A stretch of 64,000 nucleotides of DNA from Clostridiaceae bacterium (lineage in GTDB: Bacteria; Bacillota; Clostridia; Saccharofermentanales; DTU023): positions 1 to 64,000 of the forward strand of contig DUVN01000029.1 in NCBI GenBank assembly GCA_012841015.1, in the 5' to 3' direction. Under the pieces are notes generated by a model, which worked only from the letters and a program-made list of their open reading frames with translations, did no database searches and was not told where the DNA came from. This document shows positions 1 through 64,000 of the stretch, piece by piece (the stretch's first letter is position 1; every line of letters begins with the position of its first letter). The translations under genes and the position numbers were made by a program.

Positions 1-75
1 AAGCGCAATGGCAGGGCCCGGTATTCCGTCACGATCACCGATGACGATGACCTTTTTACCGTCGAGTATGCTCAT
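1..75 (-). CDS. grdA: Glycine reductase complex selenoprotein A, N-terminal fragment (continues off window)
   Basis: Reverse complement reads MSILDGKKVIVIGDRDGIPGPAIAL, a GrdA N-terminus; located next to trxA/trxB/grdB/grdE. Confidence 0.85.
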   Translation of the reverse strand, partial: MSILDGKKVIVIGDRDGIPGPAIAL

Positions 76-227
76 TCAATCATCTCCTTTCATTTGATCT
101 CGGGTGATCAAGGGGAACCCACCCCATCACGCGACAAAGTATTCTTGTCACGAGTATATAGTTTATCACGAAAAGGCTATCTTTGGCAGATAATGGCGCT
201 AAAGAAGGTCCATCGTGATACACGCTA

Positions 228-545
228 TTAAATGTACTTTTTTACCATATCTTCAACAGCGTCAGCTGTCGCGTCGTCCTTAACGAGCTCCTCTATTTTT
301 TCGCCGTTTTGGTAAATGGCGACGACTGGCAGCCCGAGAATTTTCTGACTGATGGCTAGGCGGCGAGCTTTCGAGGTGTTGAGTGCCGTGAAAAGGATTT
401 TGTCTCCATATTGCTCTTCAAGCGCTTCGACGTGCGGCTTCAGCGCGGCACAGGGGACACATCCGTCGCCGTAAAAATCAACGAGGATCGTGCCTTCACC
501 TTGGAGGACGATTTCATCAAAGTTTTTTCTGTCAAGTTCTAACAT
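228..545 (-). CDS. trxA: Thioredoxin of the glycine reductase system (active site GCVPC)
   Basis: MLELDRKNFDEIVLQGEGTILVDFYGDGCVPCAALKP; thioredoxin fold motif with GCVPC instead of WCGPC; start chosen at internal ATG with AGGAAG upstream. Confidence 0.9.
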   Translation of the reverse strand: MLELDRKNFDEIVLQGEGTILVDFYGDGCVPCAALKPHVEALEEQYGDKILFTALNTSKARRLAISQKILGLPVVAIYQNGEKIEELVKDDATADAVEDMVKKYI

Positions 546-796
546 ATGTATTTCCTTCCTAATCTGATTCCAGATCAAATTATATCTTCAAAAAGCGAAC
601 GGCGCCTTTCACTATAAAACGAATCCGCGTGATGAGAAGCGGTTTCGTTCATGCGGTTTACATAGCATCCAAAATCTGTCACCGCTCTACTCGCCATCGA
701 TGCGTATCAAACGGATATGGCACGAGACGCTTTTCAACTTTTGTTAAGCAGAGATGAGACGGTGGTTCGCCTTTCTCACCTCTGCCATACTTTTTC

Positions 797-1753
797 CTAT
801 CCGATGACGCCAGAGGCGAGATCGTGCTCTACCTGCATGGCGGCAATCGCGCCGTCCGCACAAGCCGTAACGACTTGGCGCAGAGGTGTTTTACGGACAT
901 CGCCTGCGGCGTAGACGCCTAGGAGACTTGTCCGCATCGACTCATCTGTCAGGATATAGTCGTACTCCGTGTCGATTTTATCGAGGAAAAGCTGGGAATT
1001 CGGTAAGAATCCGATAAACACGAATACACCAAACATCCCGTCGTCGGGATCGGCCTCGACGAGGCGCTCCTCGCCCGTCTTCGTATCTTTGACCGTCATT
1101 CCGGAGAGGATACCGTCGCCGTGCAGTCCGACGACCACGGAATTCCACATAAACTCGATCTTGTCGTTTGCGAATGCGCGTTCGCGGATCGACTCAACGG
1201 CGCGAAGTTCATCGCGGCGGTGGATGATCGTGACTTTTCGCGCGAATTTCGTCAGATAGATCGCCTCTTCAACGGCCGTATCGCCGCCACCGACAACGAA
1301 CACCTCGAAATCCTCAAAAAACGACCCGTCGCATGTCGCACAGTAAGAGACACCGCGTCCGGTGAATTCAGCTTCGCCGGGACATCCGATCAGCCGCGGG
1401 TGAGCGCCCGTCGCAATGATAACAGCTTTCGATTCGTAGACGCCGCGGCGCGTATGGACGCGTTTCACTTTGCCTTCGAGCTCAACTTCCGTGACGTTTG
1501 CGCTTAAGCGCTCGACGCCGAAGTGCGCAACTTGCGCCGTCATGCGTGCGATCAGCTCGGCACCGCTTTCAATCTTATCGGGGCCCGACAGGCCACCGGG
1601 GAAATTTTCTATTTCGGATGTGATGGCGATTTGACCACCGTCCTGACCTTTTTCGATCAGGAGCGTATCGAGTCTAGAACGTCCTGCGTAAATGCCTGCT
1701 GTCAGACCGGCGGGGCCCGCTCCGATGATGATGAGATCGTACAATTTTTCCAT
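797..1753 (-). CDS. trxB: Thioredoxin reductase
   Basis: MEKLYDLIIIGAGPAGLTAGIYAGRSRLDTLLIEK, CATCDGSFF redox motif, GGGDTAVEEA NAD(P)H motif; RBS AGGAAGG before the internal ATG. Confidence 0.93.
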   Translation of the reverse strand: MEKLYDLIIIGAGPAGLTAGIYAGRSRLDTLLIEKGQDGGQIAITSEIENFPGGLSGPDKIESGAELIARMTAQVAHFGVERLSANVTEVELEGKVKRVHTRRGVYESKAVIIATGAHPRLIGCPGEAEFTGRGVSYCATCDGSFFEDFEVFVVGGGDTAVEEAIYLTKFARKVTIIHRRDELRAVESIRERAFANDKIEFMWNSVVVGLHGDGILSGMTVKDTKTGEERLVEADPDDGMFGVFVFIGFLPNSQLFLDKIDTEYDYILTDESMRTSLLGVYAAGDVRKTPLRQVVTACADGAIAAMQVEHDLASGVIG

Positions 1754-1796
1754 AAAACCTTTGCCTTCCTGAAATCTCCGGATAGCAGCCACCAAT

Positions 1797-3107
1797 TTAG
1801 ACTTCAAATATCGTCTGGTCGTCGACTTCCGTGGACAGCGCCTCGAGCGCCTTGTCGACCAGCTTGCGCCTCAGTGCGTATTCTTCATCAAGGGGGAGTT
1901 CCGGATTGCCCAACGGGTGCGGAATCGCGATTGTTGGGACGATACGGTTCGCGCCGACCGTCATGGAGATCGGGGTGACCGTACACATGTGTACCACAGG
2001 GATACCTGTTCTTTCAATTTCTTTGACCATTGTTGCACCGCAACGTGTACAAGTTCCTCAGGTCGATGTGAGAATCACGGCATCTACTTCATAGGAGTGA
2101 AGTTTCTCCGCGATCTCGGCAGCATATTTCTTCGCTGAGGCGACGGCTGTGCCGTTTCCGGTGGTCGAGTAGAACCAATCGTGAAGTTTGCCGATTTTGC
2201 CTTCTTTTTCGTACTGACGCAGAACGTCGACGGGAATGACACGGTCGGCATCCTCGTTGGCATACACGGGGTCGTGACCGCCGTGAGCCGTTTCGAATGT
2301 TTCGCTCGTCAGATCATCAACACCCTCGATGTTATAGCTTCCATATTTTGAAGCAGAAGAACTCTCAATGCGATCAGGGTTACCCTTCGGGACGATACCA
2401 CCTGAAGTCACGATGGCGATGTTTGCCTTCGTCATGTCGACGATAGCGGGCATCGGGGGCACGCGATCGAATGTGGGCATCGGGTATTCCGTCTCGAACG
2501 GCTTGCCTGCGATCTTCTTAAGCAGCATCTCAAGGGCGCGCGTACTTCCGCGCTTCTTATCGAAGAAGTTTCTGCGGACGCCGTCAGGGATGTATCCATC
2601 TTCGACGGATGCGCCGATGCGTTCACCTTTAACGAGTTTGAGTGCGAGTTTCGCCATCGCGGGGACAGCTTTTCTCATGCCGCCGGCGTTATTCGCCGTG
2701 GAGATGATCAAGACCTTCGTGCGGAACATATCGGCACCGGGGTTCTCGACGTACATACCTGTCAGGACGGGAATGCCGAGCTCCGTTTTTACGGCATCGC
2801 AGATGGTGCCGCAGGCGACGCCGTAACGTCCGGCGTTAAAGGCAGGGCCGGCGATGAACAGGTCGGGGGATTCTTCTCTGACCATATCGAGGACCGTCTT
2901 TGTGGCGACCTCGAGATTCTCGTTGAACCAAGAGTCTCCGCAGACAATCGTCGCGACGATTTCCGCCTCATCTTTGAACTGCTTGGTGAAGGCAAGTCCC
3001 GGACCTGCGGGACCTTTGCGCTTTTCCGCGGGGATGTGCGCCATTTCTTCGCCGCCGACTTGACCGAAGAACTGGTTGATGTAATGGACAACTTTAAATT
3101 TGCTCAT
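1797..3107 (-). CDS. grdB: Glycine reductase complex component B gamma subunit, selenoprotein (in-frame UGA = Sec at 2058-2060)
   Basis: ORFs 2058..3107 and 1797..2030 are in the same frame and join as ...VDAVILTST-U-GTCTRCGATMVKEIERTGIPVVHMCTVTPISMTVGANRIVPT..., the GrdB Sec context. Confidence 0.93.
2032..2044 (-). promoter_or_regulatory. Candidate bacterial SECIS hairpin of grdB
   Basis: mRNA-sense GUUGC-GGU-GCAAC stem-loop downstream of UGA (2058-2060); the GGU loop lies about 18 nt after UGA, within the usual bacterial SECIS distance. Confidence 0.7.
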
Positions 3108-3118
3108 TGTATCCTCCT

Positions 3119-4402
3119 TTATCGTGCGCTCATGCGGTTGAAGCCCATCTCATTTGTCGCTCCCGTGATGATCTGGAGCTCGGCTTCGATGGAACCGTCA
3201 GGCCGCAGCGACCCGGCGTGACCGCCGGCTACTGTGTCGACATAGTCGAGCGTGCCGATGACGCGATCGAGCGGTGGCAAAATGACGACTTCGTTTGCGT
3301 TTCCGCCTGTGACGACGGCATTCGCAAGTTCGTCCGCGTCAGCCAGCGACTGGCTCTTGCCGTCTTGTCCGGCATACTCGTCTGTGATGATGACTGTCTT
3401 GATGCCCTGTTTTTCGAGCTTCGTGCAGTTCATGATCAAGTCTGTGTCGGGGTTTCCAAAGCCTTCCTGTGAGATGATCGCCGCATCAAGCGAGAGGTAG
3501 CTAGCCATCTTGGAAGTCCAGTCCGAGGAACGGATCTTATCATCTAGGTAGACGTTTTCGTTTGTGATGATGGTCCCGACGAAGTTGATCTTTTTGCCGT
3601 GAACGGCGAGCAGATCGTGGATGACGGGATTATTCTGGTGGTGGTACGTCGTGTTTTTGTCACACGCCGACACACAGTTGCCGGAGACAATGGCGCCGTC
3701 CATCACTTCTGTGGCGCTGATCATCGTAGACAGTGTGCGCTTTGCGTCTACCCCGTATACGTACGTGTCGTGTAAGAGCCCCTGGCTTTGTAGCATCATG
3801 ACGTACCCGACACGCGGCAAATGTTTCCACTCTTCTTTAAATGTTTCTGCGACGGTCGGCGTCTCGTAGATGACAGTTTCGTCTGGCACGAGATCTCTTG
3901 CCAATTCACCGATCGCAACAGCTGTTCTCAACCCTGCAAGCCGTGCGGCAGCCTCATACTCGTGCTGTTTGAAGTTATCAACAGGCTCCATGACGAGCAC
4001 GAGATTGTGCAGTTTTGAGAAAGGCGTGTAATCTGCTCCGACACCTGTCATATCGATGATTCCCTCTTGGAAACCGACGATCGGACCTGCCGTGACGACT
4101 GCCATGCCGCGGAGCACATGTGTTTTGCCTGAGCCGACAGTGTTGACCTTTGAAATCATGCCCGGAAAGACACCGCCGCTACCCTCGACTTTAACGCGAG
4201 GCTCAATCACATCTTTAACAGGCGTGATACGAATGCTCTCGCCTGGCGTTGCGATCTCAAAATGTGCGGACTTGATGAGGGGGTCTTCCAATACGGGCTC
4301 GAGCAACGGCTCAGGGTTGACAATGAGGATACCGTCTTCGACCGCGTTGTAATCGCCGAATCGGATGCCCTTGATGTCAATGTAGCCCACTTCTAGTTTC
4401 AC
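3119..4402 (-). CDS. grdE: Glycine reductase complex component B alpha/beta proprotein
   Basis: 427 aa MKLEVGYIDIKGIRFGDYNAVEDGILIVNPEPL...; GNCVSACDKNTTYHHQNNP around the processing-site Cys. Confidence 0.93.
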   Translation of the reverse strand: MKLEVGYIDIKGIRFGDYNAVEDGILIVNPEPLLEPVLEDPLIKSAHFEIATPGESIRITPVKDVIEPRVKVEGSGGVFPGMISKVNTVGSGKTHVLRGMAVVTAGPIVGFQEGIIDMTGVGADYTPFSKLHNLVLVMEPVDNFKQHEYEAAARLAGLRTAVAIGELARDLVPDETVIYETPTVAETFKEEWKHLPRVGYVMMLQSQGLLHDTYVYGVDAKRTLSTMISATEVMDGAIVSGNCVSACDKNTTYHHQNNPVIHDLLAVHGKKINFVGTIITNENVYLDDKIRSSDWTSKMASYLSLDAAIISQEGFGNPDTDLIMNCTKLEKQGIKTVIITDEYAGQDGKSQSLADADELANAVVTGGNANEVVILPPLDRVIGTLDYVDTVAGGHAGSLRPDGSIEAELQIITGATNEMGFNRMSAR

Positions 4403-4443
4403 GTTCTCACCTCTTTTTCTGTTTTTATGGACGGATTCGTGAT

Positions 4444-4890
4444 CTAAACCCGCCCTATTGCCTCGACCGACGGCAACGCACTCTCGATCAGGCTCAGATC
4501 AATTATCTGAAAATCTCGATCAATCGAGGGCTTAGTCGGTTCAAGGCGTTCTCGTGATTGACTGATGATCTGCAAAGCAAACTCAACGAGCTCAAGTGAC
4601 GTCGTATCGATCGCCGAACCTTTGCTCGTCGAGACCATGACAGAACGATATGGCGTTTCCCAAGGTTTGACACTTCCTGCAAGAGGGGCTGTCAACACAC
4701 GATGATGCTGATGAACGAGATCGCGGACCGTTTCGATCACATCACGATCGCTGCCATACTCTAAAAAAACGACGCGGCAACGCTCGCCGAAAGCATCGGC
4801 GACCATCGGGTTGTTCGTTACGACCTGATACTTGTTCGCATGCAATGTCTCTTGTTCTCCGCCAAGCGTCAATCGACAAAAGTTCACCAC
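4444..4890 (-). CDS. grdX: GrdX family protein
   Basis: 148 aa with YQVVTNNPMVAD... and position at the head of the grd cluster. Confidence 0.75.
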   Translation of the reverse strand: MVNFCRLTLGGEQETLHANKYQVVTNNPMVADAFGERCRVVFLEYGSDRDVIETVRDLVHQHHRVLTAPLAGSVKPWETPYRSVMVSTSKGSAIDTTSLELVEFALQIISQSRERLEPTKPSIDRDFQIIDLSLIESALPSVEAIGRV

Positions 4891-5263
4891 GTCTTATTAT
4901 CTCAAACAAGAGAATAATTGCAAGTGAAAAACCCACAAACAAAGACATAAACAAACGCTTAGCGCTGTATGCTGTATAGAGACACCGCATATATGCTTTT
5001 TGTCTATCCTTCAAGATGAGGAATATTCATACAAGACAGAACGCACCTGACTATTCAGAGCTCGCCAGATTAGAGAGAATGGACGATGTGTCAGAGTTAA
5101 CTAAACGACCAGTGTTTCTCTCTTGTCTGTTGACTTTGTCATTCAGATTTAGTGTAGTGTCACTCATCTCATTCGTTACGGTAAATGTAAAGAAGGGTCA
5201 AGCGTGTTAGAATGGGGAAGCCAATAGAGTGAAACAAAAATAGAATTTATCTAGGAGGACACC

Positions 5264-5848
5264 ATGTCATTAAAAGGAACAAAGACGGCAAAAAATCTGA
5301 TGATTTCCTTTGCTGGAGAAGCTCAAGCTACTTTCCGCTACAATGTAGCGGCCAAACAGGCCAAAAAAGAGGGCTACGTTCAGATCCAAAATATTTTCGA
5401 AGAGACAGCTCGTAATGAAGTTGAGCACGGCAAACGCTTTTACAAGTTCTTGCGCGAAGATTTTGAACCGGACGAAGCTGTGAATGTCAACTGGGACTAT
5501 CCCGTCACCTACTCCAATACGGTGGACAACTTGCAAAGCGCGATCAATGGTGAGCACGGTGAGGCGAACACCATGTATCCTGAATTTGCCGACATTGCTG
5601 AAGAGGAAGGTTTCCCGGAGATCGCCTACGTGTGGCGCGAGATCGCTGAAGTCGAAGAGGCACACGAAATCCGCTTCCGGAAGCTGCTTGACAATATCAA
5701 GGCTGGCCGAGTTTTCGAGCGCGATGAGGAAGTTGTCTGGAAGTGCAATAACTGTGGTTACCTGCACACAGGTAAGTCAGCTCCTGATCGCTGTCCCGCT
5801 TGCGATCATGAGCAGGAGTACTTTGAGCTCTTCGTCGAGACGTACTGA
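5264..5848 (+). CDS. Rubrerythrin family protein
   Basis: MSLKGTKTAKNLMISFAGEAQATFRYNVAA; ExxRNEVEHGK diiron helices; C-terminal rubredoxin-like CNNCGYLHTG..CPAC; RBS AGGAGG. Confidence 0.95.
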   Translation: MSLKGTKTAKNLMISFAGEAQATFRYNVAAKQAKKEGYVQIQNIFEETARNEVEHGKRFYKFLREDFEPDEAVNVNWDYPVTYSNTVDNLQSAINGEHGEANTMYPEFADIAEEEGFPEIAYVWREIAEVEEAHEIRFRKLLDNIKAGRVFERDEEVVWKCNNCGYLHTGKSAPDRCPACDHEQEYFELFVETY

Positions 5849-5925
5849 TTCGATTGAAATGGAAAACGGTTGACGGGGCTGTCTCAAAACGGCTCATCCA
5901 AAGTAAGTAGAAAGTGCCCCGCCGA

Positions 5926-5963
5926 CCGTTTTTAGAAGAAGGCTAGCCTTCTTCTAAAAACGG
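5926..5963. repeat. 38-bp perfect palindrome (hairpin/cruciform; possible bidirectional terminator)
   Basis: CCGTTTTTAGAAGAAGGCT|AGCCTTCTTCTAAAAACGG, exact reverse complement of itself. Confidence 0.9.
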
Positions 5964-6040
5964 AACCCCCTGAGGTTCTGAGGGAAGAGGAAGGAATCTA
6001 CTCCTGACACACTGGACTTGACTTATTCTCAAGTAGCTTG

Positions 6041-6261
6041 TGGTCAATATTTACGCTTTGAGTAACAGTGTTTTACCTAAAGCGTTATTTTTGACCAGAT
6101 TCGCGCGATTTTCAGTGGTATCTGGTCAAAATTTCCACCTTGGGTAACGGTTTCTTTCCAAAAGTGTATTTTTTGTCCATTTTCGAGCCCTTTCCACTGG
6201 TTAGTGGTCAAAAAATACACCTTGGGTAATGGCTTCTTGCCTAAAACGTCATTTTTGACCA
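6041..6261 (-). repeat. Intergenic repeat array, locus 1: three 57-nt palindromic units with 25-nt linkers (82-nt period)
   Basis: Units at 6041-6097, 6123-6179, 6205-6261, each TGGTCAA...(G)TAA-loop-TT(A)CC...TTGACCA type. Inverted orientation relative to the other two loci, judged from linker sequences. Confidence 0.9.
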
Positions 6262-6507
6262 ACTTAGCAAGCTAATCAATCGTTTCACGTCGGTTGATGC
6301 TAAGATACAAGTGGACTGACGACAATCATTAGGCCTTGAGTGCGAACGTTATTTCGAGACATCGCCGGTTTTTGGGGAGGAGTCCATAAGCCAAAACGAC
6401 TTGATCAAACTCGGAATCCCTGCTTTATACTGGAGAAATATGCGGATATTAATGTGGACTGTGTTTTTACCTAGAAGTTAGACAATTTCTATTTATATCA
6501 TTTCTCA

Positions 6508-7335
6508 TTATGCTATTATGCGACTTCTGATTTCATCAATTAATCGTTCCTTGTCATATGGTAACGTGCCTTTTATCTTAATAATATTAGTTGGATGCGT
6601 TGTATCAAATATCATTGCTCGATTAGGTTCAAGATTTTCTAAAAGTGTTATTATTTCAACTATGCGTTCACCGCCACTGGGAGGAATAAAATAACCTCTT
6701 TCGATCATCTTGTGTAATTCTGTTCCGGTAAACACTGTTAAATTCATCGTAATAACGGACCTTGGTGCAAACGTATTGATCATTTTTGCAGTTGCAACGG
6801 CGTTATCTGCCGACTGACCTTTGCCGGCAATCCCATATATTATAATTGCATTAAATGGTATTTTTGCTTCGTTAAGTTTTCTTGCTTGTTCTATTGCTTC
6901 ATTTACTGTATGACCTTTATTAATCAATTTAAGTATATCGTCTCTGCCTGTTTCAAAGCCGATATATAAAAGTCTAAGCCCCAAGTTATGAAGAATAGAA
7001 AGTTCTTCAAGAGAAAATTTTGAAATACTTCTTATGGATGCATAAGATGCCACACAAGCACAATATGGCAAGTATTTGCGAATCATTTTAAGCAACCTTT
7101 TCATTTTGTCATATCCTATTGACATAGGATCCGCACCGGTTAAGAATACTTTTTCGGTATACTTAAATCCGTGCTTCAGTTCCATTTCAATATCCGGAAA
7201 AGGAACTTCACAATATTTTTCGTCTTTATACATAGAACAAAACGCACATTTGTTATATGAACATCCTATTGTTGCCGGTAACAAGGCAGTAGTCATTTCA
7301 TCTTGCGGATAAAAAACGTTTGCACTCTTATACAT
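6508..7335 (-). CDS. Radical SAM protein
   Basis: CSYNKCAFC (CxxxCxxC), GADPMSIGYDKMKRLL, IGFETGRDDILKLINKGHT radical SAM core motifs. Confidence 0.88.
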   Translation of the reverse strand: MYKSANVFYPQDEMTTALLPATIGCSYNKCAFCSMYKDEKYCEVPFPDIEMELKHGFKYTEKVFLTGADPMSIGYDKMKRLLKMIRKYLPYCACVASYASIRSISKFSLEELSILHNLGLRLLYIGFETGRDDILKLINKGHTVNEAIEQARKLNEAKIPFNAIIIYGIAGKGQSADNAVATAKMINTFAPRSVITMNLTVFTGTELHKMIERGYFIPPSGGERIVEIITLLENLEPNRAMIFDTTHPTNIIKIKGTLPYDKERLIDEIRSRIIA

Positions 7336-7501
7336 ATTACAAACACCCCTTTGGCTAATGAGATAAAATTCCCACCTGCAGGTTATTTGTCCCTACAAGC
7401 TGATTTTTCACCGGTTACAGCAGAGAACAATTCCAGTTTAGTCATTAAACAGAATAATGCAAAACGAATGAGTACTCACCTGCTCATTTTTATACCATCA
7501 C

Positions 7502-8443
7502 CTAGATTTGATTCTGTACGGGCTTACCTTGATCCGCAGTGGAAGATTTCAACGAAAAGACAGAGATGATGGTAGCACCAAGCAGGATCAAGCCGCAGCC
7601 AATCCAATTGAGAAGAGAATATGATTCTTTTAGAATCAAGTATCCGACGACAATACCTGTCAGTGGTTCCAACATGGATATGACGGAAGTCGTGCTTGCT
7701 CCGACCAATACGATGGCGTGATTGAGTAAGGCAAAAGCCGCGACGCCGACCATCAGGGCAAGGATGACGGAGTAGCCCCACGCCGCAGATGTCATCCGAA
7801 GGTTAAGGAGGCCGCTTACCTGCCCGACAATAAAAGAGACGATGCTGACAAAGATGTTCGTATAAAAAGTCAGCGTGACATGATGCAGCGTGCTTAGCGT
7901 CGTATGCTCAATGCCGAGATAGATGATGGCATAACTCACGGCTGAACCTAGGGCAAGCAGTGTGCCCAAAAGGTGCGTGTCGCCCGATTTTGTAAAAAAA
8001 GTAAGCATACCCAAGAAAGCGAGAAGCAACGAAATGATCTTCCAGCTTCTCGCTTTTTCTCCGAAGAGCAAGATGTTGATCACCATGACAATAACGGGTG
8101 AGATATAATGCAAAACAGTTGCTAGACCGACACCAATGTATTGGAATGACGTATAAAGCAGTGCGGTCGTAGCGAAGTTTCCAGCAATGCTGACGAAAAG
8201 AAGCGTGAGGAGTTGCCGTTTGTTCAGTCGAAGTGAGAGTTTCATGGCTTTCGCGATCAAGAAAAGGAAGAGAACAGAAAACAAAGACCTGGTGAAGGTC
8301 ATGGTGAATCCGTTGCTCCCGCCAGCGTAAGCGAGTTTTGCGACGATAGGAGACGTGCCGAAAAGCAAGGCTGACACAATGGCAGAACTAATTCCAACTA
8401 TATTTTTCTTCTGCATTGTCCCCTTACCTACTTTTGATTTCAC
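7502..8443 (-). CDS. DMT/EamA family transporter
   Basis: About 10 hydrophobic segments in two repeats; SMLEPLTGIVVGYLILKE EamA signature; start may be the internal ATG at 8416. Confidence 0.88.
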   Translation of the reverse strand: MKSKVGKGTMQKKNIVGISSAIVSALLFGTSPIVAKLAYAGGSNGFTMTFTRSLFSVLFLFLIAKAMKLSLRLNKRQLLTLLFVSIAGNFATTALLYTSFQYIGVGLATVLHYISPVIVMVINILLFGEKARSWKIISLLLAFLGMLTFFTKSGDTHLLGTLLALGSAVSYAIIYLGIEHTTLSTLHHVTLTFYTNIFVSIVSFIVGQVSGLLNLRMTSAAWGYSVILALMVGVAAFALLNHAIVLVGASTTSVISMLEPLTGIVVGYLILKESYSLLNWIGCGLILLGATIISVFSLKSSTADQGKPVQNQI

Positions 8444-8771
8444 AAATAAATCCCTCTCTTGAATGATCTAAATAAGCGAATTGCCTTTAGCAAATATGCC
8501 ATATTAAGGCGAGGAACGCAATGAATAATCAAGGTCTACCCCTAACGAGATACTTTACTCAAGCATCGTTCTAGTAAGTATAAAAGTTATCCAAATCGAT
8601 TGTTTTCCCTTAGTTGCATACACAAAAATGGTAATTAGATCATCATAATTCTCGAGTAAAATATTTAAGTGAATTTTTACAACTCAGCTTTATGCCTTCT
8701 ACAGGGACACTGCCATCTGATATATTAAACTTGAGCGCAAAGGGAGTGTTAGCCAAGGGAGTATTAGTCAA

Positions 8772-9530
8772 ATGAGTGAAAAGACTTTTGATTTATGTGC
8801 GATTGTGCGCAATCAGCTCGAGATGTACATGGAGGAAGCTATAAAAAGAGGACAAAAAAGGCTCCCGCCAGAGAAACAGTTGTCAGATAAGTTGCAGGTT
8901 AGTCGCAGCACTGTCCGAACTGTTCTTTCGACATTAGAGTACGAAGGGAAAATTACTCGACGACATGGAAGCGGTACATTTATAAATCCGCACGCATTCA
9001 AACTTCACACAACTCTATATCCGCAAGTATACTACTATGACCTTATCAAATTAAGCGGCTACGTGCCTTCGATCAAGATAATTGATGCCAAGATCATGAG
9101 TGCCGGAAAGATCGGCACACGCTTAGACATTGCACCTACTAGAAAAGTTTTCCAAGTTAGGAAATTGTACCTTGCTGATGGAAAGGCATGCATTTTATGT
9201 GTTGATTACCTGATTTGCAGCCATTTTCGCAATCCCAAACAGATCTTGGCGATTCTTCAGTCAGAGCCAGTATCCATTTTTCAAATTCTCCAGAAATACA
9301 CCAACATGAAAGTTGGTTGGGACGTTATTCGACTAGAGGCTGCCGATCGGTCAGAAGTTCAACAACATGGAGTTGAGATCGAGAGCGCACGTCCCTTTCT
9401 AGTGATTGACAGTGTCAACTATAGTAATGATCAACCGGTTCTGTATGCAAAATCCTATGTAAATACAGATATTATTAAGTTCTACATTGTGCGAGGCCAA
9501 TACGAAGCAGAGCAAGAGAGATCATTATAG
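8772..9530 (+). CDS. GntR family transcriptional regulator (HutC/UTRA type)
   Basis: N-terminal wHTH 'RLPPEKQLSDKLQVSRSTVRTVLSTLEYEGKITRRHGSGTFI' and UTRA-like C-terminus. Confidence 0.9.
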   Translation: MSEKTFDLCAIVRNQLEMYMEEAIKRGQKRLPPEKQLSDKLQVSRSTVRTVLSTLEYEGKITRRHGSGTFINPHAFKLHTTLYPQVYYYDLIKLSGYVPSIKIIDAKIMSAGKIGTRLDIAPTRKVFQVRKLYLADGKACILCVDYLICSHFRNPKQILAILQSEPVSIFQILQKYTNMKVGWDVIRLEAADRSEVQQHGVEIESARPFLVIDSVNYSNDQPVLYAKSYVNTDIIKFYIVRGQYEAEQERSL

Positions 9531-9568
9531 ATCATGTTCAAGAGCTTAGACAGGCTGCGTATAGCCAT

Positions 9569-11035
9569 TTACATGCTCAAAAGGGCTTCAAGATCAAGCT
9601 CATCATCACGAGTGAAGTCTCTATAAATTGAGCGAGCGTAATGTTCATTTCGGCTAAGGCGATCCATAAGATCCGGGATAAAGCGATCACACCACTCGTA
9701 AGCTTTTGCCACAATCTCTTGCTCGTTGAGCTCTGTGAATTTTCCATCACGACGGATCATTTTTCCATCTATCATGGTTTCACTCGTTGGCATCCCGGCA
9801 GCATTTCTTGTAAAGAGAAAGTACAGAATAGACGTATCGTACTCAATGACACTGGTGACCAGAGGCAATAAGTTTGGTGCTGCTGATAAGTCAAACGCAA
9901 TAATGTCAGCCAGCTTATTTGGCTCTAAAGAGCCTACGAGATGATCAAGCTTATATGCCTTAGCGCCGGAAATCGTCGCTGCCCGCAAAGGTGCATCAGC
10001 TGAAACACCTTTCTCTTTGCGAGGCATGATGTTGTGGACTAATAGCATTAGTTTCATCGCTGTCTTCACATCAAGTGAACCGTAGTCGCTTCCAAGTCCG
10101 ACGTTGATTCCTTTTTTTATCATGTAGGGGATATACGCACAATTTCCGCAATTGGTACCATTGATATCAGGATTATGAATGATCGATGCACCGGTCTCCG
10201 CTATCCTGTCGATGTCAGCCGTAGTCAAGCAACTGCCATGAAACAGAACACACCGATCCGTGATTAATTCGTTTTTTAGATAATGATTGAGTGCACCCCC
10301 CTCTTGTACGAACATTTTATCTGCACGTTCTACCGCATCAGAAAACTCCCAGAAGTGAGTAACGTATTGAGTGTTGTAGTGTTCCGCCATGTCAAGTCCC
10401 GAACGCATAACAACCTCTAACGTATCCCATAGGTCATGAACATGAACCACGACTGACATTTTATTGTCGGGGTCATGGTACTTGTGAATTAAGTCTTCCG
10501 TTCGTACAAGCATCTCCTTCCAGTTTAAGTCGTCATTTTCTAACCTGAAAGATGTTGCCATTTGAGGAGCCAGTATCCCGCGCATGCCGCTTTTTCTCAT
10601 CGCTTCATAGGCAACTTCGGGAATAATGGTGCTGTTCTCAATTGTTGTAGCACCTTGTTTGATATCATTTAAAGCCGATGCCAAGGATATATCGTAGAGC
10701 GCTTCATCTGTCAACCATCCATAGGGGTCGTGAACCGTGGTCATCATGTGGCTAGCAATGTCGTCATAATTTAGACCAATGATACGCGAGAGGTTCATAT
10801 GTGTATTGCAGAGATGATTATGCGAATCAATGAGACCCGGCATTACTATTTTATTTGAACAATCGATTACATCTGCTTTTTTTGTCAGTGTTTCGTACTC
10901 ATGATAAAGCACGTCAAAATGATCCATTGCGACAATGTATCGGCCATCTACTAGTATTGACTTTCCGGAAACTATACCTCCGTGTTCCGGAAGTGAGAGT
11001 ATAAATTTGCAGTCTTTGAACAATATAGGCTTCAT
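9569..11035 (-). CDS. Amidohydrolase family protein (nucleobase deaminase/chlorohydrolase-like)
   Basis: GLIDSHNHLCNTHMNLSR metal-binding motif, VVHVHD, LGSDYGSLD motif of the ATZ/TRZ/guanine deaminase-like superfamily. Confidence 0.85.
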   Translation of the reverse strand: MKPILFKDCKFILSLPEHGGIVSGKSILVDGRYIVAMDHFDVLYHEYETLTKKADVIDCSNKIVMPGLIDSHNHLCNTHMNLSRIIGLNYDDIASHMMTTVHDPYGWLTDEALYDISLASALNDIKQGATTIENSTIIPEVAYEAMRKSGMRGILAPQMATSFRLENDDLNWKEMLVRTEDLIHKYHDPDNKMSVVVHVHDLWDTLEVVMRSGLDMAEHYNTQYVTHFWEFSDAVERADKMFVQEGGALNHYLKNELITDRCVLFHGSCLTTADIDRIAETGASIIHNPDINGTNCGNCAYIPYMIKKGINVGLGSDYGSLDVKTAMKLMLLVHNIMPRKEKGVSADAPLRAATISGAKAYKLDHLVGSLEPNKLADIIAFDLSAAPNLLPLVTSVIEYDTSILYFLFTRNAAGMPTSETMIDGKMIRRDGKFTELNEQEIVAKAYEWCDRFIPDLMDRLSRNEHYARSIYRDFTRDDELDLEALLSM

Positions 11036-11246
11036 TGGGTCTATTCCTTCTGTTAATATTCGGCTTCAACTCCTCAAACTAGCAAAAAGTTGTGATTATT
11101 GTTGCGCTTGATTGCTCGTCATTTTCATCATTATCGAAGTAGCCATGGCAATAACGGGTGAAAGAAAATAGTGGCAATGACGAATAACTGTCATGCCACT
11201 ATTTCATTTCTAAGTTCCTTACATCAAAATGCTGCTAAAAGATCTT

Positions 11247-12269
11247 TTACGCTTCTTTAAGCCAGTTGGCGACCCAGGTATCAAATCGTGGGAGCAAATG
11301 CTGCCCCTTTATTGAGTATTCTAAGCTGTTGCGCGCAACTTCAATGACATCTTTCTCTGTAAAGCCAATCTCTTCGACGACACTTTCGTATTCTTGGATA
11401 AGATCACCAACGTAAGGAGGATCGTCAGAACTGATTGAACAGACGATGCCATGTTCCATCATGCGTTTAATGGGGTGGTCAGCCAAAGATGTCAAGTGCG
11501 TGGCGAACGCGTTCGAGCGCGTGCACATGGCGAGGAGTATTTTGTTTTCTGCGAGGTAATCCATGAGTTTGGGGTCATCAATCGCGCGCAAACCGTGATC
11601 GATCCTCTGACAGCCAAGCTCCAGGAGAGCATCCCAGATATTATAAGCTCCATCGTCTTCACCGGCATGCGCTGTTCTAAACAAGCCCATCTCGCCAGCC
11701 AATCGATAGGAGTCAACGTGTTTAATACAAGGATTTCCCTTTTCCTCACAATCCATTCCTATACCATCAATGATATCGAGATACGGCTCTAATGCCCTGA
11801 CAAAGGCAACACATTGTTCTGAAGAGAGGCTGCGGTCTATTCCCGCAATGAATACAATCTCTACTCCAAAGTCTCTCATGACAGCTTTCCGACCGGCCTC
11901 GTAGCCGTTGATGACAACATCGAGTGGAATACCACGGACCTCATTCAACGGATAATCTAGATGGAGTTCTTGGTAAATAATGTTTTGATCGTAAGCCTGC
12001 TTCCCTAAATCGTACAGAACCTGATAATAGTCTTCTTCATCAATGCAAACGGAATTGATCATGCGATCGCATACCATAAAGCTGTTCAAGTCCACCACAT
12101 TTTTTTTGATGTATTCTGTCATCCCTTCTTCAGTAGTAAAGGGCAACGTGATGCCGTTTTTCTTTGCCAATCTAAGAGCTGTTTTTGCTGGAATTGAACC
12201 CTCAATGTGAATGTGATTCTCTCCCTTAGGCATTTCTCTAATAAGTGTTTTCATTCTCTCATCCAACAT
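11247..12269 (-). CDS. add: Adenosine deaminase
   Basis: MPKGENHIHIEGSIPAKTALRLAKKN; HAGEDDGAYNIWDAL; RIDHGLRA; SISSDDPPYV. Confidence 0.93.
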   Translation of the reverse strand: MLDERMKTLIREMPKGENHIHIEGSIPAKTALRLAKKNGITLPFTTEEGMTEYIKKNVVDLNSFMVCDRMINSVCIDEEDYYQVLYDLGKQAYDQNIIYQELHLDYPLNEVRGIPLDVVINGYEAGRKAVMRDFGVEIVFIAGIDRSLSSEQCVAFVRALEPYLDIIDGIGMDCEEKGNPCIKHVDSYRLAGEMGLFRTAHAGEDDGAYNIWDALLELGCQRIDHGLRAIDDPKLMDYLAENKILLAMCTRSNAFATHLTSLADHPIKRMMEHGIVCSISSDDPPYVGDLIQEYESVVEEIGFTEKDVIEVARNSLEYSIKGQHLLPRFDTWVANWLKEA

Positions 12270-12403
12270 ATAAATACCTCCGACTATAATGATTTGTTCT
12301 CTTTCTAGTTTTTCCTGTTAGTATTTCCTGAAAAAGTCTTGTTGCTAATCTGTCATCCTATTCCTCCAACAGAAATGCAGTTTTAAGTAAATTTCCGAAA
12401 AGA

Positions 12404-13942
12404 TTACATGGTGACAGGTGTAACTGTAGTGTTTTTTGGACTAATACCGGCCATCAATAAACCAAGATGCTCTCGTGTCGCAGCTTTTCGCTGCATCGTG
12501 GACATCGCACGACCTCTATATAGGACGATTATCCTATCACTCAATTCCAGTATTTCATCTAACTCTGTCGAAACAAGCAAGATAGCAGCGCCTCGGTCTC
12601 GTTCTTGTATTAATCGATTTTGGATATACTTCGTTGCGCCAACATCGAGTCCTCGACTGGGATGCACCGCTATTAATAACGTAGGCTCCCTATCAAGCTC
12701 CCTGCCGACGACCATTTTCTGTTGATTTCCGCCGGATAGTGTGCCTGCGGGAACATGCATGCCCTGTGTTTTTACATTGTATTCTTCACAGATTTTTATG
12801 TTTTGCTCGGTAATCCATTTCCAATTCATAAAACCGAAACGACCATATTGTTGATCACGATACGCCATCAATGCAAGATTTTCGTTAACCGTAAATTCTT
12901 TTATCATGGCCATTTTCAAACGATCTTCGGGAATGTGTGAAACATGGTGATTCAATACTTCTCTGGTCGTTTTGCCGGTGACGTCTTCTCCACAAATGGA
13001 TATGGAACCTCCTGTAGGATGCAATAAGCCCATAATGCATCGGATCAGTTCACTCTGTCCGTTACCATCTACTCCGCAAACACCAAGGATTTCTCCGCTT
13101 TTAACAGCTAGGGAGATATCGTCGACGCGACGGACACGATCTTCATCATCAAAACACAATTCCTCCACTGAAAGGATGACGTCTCCGGTCTGTGCCTCCT
13201 CCTTGTGTATGATTAAATCCACGTTGGAGCCTACCATCATCGACGCCAATTGTTCTTTTGACTCAATCTCGCTGACGGCAACCTCGCTAACCACCCGGCC
13301 ATTTCTCAACACTGTGCAGCAATCACATATGTTCATCACTTCGGCCAACTTATGCGTGATAAAGATAATGGTTAATCCTTCATCTGTAAGCTGTTTAAGT
13401 AAGCTGAAAAGCGTTTCGGTTTCTTGAGGTGTTAATACTGCCGTAGGTTCATCTAGTATTAACAGGGAGACGTCACGGAATAATGCCTTAAGAATTTCAA
13501 GACGTTGTTGTTGACCGATGCTAAGATCCTCGACAACTGCCCAAGGAGAAATATCCATATTGAATCGTTGGCACAACTCTTCAAAACGCTTAGCCGCTTT
13601 TTGTAACTGAAGTCCGACACGACTAATCTTGTCATACCCTAAAATTACATTCTCAATAACGGTAAGTGGCGGAACAAGGGTAAAATGCTGATGCACCATG
13701 CCAATACCATGATCTAATGCTGTCTTTGAATCTTTGATGTCGATCTCTTCGTTATCAAGATAAATCGTCCCCTCATTTTGCTGATACATGCCGTATAGAA
13801 TGTTCATCAAGGTCGATTTCCCCGCACCGTTTTCTCCAAGTAACGCGTGGATTGTTCCCTTTTGAACACTTAGGCTTACGTTATCGAGCGCTACAAGTGT
13901 TCCAAAAGATTTCGACACGTTTTTCATATCTAAATAAGCCAT
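12404..13942 (-). CDS. ABC transporter ATP-binding protein, duplicated NBD (nucleoside/simple-sugar type)
   Basis: Two Walker A/ABC modules (GENGAGKSTLMNIL; GVDGNGQSEL; LSGGNQQK). Confidence 0.93.
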   Translation of the reverse strand: MAYLDMKNVSKSFGTLVALDNVSLSVQKGTIHALLGENGAGKSTLMNILYGMYQQNEGTIYLDNEEIDIKDSKTALDHGIGMVHQHFTLVPPLTVIENVILGYDKISRVGLQLQKAAKRFEELCQRFNMDISPWAVVEDLSIGQQQRLEILKALFRDVSLLILDEPTAVLTPQETETLFSLLKQLTDEGLTIIFITHKLAEVMNICDCCTVLRNGRVVSEVAVSEIESKEQLASMMVGSNVDLIIHKEEAQTGDVILSVEELCFDDEDRVRRVDDISLAVKSGEILGVCGVDGNGQSELIRCIMGLLHPTGGSISICGEDVTGKTTREVLNHHVSHIPEDRLKMAMIKEFTVNENLALMAYRDQQYGRFGFMNWKWITEQNIKICEEYNVKTQGMHVPAGTLSGGNQQKMVVGRELDREPTLLIAVHPSRGLDVGATKYIQNRLIQERDRGAAILLVSTELDEILELSDRIIVLYRGRAMSTMQRKAATREHLGLLMAGISPKNTTVTPVTM

Positions 13943-13954
13943 ATCTATTACACC

Positions 13955-14875
13955 CTACTCTTTGACATACGGAATACCTGTTGCTGCAGGAGGTCTGGTC
14001 TTGCTCTTGAAAGCACAAACTGCGATTAAAGTGATCAAGTATGGAAGCATCATGCTGAATTGATATGGAACGCCGCTCATCGCTGCTTGGATCTGGTACA
14101 TTAGCGCATCACCCGCCCCAAAAATCAATGTAGCGAGCATAACACCAACCGGATTGTTCCGACCAAATACAACGGCAGCTAACACCATATAACCTCGACC
14201 AGAGACCATATCTTCTGTGAAGAATGAAAGTTGCCCCATCGAAATAAAAACGCCTCCCAGTCCAGCAAGAGCACCACTAAACAATATGGCACCCGTGCGA
14301 ACTTTAGTTACACTGATGCCTAACGTATCGCAGGCGCGAGGGTTTTCACCAACTGCCCTTACCTTTAATCCTATGTGCGTCTTGTACATAACAAACCAAG
14401 CTATTGGCACAGATAGAAACGCAAGGTATGTCAAGAGTGGTTGGGAAAAGAGTGCGTCGCCAATGATTGGAATTTTTGACAAACCGGGTATCGGCACAAC
14501 ATCAAACACGTTGATTAATGGCGGGCTGGTATTCATGCCGAAAAGGATTCTGTTGAGCGTTGTCGTCGCCCCAAGAGCAAAGGTGTTGATTGCAACACCG
14601 ACAACTGTTTGGTCAGCCCGCAAATAAACAACAAAAAAAGCAAATATTGCCGCTAGCAGCACGGTAACTCCCATAGCAAAAAGCGACCCGAGCAAAGAGG
14701 AGTTTGTTAACCATGATCCGACAACACCGGCTAATGCGCCAACAAGCATAAAACCTTCTGTCCCAACATTGACGATCCCGGCTCTCGAGCTGAACAGGAT
14801 TCCCAAGCCAGCTATCAATAGCGGTGTTGCTGTTCTGATATCTGAAGCCAAGAAACTAGTGATTGTGTCAATCAT
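13955..14875 (-). CDS. ABC transporter permease (nucleoside type)
   Basis: AGLGILFSSRAGIVNVGTEGFMLVGALAGV, typical of BPD_transp_2 permeases; overlaps upstream permease by 4 nt. Confidence 0.92.
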   Translation of the reverse strand: MIDTITSFLASDIRTATPLLIAGLGILFSSRAGIVNVGTEGFMLVGALAGVVGSWLTNSSLLGSLFAMGVTVLLAAIFAFFVVYLRADQTVVGVAINTFALGATTTLNRILFGMNTSPPLINVFDVVPIPGLSKIPIIGDALFSQPLLTYLAFLSVPIAWFVMYKTHIGLKVRAVGENPRACDTLGISVTKVRTGAILFSGALAGLGGVFISMGQLSFFTEDMVSGRGYMVLAAVVFGRNNPVGVMLATLIFGAGDALMYQIQAAMSGVPYQFSMMLPYLITLIAVCAFKSKTRPPAATGIPYVKE

Positions 14876-15960
14876 GTCTTTTCTCCTTGTAGCATTTTTC
14901 TCTTGGCAAAGCGTTTGTAGACGCGCAGTTTCCGAAAGTCAAACATAGAGCGACCGATTACAAAAAGAATGATGAAACTCTGAATCATGTAGATAACAGC
15001 AACTGGCAGCTTGGTTATCATTTGCATGCGATTAGAACCACTACGCAAGGCACCGAACAGAATACCTGACAACCCAATCCCTAGAGCGTTGCTATTACCC
15101 AGCAATGCAACGGCAATACCGTCAAAGCCAAAGTTTAAGGAGAACGCGTTGATTAATCGGAATTGAACGCCCAAGAGTTCAATGGCCCCACCTAAACCTG
15201 CAAAACCACCGGCAATGAAAATAGCTAGTAGGCTTGTTGTACTTAAACGCATCCCTGCGTTTTGGGCAACTGATCGGCTCAATCCAATCGTACGCATTTC
15301 AAAACCTTTTTTTGTATACTTGAGAAATACGTAGTAAAACACAATAGCCAGTACGGCGAGGATAATACCTGCGTGCAAGCGTGTGCCGGATATCAATCGA
15401 GGTAATTGTACGCTTTCCAGCACAGCTCTAGACTGTGGAAAATTGCTCGTGGCTTCTGTATCTTTTAGGGGAAATGAGATGCACCATCCACAGAAAGCCA
15501 TCGCTATGTAGTTCAACATGATGGTTGTAATTAACTCCGATGCATCGAAGAGATTTTTCAGTAACCCCACAATGATTCCATAGAGAGCACCGCCGAGAAA
15601 ACCTGCAATTAGAGTGATGGTGATGTGAATAACAGAAGGCGTTCCGTTGAGGTTCGTTCCAACAATAGTCGCTGCGAGGGCTCCCATGTATAATTGCCCT
15701 TCAGCCCCAAGGTTGATGATTCCACATTTTTGCGCTATAGCATACGATAGACCCGTAAGAATGACCGGTGTCGCTTTGTTAAGAGTTTCCCCAATGGCGC
15801 CAAGGCTTCCAAAAGCGCCAACAAATAGTGCTTGGATTGCCTCGACAAAGTTAAACCCCATTACACTTATTACAATTGCAGTGAGAAGTAAGGCAGCTAA
15901 GATCGCGACAATGGGAAAATAAAGCTGAAAAATTTTTTCGGGTTTTAGTTTCGATCTCAT
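14872..15960 (-). CDS. ABC transporter permease (nucleoside type)
   Basis: GLSYAIAQKCGIINLGAEGQLYMGALAAT; BPD_transp_2 family. Confidence 0.92.
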   Translation of the reverse strand: MRSKLKPEKIFQLYFPIVAILAALLLTAIVISVMGFNFVEAIQALFVGAFGSLGAIGETLNKATPVILTGLSYAIAQKCGIINLGAEGQLYMGALAATIVGTNLNGTPSVIHITITLIAGFLGGALYGIIVGLLKNLFDASELITTIMLNYIAMAFCGWCISFPLKDTEATSNFPQSRAVLESVQLPRLISGTRLHAGIILAVLAIVFYYVFLKYTKKGFEMRTIGLSRSVAQNAGMRLSTTSLLAIFIAGGFAGLGGAIELLGVQFRLINAFSLNFGFDGIAVALLGNSNALGIGLSGILFGALRSGSNRMQMITKLPVAVIYMIQSFIILFVIGRSMFDFRKLRVYKRFAKRKMLQGEKT

Positions 15961-16116
15961 CTAGATCCTCCGGTGTAATGTCACACTTCATACTCAAAAC
16001 TGAGCAATCAGATTATTTGTGAAGGAAGCATATGACTATAGGCAGTAAAGGCTTGCTGTACCATTCCACAAATTGCACAACAAGCCTTACTCGCTAACTA
16101 AGAAATTATTTCTCGA

Positions 16117-17130
16117 CTATGGGATTTCGACAGTAATTTTCCCGGCAGCCATGTCATCGTACAAGGCTTTCACTGCATCTTTTGTCTCTTGGTTGAGCGC
16201 TGAAGCGGCTTCATACCAATCTGATAGGAAAACAACGCCTTCAGTTGCTCCCATTTTCTTTGTTTCCTTTGGTAGATTTCCACTGATATAGTCTTGATAA
16301 GCTGCTTTGTACGCGATCGCAGTGTCTTTTACGACCGCAATAATCACAGCTTTAGGTGCGACAGTCTCTTGATTTAGCCCGGATGCTACAGCAAAAATTC
16401 CTGCTTCCTCAGCAGCTTCCAGTACACCTAGGCTTGCATTATCAGCCATCGGAGAAATTGCCGTAACACCTTTGCCGACCATGGCTTTAGCAGTTTCTTT
16501 GGCGGCATTAACATCTGTCATACTACCGGTCATGGCTGAATTAATAGCGATGGATTCGTTCACATGTTTAGCTCCAGCTTCAAAACCTGCGCTACCGTTA
16601 ATGATTGGTGTGATTTCCATTCCACCAACGAAGCCAACCTGGCCTTCGCCTGCTACAAGAGCGGAAATGGCTCCCATGAGAAAACCCTGCTGTTCATCTG
16701 CTACCTGAACACTAATCACGTTATCGACTGTTGTAGCTCCATTGATAATAAAGAACGTGACGTCTGGGTAGTTTTTCGCTTCCTTTAGACCAATGTCCTC
16801 GTATCCATTGGTAGACAAGAAAATTAGGTCGTAACCACCCGTCGCGTAGTTGTTAATGACATCTGCTAGCGATGAGTTGTCGACATTTTCTTGGTAAGCT
16901 ATTTCAGCTCCAAGCTTTTCGATCTCTTTTAACCCGTTATATGCAGTAGCATTCCAGCTCATATCGCTAACAGGTCCTGACAGAATCAGGGCTACTTTGT
17001 GTTTCGTGCCCGGTGCTTCACTGCCACTAGGATCACTCGTTTTAGGTTGTTTCGATGAACAACCCAACGCCATACCTATCGACATTAAAACAATCAAGAT
17101 AAGTACTGACAAATTAAGCGTTTTTTTCAT
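16117..17130 (-). CDS. BMP family (PnrA-like) nucleoside-binding lipoprotein
   Basis: Lipobox MALGCSSKQ; VALILSGPVSDMSWNATAYNGLKEIEK; GFVGGMEITPIINGSAGFEAGAKHV. Confidence 0.93.
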   Translation of the reverse strand: MKKTLNLSVLILIVLMSIGMALGCSSKQPKTSDPSGSEAPGTKHKVALILSGPVSDMSWNATAYNGLKEIEKLGAEIAYQENVDNSSLADVINNYATGGYDLIFLSTNGYEDIGLKEAKNYPDVTFFIINGATTVDNVISVQVADEQQGFLMGAISALVAGEGQVGFVGGMEITPIINGSAGFEAGAKHVNESIAINSAMTGSMTDVNAAKETAKAMVGKGVTAISPMADNASLGVLEAAEEAGIFAVASGLNQETVAPKAVIIAVVKDTAIAYKAAYQDYISGNLPKETKKMGATEGVVFLSDWYEAASALNQETKDAVKALYDDMAAGKITVEIP

Positions 17131-17201
17131 TTTTTGAGTCCTCCAACCACGAAATATTGATTTATTAACAGAGATGTCATAAAAAACACCCTGTACACAA
17201 A

Positions 17202-17756
17202 CTATTTATCTGAAGGATTCCAATATCCCTCATGTGCCTTCAAAAAATCCTCTTCTAGTTCGAGAAATGGACCGAGAACAACGATGTCTTTTTGTCCTCG
17301 CGAAAACACGACTCGGCTTGGCAAGTCCAGTGTTGGGTTGCGAAGATCGTCGCCGGTGACTTTCTTCAATTCTGATTCTCTGCCAATGTAAACGAGTCTT
17401 CCGAGGTTGCTCCAATAGATCGCACCTGCACACATTGCGCATGGATCGCCGCAGTTATACATCGTTAGATCTCTCATTTCTTCTTTCGAATACACTTGAG
17501 AAGCTCTGCGCATCAGCAATGTTTCCGCATGAGCCGTACAATCTCCATTTAAACTGTTCTCTTCGTTTCCTTGCTCCATCAAAATGTTTCCGTCTTTGTC
17601 GGCGAGTAGACACCCAAAGGGGTGATTACCCTTTTCCCGTGCCTCGTAACATATCTCTATGACGCGCTTCAATAATTCCACTTCTCTGTCGCTTAAATCT
17701 GATAGTTTATATTCTGCAGATTCTGTATAGTTAGTTGAGAATATTTTGGTTTCCAT
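17202..17756 (-). CDS. Nucleoside/guanine deaminase (CDA fold)
   Basis: HAETLLMRRAS...CGDPCAMCAGAIYWSNLGRLVYIG zinc motifs (HAE, PCxxC). Confidence 0.9.
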   Translation of the reverse strand: METKIFSTNYTESAEYKLSDLSDREVELLKRVIEICYEAREKGNHPFGCLLADKDGNILMEQGNEENSLNGDCTAHAETLLMRRASQVYSKEEMRDLTMYNCGDPCAMCAGAIYWSNLGRLVYIGRESELKKVTGDDLRNPTLDLPSRVVFSRGQKDIVVLGPFLELEEDFLKAHEGYWNPSDK

Positions 17757-18340
17757 ATATGTCCCTCTTCAGTAAATATTAGTTTTGCTTGAATTGACCT
17801 GCTTGTTGATGGTTCTACAAGAATCCTCACTTAATCATAGGACGAGAGCGTAATGCCAGCGAACTAGCTTCTTTACATATAAAGAATAACTACAGAAATG
17901 TGCAAGTTCAACAAAAAAAAGAAAGGTCATACCTCTTTGAAGAAAGTGCTTAGAAAGTAATTCGATCGATCTCCTTTAACAAATGGGGTACAGGTGGAAG
18001 CAAAAGACAATTATTATCCAAATGCTCAACGGGTTTATAAAATGAACATTATTGCAAAAACACAAAATTGATGTTATCCTGTATATATATTCCAACGTCG
18101 GAATAGTTCATTAGGGTAGACGCTGGGAGGTTCGAGTTGTTACAGTATGTAGATTGGAACTATCATCTGTGAAATTCTTACTGCCAACAAATGATCTGCT
18201 GACTTATGTTCCTTACAGCACCACTCAGGAAGGGTATGAAGAGGTGGGGCAAGGTGACATTGTTCGCTGTATAACTCTAACGAACGTATTCGACCATGGA
18301 TTTTTGACTGCTCACAGCTGCTAGAAAGGAACAAAACAGT

Positions 18341-19660
18341 ATGAAAAAATTTTTCAAACTAGAGCAGGAAGGCGTGACGATCGGCAATGAGATCATGGCA
18401 GGCGCCACGACCTTCATGACGATGGCCTACGTTCTCATCGTTCAGCCTTCGTCCATTATCGGTTTCGGTAACAATAGTATTACTGATATAGCCGGTGTTA
18501 CTATCTCAAGGGAAGGGTTATTGTTAACGTGTGCCTTGGTGACTGGCCTGATCACGCTTCTCATGGCTCTCTACACCAACATGCCCCTTGCGTTGTCTAC
18601 TGGCATGGGATCGAACTTTCTCCTAGGTAAGGCTATTCAAGATAATGCAATAAGTTTTGGTGGTGCGATGGCAATTGTCTTGATTTCAGGGACGATCTTT
18701 TTGCTCCTCTGTATCTTCGGTATTCGAGGGGTCATCGTTCGCATGATGCCTAGGAATATTAAAGTAGCAATTTCAGCGACAATAGGCTTTTTCATAGCCT
18801 ATTTAGGTTTTAAAGATGCCGGAATAGGAGATTTTAAAACGGGTATCGCGATGGGAGACTTCACTAACAAAGGGGTGATTTTAGCCATTTGCACCCTGCT
18901 ACTCATCGCCGTGCTCCACAGCAAGAAGGTTCCCGGCGCCGTGTTAATCGGTATGGTCATTTCAACTATCGTGGCAATTCCGCTAGGCATCATAGATTTG
19001 CCCACGCAAATCGTTTCCTTGCCTCGTTTCGGAGAAATGAAAAACTTGATGTTCAATTTCAATTTCAAAGATTTGCTCTCCGGTGAAGCGCTCGTCTTCA
19101 TTTTTATCTGTTTCTTCTCCGACTTTTTCAGTACCCTAGGCACTGTCTTAGGTGTAGCCGGTATTGCGGGGAAGCTGGACGAAAATGGAGATTTGCCCGG
19201 TATCGAAAAGCCCTTCCTCGTCGATGCCATCGGTACAGTCGTGGGAGCTTGTACGGGGAACACGACAGTCACGACGTATGTAGAATCCTCTGCCGGTGTA
19301 AAAGCCGGTGGCCGCACAGGATTAACTGCGCTTACCACATCTGCCTTATTCTTCTTGGCTATGTTCTTCGCTCCGATCTTCATGATCATCCCTTCTGCTA
19401 CCACAGGCGCTGCCTTGATTTTCATTGGACTAACCATGATTTCCGGTTTGGCCAACATCGATTTCTCCTCCTTTGAGGAAGCCTTTGGGCCAATCATGAT
19501 GATTCTCTTCGGCATTTTTAATGCCTCGATTGCCGCTGGTATCAGTGCCGGTATACTGGCTCACGTCTTCATCAAAGTCTTGTCTGGCAAATTCAAAGAG
19601 CTTCATTTCGGCATGTACATCCTTTGTGTACCGCTGATTATTTATTTCGTCTTTTCATAA
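18341..19660 (+). CDS. NCS2 family purine permease (adenine/guanine/hypoxanthine type)
   Basis: MKKFFKLEQEGVTIGNEIMAGATTFMTMAYVLIVQPSSI; GACTGNTTVTTYVESSAGVKAGGRTGL. Confidence 0.95.
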   Translation: MKKFFKLEQEGVTIGNEIMAGATTFMTMAYVLIVQPSSIIGFGNNSITDIAGVTISREGLLLTCALVTGLITLLMALYTNMPLALSTGMGSNFLLGKAIQDNAISFGGAMAIVLISGTIFLLLCIFGIRGVIVRMMPRNIKVAISATIGFFIAYLGFKDAGIGDFKTGIAMGDFTNKGVILAICTLLLIAVLHSKKVPGAVLIGMVISTIVAIPLGIIDLPTQIVSLPRFGEMKNLMFNFNFKDLLSGEALVFIFICFFSDFFSTLGTVLGVAGIAGKLDENGDLPGIEKPFLVDAIGTVVGACTGNTTVTTYVESSAGVKAGGRTGLTALTTSALFFLAMFFAPIFMIIPSATTGAALIFIGLTMISGLANIDFSSFEEAFGPIMMILFGIFNASIAAGISAGILAHVFIKVLSGKFKELHFGMYILCVPLIIYFVFS

Positions 19661-19675
19661 TGAAGGGAGTACGCA

Positions 19676-21469
19676 ATGCGTTTTGAACCTAAGAACTTAA
19701 AAGCGCTCTTGGATGCGGCAATGGATAAAATCCCCTGTGATTTGGCTGTCACGAATGCGCAATACGTTAATCTGTTCACAGGTGAAATATACCCCGCTAG
19801 CGTCTATGTTCATGATGGTTTCGTCGTCTTTGTTGACAAAGACGATGCAAACCCTCCAAGCCACGAGCCTAAGGAAGTGGTCGATGCCGAGGGCAAATAC
19901 ATCGTGCCAGGACTCATCGATAGCCACGTGCACATTGAAAGCTCAATGCTGAGTCCTAGGAACTTTGCCGAAGCCGTTGTTCCCTTAGGTGTTACCACAG
20001 TCATCCACGATCCGCACGAGTTGACGAACGTGTTCGGCGAAGAAGCCGTCGTCTATTTTGATGAAGCCGCTAAAGATCTACCTCAAAGGCAGTTGGCCAA
20101 CATCCCTTCCTGTGTACCGTCTGTACCCGGCTTAGAATCTGCTGGAGGTGTCATTGAGGCGGAACATGTGCACCGTCTGGCCAAGTTGGAAAACGTCGTC
20201 GGGTTAGGTGAGGTGATGGACTTTGTCGGCGTGATCAACCACTCCGATCGCATGGCGTCCATCATCCAAGCAGCGAGGGATAATAACTTGTATCTACAAG
20301 GCCACATCCCTGTTGGCGATCCTAGGCTCATTGCCGCTTATTACATAGGTGGTCCTTGGACTTGCCATGAGACGCGTTTCCCGGGCGAGGCTCTGACGAA
20401 AATGCGAGCCGGGATGTGTGTAGATGCCAGAGACTCTTCCATGTCGGTCAATGTGGCCACGATTTGGGAGGATGTCAAAGACCTGCCTTATCGCGAACGC
20501 CTAACGTTTTGTACCGATGATAGGGAGGCTGATGACATCTTGGACGTAGGTCAATTAGATGATGTGTTGCGCCATGCTCTGCAACTAGGTATGGAACCGG
20601 TGGAGGCTATTCGTTCGGCCAGTTTGCGTACTGCAGAGCAGGCTTGGTTAGAGAACATAGGTGCTGTGGCGCCTGGTTATGTTGCTGACTTTTTACTGGT
20701 TGATAACCTAAAAGATTTCACAGTACGTGAAGTTTTCACAAGGGGAGAACTGGTTGCGGTAGATGGCAAGCTGGTGAAGGAAATTCCTAAAAAGACGTTT
20801 GAGATCGAAACGAGAAATTCTGTCAACCTTCCTGATTATGACATCGACACGTTCGGGTTATTTGTGCCTGAATCGCTCCGAGGTCAAAAAGAGGTGAAGG
20901 TGAATATTTTGACGTACCGTGACTTAAACAGCTCTTATGCAGTAAATGAAACGGTCGTCTTGCCGGTGCTGGAAAATGGGTTAGTCGATATTTCGGTTGA
21001 TCCCGATCTCGTCTATGTCACCGTATTAAACCGTTATGGCACAGGTAGAATTTCGAATGGCTTAGTCAAAAACTTCGGCATCAGTGCAGGCGCCAAGGGA
21101 GCCACCATTTCTCATGACTGCCATAACCTCTGTGTGGTGTATAAAGACCAAGCCTCTGCTCTAGCCGTCGTCAGCGCTCTCGAAGAGTGCGGTGGTGGTA
21201 TTGCTGCTGCGAAGGACGGCAAAATCCTTAACACATTCCCCTTGCCGCTGGGCGGCTTGATGAGTTTGGACAATGCTGAAAAGACAGCAGAACAGGCTAG
21301 AGCCATGAAAGCGACTTTGCGTGAGCTAGGCATCCCCGGTAAAAATCCCATTTTACGGATTGCCACTTTATGCTTGATTGTCATCCCTGAAGTAAAATAT
21401 TCAGAATTCGGTCTGGTCGATGTCAAAAAGCAAGAGCTCGTGCCGATTTTCCCGGAAGCCTGCTGTTAA
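19676..21469 (+). CDS. ade: Adenine deaminase
   Basis: YIVPGLIDSHVHIESSMLSPRNFAEAVVPLGVTTVIHDPHELTNVFG; FCTDDREADDIL; long C-terminal domain. Confidence 0.95.
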   Translation: MRFEPKNLKALLDAAMDKIPCDLAVTNAQYVNLFTGEIYPASVYVHDGFVVFVDKDDANPPSHEPKEVVDAEGKYIVPGLIDSHVHIESSMLSPRNFAEAVVPLGVTTVIHDPHELTNVFGEEAVVYFDEAAKDLPQRQLANIPSCVPSVPGLESAGGVIEAEHVHRLAKLENVVGLGEVMDFVGVINHSDRMASIIQAARDNNLYLQGHIPVGDPRLIAAYYIGGPWTCHETRFPGEALTKMRAGMCVDARDSSMSVNVATIWEDVKDLPYRERLTFCTDDREADDILDVGQLDDVLRHALQLGMEPVEAIRSASLRTAEQAWLENIGAVAPGYVADFLLVDNLKDFTVREVFTRGELVAVDGKLVKEIPKKTFEIETRNSVNLPDYDIDTFGLFVPESLRGQKEVKVNILTYRDLNSSYAVNETVVLPVLENGLVDISVDPDLVYVTVLNRYGTGRISNGLVKNFGISAGAKGATISHDCHNLCVVYKDQASALAVVSALEECGGGIAAAKDGKILNTFPLPLGGLMSLDNAEKTAEQARAMKATLRELGIPGKNPILRIATLCLIVIPEVKYSEFGLVDVKKQELVPIFPEACC

Positions 21470-21524
21470 GATTCAGCATCGTAAAGTATTGTCAGCACAC
21501 AGTACAATAATAGTCTTAAAACTG

Positions 21525-21551
21525 GTAAAGCCCCTCGACGAGGGGCTTTAC
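21525..21551 (+). terminator. Hairpin terminator between ade and pheT (convergent genes)
   Basis: GTAAAGCCCCTCG-A-CGAGGGGCTTTAC, 13-bp perfect stem; weak T tract. Confidence 0.75.
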
Positions 21552-21684
21552 GCTTGTCTTGCACAAAGCCATAGACGGATGTTCGCTACAAGTGCTCCCT
21601 CAGCGAAATGTCTCCCGTTCTATTGCTGATCAGTTCTACTTTCTCGATCATGGAAGAGCTTTTCCCGAGCGAAGAACTCTGTAC

Positions 21685-24123
21685 TTAGCGCATTTCGGCG
21701 CCGAGTGTGTATCTAAGTTTTTTGATGAGTCGATTTCTCAACTTCTCAATCTCTTCTGCTGTCAGTGTGCCAGTGTCGGATCCTAAACGGAAACTAAACA
21801 TGAGAGATTTTTTCCCTTTTGGCACTTGTTCGCCGCGGTATTCTTCGACGAATTTTGCGTCGTGTACGAGGTTTGCGACAGCCTCATAAATTTGCGCCCA
21901 TGAGACGTCCTCGTCAATCACGATGGAGAGATCCTGTTCGACAAGTGGGAACTGCGGCAAGCGTCTATAAAGGTTATCGCGACTTTGGAGCGGTACGAGT
22001 TTTTCGATGTTGATCTCGGCTAGGGCTAGACAAGGAATACGTAGGCCTGATTCTTCTGTTGCTTTTGGCGACAATAACCCCAGCGACCCGAGTTCATCGC
22101 CCTCGTCGTTAACGATCTTGAGCCAAGCGTTGCGATCTGCCCACGGCATTTTGTCACCCGACTGCTTGAATTCCCATCCTTCAAAACGCCCGAATCGCGG
22201 GAGCTGTGCGAGTATGCCCTTCAGCCTTCGGAAGAGCAGGAAGGGTAGTACTCCGGCAAGAGCGATCGCGAGGTGACGCTCCTGGCGGGGGAGTTTTTCC
22301 TCTTCAATTGAGGGACTCACGGCACCTTGTGAAAAAACTTGTGTAAGTTCAAAGAGTCCGAACGTCTCGTAGTAGCGCGAGTTCAGCACAGATGCCTCCA
22401 ACACGTTTGCGATGAGGGAGCCGCGCAAATAGCTGCGATCGGGAGAGGGCGGGCTTGCCAGTTTGATGAGCGTATCCGTATGATCGCCAGCGATGTTGAT
22501 GAAAGCGTCTGAAACCCACGGATAAGTGTAGATCTCCTGAAGTCCGGCGCGAAATGCCAAGAACTCACGGATGGCGCGTTCGCTCTCCTTTGCGAGCTGT
22601 CTGATCGGTTTGTCGAGCGTGATGACAGGAGGCTTGTACTCGAAGTTTTCATAGCCGATCATACGGCAGACTTCCTCGAGGATGTCGTCTTTAATGTCGA
22701 CGTCGCCGGTAGCTCGCCAGCTCGGCACACTGACGTTGAGCGTGTCGTCACCGTCATACGTGACGTCGAATCCGAGCGGCTCCAGAGCATTGATGGCGTC
22801 GTCCGCTGTAATGGTATGGCCTGACCGGACATTGAGGAAGTGAAGTGAAACAGGTATCTCAATGGCCTCTGTCTCACGTACGCGGTGTGTGCCAGCGGCG
22901 ACAATGCGAGCAGTTGGTTGCAATTCCGCCATCAGTTGATACGTAAGTCCCAGAGCGAGGTCGCAACGTTGCGTATTGATCGCTTTTTCAAAGCGAATCG
23001 AGGCTTCCGTGCGAAGGTGATGGCGTGATGCCGTCCGACGCAGGCTGATTGCTTCGAAGTTCGCTACTTCAAGGACGATATCTTTCGTCTCGGGGAGAAT
23101 GGAATCATGTGCACCCCCCATGATGCCCGCCAAACCGATTGCTTTATCGGCTCCGTCGCAGATCAGAAGATCGGTTGGCGAAAGGGTCAAATGGCGGCCG
23201 TCGAGCAACTCGAGTTGTTCACCTTCGTGCGCCGTGCGTACCCGGATACCGTTGCTGACGTGAGATTCATCAAATGCGTGTGTCGGCTGGCCGGTGGCGA
23301 GCATCACATAGTTCGTGATGTCGACGATCACGTTAATTGGCCGCATCCCGACTGACCAGATAAGTTTGCGCATGGAGAAAGGTGCATCCCGCAACTCAAT
23401 ACCTTCAAAAACGACGGCATCGTAGCGGAAGCAGCGATCTTCGTCGACAATCTCGACAGAGTAGTCACTCGTGCCTTCAGGAATTTCAATAGAGGGGAAC
23501 GGATGCAGTGTGCCGCCGTAAATGGCGCAAAGTTCACGCGCGAGCCCATAATGGCCCCATAGGTCGGGTCGATTTGTCAACGACTTATTGTTGATGTCGA
23601 TGATGAGATCATCAAGCCCGAGGACATCGGCGACAGGCTGTCCAGGTATCGCATCGGGAAACAGTTCCGTTAGATCGACGATCTCCGCTTCTTCGTCTTC
23701 TGAAGGAGGGAAGAGGCCTTCTAGATCGAGTTCTCCTGCTGCGCAGATCATTCCATAGCTGACAACGCCACGGACTTTGGCGGCAGAAAGCTCCACGCGC
23801 TCTCCCTCGCCGTGCCAGCGAACCTTCACGCCAGGAGGTGCTACAACGACGATCTCGTTCTCGTAGAGGTTCGATCCTCCACAGACGATTTGGCTCGTTG
23901 TGCCCTGTCCGATGTCAACATCGCATACAACGAGGCGATCAGCTTGCGGGTGTTGTCTGACCGTGACGACACGTCCGATCACAACACCTTCAACGAGGTC
24001 GGCAGGGTTGGTAATCTCTTCAACTTCGACCGTCTGCATCGTCAAGTCGTGTGCGAGTTGCTCTGCCGTGATATCTTGCGGTAGGTCGGCATATGTGCGA
24101 ATCCAATTAAGTGATGCTTTCAT
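21685..24123 (-). CDS. pheT: Phenylalanyl-tRNA synthetase beta subunit
   Basis: 812 aa; N-terminal tRNA-binding domain, B3/B4, B5, C-terminal FDX-ACB domain (YRRLPQFPLVEQDLSIVIDEDVSW). Confidence 0.96.
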   Translation of the reverse strand: MKASLNWIRTYADLPQDITAEQLAHDLTMQTVEVEEITNPADLVEGVVIGRVVTVRQHPQADRLVVCDVDIGQGTTSQIVCGGSNLYENEIVVVAPPGVKVRWHGEGERVELSAAKVRGVVSYGMICAAGELDLEGLFPPSEDEEAEIVDLTELFPDAIPGQPVADVLGLDDLIIDINNKSLTNRPDLWGHYGLARELCAIYGGTLHPFPSIEIPEGTSDYSVEIVDEDRCFRYDAVVFEGIELRDAPFSMRKLIWSVGMRPINVIVDITNYVMLATGQPTHAFDESHVSNGIRVRTAHEGEQLELLDGRHLTLSPTDLLICDGADKAIGLAGIMGGAHDSILPETKDIVLEVANFEAISLRRTASRHHLRTEASIRFEKAINTQRCDLALGLTYQLMAELQPTARIVAAGTHRVRETEAIEIPVSLHFLNVRSGHTITADDAINALEPLGFDVTYDGDDTLNVSVPSWRATGDVDIKDDILEEVCRMIGYENFEYKPPVITLDKPIRQLAKESERAIREFLAFRAGLQEIYTYPWVSDAFINIAGDHTDTLIKLASPPSPDRSYLRGSLIANVLEASVLNSRYYETFGLFELTQVFSQGAVSPSIEEEKLPRQERHLAIALAGVLPFLLFRRLKGILAQLPRFGRFEGWEFKQSGDKMPWADRNAWLKIVNDEGDELGSLGLLSPKATEESGLRIPCLALAEINIEKLVPLQSRDNLYRRLPQFPLVEQDLSIVIDEDVSWAQIYEAVANLVHDAKFVEEYRGEQVPKGKKSLMFSFRLGSDTGTLTAEEIEKLRNRLIKKLRYTLGAEMR

Positions 24124-24289
24124 GGTAATTTCCTATTTGTATTTCTATTCAGCCTGTTGATTCTCTAATGTCATTTGTTGTTATTGTTCTCAGTATGTAT
24201 TCGTGCAATCTCATTCCGGTGCCGTCACGTATTAAGCATCTTATCGATCAAGACAGACGAGTCTCGGTATCGGTGCACTGTTCCACGTT

Positions 24290-25333
24290 CTATTTGAACT
24301 GTTCGAGAAAACGAAGATCTGCGCTGCGGAACAGCCGTACGTCATCGATTTCGTACCGCATCATCACGAGGCGATCGAGTCCGATGTTGATGTAGAAGCC
24401 GCTCCAGATATCAGGGTCGAGACCTGCAGCTCGCAATACGTTAGGATGCGGTGCGCCGCCAGGCATCACTTCAATCCAGCCGACGTCTTGGCATACGTGA
24501 CAGCCTTCGCCGTCGCAAACGCTGCACTGCATATCAATTTCAAATCCCGGTTCAACGAAAGGGAAGAAGCCTGCGCGCATACGGACAGGGACATCGTGCC
24601 CGAAAACTTTTTCTAAGATGGTGCGTACGAGCAAAAGTCCCGATGAAAAAGAAAAATCGCGATCGACGATGAGCGCTTCATATTGGTAAAAAGCTCGTTC
24701 GTGACGCGCGTCGGTACTCTCATTTCGAAAGACGGTTCCAGGGTAGACAAATCGTGCCGGCGCCCCGTGTTGTTGAAGGTAACGAACGCTTGCTCCTGTT
24801 AAATGCGGGCGCAGACAGAGGCGTTTGGCACCTCGTTTATCCTCTGTGCCCTTAAGCCAGTACGTGTCCATCGTGTCGCGAGCAGGGTGATCGGGAGGGA
24901 AGTTGAGGTAGTCGAACGCGTAGAGTTCGCTTGTGATTTCGTCTTCACTAAAAATCTCGAAGTTCAAAGAACGGAAGGCGTCGTTCAAGTCGTAACACAT
25001 CTGTGTGATTGGGTGTAGGCCGCCACCTGCGATACCGATTCCCGGAATGGTCAAGTCGGGCTGAAGCTCCAGAAACGACGCTTTATCGAGGAGTTCCTCT
25101 TTGCGCTCTTCAATCGCCTGAAGCAACAACCGCTTGATTTCGTTGGCAAGTTGCCCGAGCTGTCGGCGCTCATCGTGTGATAGTTTGCCGAGTCCTTTGA
25201 GAATTTCTGTCAGGACCCCTTTCTTGCCGAGATATTGTTGGCGGAGCGATTCTAACTTCTCCGATGTTTCCGCCGTCGCAAAAGCCTCTAATCCTTTTTC
25301 ACGGATTTCGCTTAACTGATCCCTCATTGGCAT
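24290..25333 (-). CDS. pheS: Phenylalanyl-tRNA synthetase alpha subunit
   Basis: GGLHPITQM; HPARDTMDTYWL; FVEPGFEIDMQC; GLDRLVMMRYEIDDVRLF. Confidence 0.96.
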   Translation of the reverse strand: MPMRDQLSEIREKGLEAFATAETSEKLESLRQQYLGKKGVLTEILKGLGKLSHDERRQLGQLANEIKRLLLQAIEERKEELLDKASFLELQPDLTIPGIGIAGGGLHPITQMCYDLNDAFRSLNFEIFSEDEITSELYAFDYLNFPPDHPARDTMDTYWLKGTEDKRGAKRLCLRPHLTGASVRYLQQHGAPARFVYPGTVFRNESTDARHERAFYQYEALIVDRDFSFSSGLLLVRTILEKVFGHDVPVRMRAGFFPFVEPGFEIDMQCSVCDGEGCHVCQDVGWIEVMPGGAPHPNVLRAAGLDPDIWSGFYINIGLDRLVMMRYEIDDVRLFRSADLRFLEQFK

Positions 25334-25463
25334 TTCTCCTCTAATTAATGACTGCCATTAAGTATAGATCATTAAAGCGAATATTGTCGATTGACTGTTT
25401 TAGACAGATCTGTGACGTATGTCGGTTCTCCGCAGAATCAAGATGCGCAACACTGCTCCCGAC

Positions 25464-26648
25464 CTATGCCCCGGCTTCATACAGCGCCACAACTTCCCAA
25501 CAATCGCCTGGTTTCATGCGAATGAGATGTTCGCCCATCAGCCGATGTTGTTCTCCATCCTGATTGATCATTAGGAAACTGGTAGAGATAAGAAAGTCGC
25601 CGACGCGTTGTAAGTTCATCGGGTCGTAGCCACAAATGCTCGCCTTGATTGGCTTTTCAATGGGAAACTTCGCCTGAAAGGAGGCAAGCACCTCTGCCCG
25701 CCTACGCTGTTCTTGGTCGATCATCACATGTGCTTCTTTCAACTCTCCATCTGTCAGTATCACTTTGTATTCACTCGATTCGCCCGTTGCTGATAACTGT
25801 TCTTCAATGAGTTCCCAAAGTGTTTTCTCTGAAGCAAAGTCCGTATCGAGATTGAGTTCTGCCATCTCTGCGAGCGAAGACAGCAATAAGCCAGAGTGGT
25901 AGCCGCGGCCACGATGGTCCATAGCATCGGTCGCCTCACGAAGGTTCTTCATGTAAATGTCAATCTCTTTTATGGCGAGATCGCTGTTTAACTGTCGGAG
26001 TGCTTTGAATCCGACATATTCCGCGCGTCCCTCAAGTGTTTCGACACGCCATTCATTGATCGTCGCGCCATCGCTTAACGATCTCATGGTAGAGCGAAGC
26101 TCGGAGATCCGGCGAAGTATCGAGATGGCATCAAGGCGGCATTGTTGTTTTTGCGAAAGAGTTCCGGTGATATGTTCATCCGATACCATCATGTCGGTGT
26201 ACTTGCCTAACAAGTCATTTTCACGATTGGCGAGTGCGACAAGTTCGGCATTAAGGGGGAAAGCAATTAACTCGAGGTCGCGTGGGAAACGCGATTCGCC
26301 GTTTTCCACCTGATAGACATGGAACATTTCATGCACAATCCTAGCGGTTAGCCTATCAATTGCCTCTTCCGTATCAATCTGCTCCGACTTTAACATCCAG
26401 ATAGCGATCATGCTGCCATCATAATGAATCGCCGTATTCCCGTAAAAATACTCAGGCTTAGGCATCAATTCGCCGTCAAAGCACATTGATTCGTCTGTAT
26501 ACAGCGCATAGGGAGGCTTTGAAAAACCTGGCCATAACGATGCTAAATCAAGCTTTTCTAGACGCTCCTCAATTTTTATGTAAGTATCAAGTAGTATGTC
26601 ATAGTCCATAAGCAGTTCTCCGCTTCTCATTTTTACGATGATGCCCAC
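25464..26648 (-). CDS. Uncharacterised protein with HExxH zinc-protease-like motif
   Basis: 394 aa; 'RIVHEMFHVYQVENGE' (HEMFH). Confidence 0.65.
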   Translation of the reverse strand: MGIIVKMRSGELLMDYDILLDTYIKIEERLEKLDLASLWPGFSKPPYALYTDESMCFDGELMPKPEYFYGNTAIHYDGSMIAIWMLKSEQIDTEEAIDRLTARIVHEMFHVYQVENGESRFPRDLELIAFPLNAELVALANRENDLLGKYTDMMVSDEHITGTLSQKQQCRLDAISILRRISELRSTMRSLSDGATINEWRVETLEGRAEYVGFKALRQLNSDLAIKEIDIYMKNLREATDAMDHRGRGYHSGLLLSSLAEMAELNLDTDFASEKTLWELIEEQLSATGESSEYKVILTDGELKEAHVMIDQEQRRRAEVLASFQAKFPIEKPIKASICGYDPMNLQRVGDFLISTSFLMINQDGEQHRLMGEHLIRMKPGDCWEVVALYEAGA

Positions 26649-26717
26649 ATGTATTATAATTAAATTCAGTTTTAATCTTGTTAACTGTATGTTGTATAAA
26701 ATGCACAGGAGGCTCGG

Positions 26718-27350
26718 ATGCAGAAATCATTGAACAACGAAAAGCGAACAGTCGAAGTCATCTGGCATGGTCATGCATGTTTTGAGGTGAAAAGCAACGA
26801 GAAGTCGGTCGTCTTTGATCCTTATCTTGATGTGCCGGGCTACGCGACACTTGACCTTGAGGCTGATCTCGTACTTGTCTCGCATGAACACGACGACCAC
26901 AATGCCCGTGAACGCGTGAAGCTCTCAGATCGCCCGATTAATGTCTCTGTAGAAGTGCTCGATACGTGTCATGACGATCAGGGCGGGAAGCTGCGTGGTC
27001 CCAACAAGATTCACATTATCGATATCGACGGCATTCGTGTGGCGCACTTCGGTGATCTAGGCAGAGATTTATCATCGGAGGAGCTTGAACAGTTGAAGGG
27101 GCTTGATGTCGCTCTCATTCCCGTCGGAGGTTTTTTCACGATTGATGCTCAGCAGGCGGCAGCGATTATTCGTGCGATCGAGCCGGATGTTACCGTCCCG
27201 ATGCATTACTACGACGGCGTATCAGGCTGGGCTAAAACTTCAGGCGTTGAGCCGTTTCTCGAGCAGTTTGCGTGTGTTGTACTGTGCGATGAGAGCAGCT
27301 TTACCGTGGGAACATTCCATGATTGTGTACTCGTTCTCAAAAAGCCCTGA
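26718..27350 (+). CDS. MBL-fold metal-dependent hydrolase
   Basis: WHGHACFEV; LVLVSHEHDDHN; VAHFGDLG; ALIPVGGFFTIDAQQA; MHYY. Confidence 0.92.
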   Translation: MQKSLNNEKRTVEVIWHGHACFEVKSNEKSVVFDPYLDVPGYATLDLEADLVLVSHEHDDHNARERVKLSDRPINVSVEVLDTCHDDQGGKLRGPNKIHIIDIDGIRVAHFGDLGRDLSSEELEQLKGLDVALIPVGGFFTIDAQQAAAIIRAIEPDVTVPMHYYDGVSGWAKTSGVEPFLEQFACVVLCDESSFTVGTFHDCVLVLKKP

Positions 27351-27531
27351 GATACGTGTTCTGAATGCGCCTGAAGAGCTCTACCGTGAGACATGTCATT
27401 AAGATCTGTTTCAGGCATGAATGTCTGAGGATATGGGCCACTTGAATTGTTATTGGTCGGCTATATTGATGGTCACATGCAGCGGCTCAACAAAATAGTC
27501 TGATGTTTGTGAGACGATTTGAGGAGTCATT

Positions 27532-28332
27532 ATGTTTGGAGCGATTATAGGTGATATTATTGGGAGTCCATACGAGCGACCGGCCAATAACATTCGTACG
27601 AAGGACTTTCCTCTTTTTTCAGAGCGATCAAGATTTACCGACGACACCGTCATGACACTCGCTGTCGCTGATGCTTTCTTTGAGATTGGGTACAGCACGG
27701 AAGAGTTAAGTATTCGAGAAACGCTGATTCGTTCCATGCAGAAATTTGGTCGAAGACATCCGAATACAGGATACGGCAAACATTTCATGAAATGGCTTAC
27801 AAGCCCATGGCCGCAACCATACGGTAGTTACGGGAACGGTTCAGCGATGCGCGTGTCATCTGTCGGCTGGCTCTTTCACGATCTTGCGAAAGTGCGTCAA
27901 ATGGCGCGGTTATCGGCAGACGTCTCGCACAACCATCCGGAGGGAATCAAAGGCGCGGAGGCCGTCGCTTCTGCCATCTTTCTCGCTCGTACAGGTTCTT
28001 CAAAAGAAGAGATCCGTGAGTACATCGAAGTAAGATTCAAATACGATCTCAGCCGGACGATTGATGACATTCGCCCTACTTACACCTACCATCTGTCTTG
28101 TATGGAAACAGTTCCGGAAGCGATCACGGCCTTTCTCGAAGGAGAGGATTTTGAGGACGTTCTTCGGACGGCAGTATCGCTAGGCGGCGACAGCGACACA
28201 ATCACCGCAATAGCCGGTAGCATCGCCGAAGCCTATTACGGCGTTCCCGACCTCTTGAAGAACGAGTGCTTCGATTATTTAACGGACGATCTCATCGCCG
28301 TCCTGCAATCATTCGAACAGGCGATCAGTTGA
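27532..28332 (+). CDS. ADP-ribosylglycohydrolase family protein
   Basis: MFGAIIGDIIGSPYE; FTDDTVMTLAVADA; GNGSAMRVSSVGW; SLGGDSDTITAIAGSIAEAYYG. Confidence 0.95.
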   Translation: MFGAIIGDIIGSPYERPANNIRTKDFPLFSERSRFTDDTVMTLAVADAFFEIGYSTEELSIRETLIRSMQKFGRRHPNTGYGKHFMKWLTSPWPQPYGSYGNGSAMRVSSVGWLFHDLAKVRQMARLSADVSHNHPEGIKGAEAVASAIFLARTGSSKEEIREYIEVRFKYDLSRTIDDIRPTYTYHLSCMETVPEAITAFLEGEDFEDVLRTAVSLGGDSDTITAIAGSIAEAYYGVPDLLKNECFDYLTDDLIAVLQSFEQAIS

Positions 28333-28345
28333 CAAAAGTGTTCAT

Positions 28346-28554
28346 CTTTCCTCCGTACATCTGTTGGTGCGAGATAATAACCTACTAGAAGGCTATATGA
28401 AGCGTGCTTTCCTCTGTACGTCTGTTGGTGCGGGAAAGACGAGCACCTGTTTATTCGCGAGGTTGATCTTTCCTCCGTAGATCTGTTGTTGCGAGATGAT
28501 AACCTACTAGAAGGATATATGAAGAGTGCTTTCCTCTATACACCTGTTGTTCGT
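28346..28554. repeat. Four 26-nt direct repeats with exact 61-nt period (35-nt spacers)
   Basis: Repeats start at 28346, 28407, 28468, 28529 (CTTTCCTCYGTACRTCTGTTGGTGCG-like, degenerating to the right). Spacers 1 and 3 nearly identical, so the array is also a 122-nt duplication. Confidence 0.9.
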
Positions 28555-28774
28555 GTGAGGGGGAATGCCGATTATGCAGACAAGCAATATGCGAATACCA
28601 TACAAGGTATAGTCATCGCATATCCAACAGTAGTTATATAACCAAAGGGTAGCTACCACAAAACGATTCAGCTTTTCTGAGGTTTGTCGCACAGCTCAGA
28701 GTTCGATTTCTTGTCATCATTTATCAGAAGTCGTGTGCGGTTGAGCCTCAAGCTAAACGCTTAGCTCGCTAAGT

Positions 28775-28995
28775 TGGCCAAAAATCACGGCTTAGGTAAT
28801 AAACTCCTGCTCAAAGTGTAAAAATTGACCAAAAACTCCCTGAAAACACTCGAAAATGGTCAAAAAAGACGTTTTGGGTAAGGACGCATTGCCCAAGGTG
28901 CAAATTTTGTCCACCATCGACTAAGGATCGCTCGAAGATGGTCAAATTTGACGCTCTAGGTAAGAAGTCCGTACTCAAAGTGTAAATTTTGGTCA
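28775..28995 (+). repeat. Intergenic repeat array, locus 2: three 57-nt palindromic units, 82-nt period
   Basis: Units at 28775-28831, 28857-28913, 28939-28995; same TGG(T/C)CAAAAAT...GGTAA-loop-...CAAGGTG...TTGTCCA architecture. Confidence 0.92.
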
Positions 28996-29108
28996 CAGAC
29001 CAAAGCAAAAAAGTTAAGTCCCAGTCAAGTCCCTTTTGTGTCGAAAAGAATATACTTAGCCGGCGAGGAATCGAACTATCGCTGAGAAGAGATGAATGAT
29101 TTTTTGGC

Positions 29109-29156
29109 ATTAGAAGAGGCTGTCTCACTCTTGCTCTTATTGAGCAGTTTTGAGAC
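29109..29156. terminator. GGCTGTCTCA/TGAGACAGCC stem-loop associated with repeat locus 2
   Basis: aGGCTGTCTCActctTGCTCttattGAGCAgttTTGAGACAGCCcc; outer 10-bp and inner 5-bp stems. Confidence 0.75.
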
Positions 29157-29344
29157 AGCCCCGCGAGGTGTTAGTTTGTGTAGAGTTGTCTTCTAAGGAC
29201 GTATTGCAGGTTCTATTCTTTGTCGTTGCCTAGAGGCAATGCAAGGTTGCTGTCCGATGAAAAACATTGCGCCGTATTGTATACTGGATCTCATTTTATC
29301 TGGAGGTGACTCAACGTTACTCCCTACGGCAAATTCTTGCTACA

Positions 29345-29947
29345 TTACTTCGCTTTCGCGTAACGATCGGCGACGATATCCCAGTTGACGAGACCCCACC
29401 ACTCTTTTAGGTAGTCGGCACGTCTGTTCTGGTATTTCAAATAGTAGGCATGCTCCCAGACGTCGTTCACGAGAAGTGGCGTCATGCCCTTGCTGACGGG
29501 TGAATCTTGGTTTGAGGACTGGACGATTTTCAATTCGCCTTTATCGAGGACGAGCCATGCCCATCCGCTGCCGAACTGTCCTGCTCCGGCCTTTTCAAAC
29601 GCTTCCTTGAACTGCTCGAAGCTCCCGAAGGCCTCTTCCATCACTTCCGCGAGTTCGCCCTGCGGCTCTTTAGCGCCGCCAGGTGTCATCGTCTCCCAGT
29701 AGACGAGGTGATTGTAATGCCCGCCGCCGTGGTTGATGACAGCTTGGCGTCTTTCCTCCGGGACTTGGCTTAAATCTTTAAGCAATTCCTCGATCGTCTG
29801 CTCCTTCAGGTTGAGTCCCTCAATAGCTTTGTTGAGATTGTTGACGTAAGTCTGATGGTGCTTGTCGTGATGTACTTCGACCGTCTTTTGGTCGATGACC
29901 GGCTCCAACGCATTGTACGGATATTGTAATGCGTCTAATTTATACAT
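29345..29947 (-). CDS. sodA: Superoxide dismutase (Fe/Mn family)
   Basis: EVHHDKHHQTYVNNLNKAIEG; GGGHYNHLVYWETMTP; DVWEHAYYLKYQNRRADYL. Confidence 0.96.
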   Translation of the reverse strand: MYKLDALQYPYNALEPVIDQKTVEVHHDKHHQTYVNNLNKAIEGLNLKEQTIEELLKDLSQVPEERRQAVINHGGGHYNHLVYWETMTPGGAKEPQGELAEVMEEAFGSFEQFKEAFEKAGAGQFGSGWAWLVLDKGELKIVQSSNQDSPVSKGMTPLLVNDVWEHAYYLKYQNRRADYLKEWWGLVNWDIVADRYAKAK

Positions 29948-29992
29948 GTAACCCTCCTTTGATTGTCGCGTTTTTTTAACGCACTAATTTTT

Positions 29993-30040
29993 ATAATTGC
30001 AATTGACACCGCATTGTTATTGCTTGTCAATTGCAATTAT
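29993..30040. promoter_or_regulatory. Perfect 16-bp inverted repeat upstream of sod (candidate operator)
   Basis: ATAATTGCAATTGACA (29993-30008) - 16 nt - TGTCAATTGCAATTAT (30025-30040). Confidence 0.7.
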
Positions 30041-30128
30041 ACGTTAATTTTCACGACAATATCGTACCTTATGTGTCGCCCTAGGTACGCAAAATACGAC
30101 GGGAATGACGTTTGATCAGACTTGCTTG

Positions 30129-30830
30129 TTAGACATTGTTGACTTTCTCTTTCGCGTGCTCGGGAATAACAGCCAACAAGTAGACGATTCCACACACGAT
30201 TTGTATGACTCCTGCGATGGTCACTGCGTAAAGGAGCAGAGAATGGCGCAATAACGTGCCGACGATGGCACCGATAACGTAAATAACCATATGCAACACG
30301 AAGTAGGGGAGTTTCCACCGATCCGCTTTGGCGCCTCGGATTCTCTTACCCAGTTCTACACCAGCATCCGTGAGATAGCCAGTCATGTGAGTCGTGCGCG
30401 TCGTTACCCCGCGGTAGTTTAGCAAGATGCCGTTTTGTATGCCAAGCGAAAGAGCAGCATAAAAGCATGGAATCAAGAGCAACGTGTCAGGGATGATGAA
30501 CGACATAAGGGTATACAGAGCTCCCTGACAAATTAGGAAATATCCGTGGCGTTTCGATAGTCCGATTTCACATTGGTAGAAAAACATGCCGGCAATCGTT
30601 GACCCTATGAAAAAGGCGAAGATCAGGCCAAAATAAATGAGGGCAAGCGTCCATTTGCCATTTTTGAGTGCGATTGCCAGTTGCGTGAGGTTGCCCGTAT
30701 GGTGTGAAACGGCGTATTTTGGTCCGACCAGTGCTTCGGCATTCATAAAGCCAGCAGAAAAGGTCATCAGAGATACCCAGAGACTCGCATTTTTCCTCGA
30801 TAGCTTTCTCATGGTTCTTGCACCTTTCAA
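30129..30830 (-). CDS. DUF1275 (YoaK-like) membrane protein
   Basis: LMTFSAGFMNAEALVGPKYAVSHHTGNLTQLAIAL; RGVTTRTTHMTGYLTDAGVELG. Confidence 0.88.
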   Translation of the reverse strand: MKGARTMRKLSRKNASLWVSLMTFSAGFMNAEALVGPKYAVSHHTGNLTQLAIALKNGKWTLALIYFGLIFAFFIGSTIAGMFFYQCEIGLSKRHGYFLICQGALYTLMSFIIPDTLLLIPCFYAALSLGIQNGILLNYRGVTTRTTHMTGYLTDAGVELGKRIRGAKADRWKLPYFVLHMVIYVIGAIVGTLLRHSLLLYAVTIAGVIQIVCGIVYLLAVIPEHAKEKVNNV

Positions 30831-30909
30831 ATCAGTTTATCTATAAATCATACCATAATTATGAGTCCTTTCTGGTATTCAGCACAAAAAACCAAATAGA
30901 AAGGCGGAT

Positions 30910-30965
30910 AATCCGCCTGATTGCTCATCAGAGTGCCGACGGATTATCCGCGCATGTTCCGCTTC
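30910..30965 (-). terminator. Stem-loop terminator downstream of rubrerythrin
   Basis: Minus strand: GCGGATAATCCG...CGGATTATCCGC followed by CTTTCTATTTGGTTTTTTG. Confidence 0.65.
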
Positions 30966-30990
30966 GCTCTACGGAGCGTGACAAAGCGAC

Positions 30991-31533
30991 TTAATAGTTG
31001 GTGGCGACCAATTGGAAGAATTTTTGTTCGTACTTGCAGACGGGACACATAACAGGAGCTTTCTTGCCGAAGTGAATGTGTCCGCATTTGGCACAGATCC
31101 ATGCCGTCTCAGCGTCTTCACGCGCAAAGACTTTGCCCTCCTCGATGTTTGCCTTCAGACGGTTGTAACGTTCTTCATGATGTTTTTCGATGGCGGCGAC
31201 CATACGGAAGAGTGTCGCGATGCGTTTGAAGCCCTCTTCTTCGGCCTCCTTTGCAAAAGTAGCATACATCTCCGTCCACTCGTAGTTTTCACCTGCCGCT
31301 GCATCAGCCAAGTTCTCTAGTGTACCCGGAATTTCATCATTGTTAAGCAGTTTGAACCAGAGCTTGGCGTGCTCCTTTTCGTTCCCCGCTGTTTCTTCAA
31401 AAAAGTCAGCAATCTGCTCATAGCCTTCTTCGCGCGCCTTCGCGGCGTAGTATGTGTACTTGTTACGTGCCATCGACTCGCCTGCAAACGCTGTCTGCAG
31501 ATTTGCCTCGGTTTTCGTTCCTTTAAGATCCAT
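30991..31533 (-). CDS. Rubrerythrin
   Basis: [60 protein letters not shown]-terminal [20 protein letters not shown]. Confidence 0.96.
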
Positions 31534-31664
31534 GTTGTCTCTCCTTTTTGTTTTGTTTATGGGTTATCTATCTCTGGTGATTGCTCACCTTGTGAACTTC
31601 TTTGAGAAGCCGTCGGCCACTGTTCGCTGTGCTCCGGTCAAATTCGTCGCGTATGCGTTCTGGT

Positions 31665-32090
31665 TCAGTTCCGTTCCACCTTTTTCGTGAGGCATTTTGA
31701 ACAGATTCCTCTGAAAATGACGTCGTGTCCCGTCAGCCGGAAATCGCTGTTCGTAGGGAAATACTGATCAATTTCTGGAAGAACAGGCATATCGACGTCG
31801 GAAAGCATTCCGCATTCCTCGCAAAGCATGTGGTAATGTGCGTCGAGCGTGGCGTCGTAATGGAATACCCCGTCGTCACCTGCGATGCGCATGATCTCGC
31901 CGTCCTCAACCATACGGTTCATCGTCCTGTAGACGGTTGCTTTGTTAATCGTTGGGGACGTCTGCATGACGCATTCCTGAATTTCATCTACGGTAGGGTG
32001 GTTGAGTGTCTTGAGGCAATCGGAAATGACTTGGCGCTGATAAGTCATCCGCCTGTGAGTATGATTTTTCGCCTGTTTTGTCACATTCAA
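31665..32090 (-). CDS. Fur family transcriptional regulator (PerR-like)
   Basis: RMTYQRQVISDCLKTLNHPTVDEIQECVMQTSPTINKATVYRTMNRMVEDGEI; HYHMLCEECG. Confidence 0.9.
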   Translation of the reverse strand: MNVTKQAKNHTHRRMTYQRQVISDCLKTLNHPTVDEIQECVMQTSPTINKATVYRTMNRMVEDGEIMRIAGDDGVFHYDATLDAHYHMLCEECGMLSDVDMPVLPEIDQYFPTNSDFRLTGHDVIFRGICSKCLTKKVERN

Positions 32091-32127
32091 ATCCTAAATT
32101 CAACTATTCTATAAAATAAGAATAAAG

Positions 32128-32150
32128 CTATTGCGAATTGATTGCAATAG
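32128..32150. promoter_or_regulatory. Inverted repeat upstream of the Fur-family gene (candidate autoregulatory site)
   Basis: CTATTGC-gaattgatt-GCAATAG; shares ATTGCAAT core with the sod-upstream dyad. Confidence 0.5.
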
Positions 32151-32406
32151 TAAATTAAACGAAAGATAACTTGAAAAGACGCATTCGCTCGTTGCCTTTG
32201 TCTCTTGAAGAGGTGACAACAGCTCATTGGTCTTGCGATTGACCTTGATGAAGCACATTAAATGTCACGGCTTCCGTTTCTCATCAGATTGTAGGCATTA
32301 TCTTATCTTCTACTTGGCACTTGCAGCGTTTCACAGGCTATGTCAGTTATTCGCTAGGTTGTATTGTCTCGTCGGACCCCTGCTTGACATCCGTAGAGTA
32401 GAGAAC

Positions 32407-34599
32407 TTAAAAGTCGCTCAATCGGAAAGTGTTCTCTTCTGTTTCCACTTTAATAACAGCGCTCCCCCAACGTGCCAACGATTGTTCAAGTTCCGATTTA
32501 ACGGCCGTTAAATCGAGGCACCAGCACGTATGGCCTTCTAAGTCATTTGTCAAGATGATCTCGAGCTCTGTCCCGGTAGATAGTTCTTTTGCATGGACCG
32601 GGTTATTTTCCAGATGGTAGAGCCAGAGTCGATTATTTGTCGGTAAGTGCCTCAAGTGAATGTAAACGAAGTGCTCCTTCCCAGTCAGGCAAAATTCATC
32701 CTGCTCGTAAGGATAATCGGGAAAGGCCGATGTGCCATAAAAGGCGTCGCCGTACACTTGGAGGAATGCACCTGTCTCACTTAACACATCGAGTGACGGT
32801 TTCGGGATGGCACCCGTTCCGTCCGGTCCGATGTTAAGAAGCAGATTGCCACCTCGACTGATGACCTTCGTCAATTGGCGTATGACATCTTGAGCTGTAC
32901 GCCAATTTTGGTCACTTTTCTTATAGCCCCACGAATTATTCAACGTGGCGGGCATCTCCCAAAACTTTGTTTGGGAAAAACGGGGGAGCATGTTATCCCC
33001 TGTCGTTATGTAGTCCCCAAGACCGTAGCCGATACGGCCGGAAATCAGGCAGGTCGGCTGTAACGACCGAATGAGTTCTTTGACTTGGCTGCATTGCGCA
33101 GGCGTCATGGAGATCGGTGTGTCAAGCCAGATCATAGCGAGCGGTCCGTATTGTGTCAAGAGTTCACTTATTTGTGGAAAGCATTTTTCTTTGAGGTATT
33201 GCGAGAAAAGCGAAGCAGGCGGAGCTTCACGATAGGCACGCAACCCTCCCGGATGATCCCAGTCTTGTGCCTGCGAGTAGTAGACAGAGAAAAGCAAATC
33301 GTGCGTTGCACACGCTTCTGACATCTCACGGACGAAGTCGCGACCGGAGGGACTTTTCGCAACGCTGTTGAAAGAATCGGCAGACGAATCAAATAATGCG
33401 AACCCATCATGGTGCTTTGCTGTCAAGCAAACATAGCGCATGCCCCAAGAGCGCGCCAATTCACAAATGCGGTCAGCATCAAAGGCTGTTGGGTCGAATG
33501 TGGCAGCCAAGAGGCGATACTCTTCATCGGGAATATCGAGCGAGAGCCGAATCCACTCCGCCAAAAAAGGTGTCTCTCTTCCCTGATATTCACCACCCAG
33601 TAGTGAGTAGAGTCCCAAGTGAATGAACAATCCGTATCCTGCATCTTGGAAGTTGCGAAGTGCCTTATCAAGTGTACATTCTTGTGGCGTTCGAGAAAGC
33701 GCTACCCGCTCAGCTGCCTTGTGGCCTGCAATGTCCTGTGTTGAGATTATTGCTTTTGTGCAGGTGGAGGAAGAGGAACTGATACCCTGTGATGGTTGGC
33801 AGCTTTCTTCCAGTTCAGGTGGCATAAAATCTTTGTTGTCGACTGAATCAAGATGCGGAGCGTGAATAACGGAAAGAGGGTTCTTTCTTTGTATTGTCTG
33901 GCAGCTCCCTATCTGTGTGTCAGAATGATCGACAATCTCAATGATCTTTCTCAAGCTTAGCGGATCGACAGGGTTAGTTGCTTTGCCGAATCGCAAAGCC
34001 GTTCCGAGATGCAGGTCGATATTTTCCGATGGCAGTGCTTGCCGGATATGACCGATGTTGTTGTGCGTGATGCCGCCTCCGAGAATGAGCCTCGGGTATG
34101 CATGTTCTATGTACCACGGCAGGCGGTCAAGGTTTTCATCGATGGTTCCTTGGCCGAGCGAAGTCAGAATATGTGTGATTCTCGAATAACTATTGATGCG
34201 CTTAAGCGAAGTCGCGACATCGGAGCTTTCGTCAATGGCGCGGTGAAATGTAACGTTAAAATCTGTTCCCGCGAGCACCCGCGAAAGCTTTGCAACATCA
34301 GCGATCCCATTTTCGTCGAGAATGCCCGTCACGATTCGTTGAACTCCTAATTCCTGAAACCTTAAGGCATCGCGCTTCATCACAGATAGTTGGTGTTCTG
34401 TGTAATGAAAGGAGTCTTGTTCGGGGCGTAGCATAACGGCGACGGGGATGCGAACGGACTCAAGAACAGCCCTCACGAGGCCATCACTCGGCGTGAAACC
34501 GCCACGCTCGAGACACGAAACGAGCTCGATACGGTCACCGCCGTTCGATTCAATAGCGAGTGCATCCGCTAAGCTCGTGGCAATGCATTCGAGAATCAC
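32407..34599 (-). CDS. Fusion protein: N-terminal CutC domain + C-terminal GH29 alpha-L-fucosidase
   Basis: N-term MILECIATSLADALAIESNGGDRIELVSCLERGGFTPS...ILTSLGQGTI...LILGGGITHNNI (CutC); C-term YGLFIHLGLYSLLGGEY...LTAKHHDGFALFDS...PLAMIWLDT (GH29 nucleophile region); one uninterrupted ORF of 730 aa. Confidence 0.88.
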   Translation of the reverse strand: MILECIATSLADALAIESNGGDRIELVSCLERGGFTPSDGLVRAVLESVRIPVAVMLRPEQDSFHYTEHQLSVMKRDALRFQELGVQRIVTGILDENGIADVAKLSRVLAGTDFNVTFHRAIDESSDVATSLKRINSYSRITHILTSLGQGTIDENLDRLPWYIEHAYPRLILGGGITHNNIGHIRQALPSENIDLHLGTALRFGKATNPVDPLSLRKIIEIVDHSDTQIGSCQTIQRKNPLSVIHAPHLDSVDNKDFMPPELEESCQPSQGISSSSSTCTKAIISTQDIAGHKAAERVALSRTPQECTLDKALRNFQDAGYGLFIHLGLYSLLGGEYQGRETPFLAEWIRLSLDIPDEEYRLLAATFDPTAFDADRICELARSWGMRYVCLTAKHHDGFALFDSSADSFNSVAKSPSGRDFVREMSEACATHDLLFSVYYSQAQDWDHPGGLRAYREAPPASLFSQYLKEKCFPQISELLTQYGPLAMIWLDTPISMTPAQCSQVKELIRSLQPTCLISGRIGYGLGDYITTGDNMLPRFSQTKFWEMPATLNNSWGYKKSDQNWRTAQDVIRQLTKVISRGGNLLLNIGPDGTGAIPKPSLDVLSETGAFLQVYGDAFYGTSAFPDYPYEQDEFCLTGKEHFVYIHLRHLPTNNRLWLYHLENNPVHAKELSTGTELEIILTNDLEGHTCWCLDLTAVKSELEQSLARWGSAVIKVETEENTFRLSDF

Positions 34600-34842
34600 C
34601 GTTAATCTCCCTTAAGAACACAGTTGTCGATCAATTCGATCGTCATGATCAAATAATTATGTGTGAGTCATCAGCTATTTGCCTGCTGGTGAAGCCGTAA
34701 TCGAACGAAGTCGCGATCAACGCGCTATGTATGATGCAAGTCGCTCAGCCCTGCTTCGTGCCAAATCATTTGATTACAATCATGTTGTTACGTATGACAG
34801 AAGTGTTGTGACCGATATGCCGTCTGACGATGAATCACGTGT

Positions 34843-35529
34843 TCAGTTCGCGGCTTGCTTTTGTCGTTTACGACGGTTTCTGCCACCGACACAGATGACG
34901 AGGCCTCCGAGGAAACCTGCGACATGTGCCCACCACGCTATGCCACTTGATCCACGCACAAAACCTGAGACAAGTTGAATGATGAACCAGATGACGAGGT
35001 AAATCGGCGCAGGAATCGTGACAAAAAACGGCATGAGCGGAATCAAGGTCAACACTTTTGCGCGCGGATACAAAATGAGATAAGCACCCATCACACCTGC
35101 GATAGCACCTGAAGCCCCGAGCGTCGGGACAGCAGAATTAGGGTAGGCAAGTGTGTGCGCAAGAATTGCAATAATCCCCGTTGCGATGTAAAACAAAATG
35201 AATTTGATGGGTCGAAGATAATCCTCTACATTGTCGCCGAAAATCCATAACACCCACATGTTGCCGATAAGGTGAGATAGACCGCCGTGTAAAAACATGC
35301 TTGTGATCAATGGGTAGTAAAATTTACCAGCATGTATCGCTTCGCGCAATCCGATCGGTGTGAACGCATATCGGCACAGAAATTCATAGAGACGCAGAGA
35401 CGTAAGCGACTGTTGATAAACAAAAATCACAACATTGAAGACAATGAGGGAAATCGTGACGATAGGAATCTTATGACTAGGTTGACTATCTCTCAGCGGT
35501 AACATCTTTCGTTTCCTTCGGTCCTTCAA
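34843..35529 (-). CDS. Rhomboid family intramembrane serine protease
   Basis: SMFLHGGLSHLIGNMWVLWIFG; LGASGAIAGVMGAYL; WWAHVAGFLGG. Confidence 0.94.
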   Translation of the reverse strand: MKDRRKRKMLPLRDSQPSHKIPIVTISLIVFNVVIFVYQQSLTSLRLYEFLCRYAFTPIGLREAIHAGKFYYPLITSMFLHGGLSHLIGNMWVLWIFGDNVEDYLRPIKFILFYIATGIIAILAHTLAYPNSAVPTLGASGAIAGVMGAYLILYPRAKVLTLIPLMPFFVTIPAPIYLVIWFIIQLVSGFVRGSSGIAWWAHVAGFLGGLVICVGGRNRRKRQKQAAN

Positions 35530-35643
35530 AGGACCCCAACCTAAGGATTGGGCTGATTGCCGGCCCTTAAAAGTGACGAAAGGACGGGCTCATCTAATGA
35601 CAGCCGGCTCCTCGCCAGAGAAAAGAAGCAGGCTGTCATAACT

Positions 35644-36804
35644 CTAACTCGTCTGAAGCTCACGACTCAACATGGAAAACGGCGTTGTATCACCTAACAA
35701 GATGTAGCCGACGAGCCTATCTCCGATGAAATTACGTCGATCGTATGTGAGCTGTGTTTCGTCAAAAGAAATCTGCGAGGTCACATCTGGACCCTTCGCC
35801 ATGATGTTGCCAGCAGAAGCGATCCGCGTCTCCATCGTATTGACAAGATAAGGCGGAGGCGGAATGACACAAATTTCATTACCGCCTGCAGCGTTAGCAC
35901 CTGCAACTCTTCCTTCACGTGTCGAAACAGACCATAGCCCGTACCAAAGCCCCTCCATCAAGGCACAGTCACCTGCGGCATAAACGTTGGGAATATTCGT
36001 CTCCATGCGGTTATTTGTCACGAAGCGGCGGTCAATCTCAATATCTGCACCGTCCATCGTTTCGACGCGAGCTCGAACACCAGTTGAGACAAGAACGATA
36101 TCAGTCGCGATCACAGTGCCATCTGTCAAGCGGACGCTTGAGACTTTTCCTGTTTTCGGATCAGCCAATATCTCTTCGACGGATGCTTCTTTCCTCACCT
36201 TGATGTCAAGGCGTGCGATCTGCTCTTCGAACATGGCGCTTGCGCGTGGGTCAAGTTGCCTTGATAGCAGTGCTTTGCCGCGCTGGAGAATCGTAGTATC
36301 GAGACCACGCTGTTTCAATGCGTAGGCAATTTCAAGTCCTAGAAGCCCGCCACCGATAACGACTGCCCTCTTAGAATCTTCGATGAAGTTGGAGATCGCC
36401 TTCGCATCATCAAGAGTCCACAACGTAAAAACGCCTAGCAAATCATTGCCGGGCGTTGGAGGCATGAAACTTTCGCTCCCAGTTGCAAGAATCAGCTTGC
36501 TGTAGCTGAGAGTTGAAAGATCTGACAACACGACGCGCTGATTGTCTACGTCAACGCTTGTGACTTGTGTACCTAAACGAAGATCGAATTGACGGTCATC
36601 ATACCACGCCTGATCATGCAGAAAAACTCTATCGATTGTCTCCGGTGCCATGACCACACTGGGAAGGCGCGGTCTATGGTAGGGAAGGTATGTATCCTCG
36701 GATAACAAAATAATCTTTACATCGGGATCTTGTTTCCGGGCTGCCTCGGCCGCAGAAAGTCCTGCAATACCGCTTCCGATAATCACAATAGTTTGTTTTG
36801 ACAT
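35644..36804 (-). CDS. FAD-dependent NAD(P)H oxidoreductase (rubredoxin/nitrite reductase-like)
   Basis: VIIGSGIAGLSAAEAARKQDP; AVVIGGGLLGLEIAYALKQRG; NVYAAGDCA. Confidence 0.92.
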   Translation of the reverse strand: MSKQTIVIIGSGIAGLSAAEAARKQDPDVKIILLSEDTYLPYHRPRLPSVVMAPETIDRVFLHDQAWYDDRQFDLRLGTQVTSVDVDNQRVVLSDLSTLSYSKLILATGSESFMPPTPGNDLLGVFTLWTLDDAKAISNFIEDSKRAVVIGGGLLGLEIAYALKQRGLDTTILQRGKALLSRQLDPRASAMFEEQIARLDIKVRKEASVEEILADPKTGKVSSVRLTDGTVIATDIVLVSTGVRARVETMDGADIEIDRRFVTNNRMETNIPNVYAAGDCALMEGLWYGLWSVSTREGRVAGANAAGGNEICVIPPPPYLVNTMETRIASAGNIMAKGPDVTSQISFDETQLTYDRRNFIGDRLVGYILLGDTTPFSMLSRELQTS

Positions 36805-37271
36805 GAAAGACCTCCTCCATGAGGGAAAATGCTTGTCATTAGTAGCTGTTCTGATTCAACTGTTGAAGACATGGGTTCATGATAATCAGTCGGCAAACAA
36901 GTGTCAACTTAACAGGATAGCTGTAATAAGAGACACGTAGTATAATAAAGACAACCGAACGCAATCTCCTCATGTTCTGCGGGAGATTCGTAGAAACGGT
37001 GGAAAGAGCGAGCAAAGCGACTGGTCGTGGTCGTTTCGTCGCAGAGAAACGCTCTATGGTATGTAGAGGACGCAATCGTCCCCATTCCGTCCTAAAGATC
37101 GACATCATATTTATTGCGTGAGCTGTTTTCATAACGAGTGATAAAAGTCAAACGATCATCGGCATGGCCATCAGCACATAAAGAACAGCGAGGGATAGCG
37201 AGACAAATCGCATGAGATCCGCCGTTCAGTTTCAACAGTCACTTTAGATATCAACCTAGACAGGAGCCATC

Positions 37272-37991
37272 ATGAAAACAAAGTCTTCAAGAGAAAGAAA
37301 ATACGTCCCCGAGATCACATCGCCACTTCGCGGCGACATCATTGAGGTGCCAAAGATCATCGCTGAGTGTTCAGGTATTCGCATTTTTGGGAAACGTCTC
37401 AAGTCGATTATCTATACAACAGATGCAGCGTTAGCAATCAATCATAATGCTGATGCACTTATTGCTGTTTATCCGTTTACACCACATCCAGCCATCACAA
37501 GTGCACTCATAGGAATATCTCCCGTTCCCGTTTTCGCTGGAGTCGGCGGCGGTACAACGGGTGGTAAACGATGCGCGCAGATTGCCATGTTTGCAGAAGC
37601 ACAAGGTGCTATTGGTCTCGTTGTCAACTCGCCGACAACGCTTGAAACCATACGCCACATCAGGGCAGTCGTCGATACACCGATCGTCTGCACTATCGTG
37701 TCAGAATACATGGACATCGAGGCAAGGGTAGAGGCCGGTGTCCAAATATTCAATGTGAGTGGAGCAGACCGCACAGTTGACATCGTTAAAAGTATCCGCG
37801 AGCGTTATCCGACAATACCTATTATCGCGACAGGTGGATCGACAGACGAAACAATCCTCAAGACGATACAGGCTGGCGCAAACGCCATTACATTCACGCC
37901 TCCGACAAGTGCCCAGCTTTTCAAATACAAAATGGATAAGTATCGGAAGGCGGCGCAAGACGGATATGAGTACAAACACCAGCTGAGCTGA
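37272..37991 (+). CDS. Probable TIM-barrel phosphate-binding protein, function unknown
   Basis: 240 aa; VPVFAGVGGGTTGGKR, GAIGLVVNSPTTLE, IFNVSGADRTVDIVKSIRERYPTIPIIATGGSTDETILKTIQAGANAITFTPPT. Confidence 0.6.
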   Translation: MKTKSSRERKYVPEITSPLRGDIIEVPKIIAECSGIRIFGKRLKSIIYTTDAALAINHNADALIAVYPFTPHPAITSALIGISPVPVFAGVGGGTTGGKRCAQIAMFAEAQGAIGLVVNSPTTLETIRHIRAVVDTPIVCTIVSEYMDIEARVEAGVQIFNVSGADRTVDIVKSIRERYPTIPIIATGGSTDETILKTIQAGANAITFTPPTSAQLFKYKMDKYRKAAQDGYEYKHQLS

Positions 37992-38107
37992 ATCGAGATG
38001 CCACAAACTGTTTTAGAACATATGAAGTGTTCTCTGGGATGTGGCAATGTGGAGAGCTAAATACTCTGGTCGGCAAGGAAAAGAATGCTAGTGAATCAGG
38101 AAATCAT

Positions 38108-38818
38108 TCACTGACCGGAACAGGTCAGATCACGTATCACTTCGAAGGCGAGGAGAAATCCTGCGACAGGAGGAACGAAGGGAGCACTTCCAATAGTCCC
38201 TTTTTCGACACCGAGCGGTGTTGCGGGTGGCTCGTCGGAAAAGACGACTTTGACATGCTCGACATGCCGCTTGCGCAATGCACGCCGTACGATACGAGCG
38301 AGAGGATCCGTGTGTGTCTCAGACAAATCAGCGATCTTCAAACGAGTTGGGTCGAGTCGATTGCCTGTGCCCATCGAGGCGATAAGGGGAATGCCTTGTG
38401 CAAGTGAGGTGGCGATCAGATCTATTTTTGCTCCAAGCGTATCGATGGCATCGATGATGTAGTCGATCGGCGCAAAATGCTGGAGCACATCATCAATTTC
38501 ACCTGCGACAAGGTGTTCTTCCATCGTTTCAACGATCAGGTGACTGTTGATGTCGAGGAGTCGACAACGGGCGACTTGGCATTTCGATTGTCCCATTGTG
38601 CTTTCAAGTGCAAAAAGCTGTCGGTTGAGATTAGAGGGTGAGATAACATCGCCATCGATGAGAATCAATCGTCCTACACCAGCTCTTGCCAAAGCCTCAG
38701 CTGCCCATGACCCGACGCCACCAAGTCCTGCGACGAGAACACTTTTCTCTGAGAGCACCTCGATCGCATTGTTGGGTAAAAGCGCACGCGTCCGATCGTG
38801 ATGTGACTCAATTAACAC
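38108..38818 (-). CDS. tcdA: tRNA threonylcarbamoyladenosine dehydratase (ThiF/TcdA family)
   Basis: SVLVAGLGGVGSWAAEALARAGVGRLILIDGDVISPSNLNRQLFA; YIIDAIDTLGAKIDLI. Confidence 0.92.
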   Translation of the reverse strand: MLIESHHDRTRALLPNNAIEVLSEKSVLVAGLGGVGSWAAEALARAGVGRLILIDGDVISPSNLNRQLFALESTMGQSKCQVARCRLLDINSHLIVETMEEHLVAGEIDDVLQHFAPIDYIIDAIDTLGAKIDLIATSLAQGIPLIASMGTGNRLDPTRLKIADLSETHTDPLARIVRRALRKRHVEHVKVVFSDEPPATPLGVEKGTIGSAPFVPPVAGFLLAFEVIRDLTCSGQ

Positions 38819-38953
38819 TGAAAACTATTCCTCCTTTGGAGTTATGATACAAGAAAGCATGCAGATATTCATCATAGGAGTCATGACCTCTCCACCACGT
38901 GGTATCATATCATCGTGCAAAACCACAATAAGATTTCACAGGTTGGAGTCAAT

Positions 38954-40384
38954 ATGAAAAAAGTAGATATAGCTATTATTGGTGCCGGCCTCGCCGGAAT
39001 ATTTGCCGCTTATGAGCTTGTCGTTCAACGGCCAGATTTGAATATTTTGTTATTGGAGCAAGGGGAACCGATTAGGTCACGGAGCTGCCCGATTCTTCAA
39101 GGGAAGGTGAGCGCATGTGTTCACTGTAAAACGTGTGCTATCATGCGCGGTTTCGGTGGAGCGGGTGCTTTTTCAGATGGAAAATTCAATTTGACGACGG
39201 AATTCGGAGGATGGTTGACAGATTATCTCGACTCTAAGACGGTGATGTCGCTCATCTACGATGTCGATGCCATCAACCAGAAATTTGGCGCGACGAAGGA
39301 ATGGTTCTCTACGGAGACACCTGCAGGTGAGGCAATTAGGAGGCGCGCTCTCGCCTGCGATATTCATCTGCTTGATGCACGTTGTAAGCATCTTGGGACG
39401 GAGAACAACCGCGGTATCTTGATCAAGCTCTACGACTGGCTCAATGATCATGTGGACATAGCCTGCAACACGACAGTGTTTACCATTATGCCGATGAAGG
39501 CAGGCCAAGCTGTTCCCAAGAAGAATGATGTCGTACCTGATTGCTACCGGCTAGAGACGTCAAAAGGCGATGTCGAATGTGACATTCTAATTGCAGCTCC
39601 TGGCCGCGCGGGTGCTGAATGGTTCAGCAACACTTGTCGCAAACTGAATCTTCCGCTCATCAACAACCAAGTCGATCTCGGTGTACGCGTTGAATTACCT
39701 GCACTTGTTTTTAAAGATATTACTGATGCGATGTATGAAGCAAAGCTTAAGTACATGACGCGCGGATACAAAGATATCGTACGGACATTCTGCATGAATC
39801 CATATGGGTATGTTGTCACGGAAAATACGGACGGTATCATGACGGTCAATGGCCATAGCTTTAATGATCCGAACCTCCGGAGCGACAATACGAACTTCGC
39901 GCTGCTTGTCAGCAATCGCTTTACTGAGCCGTTTAATGAACCGTACCGTTACGGCAAGCATATCGCTTCACTGTCGAACATGCTCGGTGGTGGTGTCATG
40001 ATGCAACGACTCGGCGATCTTCGCGATGGTCGCAGGACGAACGCGCACCGTATGTCGAAGAGCTTCGTAAAACCGACACTTGACGCTACGCCTGGTGACC
40101 TCAGTCTTGTTCTGCCGAAACGCCATCTTGACAATATCCTTGAGATGCTTGAGGTGCTCGACCGCCTAGCGCCGGGCACTGCAAACTCCGATACACTTCT
40201 CTATGGCGTGGAGGTCAAGTTTTATAGTGCCAGATTAGAGTTGACGAATGAGTTTGAGACGGGGCTTCGCAATTTCTTTGCCATCGGCGACGGAGCAGGC
40301 ATCACGCGCGGACTTTCTCAGGCAGGCGCTTCTGGCCTTCATGCAGCTCGCGCCATCTTAAAGCGCCTGAACGGCGTAGGCTGA
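38954..40384 (+). CDS. FAD-dependent dehydrogenase/oxidoreductase (COG2509-like)
   Basis: MKKVDIAIIGAGLAGIFAAYELV; CPILQGKVSACVHCKTCAIMRGFGGAGAFSDGKFNLTTEFGGWL; AIGDGAGITRGLSQAGASGLHAARAI. Confidence 0.9.
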   Translation: MKKVDIAIIGAGLAGIFAAYELVVQRPDLNILLLEQGEPIRSRSCPILQGKVSACVHCKTCAIMRGFGGAGAFSDGKFNLTTEFGGWLTDYLDSKTVMSLIYDVDAINQKFGATKEWFSTETPAGEAIRRRALACDIHLLDARCKHLGTENNRGILIKLYDWLNDHVDIACNTTVFTIMPMKAGQAVPKKNDVVPDCYRLETSKGDVECDILIAAPGRAGAEWFSNTCRKLNLPLINNQVDLGVRVELPALVFKDITDAMYEAKLKYMTRGYKDIVRTFCMNPYGYVVTENTDGIMTVNGHSFNDPNLRSDNTNFALLVSNRFTEPFNEPYRYGKHIASLSNMLGGGVMMQRLGDLRDGRRTNAHRMSKSFVKPTLDATPGDLSLVLPKRHLDNILEMLEVLDRLAPGTANSDTLLYGVEVKFYSARLELTNEFETGLRNFFAIGDGAGITRGLSQAGASGLHAARAILKRLNGVG

Positions 40385-40845
40385 GCATGGAAGGAAGAAG
40401 GTTCACTGCTAAATAATAATGTCATGCACGGCTCTATTCTTATGTTTGCCGTTCATTTATTTTACTCTTTCCTTTACTAGGTGTGATGTTCTTAAACAAG
40501 TAAGAGAAAGTACCTTGAAAGATAACAAAGTATACGAATCAATCAAAAGCTATGGACACTAGCCTCTACACGCAGGGTGCTTTTTTACCCTCTCTGTATA
40601 ACAATATTACAAATTCATCTGGCAGATGTGGTACTATTTAACCGATCGATAAAGGGAAGGTCGTGCACCGGAATCGCTTCGCTGAAGCAATCTATTGCGG
40701 ATCGTCTAGGACATATCCGGCATGCGTGGTGCAAGTGTGTGATGCGAGCTTTTCTGGTTGTTGGTCAGTCCCTTTTCTGATGGTCGGAAAAGGCGTCGTT
40801 GAGTAAAAGATATTTTCGAGAATTAATAATTCGAAGGAGAAAGAT

Positions 40846-42219
40846 ATGGGTCTATTAAAAGCAGCTGGAGGCGCAATTGGTGGTGTGCTTGCAGATCAAT
40901 GGCGCGAATTCTTTTACAGTGACGCGTTACACGATAACGTCATTGTAAAAAAAGGTCAGAAGCGTACATCTTCGCGTTCGAGTAATATCCGAGGCGAGGA
41001 CAATATTATCTCTAACGGTTCGGTCATCGCTGTGAACAACGGTCAGTGTATGATAATTGTTGAGCAGGGACGAGTTGTCGATTTTTGCGCGGAGCCCGGT
41101 GAGTATATTTACGATACATCAACAGAACCGTCATTATTCTATGGTCCGCTTGGTCGAAACATTGTCGGAACATTTAAGCGAATCGGTCAACGGTTCACGT
41201 TCGGTGGCGACACGGGGAAAGATCAGCGCGTCTACTACTTCAACCTCAAAGAGATGATGAACAACCGCTTTGGTACTGCCAACGCCGTTCCATTCCGCGT
41301 TGTCGATACGAATATCGGTCTCGACGTCGATATCTCCATCAAATGTTTTGGTGAATACTCGTACAAAGTGGAAGACCCCCTATTGTTCTACACGAATGTT
41401 TCGGGCAACGTTGAGGAACCGTATACGCGTGATCGCATGGACAATCAACTCCGTGCTGAAGTCATGAACGCCCTGCAACCTGCGTTTGCAAGGATTTCTG
41501 CGATGGGCATTCGTTACAGTGCGCTGCCGGGACATACAGAGGAAATTTCAGCCGCGTTGAATGACGTACTGACAGAAAAATGGCGCGAACTGCGTGGTCT
41601 CGTCATCGTGTCGGTTGCCATTCAATCTGTTAAGGCCTCCGAAGAAGATGAGCAACTTATCAAAGAGCTCCAAAAGAGTGCCGTTTACCGCGATCCTACG
41701 ATGGCGGCGGCTGGACTCGTTGGAGCACAGGCAGACGCCATGCGCGCAGCAGCTTCAAACGAAGGTGCTGGCCCCTTTATGGCATTTGCTGGCATGAATA
41801 TGGCACAGATGGCAGGAGGCGGACAGGCAACGCAGCTGTTCCAGCAAGGAGCCATGCAACAGCCTCAGCCCCAGCCCGTACCTGCTTCGACGATCCACGC
41901 CACGGCAGTCCCTGTTTGGAAATGTGGAGCATGTGGTAAAGCCGATAACGTTGGCAATTTCTGCGGAGAATGCGGTACGCCAAAACCTGCCAAAGAGGAA
42001 TGGGTTTGCGAGTGTGGCACGGCGAATACCAGCAATTTCTGTCATAACTGTGGTAAGCCGCGACCTGTCGTATTACATTACCAATGTGATAAATGTGGAT
42101 GGGAACCGCAGGATCAGACCAACGTGCCGAACTTCTGCCCCAACTGCGGTGATGTCTTTGACGAGAAAGATGTCAAAGGTAAGGGTTCAAGTGAGCCTCC
42201 TTCCGGAACGCCCAAGTAA
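40846..42219 (+). CDS. SPFH-domain protein with C-terminal zinc ribbons
   Basis: ALHDNVIVKKGQ...; SPFH core; C-terminal CGACGKADNVGNFCGECG, CECGTANTSNFCHNCG, CDKCGWEP..FCPNCG. Confidence 0.9.
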   Translation: MGLLKAAGGAIGGVLADQWREFFYSDALHDNVIVKKGQKRTSSRSSNIRGEDNIISNGSVIAVNNGQCMIIVEQGRVVDFCAEPGEYIYDTSTEPSLFYGPLGRNIVGTFKRIGQRFTFGGDTGKDQRVYYFNLKEMMNNRFGTANAVPFRVVDTNIGLDVDISIKCFGEYSYKVEDPLLFYTNVSGNVEEPYTRDRMDNQLRAEVMNALQPAFARISAMGIRYSALPGHTEEISAALNDVLTEKWRELRGLVIVSVAIQSVKASEEDEQLIKELQKSAVYRDPTMAAAGLVGAQADAMRAAASNEGAGPFMAFAGMNMAQMAGGGQATQLFQQGAMQQPQPQPVPASTIHATAVPVWKCGACGKADNVGNFCGECGTPKPAKEEWVCECGTANTSNFCHNCGKPRPVVLHYQCDKCGWEPQDQTNVPNFCPNCGDVFDEKDVKGKGSSEPPSGTPK

Positions 42220-42341
42220 AGGCGACCGTTCCGAGGCAGTGCGAGCATCAACGTACCCGCTATTGATTCTTAGAACTATATTAGCTCGTCACGGCTCGTA
42301 ATAGATCAACAATACATCGCCGAAAGGCGTTAATTTCGAAA

Positions 42342-42385
42342 AGGATCGCTCCAGCTTTGAGGTGTTTCTGGGGCGATTCCTTTTT
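42342..42385 (+). terminator. Rho-independent terminator after the SPFH gene
   Basis: GGATCGCTCCAG ctttgaggtgttt CTGGGGCGATTCC TTTTT. Confidence 0.85.
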
Positions 42386-42595
42386 GGGGAAAGTGCTTGT
42401 ACTTGTATAAGAGTTAAACTGCCCCGCTATCTTCAATCAGTAGTGGACTCCGATTGAACGACCACGTTTGAGTACTGCAACTCGTTTTAATTTGCTCAAG
42501 AGATACAAGCTGTACCATATCTCTCAATGAGGATATTTTTCTCGTCAGACAGAGGACTATTGTAGGATCGTGGTGTGCAGTGCGTGTTTGCACGC

Positions 42596-43534
42596 TTACT
42601 CCTCATCAAGTAGAGGGATGTCATATAGAAATCCAAAGTCGGGATGGCGGATCTTATCTCCCGCCGTATTAATCTGTTCACGGATGAGTTCTGTCGTCTG
42701 GCTTTCGAGCATATCAATGTAATGGACGATGGTCGCGGCAACTGTCGTCGGGCGGTCTCCGTACAGCCCGTGATGACCGGCAATAACCGATTGAACTTGG
42801 CGATAGAACGATTCGTCGTACCGTCCAATGATCGTATCCTTATGAGCTGCAAGAAACTCGATGCCGCGAACACGATGATTAGCGTACCAAAATTCACCCA
42901 AATTAAGATTGCGGTATTCAAAAACTTTTCCGACGTCATGCATGAAGATAGAGTAGATAAGGAGATCTGTACTGGCGCGTAGCGGAGGGTTGTTCTCAAG
43001 GAGTGCTTTAAGAATGTTGAGCATTTTAATGGTGTGGTTTGCGAGTCCTCCGATGATGTTGTCGTGATGTCGAACAGCGGCTCCCTCAGTCATAAATCTG
43101 TCCTCTAATCTCGGGTCAGCGAGCGTGTGTTCGACGAGTTCCCAGCACGTTGTCGTTGCGCCAAGACCGTTGAGCCCTTCTCTCACAATCGCTAAGTTCT
43201 GCTCAAGTTCCTCTCTTCCAATCCCACCGAGAAAATCTTCTCTTGTGATTTTAGTCTCAGTGTATACGTCGATCGATTTGACCGTTAAGTACGGTCCATT
43301 ATAGTCCGAGCCGACTGTTTCGGCGACGTAGATGCCTGGGCCGAATTCGTTGACAATCTCATAGACGTCCTTATCCCAGATGCGAAACAAGTAGTTTTGT
43401 CCCTTGAAGTAGAAAAAACCGCTCATGAAATCATCACGTCTTCCGCTGCGTATGTCGGGCATGTTGTTGATGAAGACGAGTCCGCGCGAGCGGCGACCTT
43501 TTTCAATTGATACAGTTAAATCGAGAATGTCCAT
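42596..43534 (-). CDS. HD-domain protein with N-terminal OB-like region (YhaM-like 3'-5' exoribonuclease)
   Basis: HHDNIIGGLANHTIKMLNILKAL; FMHDVGKVFEYR; VIAGHHGLYGDR. Confidence 0.82.
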   Translation of the reverse strand: MDILDLTVSIEKGRRSRGLVFINNMPDIRSGRRDDFMSGFFYFKGQNYLFRIWDKDVYEIVNEFGPGIYVAETVGSDYNGPYLTVKSIDVYTETKITREDFLGGIGREELEQNLAIVREGLNGLGATTTCWELVEHTLADPRLEDRFMTEGAAVRHHDNIIGGLANHTIKMLNILKALLENNPPLRASTDLLIYSIFMHDVGKVFEYRNLNLGEFWYANHRVRGIEFLAAHKDTIIGRYDESFYRQVQSVIAGHHGLYGDRPTTVAATIVHYIDMLESQTTELIREQINTAGDKIRHPDFGFLYDIPLLDEE

Positions 43535-43635
43535 AAAATGCTCCCTCTGCCGCTATTCTACCAAAAAAGGCATGGTGAGCTCACACTTTGTTGATGAAGA
43601 ATAATGTGAAGCATACTAAAGATCAAAAGACATGG

Positions 43636-45069
43636 TCAATCCACCTCAGGGAGAAGACCGTCAACGAGCCGCCGCATGTCTTCGAAGTCTCCAAGATCTG
43701 GAACCCAGACCGAGGATGCGTCGATCAGTGTTTCAGGGTGTTGTGCCTGCCCCTTGAAGGTTGACGGGATCGTTCCGTCAAGTTGTCCGCGTACGCTTTG
43801 AGCTCGCAGGAGGCAGAAGGATTTTAGCGTGTCAACAGCAAGAAGGAAATCGTCGTGAGAGCAAAACTTTGTAGGGTCTCGCTTGACATAAGGCGAGATC
43901 ATATCTCTGATGGAGTCGACCTTTTCTTCGAAGCGACCGCTTTCCATGTACTTTATCAGGAAATCGTCGTAGAGATCGTGGTACCTCGCAACATATTCGC
44001 CGTTAAACATAAGCTGTACAAAGAGCGGCCGGCGAACCATCACCTCAAACGGAGCCGGCGTGTCGATCGGATAGTTGACAAAAAGCGTCGAATCGTTGAT
44101 AGGATCTGTCATGCCGAGCGCATAGGTTGCAAAGGCGAGGTTGTAGTCCCATGGGAGCATCGAAATTTTGCCGTCTTTTTCGTAAAGGAAATAGTTGTGT
44201 CCTGTTTTGCCAAGATAGCTGTCGAGATTGACGACAAATGTTTGGACAGTGAAATACCTGAGTAATGCCTCAATATCGAGTGCAGATTCTAAGTCTTCTC
44301 CTTCAGAAAGAATCTTGAGCGCTTTAATGAGTCTTGCCTTATCGGCGTCATTTACTTTAAAGACGGCATGGCGGAAGATATTGTCGTAGCGCCATAATTC
44401 ATCACCCGTGTAGATGAGGGCGATATCGTCATTCTGATCTGTTAACCGGAGATACTTCGGTTTGTAGAGTTCCCCGCGATTCATACCATAATTTCGACGG
44501 ATGAAGGCATCTTCAATTTCCTCGATCGCAACGAACAACCCCCAATCCCTCTCATTGACACGCACAAAGGCGTGGCTTGTAAGAGGTGCGGGGACTTTCA
44601 TCTCGCGCATCATTTCATACGTTATCGTATCTTTCATAAATGCGTTGTCTTGGAAAGAGGTGTTCAGTGAGAGCTTGTCAAGTCCAAAGTATGTCTGCCC
44701 TTTTTCAAAATGATCGAATTCAATCTTGAGGCTAAAGCGCTTGGAGCCGTACTTGTAGATCTGGTTGAGGGAATTGTTTCCCTTGACGCGGAGCCCGACA
44801 TTGGCGATTTCCTCGCCGTCGATGACAACTTTGACAGGGATATATTCTTTCGCATGTGGATTTTCTAGGATGCCTTGCCAATCTGATTCATCGGCTGTAA
44901 TATCGATTGAATGAACATAGCTCATGTCAAACAGGCGACTTGCATAACTAGGGGAGCCGTGATACGTTCTAAGGCCAAGCGATCCGGCATTCATGAACAC
45001 AACAATGAGAACGACCATGAGCAAGGTCGCTACGAAGCAAATCTTGTCGATGTATCGATGTTTGAGCAT
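43636..45069 (-). CDS. CotH kinase family protein
   Basis: VGLRVKGNNSLNQIYKYGSKRFSLKIEFDHF; GLDKLSLNTSFQDNAFMKDTITYEMMREM; YFLYEKDGKISMLPWDYNLAF; start at ATG with GGAGG. Confidence 0.92.
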   Translation of the reverse strand: MLKHRYIDKICFVATLLMVVLIVVFMNAGSLGLRTYHGSPSYASRLFDMSYVHSIDITADESDWQGILENPHAKEYIPVKVVIDGEEIANVGLRVKGNNSLNQIYKYGSKRFSLKIEFDHFEKGQTYFGLDKLSLNTSFQDNAFMKDTITYEMMREMKVPAPLTSHAFVRVNERDWGLFVAIEEIEDAFIRRNYGMNRGELYKPKYLRLTDQNDDIALIYTGDELWRYDNIFRHAVFKVNDADKARLIKALKILSEGEDLESALDIEALLRYFTVQTFVVNLDSYLGKTGHNYFLYEKDGKISMLPWDYNLAFATYALGMTDPINDSTLFVNYPIDTPAPFEVMVRRPLFVQLMFNGEYVARYHDLYDDFLIKYMESGRFEEKVDSIRDMISPYVKRDPTKFCSHDDFLLAVDTLKSFCLLRAQSVRGQLDGTIPSTFKGQAQHPETLIDASSVWVPDLGDFEDMRRLVDGLLPEVD

Positions 45070-45282
45070 GAATGCCTCCTTGCAATGTCGTTTTGATAAC
45101 GTGGCCTGTGGTTCCTGTACGATGCAAACCGTCCTGTTCCTGTCGCAATGCCTCCTAAGCATTTTAACGGTATTGTTTATGCTCAACCGGCTGTCGATAC
45201 CTTCTTAGCCGACGTCATCTCACAATCCTTCTCGTCGTTAAATATGTTGTCTGCTTTTTAAAGGAGGACTGTCAGTGGACGC

Positions 45283-45954
45283 TTAGCCGACGTAATCACC
45301 CTTGTAGCTAACAAGAACGACATCCTGAACGCCCTCGGTGTCGGCGATTTTGCTGAGAAAGGAAGTCTCGTTATCTTTTAGTCTAATTTCGTAGTGGAGT
45401 TCAATCTCTCCTTTACGGACACTTTTACTCTTGAGGATTAGTTTTTTGATGTTTGCCTCCAAGACGGCTTTTGTAGCAGCCTCAGCTTCTTCTGATTGGC
45501 AGCGCAGGACTAAAATAAAGGGGTTGTCGTGAGATTTCCAGCTGACAAAAATGACAAGGATCACGCCGATAAAAAGGCTCCCAAAGACGGCAAGAGGTAA
45601 CAGGCCGGCAGCAATGACAATGCCGACGGCAATGCTCCAGAACAAAAACGCAATATCGAGCGGCTCCTTAATGGCCGAGCGGAAACGAACGATAGACAGA
45701 GCGCCTACCATTCCCAACGAGAGAACGACATTGCTTGTGACGGCTAGAATGACGAGAGTTGCAATCATGGTAAGTCCGACGAGCGTTACGCCGAAACTCG
45801 ATGAGTACATTACACCTCGATACGTTAATTTGTAAATCCAAAAAATAAAAAGTCCAACAAAGAATGAGAACAGCATGGCAAGGGCCATGTCGAGGATCGA
45901 GATGCTCGTTACATTCTCGAGAAATTTTGATTTGAAGATGTCTCTGAAACTCAT
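45283..45954 (-). CDS. DUF4956 membrane protein
   Basis: TM segments; ...TSNVVLSLGMVGALSIVRFRSAIKEPLDIAFLFWSIAVGI typical of DUF4956; adjacency to VTC and CotH. Confidence 0.88.
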   Translation of the reverse strand: MSFRDIFKSKFLENVTSISILDMALAMLFSFFVGLFIFWIYKLTYRGVMYSSSFGVTLVGLTMIATLVILAVTSNVVLSLGMVGALSIVRFRSAIKEPLDIAFLFWSIAVGIVIAAGLLPLAVFGSLFIGVILVIFVSWKSHDNPFILVLRCQSEEAEAATKAVLEANIKKLILKSKSVRKGEIELHYEIRLKDNETSFLSKIADTEGVQDVVLVSYKGDYVG

Positions 45955-46011
45955 GTGTCTTTTCCTCTTTCACTTTATTGTTGACCTCGTTGAGAGGTAT
46001 TGTATTTCTTG

Positions 46012-46686
46012 TTAGTCGTACTTACGGCTATGTGCGTATTTTGAAAAGGCGCCACTTCGCCTTGGTCCAATCTGAACGGCGTCTGCAATAAACTCAGGGA
46101 GAAACTGATCGTATTTTACCTCGAGGACGGCAAAAGCCTCGTTTGTCGGTAGCTGTAGTGGATCAATCGCAAAGAAGTCAATGTTCTTTCCACTTGTTCT
46201 GATGTCGCGATCAAGTGTGATACGAACGTTCCCTGCAGGGAATACGAATGGTTCACGGTAATACTCCACCATGACGCAGGGACGTAAGAGGAGGCTTTTT
46301 AACTTGAAGTAGAATTCTTGGAGTAAAGGGTTTTCGCTTTCAAGAAGAAAGGAGTATTCTCCGTCGAGAATCGCGCGGACCTCTTTTTCCATTAAGCGAG
46401 CTGTTCGCTTGCGACTTAACCCACGGCGTTTACTCTTTTTTTCCAATCGAATCCATGAAAAATCTTGGTTGTAACAGCGAATGCGAAACTTCTCGCGATG
46501 GTTGACACCACTGATTTTTTCTGTCAAAGCTCTATCAAACGGATCATCGAAGTAGAGGCTTCTGACTAGGTATTCGCCGCTCGGACTGGCATGGCGGTCG
46601 TGAGGCAGAATCTTTCGAAGTCTATGGCTGAGTAGCTGATGGTCGGCAAAGTTGATCTCGTGTTTCAGTTCATGCCGAAGTATCAT
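46012..46686 (-). CDS. VTC-domain polyphosphate polymerase
   Basis: RHELKHEINFADHQLLSHRLRKIL; YLVRSLYFDDPFDRALTEKISGVNHREKFRIRCY; RLEKKSKRRGLSRK; AVLEVKYDQFLPEF. Confidence 0.92.
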   Translation of the reverse strand: MILRHELKHEINFADHQLLSHRLRKILPHDRHASPSGEYLVRSLYFDDPFDRALTEKISGVNHREKFRIRCYNQDFSWIRLEKKSKRRGLSRKRTARLMEKEVRAILDGEYSFLLESENPLLQEFYFKLKSLLLRPCVMVEYYREPFVFPAGNVRITLDRDIRTSGKNIDFFAIDPLQLPTNEAFAVLEVKYDQFLPEFIADAVQIGPRRSGAFSKYAHSRKYD

Positions 46687-46910
46687 GGAAAATCACCTCG
46701 TATTGTTCGTTCTTGATGTAGAGGATTTTTCCTCTTTTCCGTGTCAGTTTGATGTTGGAACTTTCATCCTAGTGATGGAAGTAAGATCGGGTGTTGTCAG
46801 TTTGCGTTTGCTCTAATCGTTCGCTGGGGTTTGTCTGTAGTTTGATTAAGGATCCTGTCCCGTTTTCGGTATTAAATAAGATTATACAGATGATTTTCGG
46901 TAGACAATAC

Positions 46911-46957
46911 ATCGGCTTTGCGCCTAGTGCCATCGAGGATGGGGACGCAAAGCCGAT
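46911..46957 (-). terminator. Hairpin downstream of the Asp/Ser-repeat lipoprotein
   Basis: ATCGGCTTTGCG ... CGCAAAGCCGAT, 12-bp perfect stem. Confidence 0.65.
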
Positions 46958-47012
46958 ACTAACTGGAGGGTGAGAGGCTGTGGTTGGTACGACTTAATGC
47001 TGCTCGTTGACC

Positions 47013-48080
47013 TTAGTCGTCGTAATCACTATCATCGAAGTCGCTGTCGTCATTCGTCGGCTTTGTTGTCCTGCGTGTCGTTGGCTTCTTGTAGTCGCTG
47101 TCGTCGAAGTCGCTGTCGTCTTTTGTCGGCTTTGTCGTCCTGCGTGTCGTCGGCTTCTTGTAGTCACTGTCGTCATGATCGCTGTCGTCGAAGTCGCTGT
47201 CGTCTTTCGTCGGCTTTGTCGTTCTACGCGTCGTCGGCTTCTTGTAATCACTGTCGTCATGGTCGCTGTCGTCGAAATCACTGTCGTCTTGCGTCGGTCT
47301 TGCTGGCTTCTTGTAATCACTGTCATCATGATCGTTGCTATCGGCGTAATCGGTATCATCATCATAGTCGCTCTCGTCCTGGTCGCCGCGCTCATACTTC
47401 AGAACTTTTCCGCTTACTGCATCGATCTCGTACTCATATTCAACGCCATTGGCTTTGAACTCTATGTCGTAGTATACGACGTCGTCGTCTTTTTCGAGTT
47501 TAACTTTATCAAAAGTGGCGCTGGAAGCTGATACTTTTGCGTGATTGAGAGCGATCTCTTTGGCTCGTTCAACCGTAATGAATTCTCCAGTCGGTCCCTG
47601 ATAATCTGAGTCATCATAGTCCGTGAAATCGATACCTAGGACCTTAGAATCCAAGTTCATCGCTTCGAGCGTCGTGCGAACTTCTTTGGCTAATAGCTTA
47701 TCGAATGCATCTTCAGGGAAAACGGATCCTTTTACGAATTCAATCGTTATATCGCGTTCGTTCCCGTCATCAGATACGAAAAATCCTGCATCGTGAATTG
47801 CTTTTACAAGCTCTTTGACTGTGGCTCGCACGTCCTCGCCCTTGAAATCTCTGATATTTTCGATCACGACTTTTGCATCGTCATTTTCCGCCTTAATGTC
47901 TGTAACGAGGCCTTCGCTATCATAATGGACAGCTATTTCCGGATTGACACGCAACAGGACGATGCCTGTGCCTTCCTTCAACTCTGCTGCGCTCTGCCCT
48001 TTAGCACAGCCAAGAACGGCAGTGACAAGGAACAAAACGGAGAACATCAGGGTGATCATTTTCATTTTGTGTTTTTTCAT
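47013..48080 (-). CDS. Lipoprotein with RsgI-like/PepSY-like domains and C-terminal Asp/Ser/Lys tandem repeats
   Basis: Lipobox TAVLGCAKG; GIVLLRVNPEIAVHYDSEGLVTDI; FITVERAKEIALNHA..YYDIEFKANGVEYEYEIDAVSGKVL (PepSY); tail repeats DDSDFDDSDHDDSDYKKPTTRRTTKPTK. Confidence 0.85.
   Translation of the reverse strand: MKKHKMKMITLMFSVLFLVTAVLGCAKGQSAAELKEGTGIVLLRVNPEIAVHYDSEGLVTDIKAENDDAKVVIENIRDFKGEDVRATVKELVKAIHDAGFFVSDDGNERDITIEFVKGSVFPEDAFDKLLAKEVRTTLEAMNLDSKVLGIDFTDYDDSDYQGPTGEFITVERAKEIALNHAKVSASSATFDKVKLEKDDDVVYYDIEFKANGVEYEYEIDAVSGKVLKYERGDQDESDYDDDTDYADSNDHDDSDYKKPARPTQDDSDFDDSDHDDSDYKKPTTRRTTKPTKDDSDFDDSDHDDSDYKKPTTRRTTKPTKDDSDFDDSDYKKPTTRRTTKPTNDDSDFDDSDYDD
47020..47320 (-). repeat. In-frame tandem repeats (about 84-nt / 28-aa units, plus shortened copies) encoding DDSDFDDSDHDDSDYKKPTTRRTTKPTK
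   Basis: Two full 28-aa copies plus shortened or variant copies, visible in protein and DNA. Confidence 0.9.
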
Positions 48081-48639
48081 GTTCTTTCTCCTCATATTGT
48101 AATTTTTGAAATGGCAATGGTTTATTGCGCTGAACACTAATAGATTGCGGACGTCATTTCGGAAAAGCGGGGTCGAAGAACAGAGAATTGAGAAATTATT
48201 TCGAAAATGATCTGAATTGTCTCATTAAGGCCTTAAATTCCCCCGAAATGCGTGGCCTCCTTGTTCTCTCGAATCAGATTCTAGCTGTGGAGTGAGTGAT
48301 TTGCTCCCATGCAGGCAGTAACTCGATTATGAGCAAAATCTACTCTAAAGTGAAAACTCGTTTTGAGACAGTTCGATTATTTTTGCGATATCACTCATAA
48401 TAATATTACACCCAAGAAATGGGAGGCTATTCTGTGGATGTCCCACGAGTGATAGAATTAATGTAAGTATGGGTAGTCCGCTCGAGTACGTTGCGGAATA
48501 TCCCATCAAGATGCGTCAGTGCAAAGTGGTAGCCTCTGCCAAAAACTTTTCGCTTCTTGCGATGAAACATAGGTGGATACGGGACCATTGCCGAGAGGAT
48601 CACTAGATCGGCCCGGTGCGTGATTAGGGGAGTCTTTTT

Positions 48640-49377
48640 ATGGGATTATTCGACAGGAAAATTTGTGATATCTGCGGAGGAAAATGCGGCTTGCTGGGCG
48701 GCAAGAAAGTCAAGGACGGAAGGCTTTGCTCAGATTGCGCCAAAAAGCAATCGCCCTACTTGCCGGGTAGGAAGAATTTCACGGTTGAGGAAATGAAACA
48801 GCATTTGGAAGACCGTGAGCGAAATCAAGAGATGATCGATCAATTTGCTCCGACTCGAACGATCGGGCAGTATCTCAAGCTTTACATCGATGATGAGCGC
48901 GGGTTGTGGTTTGTCACATCGGCTCGCCGTTATCAGGAAGTCAATCCCGATATATTCCAAGCCGATCAGGTGCTTGGGGCTCGTGTCGATGTAGACCGTA
49001 ACGAACGTGAGGTTGTTGTCGAACGGGCCGTTCCTGCTTCAGCCGGAAATCCCGGTAAACCTGAAGTCAAAAAGACGGTCATTGAGTATGACTTTTACAT
49101 CAACATCGATGTTGCTCACCCTTGGGTCAATCAGATGCACTTGAAGGTCAATCGCTCGTCCATTGAGAATACGATGAGTCACGATTACCGTGAAGCGGAT
49201 CGCGACTCAAAAGCGATCGTTGCGGCACTTCTTGCGATGCGCGATGGTTCCGCTGTGATGAAACAGGAGGCTGCTAGGCCGAAGCAGCGCGTGATCTGCC
49301 CTAACTGCGGGGCAACGACCATGCCGGATGACAACAATTGTTGCGAATATTGTATGGGAGCACTCGGCTCATCATAA
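48640..49377 (+). CDS. DUF4428-type zinc-ribbon protein
   Basis: N-term CDICGGKCGLLGGKKVKDGRLCSDCAKK; C-term CPNCGATTMPDDNNCCEYC. Confidence 0.75.
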   Translation: MGLFDRKICDICGGKCGLLGGKKVKDGRLCSDCAKKQSPYLPGRKNFTVEEMKQHLEDRERNQEMIDQFAPTRTIGQYLKLYIDDERGLWFVTSARRYQEVNPDIFQADQVLGARVDVDRNEREVVVERAVPASAGNPGKPEVKKTVIEYDFYINIDVAHPWVNQMHLKVNRSSIENTMSHDYREADRDSKAIVAALLAMRDGSAVMKQEAARPKQRVICPNCGATTMPDDNNCCEYCMGALGSS

Positions 49378-49422
49378 GGTGCTCTATGCTGTTCTCCGGC
49401 TGTTCATTAGGAGGACAAGCAG

Positions 49423-50250
49423 ATGATTTTGAAAGCTTACGCCGTCCCGCATCCCCCGATTATCTTGCCGGAGGTGGGCCGCGGTGAAGAGCGAAAGATT
49501 GAGGCGACAACGTTATCGTTTCAGAGAATGGCGCGCGAAATTGAATCGCTGGCGCCTGATACGATCGTTCTCTCGTCTCCCCATGCCCCGGCATATGCCG
49601 ACGCGTTTTATCTTGCCGGTGGCGATAGAGGGTACGGTGACCTGAAGTCGTTCGGTATTCCTCGTGTCCGTGAAGAAGTTTTGTTCGACCGGGAATTCTC
49701 GGAGTGTCTCGCGGCTGCGCTTGCTGACCGGCGAATTGATACAACGGGAACTCTGCAAGGTCGCAGTGGCCTTGATCACGGAACGTTGATCCCGCTTCGC
49801 TTTATCCATCAACGCTATACATACTTTAAGCTCGTTCTGATCGGGATCTCGTGGCTGGGAAGTGACGTACACCGCGATGTCGGACGCGCGATCACGCGCG
49901 TTGCCAAAGAACTTGGACGCCGTGTTGTCTTTATTGCTAGTGGTGACTTGTCCCACGTCTTGAAAAAGGATGGCCCGTACGGCTACCGCCCGGAGGGGCC
50001 GATCTTTGATGCAGAGATCGCGCGTATATTTCGCGAGGGCGATCTGGAGGCGCTTTTCCACTTTGAGCCTTCGATTTTGCGAAAGGCAGCAGAGTGTGGC
50101 CTTCGGTCTTTCCAGATGATGACCGGAGTGCTTGACGGCGCCCCATACGAGTCGGAGCTCTACTCATACGAGGGAACGTTCGGCGTCGGTTACGCTGTGG
50201 CTGGCGTCACACCAGTCGATGTCAAGGCAACTCATCACAAGGAGCCATAA
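49423..50250 (+). CDS. amrB: AmmeMemoRadiSam system protein B / Memo-like (class III extradiol dioxygenase fold)
   Basis: YAVPHPPIILPEVGRGEERKIEAT; VLSSPHAPAYADAF; GLDHGTLIPLRFI; FIASGDLSHVLKKDGPYGY. Confidence 0.92.
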   Translation: MILKAYAVPHPPIILPEVGRGEERKIEATTLSFQRMAREIESLAPDTIVLSSPHAPAYADAFYLAGGDRGYGDLKSFGIPRVREEVLFDREFSECLAAALADRRIDTTGTLQGRSGLDHGTLIPLRFIHQRYTYFKLVLIGISWLGSDVHRDVGRAITRVAKELGRRVVFIASGDLSHVLKKDGPYGYRPEGPIFDAEIARIFREGDLEALFHFEPSILRKAAECGLRSFQMMTGVLDGAPYESELYSYEGTFGVGYAVAGVTPVDVKATHHKEP

Positions 50251-50326
50251 GTGTGATCGAAGGTGTGCCCCTTCTGAGCAGGCTACGGTTAGTTTTTGTT
50301 TGTTTTGGGGAACGGAGGATGCCAGA

Positions 50327-50517
50327 ATGATTCGACAGTACGATCGAGTTCAACTTAAAAGTGGTCATAAGGCTTTCATCGTAGAAATCCTTGAAGAAGA
50401 TGTTGCATATATGGCAGACATCGATCGTGATGGCGATACTTATACCGATTTGTAAAAAGGAGCGACATTGAGATGGTGTGCTTACGCGGGCAACTGTATT
50501 GGACGAGGACGCAATGA
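50327..50517 (+). pseudogene. Small ORF with probable frameshift: MIRQYDRVQLKSGHKAFIVEILEEDVAYMADIDRDGDTYTD/FVKRSDIEMVCLRGQLYWTRTQ
   Basis: RBS GGAGGA, ATG 50327, zero-frame stop 50453-50455. The -1 frame from 50449 continues as a plausible tail, FVKRSDIEMVCL..., to the stop at 50515-50517. Confidence 0.5.
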
Positions 50518-50660
50518 GCTCATGATACGTAATGGGATGATGGCCGACTAAATGAACCTAAGTTGTTAGAAGGACTAGCGGCTTCAAAAGTGACTGTTTT
50601 CTCAAAGAAGAAGGCTGAAAGCAGGTTATGGCTGAGAGCAAAATAGGGAGGACAATCGTT

Positions 50661-51203
50661 ATGACGTTTCACGATAAGAATACGACACCTCGGAGCAATC
50701 CCTTTGTTGCGCTCGCGAGAGCGACGATTGATCGGTATATAAGGGAAAGGCAAGTGATAGATGTTCCGGCTGGATTGCCAGAGGAACTGACGAGGAGGCG
50801 CGCTGGAGCCTTTGTTACCATTTATAAACACGGAAACCTACGCGGCTGTATCGGTACGATTACGCCGACACGTCCAACCCTTGCTGATGAGATTATTAGC
50901 AACGCGATTGCGGCTGCGACGAAGGATCCGAGGTTTCCCTCTATTAGGAAAGATGAGCTCTCCGAGCTCGAGATCAGCGTTGATGTCTTAGGGGAAGCAG
51001 AGGAAGTCGATTCGTTCGATGTGCTAGACCCCTTCCGTTACGGAGTCATCGTGTCACGCGGTTTTCGTCGCGGATTGCTGCTCCCGAATCTTGACGGTAT
51101 CGATACGGTAGAGGAACAAGTTTCCATCGCGCTTCGCAAGGCAGGTATCTTTGGCGGCGACTACAAGCTCGAGCGATTTGAAGTGACGCGCCATACGGAA
51201 TGA
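50661..51203 (+). CDS. amrA: AmmeMemoRadiSam system protein A (AMMECR1 domain)
   Basis: GAFVTIYKHGNLRGCIGTITPTRPTLADEIISNAIAAATKDPRFPSI; ELEISVDVL; GVIVSRGFRRGLLLPNLDGIDTVEEQV. Confidence 0.93.
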   Translation: MTFHDKNTTPRSNPFVALARATIDRYIRERQVIDVPAGLPEELTRRRAGAFVTIYKHGNLRGCIGTITPTRPTLADEIISNAIAAATKDPRFPSIRKDELSELEISVDVLGEAEEVDSFDVLDPFRYGVIVSRGFRRGLLLPNLDGIDTVEEQVSIALRKAGIFGGDYKLERFEVTRHTE

Positions 51204-51248
51204 TCGAACGAGACTCACGATATCTTCAAAATTTGGATAGGAGAGGCA

Positions 51249-52103
51249 ATGGCGATGACAGGCGAAACGAATATGAAAGGCGCAGCGCGTTGTGGTGTCT
51301 GTTGGAGGCACTGTCTTATTCCTGAAGGAGGGCTCGGCTACTGTCGTGCGCGGACGACGAACAATGGTGTCGTCCTCGCGGAAAACTATGGGAAGCTAAC
51401 GAGTCTTGCGCTCGACCCGATCGAGAAGAAACCGTTGTCGCGTTTTTATCCCGGGTCTTATATCCTCTCCGCCGGCAGTTATGGGTGTAACATGTCATGC
51501 CCCTTCTGCCAGAATTTTGAGATCGCGCACGATGCAAGAGGTAAGCGTCGCAGCGCAAACGTCTCGCCTGAGGAGCTCGTTGAGCGGGCTCTTTTTCTTC
51601 GTTACCGAGGCAATGTGGGGATTGCTTTTACGTACAATGAACCTCTCGTAGGATACGAGTTTGTAAGAGATACAGCGGTGTTGGCGCGCCTTGAAGGGCT
51701 TGAGACAGTCGTCGTGACTAATGGCCAGATAGCAGCAGAACCGCTCGACGAACTGCTGCCGCTGATCACTGCCTGGAATATCGACCTCAAGTCTTTCAAC
51801 AACGACGCCTATAAGAAATTGGGAGGGCGCCTTGACGTGACACTCCGGACGATTGAGCGTGCTGCAGAAACGGCACATGTCGAGGTGACTACACTTGTCG
51901 TTCCCGGGTTGTCAGATAACGAGGAAGAAATGGAACGCGAGGCAGCCTACCTCGCATCCGTCAATCGAGACATCGTTTTGCATCTTTCGCGTTATTTCCC
52001 CTGTTGGCAATACGATGTGCCGGCGACGCCGCGCGAGACATTGTATAGACTCTGCGATATTGCAAAAAAATATTTGCCTTACGTCGTATTGGGCAACATC
52101 TGA
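51249..52103 (+). CDS. amrS: AmmeMemoRadiSam system radical SAM enzyme
   Basis: CNMSCPFCQNFEIAH; GIAFTYNEPLVGYEFV; VVTNGQIAAEPLDELLPLITAWNIDLKSF. Confidence 0.94.
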   Translation: MAMTGETNMKGAARCGVCWRHCLIPEGGLGYCRARTTNNGVVLAENYGKLTSLALDPIEKKPLSRFYPGSYILSAGSYGCNMSCPFCQNFEIAHDARGKRRSANVSPEELVERALFLRYRGNVGIAFTYNEPLVGYEFVRDTAVLARLEGLETVVVTNGQIAAEPLDELLPLITAWNIDLKSFNNDAYKKLGGRLDVTLRTIERAAETAHVEVTTLVVPGLSDNEEEMEREAAYLASVNRDIVLHLSRYFPCWQYDVPATPRETLYRLCDIAKKYLPYVVLGNI

Positions 52104-52278
52104 TCGACATTGCAGTGTGTTAATCTCCGTTTCACATTATTCGGAAGCCATAAAGAGTAACAAGCGAATAGTGCTGTGGCTCCTTAATCTCCCATCGGTA
52201 TGATCGTGTGAAACCGTTACTCGAAGTTGTAGGTCTTTTGATTGATTCGATTCGGTCGGTATTATCCTTATGATGCCT

Positions 52279-54195
52279 TTATGGATAACTGCTCGGTTTT
52301 ACGGCATATTGCACTGAAGATTGTAAATCTTCCAACAAATTGGCAAGCGGTTTCAGATTGTCGGGGTTCACGGGGTAATCAAAAATGAGCGGCTCCTTCG
52401 CTCCTTTGGTGGAAATTGCGTTGACTGTTAAGCGCATGATGCATGGCGCTTTGTCGATGTAGTTCGCGCGCTCTTCCTTCGTGGCACTCAGCATGTGATG
52501 GGCGATTAGCCTTCTCATTAAGTAAATTTCGTAGAGGAACAGCGAGTCTTGTTCTTTGGCGGTGTTTTGCAATGTTGACACCCAAGAGGGAATTTGCGTT
52601 GCAGGAATATTTTCGTTCGTAATAATTTCCATAGGGGCGAACGCCGGATCGTATCGCATAAGAATATCCTCAAATGTGAATTCTGCCAATTGGTAATCGC
52701 GATTGCGCATGAATAAGTTGTAATAGTACTCGTTGCAGGGATCCTGAAGAAGAGGAAAGGAGCGGCTTATCGTCTGTCCATTGTTCATGACGATCGTAAA
52801 TTCGGTCTCGTCATAACTTGCTCCATAACGATTTTCATTCATTACAATCCCTTGATCTTCAACGAACTGTTGTACCTGATCACGGCTCGATAGATGTCGA
52901 GGAACAGACAATCCGGGGTTATCAGAAGAGACTGTCTGCCCGTAGAGCCTCATGAAATCGGCGATGTCCTGTTCGTCTGTCAGCGAGATTTTAGTCGTGA
53001 GGTTGACACCCTCATGGTGGCCATTGTAGTAGGTGATCATCACTTTTTCCACATCGGAAGCTAGAGGTTTCCTCGTGGAGAAACCGAACGCGCCAGTTGT
53101 CACGATGGCAAGCCAGAGGACAAGCGGGACTGCTGTAGCGATAGCGGGGCGGATCATGGCTTTCCAGTTGATCTTCCCCTTTCCTTGAAAAAGGTTAAAT
53201 GCCCAGAGCGAAAGAATAAGCCCGAGCACGACACCGATGATGAAAGGGGCAGGTGAATAGACGTCGGCTCGTTCAGTTATCGTATAAGATGCGGTGGCAC
53301 GTCGTAGGTAGTGGCAGAGATAGCCACCTAACAGCGAAACGCCGAGTGTGACCATCCAATGTGTCAGCATGATGGGTCGCTGGAGGACTCGCGATTGACG
53401 CGAGTGTTCTGCCCGGCGCTTTTTGAAAAGATACCATGCCGTTACAGCAGATAGTACGAGCAAGGCAAGAGAGAATAGATCAAAAGCCATGTCAGTGCCC
53501 AAGAAGAATGCTGACATGGGAGAGAACAGGTGGATAACACGGATCACCCAAGAAGAAGTGCCCTCGGGTGACACAAAAGATGGCGAGATAAATCCTGGCA
53601 AGAAGCTCGCCGTCGCATCAGTGAAGAAGAGCACAACGAGAGGCCAGAAGATATTGACGAGGATGAACATCGTGATTGCAGATACTGTTTTCGCCGAAAT
53701 GAAATAGAAAATCTGCATGATGAAGTAGAACAGCAAGATCTTGATTACAAGACTTGCGAAAGAAGTCCAATATGTTGTCGCGTCTTGCCCTATGAAACGG
53801 GGCATGCCCTTGTAGACATCTTGAAGATACATCAAGAGAAAGTGGAGTGCTGCCATGATGGAGGAAGGTGCCAATAAGTTAACGATGGCGCTTGCATTGA
53901 GGCGGAGGAAAAGCTCCGTACGACTTAGCGGCAATGCATAGAAAAAGTCACTCGACGGCGTACGGTGCACAAAACTGAAATATTGATGATTGATGACGAA
54001 GCTCATCATGAACAGAACGATTCCATATGCAAAACTCGGGAAGTAAAGGGAGACGCTACCACTAATGAGTAAAAAGATGGTAACCATCGATAGGAAAACG
54101 ACTGGTAAAAGCCACAGGACGATCGCGTGCTTCTGTGTTAGCAAGCGTTGTAAACGTTTGCCTCGATGATGTTTTGTATGTGATCGATCTTTCAT
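52279..54195 (-). CDS. ABC-2 type transporter permease-like membrane protein
   Basis: 638 aa, 6-7 N-terminal TM segments, YFSFVHRTPSSDFFYALPLSRTELFLR; operon with GntR and ABC ATPase. Confidence 0.75.
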   Translation of the reverse strand: MKDRSHTKHHRGKRLQRLLTQKHAIVLWLLPVVFLSMVTIFLLISGSVSLYFPSFAYGIVLFMMSFVINHQYFSFVHRTPSSDFFYALPLSRTELFLRLNASAIVNLLAPSSIMAALHFLLMYLQDVYKGMPRFIGQDATTYWTSFASLVIKILLFYFIMQIFYFISAKTVSAITMFILVNIFWPLVVLFFTDATASFLPGFISPSFVSPEGTSSWVIRVIHLFSPMSAFFLGTDMAFDLFSLALLVLSAVTAWYLFKKRRAEHSRQSRVLQRPIMLTHWMVTLGVSLLGGYLCHYLRRATASYTITERADVYSPAPFIIGVVLGLILSLWAFNLFQGKGKINWKAMIRPAIATAVPLVLWLAIVTTGAFGFSTRKPLASDVEKVMITYYNGHHEGVNLTTKISLTDEQDIADFMRLYGQTVSSDNPGLSVPRHLSSRDQVQQFVEDQGIVMNENRYGASYDETEFTIVMNNGQTISRSFPLLQDPCNEYYYNLFMRNRDYQLAEFTFEDILMRYDPAFAPMEIITNENIPATQIPSWVSTLQNTAKEQDSLFLYEIYLMRRLIAHHMLSATKEERANYIDKAPCIMRLTVNAISTKGAKEPLIFDYPVNPDNLKPLANLLEDLQSSVQYAVKPSSYP

Positions 54196-54330
54196 CGTCT
54201 TTCTCTCTTTCTTTATCGAGTCATCTCGTTGTAACTGGAGGGGTATCGCCCTCCTTTATCTGTTGCTCAACGCAGTTGCCGGATGCACTGGTTGGGTCGT
54301 GTTTATCATCTTTCTAGCGTTCTATATCGT

Positions 54331-55500
54331 TCAGCCTATCAGTGTGAAGGCATAAAGAAGTGCGACGCCCCCCAAGCTCCATAACCACTCTTGGAGAATC
54401 GGATGTAGCTTTGTATTTTCCGAATCTTCCCCCGTAACACGTTGTAAAGTCTTGCCTGTGACAGCCGATGAAACGAGTTGACCGAGGAATGCTCCGAGCA
54501 AAGCGCCGATGATGAACAGGGGCTTGAGTAGCGTTGTTCGCATAGGCGAAGGGTCAAGCACTGCGAATAGATTGCTGACGATCACGCTGCCAATGAAAGA
54601 AAAGATTGGTTGAGCACCGTGAAACCAGCGTAAAGTGCCCGTTTTTCTTCCGCCCCATTCAGCCGGTCTTTTCGTGGCGCAAAACCAGCTGAGGACGAAC
54701 CAGAACACGATTAGCACGGCGTAATAGAAAAAGCTTTTAGCTGCTACGACCGCGCGATATGAGTCTATAGCTGGAGCGAAAAACCACATAATCCCACGCA
54801 ACAAGGTGTTCTCAGGCATCGAGCCAGAGATCAGTAATAGGAACGGACAAGTAATATGTAGTGCGACATTGATGACAATTGCATCAAACAGTCTCCCTGA
54901 AAGCGAGAAAATGACGAGGCTAAACCCAGTGAACACGATGGCGGCTAGATACGTTTTTAAGTAGATGAGCAGAAAGGTAGGAAGGATATCTTTGAGCCCC
55001 CATGCGTAGAGGATAGCACTCGTTGCGAAACTGTTGACGATGTAGATGATCGACAATCCTGCGATGAGGGCGAGTGCACGACCGAGGAACCACTCATTTT
55101 TTGTTAGAGGGAGGCTCCATTCGAAATCGACCGTATCGCGGCGATAGAGGGGGCGGAAGAGCGAGCCGCCCAAGGTGATGACTGCGACAGATGAGAGAGT
55201 GACTACAAAAAGGAGAAATACGATCAAAGCGTCGTTAAGAAGCAATGGATTATCGAAAAGGTGGAATGAGATGCTGCCATCTACCGCGCGATGCGACAAG
55301 TCTTGCCCGGTTGTCATTGCAGTGAAAACCTCACGCCCGATGATCAACATGGCGATAGGCATGACCAATAAAAAGAGGAACGTGAAGATCGCGATGAGTG
55401 AACGCAGGTCAGTCATGAGTCTGCTAAAAGTCCACCACAGACCGCTCTTGCGATGTAACGATCTGCCTTTACCGTGATCTGACTGTAATTGGAGTACCAT
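54331..55500 (-). CDS. ABC-2 type transporter permease-like membrane protein
   Basis: 389 aa multi-TM; RPLYRRDTVDFEWSLPLTKNEWFLGRALALIAG. Confidence 0.75.
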   Translation of the reverse strand: MVLQLQSDHGKGRSLHRKSGLWWTFSRLMTDLRSLIAIFTFLFLLVMPIAMLIIGREVFTAMTTGQDLSHRAVDGSISFHLFDNPLLLNDALIVFLLFVVTLSSVAVITLGGSLFRPLYRRDTVDFEWSLPLTKNEWFLGRALALIAGLSIIYIVNSFATSAILYAWGLKDILPTFLLIYLKTYLAAIVFTGFSLVIFSLSGRLFDAIVINVALHITCPFLLLISGSMPENTLLRGIMWFFAPAIDSYRAVVAAKSFFYYAVLIVFWFVLSWFCATKRPAEWGGRKTGTLRWFHGAQPIFSFIGSVIVSNLFAVLDPSPMRTTLLKPLFIIGALLGAFLGQLVSSAVTGKTLQRVTGEDSENTKLHPILQEWLWSLGGVALLYAFTLIG

Positions 55501-55516
55501 GATGTCCCTTTCAGTG

Positions 55517-56512
55517 TTACGCCAGCAACTCGCTGACGATGTACGCTTTTCGGCTTAGTTCATAGATGAAGACTTCTTCGAGCGTCAAAGGGAGCACGTC
55601 GAGCAGAAGAGGACTCAGCTGGTTCAAGATCGTTCGAAGCTCCAACTCCGTGTTGCGCGATAGAATCTCAACGAGTGACCCGCGAGCATGAAAGCGAAGG
55701 ATTTCAAGCCCCATTGATTTGAGTTGCTTTTCGGTGATGTCCCCTCGGAAAGCGACCTGCGCTTTGACAAGCCCGAGTCGGAGCTTGTCGAGCTCTTCAA
55801 CAAAAAGCAGCCCGCCGTCGTGAAGTAGTCCGACGTGATCACAGAAATCTTCAAGTTCGCGCAAGTTCTGTGATGCGATGAGCGTCGTCATCCCGTCGTC
55901 GGCGACTTGTCGCGCGAGGATGCGCTTTAAGTTCTGGCGCATAACAGGATCGAGCCCATCAAACGCTTCATCCATCAGGAGAAGCCGCGGCTTTGATGCA
56001 ATCGCAAGGATGAGAGCAGCTTGTCGGTGCAGACCCTTTGACAAGAGGTCAAGGCGTTGATCTTCTTTGATCGGGAAGATTTGAAGCAATTCATGATAGA
56101 GTTCCTGATCCCACGTCTCATAGAGAGAGCGGTATAGGGCAGACATTTTCTTGAGATTCTCAAAGTAGAAATAAGGCTGGTCTGCCACAAAGATGATCTC
56201 TTTTTTCGCGTTTGGATTATCGTAGATAACTTGCCCGCGGTAGAGTATTGTGCCCTCTGTCGGTTTGTAAACACCTGCAGCCAGTCGCAAAAACGTCGAC
56301 TTGCCTGCACCGTTTGATCCGATCAGACCGAAAATCGACGCTCCGCCGATCTTGCAGTTCACCTTATCAAGCGCTTTAGTTGCGCCAAAGTGCTTGCTGA
56401 GGCTGTCGGCGACGATGACGACCTCCTGTTCATCACTGCTCTGTGTCGTTGTCGCAGTTGACGGATTCGGTCGTTCGCTGTCTTTTCTCTCAACAACCTG
56501 ATTATTTACCAT
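55517..56512 (-). CDS. ABC transporter ATP-binding protein (YtrB-like)
   Basis: FGLIGSNGAGKSTFLRLAAGVYKPTEGTI; LLLMDEAFDGLDPVMR. Confidence 0.9.
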   Translation of the reverse strand: MVNNQVVERKDSERPNPSTATTTQSSDEQEVVIVADSLSKHFGATKALDKVNCKIGGASIFGLIGSNGAGKSTFLRLAAGVYKPTEGTILYRGQVIYDNPNAKKEIIFVADQPYFYFENLKKMSALYRSLYETWDQELYHELLQIFPIKEDQRLDLLSKGLHRQAALILAIASKPRLLLMDEAFDGLDPVMRQNLKRILARQVADDGMTTLIASQNLRELEDFCDHVGLLHDGGLLFVEELDKLRLGLVKAQVAFRGDITEKQLKSMGLEILRFHARGSLVEILSRNTELELRTILNQLSPLLLDVLPLTLEEVFIYELSRKAYIVSELLA

Positions 56513-56544
56513 GGTGATACACCTTTCTATCTATGATCTACGGT

Positions 56545-56937
56545 CTATTCATCCTTGTCAGACAAATGAGGCTCATCGATACAATCATCAAGGAGCTCAT
56601 GTAGCTTAGTGCGCTCAATGCCGGCCGTCCAGGCGATATGGATGGCCGATCGGAAACTTCGTCGGATCTCTTCGTATTCGACGTCAAGCTCGCGTTGGGA
56701 ATCACTGAGAAAATTGCCTCGTCCTGGTACGGCATAGATGAGCCCCTCCTGCTCAAGTTCTCTATATGCTTTTTGAACAGTATTAGGGTTAATCCCTAAC
56801 TCCATCGCCAGCTGGCGAACGGAAGGGAGCTGTTCGTGCGGTTCGATGAGTCCGAGCGCAGCCAGCCGATGGTAAGAATTTTTCACCTGCTGGTAAATTG
56901 GTACGCCGCTCTGTGTATTGACTTCCGGGTAGACCAT
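56545..56937 (-). CDS. GntR family transcriptional regulator (YtrA-like)
   Basis: QLPSVRQLAMELGINPNTVQKAYRELEQEGLIYAVPGRGNFL. Confidence 0.93.
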   Translation of the reverse strand: MVYPEVNTQSGVPIYQQVKNSYHRLAALGLIEPHEQLPSVRQLAMELGINPNTVQKAYRELEQEGLIYAVPGRGNFLSDSQRELDVEYEEIRRSFRSAIHIAWTAGIERTKLHELLDDCIDEPHLSDKDE

Positions 56938-57090
56938 CTCCTGCTCCTTGCCATCTGTGCGTTATAAGTGTACTAGAGCTTATAGTACAGCATAAGTATA
57001 AACCACAATAATCTTATTTGCAACAGAGAATTTAAAAACTGGGAAGTTGCTCAAAAGCCGTGAACATCAAATAACAAATAGGCGATTATG

Positions 57091-57477
57091 TTATTTCAAA
57101 GGGAAAAGTCCGATATTCTTCGCATACTCTTGCATCGCTTCAAACGTCTCTTTTGAGATGACGTGTTCCATCTTGCAGGCATCTTCGTCCGCAGTATCGG
57201 GGCTGACACCGATGTGCATCAGGAAAGATCTCATCAGAACGTGGCGTTTGTACGTCTCTTTCGCAATCACTTCACCTTTGGGCAATAGTGTTATGCAGCC
57301 TTTGTCTGATACCTTGATATGGCCGGATTCTCGCAGTTTGCGCATGGCGATGCTGACAGAAGGCTTGCTAAACCCTAGGAAACGAACAATGTCAATCGAG
57401 CGGACACAGTCACTTTTTTTTCTCAGAACATAGATGCTCTCAAGATAATTTTCAGCGGAATCAGATACTTGACTCAT
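57091..57477 (-). CDS. DtxR/MntR family metal-dependent regulator
   Basis: SDSAENYLESIYVLRKKSDCVRSIDIVRFLGFSKPSVSIAMRKLRESGHIKVSDKGCITLLPKGEVIAKETYKRHVLMRSFL. Confidence 0.93.
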   Translation of the reverse strand: MSQVSDSAENYLESIYVLRKKSDCVRSIDIVRFLGFSKPSVSIAMRKLRESGHIKVSDKGCITLLPKGEVIAKETYKRHVLMRSFLMHIGVSPDTADEDACKMEHVISKETFEAMQEYAKNIGLFPLK

Positions 57478-57556
57478 AACGGCAACCTTTCCGGCGAATC
57501 GTTCGCCTACCGTTATTCTATCAGTTGGACGATATGACGTCCACGATCTTTTTCCT

Positions 57557-57793
57557 TTATTCCGCATCTGATAGCCTTCCTTGCTTATTTGACTGGCAAG
57601 TCATCTGACGCGTGCCACACGATTGACTGTGAGGACATCCGTAACAACCGCCACCTTTCCTTCGGTGGCGAATCATTGAGTAGATGATAGCGCCGACAAC
57701 AAGAAGCATGACAGCGATGATCACGTAGTCGATGCCGCTTAACGGAGCGGTGGCTTTAGCGATAGCTGATCCTAGAGAGTATTTGAAGTTCAT
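57557..57793 (-). CDS. FeoB-associated Cys-rich membrane protein
   Basis: Single TM then GGGCYGCPHSQSCGTRQMTCQ; adjacent to feoB. Confidence 0.82.
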   Translation of the reverse strand: MNFKYSLGSAIAKATAPLSGIDYVIIAVMLLVVGAIIYSMIRHRRKGGGCYGCPHSQSCGTRQMTCQSNKQGRLSDAE

Positions 57794-57944
57794 TCCATAC
57801 TACCTCGTATTGTCATTTATGAAGAGGAAGAGAGCGTTCTTACCCTTTCAAACTGATGCTGATAGCATCTTTTATAAAAATAAATTACCGTTGACGCGAG
57901 CTCGCATTTTATTGAGCTTTTGTACAGGAAGGGCGTTAAATGTT

Positions 57945-57988
57945 CTCGGGAACCGGCAGGAAGGAGAGTGTAACCTGCGGTTCCCGAG
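57945..57988. terminator. Strong stem-loop (15 bp, one bulge)
   Basis: CTCGGGAACCGgCAGG ... CCTGCGGTTCCCGAG. Confidence 0.75.
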
Positions 57989-58047
57989 TCTGTATGGTTG
58001 ATGACGGCACTGCCAATAGAGTGACAACACCGGAGCATCCATTTTTG

Positions 58048-58118
58048 TTTCGGTCGGGCGCCTTCGATGGGTAGGCACTGTACTAGGGGTGTAGTGCAGT
58101 GCCTGCCTATCACCGAAA
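58048..58118. other. Long bulged hairpin directly downstream of feoB
   Basis: TTTCGGT-(11 nt bulge)-GATGGGTAGGCACTGTACTA-ggggtg-TAGTGCAGTGCCTGCCTATC-ACCGAAA; 20-nt arms with about 18 pairs counting G-U. Confidence 0.75.
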
Positions 58119-58127
58119 TACGCGCTG

Positions 58128-60293
58128 TCATGCCGAAACGAGTACGCCTGCGCGAGGCTTTCTGAATAAGAGATAGAGCGATCCGGCAAGGAGGATAACA
58201 GCTAGTCCGGAGAGGATACTGAACGCGCCTCCTGTGAAGAGAAGGCCTATCTGGTAAACGATAAACGACAAGATGTACGCAAAGATAAACAGATAGCCAA
58301 TGGCAAACCACGTCCATTTAGCGCTGTTCATCTCGCGCTTGATGGCGCCCATCGCAGCAAAGCAAGGAGGGCAGAACAAGTTGAACAGCATGAAAGAAAA
58401 TGCTGAAAGTTGTGTGAAGTGTTGCGCAATGGCGGCGACTCCAGCATAGTTGGCTTCTTCAACAATATCGAGCGCATCCTCGATTCGGAAGATGACGCCG
58501 AATGTAGAGATTACTTCTTCTTTTGCGATGAGCCCTGTGACCGTCGCGAGTGATGCCTGCCAGCCGCCGAAACCGAGAGGAGCAAAGAGGTTGCCGAGCA
58601 CAGCTCCGATCTTCGCAGCGATACTGTCTGCGATCATGTCGTCTTCGATCATGACGAGACTTCCATCGACAACAGCAAAATGTAACAGGAACCAGAGCAC
58701 GACACTTGAGAGCAGGATGATGGTTCCGGCTCGTTTGATAAATGACCATGAACGCTCCCATGTACTGCGAGCAACATTGCCGACTGATGGAACGTGGTAG
58801 GCGGGCAACTCCATGACGAAAGGAGAGGGTTCGCCTTGGAATATTTTCGTCTTTTTAAGGATGATGCCAGAAATGATCACGGCGAAGAGTCCTAAAAAGT
58901 ATGTAAGAGGTGCGACCCACCAAGCACCTCCGAAGACAGCGCCTGCGACGAGCGCGATGATAGGGAGTTTCGCTCCGCAGGGAATCATCGGCGTGTTGAT
59001 GATCGTCATACGCCGGTCGCGCTGACTCTCAATCGTTCGCGAGGCCATGATGCCGGGGACGGAACACCCTGTTCCGATGAGCATGGGGATGAAGCTTTTA
59101 CCAGAGAGTCCAAATCGACGGAAGAGTCTGTCGAGAATGAACGCGATGCGCGCCATGTACCCGATGTCTTCCATAATGCCAAGCAGGATGAATAAAATGA
59201 TCATTTGTGGCACGAACGAGAGTACGGCACCGACACCGCCGATGACTCCATCTGTCACGAGGCCGATGAGCCAGCCTGAGGCGCCTAATCCCTCCATCCA
59301 ATCCTGTACGAGCGGGATTAATCCGTCACCAAACCATCCGTCTACCATGTCCTGTGTATTGATACCGAGGCTGATAGCGATGTAGTAGAGGACCGCCATG
59401 ACAGCGATAAAAATGGGATACGCCCAAAACCGATGCGTCACAATTCGGTCGATTCGATCGGATCGTGTCAAGTTGTCTTTGCGTTTTGCACGCACGATGA
59501 CGTTGTCGGTAAGTTTTTTGATTGCTGCATAGCGTGCTGCTGTGATGATGCTTTCGCTGTCATCGTCGAGTTTTTCTTCTGCGCGACGAATGATTGATTC
59601 GATGGTCTCTTTTTGAAGAGCTGTGAGCGAGAGTCCGACTAAGGCTTTTTCGTCGCGCTCAAACGCTTTGCTGGCGACCCAACGACGCCTCTTAGGAGTC
59701 GTTTCACCGATGACTGATTCGATGTCTTTAATTGCTTGCTCAACACCAGCATCGAATGATGCTCCTGCTTTTTTCGCTCGTCCGTGCTGCTCATCGCCTT
59801 CGGCCGCTCCGATACAACACGCGACGCATTTGTCAACTCCTTCGCCCTTAAGCGCCGACGTCTCAATGACGGGACACCCGAGGCGTGTTTCGAGTTTGCG
59901 CGAGTCGATTTTATGCCCATCGCGGCGCGAAACGTCGATGAAGTTTAGAGCGACGACGACAGGAATGTCTAACTCTAAGAGCTGTGTTGTCAAATAGAGG
60001 TTTCGCTCAAGATTAGAACTGTCAATGATGTTGAGGATAACGTCGGGTTCTTCCTCGAGAAGATAATTTCTCGAGATTTCCTCTTCCGGCGTATAAGGGG
60101 AGAGCGAATAGATGCCCGGGAGATCCTGAACGGTGACGTGTTTATGGCCTTTTATCGTTCCCTCTTTCTTTTCAATTGTAACGCCCGGCCAGTTTCCGAT
60201 GCGTTGACGGCTTCCAGTCAGCTTATTGAATAGAGTCGTCTTACCAGAATTCGGGTTTCCTGCGAGTGCAATTTTTATTTGTTTCGGTTCCAT
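58128..60293 (-). CDS. feoB: Ferrous iron transport protein B
   Basis: IALAGNPNSGKTTLFNKLTGSRQRIGNWPGVTIEKKEG; DLPGIYSL; TM core FIPMLIGTGCSVPGIMASRT. Confidence 0.97.
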   Translation of the reverse strand: MEPKQIKIALAGNPNSGKTTLFNKLTGSRQRIGNWPGVTIEKKEGTIKGHKHVTVQDLPGIYSLSPYTPEEEISRNYLLEEEPDVILNIIDSSNLERNLYLTTQLLELDIPVVVALNFIDVSRRDGHKIDSRKLETRLGCPVIETSALKGEGVDKCVACCIGAAEGDEQHGRAKKAGASFDAGVEQAIKDIESVIGETTPKRRRWVASKAFERDEKALVGLSLTALQKETIESIIRRAEEKLDDDSESIITAARYAAIKKLTDNVIVRAKRKDNLTRSDRIDRIVTHRFWAYPIFIAVMAVLYYIAISLGINTQDMVDGWFGDGLIPLVQDWMEGLGASGWLIGLVTDGVIGGVGAVLSFVPQMIILFILLGIMEDIGYMARIAFILDRLFRRFGLSGKSFIPMLIGTGCSVPGIMASRTIESQRDRRMTIINTPMIPCGAKLPIIALVAGAVFGGAWWVAPLTYFLGLFAVIISGIILKKTKIFQGEPSPFVMELPAYHVPSVGNVARSTWERSWSFIKRAGTIILLSSVVLWFLLHFAVVDGSLVMIEDDMIADSIAAKIGAVLGNLFAPLGFGGWQASLATVTGLIAKEEVISTFGVIFRIEDALDIVEEANYAGVAAIAQHFTQLSAFSFMLFNLFCPPCFAAMGAIKREMNSAKWTWFAIGYLFIFAYILSFIVYQIGLLFTGGAFSILSGLAVILLAGSLYLLFRKPRAGVLVSA

Positions 60294-60361
60294 GACTATT
60301 CTCCTGCTTTTCCTGTGAGCACTTTACCTGAGATGTGAGGTGCTCTTCTTTTATCGCCGTC

Positions 60362-60592
60362 TTATTTCGTTCTTTCAACTTCAATGAGCGTGCAATCACT
60401 TTTTCTGATTGTTAGTTCATAATCAAGTACATTAATTTCGACAGGGTCGCCTAACGGTGCAAACTTAGTGATGCGGACAGGCACACCTTTTGTGATTCCC
60501 ATGTCCATAATGCGGCGGCGAACGGCGCCTTGGCCGTGGAGCTTGGTAACGACGGCCGTCTCCCCAACTTTCAGATCATTCAGCGTCAACAC
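60362..60592 (-). CDS. feoA: FeoA domain protein (second copy; likely GTG start)
   Basis: VLTLNDLKVGETAVVTKLHGQGAVRRRIMDMGITKGVPVRITKFAPLGDPVEINVLDYELTIRKSDCTLIEV; GGAGAAG upstream of GTG 60590-60592. Confidence 0.87.
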   Translation of the reverse strand: MLTLNDLKVGETAVVTKLHGQGAVRRRIMDMGITKGVPVRITKFAPLGDPVEINVLDYELTIRKSDCTLIEVERTK

Positions 60593-60896
60593 TTCTTCTT
60601 CTCCTTCGTTTTCTATGCGGTCGGCGCGACACACATGGGCCTTGTTCGCAGCAAGGCTTTGCGCTGCAATCTGGCGCGTTCTCCGTGACGAGAACTTTGA
60701 GAGCCAGATTTTCATCGAGGGCTAACCGACAATCTCTGACCGCAACGACGACATTGTTGCCGTTGCGCTGTGTGAGTCTGATCGGCTCTCCTTCTGTGAG
60801 ACCGAGCGACCGCAGGTGACGGCAGACACCGTCGTTGCCTCGGACACACTTTATGTATCGCGTTTCCCCCGGTTGTAACCATGTCAAGGGCAACAT
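60576..60896 (-). CDS. feoA: FeoA domain protein (first copy)
   Basis: LTWLQPGETRYIKCVRGNDGVCRHLRSLGLTEGEPIRLTQRNGNNVVVAVRDCRLALDENLALKVLV. Confidence 0.85.
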   Translation of the reverse strand: MLPLTWLQPGETRYIKCVRGNDGVCRHLRSLGLTEGEPIRLTQRNGNNVVVAVRDCRLALDENLALKVLVTENAPDCSAKPCCEQGPCVSRRPHRKRRRRRSVDAE

Positions 60897-60963
60897 GCCG
60901 AATCCTCGTTTCTATCGTGGTGTGCCGCACAATCGATTTGTGCTTACCGTAGCAGCCATGGGT

Positions 60964-60979
60964 GTTAGCGGTTGCTAAC
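60964..60979. promoter_or_regulatory. Inverted repeat GTTAGC-ggtt-GCTAAC upstream of feoA (candidate metalloregulator site)
   Basis: 6-bp arms, about 68 nt upstream of the first feoA; DtxR-family gene in the same locus. Confidence 0.4.
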
Positions 60980-61246
60980 TGCTTAAATTATGTTAGTCGA
61001 TACAAACTAGATTGTCAAGCGCTCACATGATTATTTTTTAACGAAATAAAATAGGATAAGTTAAGCGACTCATATGAAACAAAACAAAAACAATCGTCGG
61101 AAATGATAAGCGGAATAGCCAACAGTGAGAAGTTGTTTTTTGACGTTGCTGCCACCTTTCTGATCTGTATCATGTGGTATGGACATGGAAGTACTGGAGT
61201 TAACTCTTTGATAGAAATGGCGTGGGCGATCGTTAGTATGCTATGT

Positions 61247-61549
61247 TGGTCAAATTTTCCATTTTGAGTAGCAGATCCTTACCCTAGGTGTAAAAAATGA
61301 CCACAATCCTCTATAAAACGCACGAATCTGGTCAAAAATGCCGCTTTGGGCAAGACACTGCTACTCAAGGTGTAAATTTTGTCCGTATTCGGCTTGAAAA
61401 CGCACGAATCTGGTCAAAAATGACGCTTTAGGCAAGCCCACGTTACCCAAGGTGTAATTATTGTCCACAATCAGCTTAAAAACACTGGGGGCTGGTCAAA
61501 AATGACGCTTTCGGTAAAAACTTGCTGTTCAAAGCGAAAAAAATGACCA
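61247..61549 (+). repeat. Intergenic repeat array, locus 3: four 57-nt palindromic units, 82-nt period
   Basis: Units at 61247-61303, 61329-61385, 61411-61467, 61493-61549; linkers CAATCCTCTATAAAACGCACGAATC / TATTCGGCTTGAAAACGCACGAATC / CAATCAGCTTAAAAACACTGGGGGC. Confidence 0.95.
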
Positions 61550-61648
61550 CTATCCATCAGATAGAAAGCGGGTGAAGTCTAAGGAGTTGATTCCAATGCG
61601 TCCTCTGCTAGGTGAAACGTGTGATGATAATTAACAGACAGTAAAAGA

Positions 61649-61696
61649 GGCTGTCTCGTCCTCGCTGCCAATGAGCGGTTTTGAAACAGCCTCTTT
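61649..61696. terminator. GAGGCTGTCTC/GAAACAGCCTC stem-loop associated with repeat locus 3
   Basis: GAGGCTGTCTCgtcctCGCTgccaatgAGCGgtttTGAAACAGCCTCttt, same two-stem plan as at 29109. Confidence 0.75.
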
Positions 61697-61723
61697 AAGT
61701 GTACCTATGCGTCAATCGCAGTA

Positions 61724-63367
61724 TTAACTTCTAAGAGCTTTTAGGATCGCCGTCAATGTTTCTTTCGCATCACCGAGCATGAGCGCGATCTTGTCTTCCC
61801 GCCCCTCTTCGTAGAGTGGGTTGTCGACGCCAGCGTAGCCGGGGAGTTTGTCGAAGTTACAGATGATCAAATTCTTTGAGTTTTCGACGTCGAGAATCGG
61901 CATGCCGTAGATCGGTGTACCAACTGCTGTGTTGGCAGCAGGGTTGACGACGTCGTTTGCACCGATGACGATTGTAACGTCGATGTCCTTAAACGCATCG
62001 TTGATATCCTGCATCTCATACAGCTTATCGTAGGGGATATCGACTTCTGCTAGGAGTACATTCATGTGACCGGGCATACGGCCGGCGACAGGATGGATGG
62101 CGAATTTAACGTCTTTGCCTGCCGCTTCGAGCTCCGTCATGAGCTGCTTGACAGTTGACTGTGCCTGCGAAAGGGCCATTCCGTATCCCGGTACGATAAT
62201 GACGCTCTCGGCGTCGCGCAGCCAAGATTTGCAACATTCAACAGGCGTCATCGTGCCGGAGGCTTTCTTCGGTGCAGCAGCTTCTATACCCGATGTGCGG
62301 AAAGACGTTAAGATCGTATTGAGCGTCGCTTTTGCGTCGCCGAGCATGAGCGCGATCTTGTCTTCTCGCCCTTCTTCATAGAGCGGGTTGTCGACACCTG
62401 CATAACCGGGGAGCTTGTCGTAATTACAGATGATCAAATTCTTTGAGTTTTCGACATCGAGAATCGGCATGCCATAAATCGGCGTGCCAACTGCTGTGTT
62501 GGCGGCAGGGTTGACGACATCGTTCGCACCGATGACGATTGTGACGTCGGTGTCCTTAAACGCATCGTTGATGTCCTGCATCTCATATAGCTTATCGTAG
62601 GGGATATCAACTTCTGCGAGGAGTACGTTCATGTGACCGGGCATGCGACCAGCGACGGGGTGAATAGCGAACTTGACGTCTTTGCCTTCTGCCTCAAGCT
62701 CTGTCATGAGCTGTTTGACAATTGACTGTGCCTGTGAAAGGGCCATGCCGTATCCCGGTACAATGATGACATTCTCGGCGTCGCGTAGCCAGCATCCGCA
62801 TGTTTCCTCGGGCGTTGCAACTTCAGAAGCATCTTTCAGTGCGGTAGCATCTTGACCCGATGCGCGGAAGGACGCCAAGATCGTATTGAGTGTGGCTTTT
62901 GCGTCACCGAGCATGAGCGCGATCTTGTCTTCCCGTCCTTCTTCATAGAGCGGGTTATCGACTCCTGCATAACCGGGGAGTTTGTCGAAGTTACAGATGA
63001 TCAGATTCTTTGAGTTTTCGACATCGAGAATCGGCATGCCATAGATCGGTGTGCCAACTGCTGTGTTGGCGGCAGGGTTAACAACGTCGTTTGCACCGAT
63101 GACGATTGTAACGTCGGTGTCCTTAAACGCATCGTTGATATCCTGCATCTCATACAGCTTATCGTAGGGGATATCGACTTCTGCTAGGAGTACATTCATG
63201 TGGCCGGGCATACGACCAGCGACGGGGTGAATAGCGAATTTGACGTCTTTGCCTTCTGCCTCAAGCTCTGTCATCAACTGCTTGACAATTGACTGCGCCT
63301 GTGAAAGGGCCATGCCGTATCCCGGTACGATAATGACGCTCTCGGCGTCGCGCAGCCAACATCCACA
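61724..63367 (-). repeat. 567-bp in-frame tandem repeat within pntB (domain III x3)
   Basis: Unit starts (minus strand) at 63367, 62800 and 62233, each aligned at the C-x-x-W-L-R-D motif; spacing exactly 567 nt = 189 codons; third unit ends at the stop. Confidence 0.95.
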
Positions 63368-64000
63368 TGCCTCCTCAGGTGGCATCGCGGCCATCTCCGG
63401 AAGCTCAGGTTCTTCCTCTTCTACAACGGGCGCTTCCTCCTCTTTCTTCGGTTTAATGCTGACGACTGAGGTTTTTCCGAGGAGGATATCGAAGAGCTTT
63501 CGATTCATCGATCGGCACATAATCTGGGTGAGCAGAAGGCCCGATGCGCCGACGATTCCACCGATCGCGACGAGGAGCGGGTCTCCGATTGCCATACCGG
63601 CGATGGACCCGGCAACACCCGAGAAGGAGTTGAGCAATGAAATCGTGATCGGCATATCGGCACCGCCGACACGGATTGAGAAGATAATGCCGAACACGCC
63701 AGATAAGATGGAACATCCTAGAAGGAGAATAATCTTCGCAATGGCGTTATCCGTGACGTCGCGAATAGCGAGCAAAACGACCGTCACGAGCGAGAGTAGC
63801 AATGAAAGAGCGGTCCAGAGTTGGTGATTTTTCAGGATGATCGGGCGCTGTGGAAGGACTTTATGGAGTTTTCCTGCAGCGACGAGGCTTCCTGTGAACG
63901 TGAGCGAACCGACAAAGATCGCAAGTCCCGCCGTCACCAGCGAGAAGATTGTCTCATCCGGTTTGGCGGCAATGAGTGTCATAATCCCGGAAAGCATAGA
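61724..64000 (-). CDS. pntB: NAD(P) transhydrogenase beta subunit with three tandem domain III copies (5' end off window)
   Basis: dII TM region (FTGSLVAAGKL..GGADMPITISLLNSFSGVAGSIAG) followed by three copies of C(G/K)(C/S)WLRDAE(S/N)VIIVPGYGMALSQAQS...HPVAGRMPGHMNVLLAEVDIPYDKL...VIGANDVVNPAA...YAGVDNPLYEEGREDKIALMLGDAK. Confidence 0.95.
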   Translation of the reverse strand, partial: SMLSGIMTLIAAKPDETIFSLVTAGLAIFVGSLTFTGSLVAAGKLHKVLPQRPIILKNHQLWTALSLLLSLVTVVLLAIRDVTDNAIAKIILLLGCSILSGVFGIIFSIRVGGADMPITISLLNSFSGVAGSIAGMAIGDPLLVAIGGIVGASGLLLTQIMCRSMNRKLFDILLGKTSVVSIKPKKEEEAPVVEEEEPELPEMAAMPPEEACGCWLRDAESVIIVPGYGMALSQAQSIVKQLMTELEAEGKDVKFAIHPVAGRMPGHMNVLLAEVDIPYDKLYEMQDINDAFKDTDVTIVIGANDVVNPAANTAVGTPIYGMPILDVENSKNLIICNFDKLPGYAGVDNPLYEEGREDKIALMLGDAKATLNTILASFRASGQDATALKDASEVATPEETCGCWLRDAENVIIVPGYGMALSQAQSIVKQLMTELEAEGKDVKFAIHPVAGRMPGHMNVLLAEVDIPYDKLYEMQDINDAFKDTDVTIVIGANDVVNPAANTAVGTPIYGMPILDVENSKNLIICNYDKLPGYAGVDNPLYEEGREDKIALMLGDAKATLNTILTSFRTSGIEAAAPKKASGTMTPVECCKSWLRDAESVIIVPGYGMALSQAQSTVKQLMTELEAAGKDVKFAIHPVAGRMPGHMNVLLAEVDIPYDKLYEMQDINDAFKDIDVTIVIGANDVVNPAANTAVGTPIYGMPILDVENSKNLIICNFDKLPGYAGVDNPLYEEGREDKIALMLGDAKETLTAILKALRS

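Follow-up and report, generated by a model that had tools for sequence, protein, structure and literature searches.

Four genes on one strand of the 64,000-nucleotide stretch of DNA analysed here (the window) form an operon whose products are a lipoprotein with a repetitive acidic tail, a VTC-domain protein, a DUF4956 membrane protein and a predicted CotH kinase, and we consider it somewhat probable that this operon provides the effector part of a system in which SigI and RsgI control the modification of proteins located outside the cell. CotH, anchored in the membrane, would phosphorylate Ser or Thr of [ST]-x-Y repeats on two kinds of exported protein, mainly the lipoprotein and secondly, in related genomes, the RsgI anti-sigma factor. 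Since the tail of RsgI is the same as that of the lipoprotein, its modification state would report the capacity of kinase and donor and so tune the release of SigI, giving a feedback. The VTC protein would make polyphosphate in the cytosol, DUF4956 would aid its passage through the membrane, and the exported polyphosphate would be the likely phosphoryl donor or a donor reserve. Polyphosphate as donor is the least certain part of this proposal.

A preliminary description of the window had placed four codirectional genes here, and both the open reading frames, all on the minus strand, and the Pfam profiles agree with it (Table 1). The grouping exceeds chance, as the same genes are found together again in dozens of genomes. 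A search of NCBIfam with the window proteins returned zero matches over the cut-off. An alternative, longer TTG frame of the CotH gene reaches 45186.

Table 1 Features of the window operon and its upstream region
Feature	Position	Strand	Details
Lipoprotein gene	47013..48080	(-)	355 aa; signal peptide, lipobox LGC (Cys25), RsgI_M, PepSY, acidic [ST]-x-[YFH] repeat tail
RsgI_M (SEAL-like) domain, residues 41-151	47628..47960	(-)	Pfam PF23750, E 1.6e-12
Asn46-Pro47 of RsgI_M, presumed autocleavage site	47940-47945	(-)	NP conservation
PepSY domain, residues 168-230	47391..47579	(-)	Pfam PF03413, E 1.4e-10
Repetitive acidic tail, residues 232-355	47016..47387	(-)	DDSD[FYH] units with KKPTTRRTTKPTK linkers between; proposed CotH substrate
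VTC-domain protein, predicted cytosolic polyphosphate polymerase	46012..46686	(-)	PF09359, 7e-39
DUF4956 membrane protein	45283..45954	(-)	PF16316, 1e-12; five predicted helices and a C-terminal ACT-like domain resembling that of MgtC
Membrane-anchored CotH kinase (predicted), sigI-linked clade	43636..45069	(-)	PF08757, 2e-55
SigI-like promoter, ACCCC-N19-CGCA	48146..48176	(-)	96 bases upstream of the lipoprotein start

The lipoprotein starts with its signal peptide and lipobox and is without the cytosolic N-terminal sigma-binding domain and transmembrane helix of the RsgI type, both of which the partner RsgI proteins of relatives do have. The Asn-Pro pair of RsgI_M, which we take to be the autocleavage position, is present in 68 of the 69 RsgI_M proteins checked, the single exception being cut at a contig start; autocleavage of the periplasmic domain is published for RsgI in the literature excerpts available. 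The tail is indeed built of repeats, as first described: two full copies of DDSDFDDSDHDDSDYKKPTTRRTTKPTK follow one another and shorter ones are also present, TRF gives the array at 47095-47297 a score of 343, far above threshold, and the whole protein has 14 [DNE][ST][DNG][YFH] sites. The preliminary description did not include the RsgI_M and PepSY domains, the SigI-like promoter, the Tyr of the motif or the sigI-rsgI partner genes, whose anti-sigma factor has such a tail too.

Across 70 such tails, S or T stands at position -2 of 82% of 874 Tyr residues, compared with a mean of 18% and a maximum of 21.5% after shuffling, and in low-complexity context this holds for 90% of 754 Tyr. All tails but one (69/70) have at least two [ST]-x-Y. 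In RsgI the tails are weaker in this motif than in the lipoprotein, with a single [ST]-x-Y each in the RsgI of two loci (L144 and G344). Genome-wide, arrays of [ST]-x-Y are almost confined to these tailed proteins. The motif S/T are encoded by ACN (350), TCN (207) and AGY (160) codons, with TCN and AGY Ser codons mixed in 35 of the 70 proteins, and this mixture suggests selection on the motif residue itself. Tyr is coupled to the motif as tightly as S/T, and the target could therefore be Tyr.

The same tails bear on the idea, put forward in the preliminary description, that the lipoprotein undergoes PASK-type polyphosphorylation on Lys. In the window, the acidic Ser blocks are flanked by linkers that do contain Lys and Arg, and the VTC gene adjoins. 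Across the tails, however, Lys is not conserved: 25 of 70 have none, and only 63 of 717 motif sites have a Lys at a distance of four residues or fewer. The PASK idea therefore fails. In the excerpts of the published work, PASK modification targets Lys with Ser not needed (PMC7008358), yet S/T-x-Y is the conserved part here. As a general mechanism for the tails PASK is poorly supported, and we regard it, or a non-covalent binding of polyphosphate by the tail, as very improbable. What stands of the original interpretation is the lipoprotein as a likely substrate of the neighbouring CotH, for which the distribution of the motif among relatives argues.

The operon recurs in gut and digester bacteria, where its order is sigI-rsgI-lipoprotein-VTC-DUF4956-CotH, and among its carriers are the named strains Sellimonas caecigallum, Flavonifractor sp. 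An82 and Pseudoflavonifractor phocaeensis. RsgI_M neighbours were found at 23 of 80 named VTC loci, 19 of them with sigI as well; all 23 have CotH, and all 23 have at least one RsgI_M protein with at least seven [ST]-x-Y in its last 200 residues. Ser/Thr-bearing acidic tails are present on the RsgI_M protein or proteins beside every sigI-type CotH with upstream sequence present. The motif tracks CotH and is lost from tails where the enzymes are absent: at least two [ST]-x-Y are found in 28 of 28 acidic-tailed RsgI_M proteins of genomes with sigI-type CotH and in 4 of 14 elsewhere, counts that are not phylogenetically independent. Two of these four exceptions come from a genome (G094) in which the contig stops shortly past VTC; the other two are incidental PepSY matches. 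A near-ideal natural knock-out is provided by two genomes, G050 and G053. G050 has kept rsgI and the lipoprotein (85% and 76% identical to those of G053), VTC, DUF4956 and CotH are absent from it, and its acidic rsgI and lipoprotein tails contain no Tyr.

One could also imagine that the tails are unmodified, serving as disordered sensors that span the wall, comparable to the disordered RsgI tail of B. subtilis, or as Ca-binding stalks, while CotH, VTC and DUF4956 act in building or decorating another polymer at the cell surface, which is sensed or bound by the tails. The C-terminal regions of RsgI are known sensors in the published excerpts, some tails (TDYGPNNDGVTDYND) give the impression of Ca-binding repeats, and genes for CotH, polyphosphate polymerase and DUF4956 also occur in Pel polysaccharide loci as these are described in excerpts of PMC7112168. 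A role for bulk or charge would, however, not predict that acidic tails persist without the enzymes while S/T-x-Y is lost, nor does it sit well with a motif kept constant across very different linkers and codons. Polysaccharide or pel genes were not evident beside the window operon among the ORFs at 40-52 kb, seven of which were compared with Pfam. We thus consider unmodified tails rather unlikely, and favour their modification by CotH.

The window CotH can be placed in the CotH kinase family by its profile, its modelled fold and its catalytic Asp pair. It aligns to the spore CotH structure 5jd9 (6.5e-25), its structure model matches 5jd9/5jda (4e-13), and Asp283 (44221-44223) and Asp308 (44146-44148), invariant in 15 aligned CotH rows, correspond to the two catalytic Asp residues of spore CotH, D228/D251 in the excerpts on B. 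subtilis (PMC7821199), with the positions counted by hand on the 5jd9 alignment. A hydrophobic N-terminal helix spans residues 5-26. All 30 linked CotHs fall into one clade of 34 rows (SH-aLRT 100); of the other four rows, that of G344 proved to be linked after all, and three lie on contigs cut upstream. An association of [ST]-x-Y with any CotH was rejected, as long CotHs, most of them with a C-terminal membrane helix, occur without RsgI_M; a genome with a long CotH only (G011) has poly-Asp tails with 0-1 [ST]-x-Y.

Atypical kinase folds can catalyse other transfers, and CotH might instead attach a group other than phosphate, such as AMP or a chain of polyphosphate, to Ser, Thr or Tyr of the tail, with VTC-DUF4956 as the source of the chain. 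With VTC as a neighbour, the transfer of a chain is plausible, and in G344 it is CotH alone that adjoins the tailed lipoprotein while VTC-DUF4956 lie on a separate contig, so that CotH stays with the tail and VTC can be in trans. Against this, the closest characterised relative, spore CotH, is an ATP-using Ser kinase in the excerpts of PMC7821199, and we find such a transfer distinctly improbable compared with phosphorylation.

The source of the phosphate is a separate matter. The window VTC protein is a predicted polyphosphate polymerase by its profile and its conserved basic tunnel residues, aligning to yeast Vtc4 (3g3q/5iiq) across conserved basic residues over some 160 N-terminal positions. 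DUF4956 found no sequence match among solved structures, and its model is of middling confidence (pLDDT 77), with the C-terminal domain of MgtC (2lqj) as best Foldseek match (E 1.8e-3); from its topology, it may act as an exporter. In a sample of the phylum VTC is present in 46 of 52 CotH genomes as against 59 of 348 genomes overall. Four of the six CotH genomes without VTC have only spore-type CotH without a hydrophobic N-terminus; a regular-expression screen of the CotHs left out 11 genomes, three of which were inspected directly. An exported, divergent CotH-like lipoprotein in a genome with no VTC (G165) argues against VTC being strictly required. Genomes with VTC often have no CotH (13 of the 59), and polyphosphate therefore has other uses. 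A circuit run on polyphosphate and not ATP, in which the chain made by VTC is exported by DUF4956 and used by CotH on the tails, while the tail of the SigI anti-sigma factor senses a shortfall in phosphorylation and turns on the operon, is conceivable, if doubtful.

Control by SigI is suggested by the promoter. SigI promoters have an ACCCC-type -35 and a CGWA -10 element in the published excerpts, from which the CGCA of the window differs. Of 40 first genes of operons tested, 18 have ACCCC-N19-CG[TAC]A in their upstream DNA, as do 0.2% of shuffles; this pattern was set after earlier matches had been seen, so that the 18/40 is partly fitted; with a spacer of 13-18 bases the count was 0/40, because the true spacer is 19. 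In the window MAG (90% complete), the query used returned no SigI homologue, and there were no RsgI_M proteins besides the lipoprotein, the RsgI anti-sigma factor not being found.

Several known systems resemble the operon in part. With Bacillus spore CotH and its CotB/CotG (PMC7821199; 5jd9/5jda) it has in common, as far as the excerpts go, the kinase fold, the catalytic Asp pair and a nearby dedicated, repetitive Ser-bearing substrate, whereas the CotH of this operon type is membrane-anchored, with VTC-DUF4956 and SigI linked to it, and would act on the acidic [ST]-x-Y tails of a lipoprotein and of an anti-sigma factor. Gram-positive Pel loci (PMC7112168) contain the same three-gene set as accessory genes; the excerpts mention neither an RsgI_M lipoprotein nor the tail, and the window set was noted without pel genes alongside. 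NELoc-2 of C. perfringens (PMC2879425, PMC11677781), compared by its description only, joins a sigma factor, an anti-sigma-domain or cell-wall protein, VTC and CotH in one locus, in which a gene annotated as tubulin/FtsZ would by position be DUF4956; tail motif and substrate role are not described in the excerpts. SigI/RsgI of C. thermocellum and B. subtilis, as excerpted, likewise have a sigI-rsgI pair, a periplasmic domain that cleaves itself, a sensory extension at the C-terminus and a promoter of the ACCCC/CGWA type, to which that of the window operon is similar; here the sensor would be an acidic [ST]-x-Y tail, and a second RsgI_M protein, lipid-anchored and encoded next to a kinase, has that tail as well. 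Excerpts of the open-licence PMC literature retrieved under DUF4956, VTC, CotH, RsgI, SEAL, PASK and sigI held no account of the operon with its tail motif.

The phosphate source of an outward-facing bacterial kinase is an open question, and the excerpts of PMC7821199 describe the origin of the ATP used by spore CotH as unanswered. The operon makes this question testable, because kinase, candidate donor maker, candidate exporter, motif-bearing substrate and sigma/anti-sigma reporter occur together, some of them in named strains. The proposal would also give roles to DUF4956, to bacterial VTC proteins in this setting and to lipid-anchored RsgI_M proteins.

Open reading frames in the window bear out the four genes of the preliminary description, on the minus strand and where it had placed them. 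Pfam found VTC, DUF4956 and CotH domains in their products, and also RsgI_M, an anti-sigma periplasmic domain, together with PepSY inside the lipoprotein, which had been overlooked. The lipoprotein tail consists of DDSD[YFH] units alternating with KKPTTRRTTKPTK linkers, and 14 tail-type sites were counted across the whole protein. Among the best 80 of 583 VTC loci, the closest relatives with a name are Clostridiaceae MAGs, e.g. isolate AS22ysBPME_67.

Features of the window, and of one compared locus, with their coordinates
Feature	Coordinates	Details
RsgI_M lipoprotein	47013-48080	lipobox Cys25; Asn46-Pro47 within RsgI_M
VTC (predicted polyphosphate polymerase)	46012-46686	
DUF4956	45283-45954	
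CotH (predicted kinase)	43636-45069	
SigI-like promoter	48176-48146	-10 = CGCA
Tandem arrays	6076-6261 and 61280-61511	82-bp period, ~55 kb apart; units resemble mutual reverse complements, ends CCTAAAGCG.. and ..CGCTTTAGG
Repeat array	28346-28549	61-bp period, 3.3 copies, 61% matches
Three genes, presumably an AmmeMemoRadiSam B/A/radical-SAM set	49423-52103	
Secreted PepSY-repeat protein	L321:893-2404 (G047:C73)	internal FDDTDYDEDDDTDYDDDDD linker; CotH genome

Among 98 genomes of the order, VTC is present in 59, DUF4956 in 58, RsgI_M in 48 and CotH in 39, and 37 of the 39 CotH genomes carry VTC, the other two being G075 (65% complete) and G078 (59% complete). Within the window's family the RsgI_M lipoprotein gene immediately precedes VTC-DUF4956-CotH, often with rsgI and sigI upstream. 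The order sigI-rsgI-lipoprotein-VTC-DUF4956-CotH recurs in Oscillospiraceae, Lachnospiraceae, Erysipelotrichia and Tissierellia records; in the best 80 of 583 named VTC loci, DUF4956 accompanies VTC in 79, CotH in 72, RsgI_M in 23 (all 23 with CotH) and sigI in 19. Three genomes with the sigI-type operon (G035, G020, G080) have a second locus, VTC-DUF4956-long CotH (L062, L070, L076), where neither an RsgI_M gene nor an [ST]-x-Y protein was seen.

The motif [ST]-x-Y, Ser or Thr two residues before Tyr, was looked for in 70 RsgI_M protein tails (genomes of the order with a short CotH, genome G094, and named loci). Ser/Thr occupies -2 for 82% of 874 tail tyrosines, compared with 18% (maximum 21.5%) in 200 shuffles, and 69/70 tails hold at least two sites. 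The linkers are very diverse (APTAAPTK, GPNNDGV, KKPTTRRTTK), and Lys, part of the repeat as originally described, is absent from 25/70 tails and lies near the motif at 63/717 sites. Since the motif codons are mixed (ACN 350, TCN 207, AGY 160) and 35/70 tailed proteins use the two Ser codon families TCN and AGY side by side, the data point to selection on the hydroxyl residue rather than plain repeat expansion. In low-complexity context, S/T stands at -2 for 90% of 754 Tyr and, conversely, Tyr at +2 for 63% of 786 S/T, so that sequence does not tell the two apart and the modified residue could be either.

This motif appears to depend on the presence of the enzymes. From the order set we recovered 92 RsgI_M proteins, 42 with acidic C-termini; at least two [ST]-x-Y sites occur in 28/28 of these from genomes with a sigI-type CotH and in 4/14 from other genomes (Fisher p 7e-7, relatedness ignored). 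Two of the four outsiders are the G094 pair, from a genome in which the contig stops right after VTC; the others are PepSY-repeat proteins of G077 and G092. The cleanest case is G050 compared with G053, their rsgI heads being 85% and lipoprotein heads 76% identical: G050 lacks VTC, DUF4956 and CotH, has a different gene next and bears acidic tails without Tyr, whereas the G053 tails hold 13 and 14 sites. Asp-rich tails with 0-1 sites are likewise found in G071, G022 and G026 (no CotH) and in G011 (long CotH only). At the DNA level, exact D-D-[ST]-D-Y-D-D-type matches occur in 13/15 CotH genomes of the family and in 1/18 CotH-less ones (G028, coding Cys there). With a shorter pattern, lone matches were near control level and clustered matches were confined to RsgI_M proteins, save one PepSY-repeat protein of G047, a possible additional substrate.

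The modelled window CotH matches the B. cereus structures 5jd9/5jda of CotH, and the alignment retains the catalytic Asp pair; because the protein starts with a hydrophobic helix, its kinase domain should lie outside the cell. VTC aligns to yeast Vtc4 over conserved Arg/Lys. DUF4956 is modelled as five helices plus a C-terminal ACT-like domain, with the MgtC C-terminal domain as best structural match (E 1.8e-3), and we infer that it may act as exporter. In a CotH tree built by a quick method from 97 rows (E < 1e-60 against our profile and a minimum length of 360 aa, with spore-type, truncated and divergent CotHs excluded), 30/30 RsgI_M-linked CotHs fall in a single 34-row group (SH-aLRT 100). 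Of the four remaining rows of that group, one is G344, where sigI-rsgI-lipoprotein-CotH lie together and VTC-DUF4956 on a separate contig; in the other three, contigs end just upstream of VTC. Given this clade and the G344 arrangement, CotH is the tail's constant neighbour, and VTC-DUF4956 can act from elsewhere.

ACCCC-N19-CG[TAC]A was found upstream of 18/40 operon-first genes (0.2% in shuffles), that of the window operon among them. For Bacillales the published SigI promoters read ACCCCC...CGAA, and for C. thermocellum the published form is CGWA. A single query gave no SigI match in the source MAG (1.79 Mb, 89.8% complete). The periplasmic domains of RsgI are described as autocleaving, with C-terminal regions acting as sensors. 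Since RsgI carries the putative CotH substrate motif, the simplest reading would be that modification of its tail feeds back on the system, although RsgI tails are variable, with a single site in those of locus L144 and of G344. The listed SigI6 promoter targets include C. thermocellum cseP, a cellulosomal CotH-dockerin protein (PMC4711584); it is a further case of an exported CotH controlled by SigI.

ATP is scarce outside the cell. In the phylum sample of 348 genomes, 52 contain CotH (51 of them above the cut-off), 59 contain VTC and 46 contain both. Four of the six VTC-less CotH genomes (G384, G225, G211, G415) have only CotHs of 355-410 aa with no hydrophobic N-terminus, the match in G257 is sub-threshold, and G165, with a divergent CotH lipoprotein, is a genuine exception; of the 34 VTC genomes with a script-read CotH, 31 show a hydrophobic N-terminus (exceptions G235, G405, G406). 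This pattern fits polyphosphate as CotH donor but does not prove it, because CotH and VTC usually share one operon and co-occur anyway. The ATP source for spore CotH has been described as unanswered (PMC7821199). The CotH-polyphosphate polymerase-DUF4956 set was previously reported at Pel loci (PMC7112168), and C. perfringens NELoc-2 has a sigma/anti-sigma/VTC/CotH locus (PMC2879425, PMC11677781); our literature search found nothing connecting these gene sets with a lipoprotein and an anti-sigma factor that both bear [ST]-x-Y tails. An external kinase fed by polyphosphate would thus be a possible new principle.

Follow-up and report, generated by a model that had tools for sequence, protein, structure and literature searches.

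The stretch of DNA analysed here, 64,000 nucleotides long and called the window below, carries three arrays of 57-nt palindromic units, each accompanied by a leader palindrome that was recognised by comparing array flanks (the left flanks of all arrays in the case of array 3):

61247-61303, 61329-61385, 61411-61467, and 61493-61549, plus strand: array 3, four 57-nt units with 25-nt linkers between them, spanning 61247-61549
61230-61246, plus strand: leader palindrome of array 3, a degenerate form of CTTAGCATGCTAAG
6041-6261, minus strand by linker polarity: array 1, three units starting at 6041, 6123, and 6205
6262-6279, minus strand: leader palindrome of array 1, TTAGCTTGCTAAGT on the minus strand
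28775-28995, plus strand: array 2, three units starting at 28775, 28857, and 28939
28758-28774, plus strand: leader palindrome of array 2, GCTTAGCTCGCTAAGT

An earlier note on this DNA had described four units of 25 + 7 + 25 nt with 82-nt spacing and 25-nt linkers at array 3, and all of those coordinates were re-found, as were the same 57-nt build and spacing at arrays 1 and 2. The 82-nt period was detected by TRF at two of the three loci. Linker polarity places array 1 in the opposite orientation to arrays 2 and 3, which corrects the earlier note, and the extra palindrome of CTTAGCATGCTAAG type that heads most arrays was missing from it. A promoter and terminator scan of array 3 gave no signal clearly exceeding chance.

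Several further features lie close to these arrays. A second dispersed, terminator-like hairpin, GAGGCTGTCTC...GAGACAGCCTC, occurs near many arrays, including window positions ~5876-5960, 29111-29162, and 61645-61696 and the regions L055, L061, L063, and L078. A minus-strand frame for NAD(P) transhydrogenase beta (PNTB) at 61724-63997 comprises three tandem copies at a step of 567 bp that are 88-92% identical; Pfam recognises three PNTB stretches, and the triplication is either real or an assembly fault. A period-61 tandem repeat of 3.3 copies at 28346-28549 is flanked by an ADP-ribosylglycohydrolase-like gene and array 2.

The window's own assembly (G000) consists of 1.79 Mb in 30 contigs and is ~90% complete. 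A covariance model built from the ten window units and searched against the whole assembly returned at least 150 scored matches, and an arm profile scanned over 262 kb, comprising the window loci and thirty further regions of the genome, located 260 arms, distributed over 33 array segments; shuffled sequence yielded none. Exact 57-nt units number 118 in the genome, mostly two to six per array. Segments at the starts of contigs C7 and C20 can be joined at a repeated GGACCCGC into one intact 57-nt unit with nearly identical flanking linkers, and they are very probably parts of a single array, interrupted where an IS256-type element entered the 7-nt loop; another array, at the end of C7, has a linker in common with the array at the end of C16. 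The count is therefore put at ~32 arrays, and because several contig ends fall in or beside arrays, the assembly was probably broken by them and ~32 is a minimum. The earlier description of a dispersed element is therefore borne out by ~32 intergenic arrays, found with both the covariance model and the arm profile. Intervals between arrays range from ~7 to 102 kb and are irregular by eye, and regular genomic spacing was rejected. The IS256-type element at the C20 start (L069) and C7 start (L056), apparently inserted in a unit loop, is bounded by the 8-bp direct repeat GGACCCGC, and IS256-like ends adjoin several other arrays in this genome.

Each unit has fixed end blocks, TGGNCAAA...TTTGNCCA across the 118 units, enclosing a badly paired middle, an inner stem, and the 7-nt loop. 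The consensus left arm is TGGTCAAAAATGACGYTTTAGGYAA and the right arm, read as its reverse complement, is TGGWCAAAATTTACACYTTGRGTAR, with near-invariant positions TGG-CAA, C14, T18-T19, G22, and A24 and a free position 4, which is unpaired in about half of the units while the adjoining end-block positions are invariant. The systematic difference between arms reported earlier was confirmed. At position 10, 113 of 118 left arms have A and 106 of 118 right arms have T; at position 12, G occurs in 84 left arms and T in 115 right arms. The linker is also polar, with a consensus near CAATCGACTGAAAATCGCTCGAATC, and different arrays share near-identical linkers; in the linker frame, the leader palindrome directly precedes most arrays. 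Genome-wide, the plus-to-minus arm distance equals 32 for 118 of 125 arm pairs (those spanning exactly 57 nt) and the minus-to-plus distance equals 50 for 94 of 100 linkers (those of exactly 25 nt), with linker identity averaging 72% within arrays and 57% between them. Constant lengths despite this divergence point to either selection on length or exchange among arrays, although exchange would not be enough alone because linker identity between arrays is low. The selection on geometry proposed in the earlier note fits this pattern, in which unit and linker lengths hold while linker sequence diverges.

By simple frame calling, no array overlaps a convincing gene. Among the 25 arrays with both neighbours, 10 lie between convergent, 11 between codirectional, and 4 between divergent genes; codirectional arrays run along transcription in five cases and against it in six, and array-facing gene ends are 3′ ends in 36 cases versus 5′ ends in 22 (p = 0.087). 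No flanking genes are common to the arrays except insertion sequence ends, and type III toxin-antitoxin RNA repeats were set aside given the variety of the neighbours, which are annotated in part. Two junctions permit comparison with close relatives. Between the genes that we take to be ortB and oraS from their sequence and general knowledge, with a PLP-enzyme Pfam match as the tested support, the gap is ~80 nt with a small hairpin in G001 and G002 and ~485 nt with an array in the window's genome. The rplQ-ecfA junction is array-free in close relatives, which carry a terminator-like hairpin there; in the window's genome, an array follows rplQ, upstream of a terminator-like hairpin.

The arrays missing from close relatives at both junctions make the suggestion of a mobile element plausible, but neither a mobilising enzyme nor a target duplication was found. 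Inspection by eye of the flanks of 33 array segments revealed no target-site duplication, and the two junctions compared gave no clean empty site. The window's genome has one IS200-type Y1 transposase gene (PF01797), at a contig end with no arms nearby; among other array bearers, a RAYT-like gene lies ~0.3 kb from a unit in G054, the copy in G057 is broken, and G032 and G020 have none, so the Y1 transposase was rejected as a partner on account of this inconsistent occurrence. The IS256-type transposase was likewise rejected: it lies beside arrays here, but a search of the other main genomes with arrays did not turn it up, and the element is therefore regarded as a visitor.

Relatives were compared using one genome per species. 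Searches of thirteen genomes of the same genus found no array of the window's kind and weak matches in G002 and G006. The sister species G002 has a single relic unit with a leader palindrome, and its inner stem is different and partly complementary. Elsewhere in the order, the pattern matched 26 times in G032, 65 times in G054, and 269 times in G057, with no matches for a reversed control; unit and contig matches make it very probable that G057 is MAG87_KBP (JASGUW01) and that G054 is AS06rmzACSIP_306 (JAAYZH01). Units in all three are 56-57 nt long and have the same TGGNCAAA...TTTGNCCA ends with other cores and linkers. Most linkers measure 4-5 or 15 nt in G057, most of those in G032 measure 4 nt, units of G054 start 71-73 nt apart, and a GC-rich palindrome stands ahead of many family A arrays in G057. 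Among 392 genomes sampled evenly across the class, the three-block pattern occurred in G000 and G032 only. Two genomes of the window's family, G020 and G048, have arrays of period 91-92. Downstream of rplQ, G011 (L268) has another kind of hairpin array, with a period of 51, at the rplQ-ecfA junction, the site of an 82-nt array in the window's genome, and a contig end of G003 (L267) enters an array resembling it. The element shown here is a lineage-specific, high-copy, intergenic array with constant geometry; its sister families share its ends and have inner stems that are complementary. A THF riboswitch lies ~190 nt past one of the G057 arrays (L197, 6203-6303).

Evidence for hairpin pairing differs between families. 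In the window's family, arms show no covariation in the ten window units or in 116 distinct units, and 79.7% of positions pair compared with 79.8% when partners are shuffled; because the two arms do not covary, an RNA helix has no support in this family. The earlier suggestion of an RNA made of serial hairpins fails here on that count and on the lack of strand preference relative to transcription. Pairing is supported outside the window's family, in G057 and across families. In family A of G057 (92 distinct units), inner stem positions 19-25 pair in nearly every unit; positions 21-22 show three pair types and position 23 shows two, all common standard pairs with both sides changed. Pairing there occupies 84.1% of cells compared with 77.8% after shuffling, and cells changed on both sides number 128 compared with 54.5, figures to be read knowing that three stem types may represent two or three events and that shuffles ignore relatedness. 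Family B of G057 has no such covariation excess. Across families, the inner arms of 12 representative units, hand-picked and in some cases related to each other, pair with their own partners at 0.70 and with others at 0.46 (p = 1.5e-4).

Array periods across lineages are 51, 60-61, 70-72, 82, and 91-92, with neighbouring values about one DNA helix turn apart. The best-fit step is 10.25-10.30 bp, with p = 0.0018 for five values, 0.0002 for eight, and below 5e-5 for eleven; the test is post hoc, as the idea came from the same data, the values were assembled by hand, and the families are partly non-independent. Periods of 73 and 89-90, off these steps, also exist, and quantisation near 10.3 bp is therefore a strong lead rather than proof. 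The phased protein-binding array raised in the earlier note gains support from these periods and remains a rival reading: a dimeric or filament-forming chromosomal protein would bind inverted TGGNCAAA blocks on duplex DNA at a constant helical angle, serving chromosome folding or local insulation, and the palindrome would be merely two inverted binding sites. Such an arrangement would account for the lengths held in 94% of units and linkers, the quantised periods, the arms that do not covary in the window's family, and the frequently unpaired position 4 between invariant neighbours. It leaves the compensatory inner stems of G057 and of the cross-family comparison unexplained, and most sister species have no arrays, unlike what is expected of an essential chromosome-organising site; with the post hoc quantisation and its exceptions also to be considered, this reading is judged unlikely.

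A distinctly less probable alternative is that the arrays are read from upstream genes and that serial RNA hairpins block exonucleases or lower expression of the next gene. Consistent with this are the array between ortB and oraS, where relatives carry one small hairpin, the array after rplQ, the preference for gene 3′ ends, and G-T wobble pairs kept on the linker-oriented strand at positions 15, 16, 17, and 21, a weak bias given that positions 20, 23, and 25 lean oppositely. Against it, codirectional arrays have no strand bias (5 vs 6), the window's family has neither covariation nor an Rfam match, and exact linker length is not obviously required if linkers are single-stranded. A classical MITE, an internal-deletion derivative of an insertion sequence whose 25-nt arms are terminal inverted repeats and which was later tandemly duplicated, would suit a dispersed, species-specific burst with inverted ends but is very improbable, as the loci examined contain no insertion sequence with these ends, no target duplication was seen by eye at array ends, the IS256-type elements beside arrays differ from them in their ends and do not accompany arrays in other genomes, and neither strict 25-nt linkers nor a leader palindrome would be expected.

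Named repeat classes offer partial likenesses. The earlier note's statement that no named family matches holds against Rfam, plasmid, and phage searches, none of which matched the arrays; the exact arm pattern matched no viral or genome contig in a set that possibly excluded records of the window's genome. Isolated matches to the search pattern occur in viral contigs. Structured RNA families are characterised by helix-supporting compensatory changes and Rfam models, neither of which was found for this family, and CRISPR arrays have unrelated spacers of constant length, whereas linkers here are related and shared between arrays. MITEs are similarly dispersed and non-coding with inverted ends, but these units are tandem at a fixed period, with no target duplication seen and no parent element in the examined loci. 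Integron attC sites are imperfect palindromes with an outer stem, an unpaired middle, an inner stem, and a variable loop. They resemble the present palindrome in approximate size and layout, but here no R-box consensus was seen and no gene cassettes lie between sites.

The closest likeness is to REP and BIME sequences of E. coli and Pseudomonas, associated with TnpA-REP/RAYT, which are also high-copy, intergenic, imperfect palindromes in inverted pairs with regular linkers and tandem copies; they also share conserved stem mismatches, alternating inverted repeats, and a preference for gene 3′ ends (PMC8266576, PMC3733652, PMC2817692). Arm positions 10 and 12, which are consistently mismatched, recall the mismatched bulge in the REP hairpin that TnpA-REP needs (PMC8266576), and the excess of 3′ gene ends parallels that of REPs (PMC3733652). 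Units here are 57 nt rather than 20-50 nt, the terminal unpaired GTAG/CGTC tag is absent (arm positions 13-15 do read ACG, but inside the palindrome), and no RAYT gene flanked by the repeat was found in the ~90% complete assembly; because of these differences in size, tag, and partner, the element is not filed as a REP. The leader palindrome and near-exact 82-nt period also set it apart. Descriptions of REP-like repeats come chiefly from Proteobacteria, with a few other phyla represented; only one of two groups has a partner transposase, and Firmicutes and Clostridia are not mentioned (PMC3733652). Neisseria dRS3 (CGTC-1 in PMC3733652) also forms large clusters of short palindromes, but no CGTC..CCA-tagged short element occurs here and linkers are fixed in length and related in sequence. 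Repeats with TGGGCAAA...TTTGCCCA ends in cyanobacterial Moorena (L105, L156, and L194) have tandem 54-55-nt units, a matching end block, and 20-27-nt linkers, a resemblance that surfaced because the search pattern specified these ends; they differ in having periods of 74-82 that vary within one genome and a weak inner palindrome. An array family in Bacillota that is spaced near-exactly, has a leader palindrome, and lacks a REP partner points to other machinery as the source of such arrays.

The favoured explanation, judged about evenly balanced between right and wrong, is a non-autonomous, REP/BIME-like palindrome array that folds as a single strand when spreading and whose spacing is tied to DNA geometry. 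One strand, exposed in replication or transcription, would fold into a hairpin, and a putative enzyme would recognise it by the end blocks and mismatched region, much as TnpA-REP recognises mismatched REP hairpins. Arrays would grow by unequal exchange of whole periods, and linkers are indeed closer in sequence inside one array (72%) than across arrays (57%), the pattern that tandem exchange predicts. Once placed, adjacent units would hold a constant rotational position on the double helix, with the period staying near whole turns, probably through a protein that binds the end blocks cooperatively; by analogy with REPs, the arrays may also affect nearby transcripts at their 3′ ends. Counted in favour of the REP/BIME-like explanation are the ~32 intergenic arrays, the junctions that are array-free in close relatives, the relic in G002, the shared ends with differing cores, the covarying inner stem of G057 family A, the own-partner pairing of inner arms across families, the fixed arm mismatches, the excess of 3′ gene ends, and the quantised periods; counted against it are the lack of covariation in its own family, the missing GTAG/CGTC tag, the inconsistent Y1 partner, the failure to define a target-site duplication or precise empty site for any array, and the lack of observed movement among genomes that represent one strain per species. 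A broader proposal, more doubtful, is that constant 56-57-nt units with end blocks, changing inner stems, whole-turn spacing, and one conserved putative protein across a Bacillota order define an undescribed class of element; if true, this class would join hairpin-dependent spreading to duplex-dependent phasing. Related families with differing inner stems and stepped spacing constitute a natural experiment for separating the single-strand and duplex readings.

Two other features of the window were recorded, both on the minus strand. Positions 2020-2057 contain a SECIS_4 selenocysteine element (Rfam, 56.6 bits), and a low-complexity reading frame at 47013-48137 is built of nested tandem repeats of 15-153 bp.
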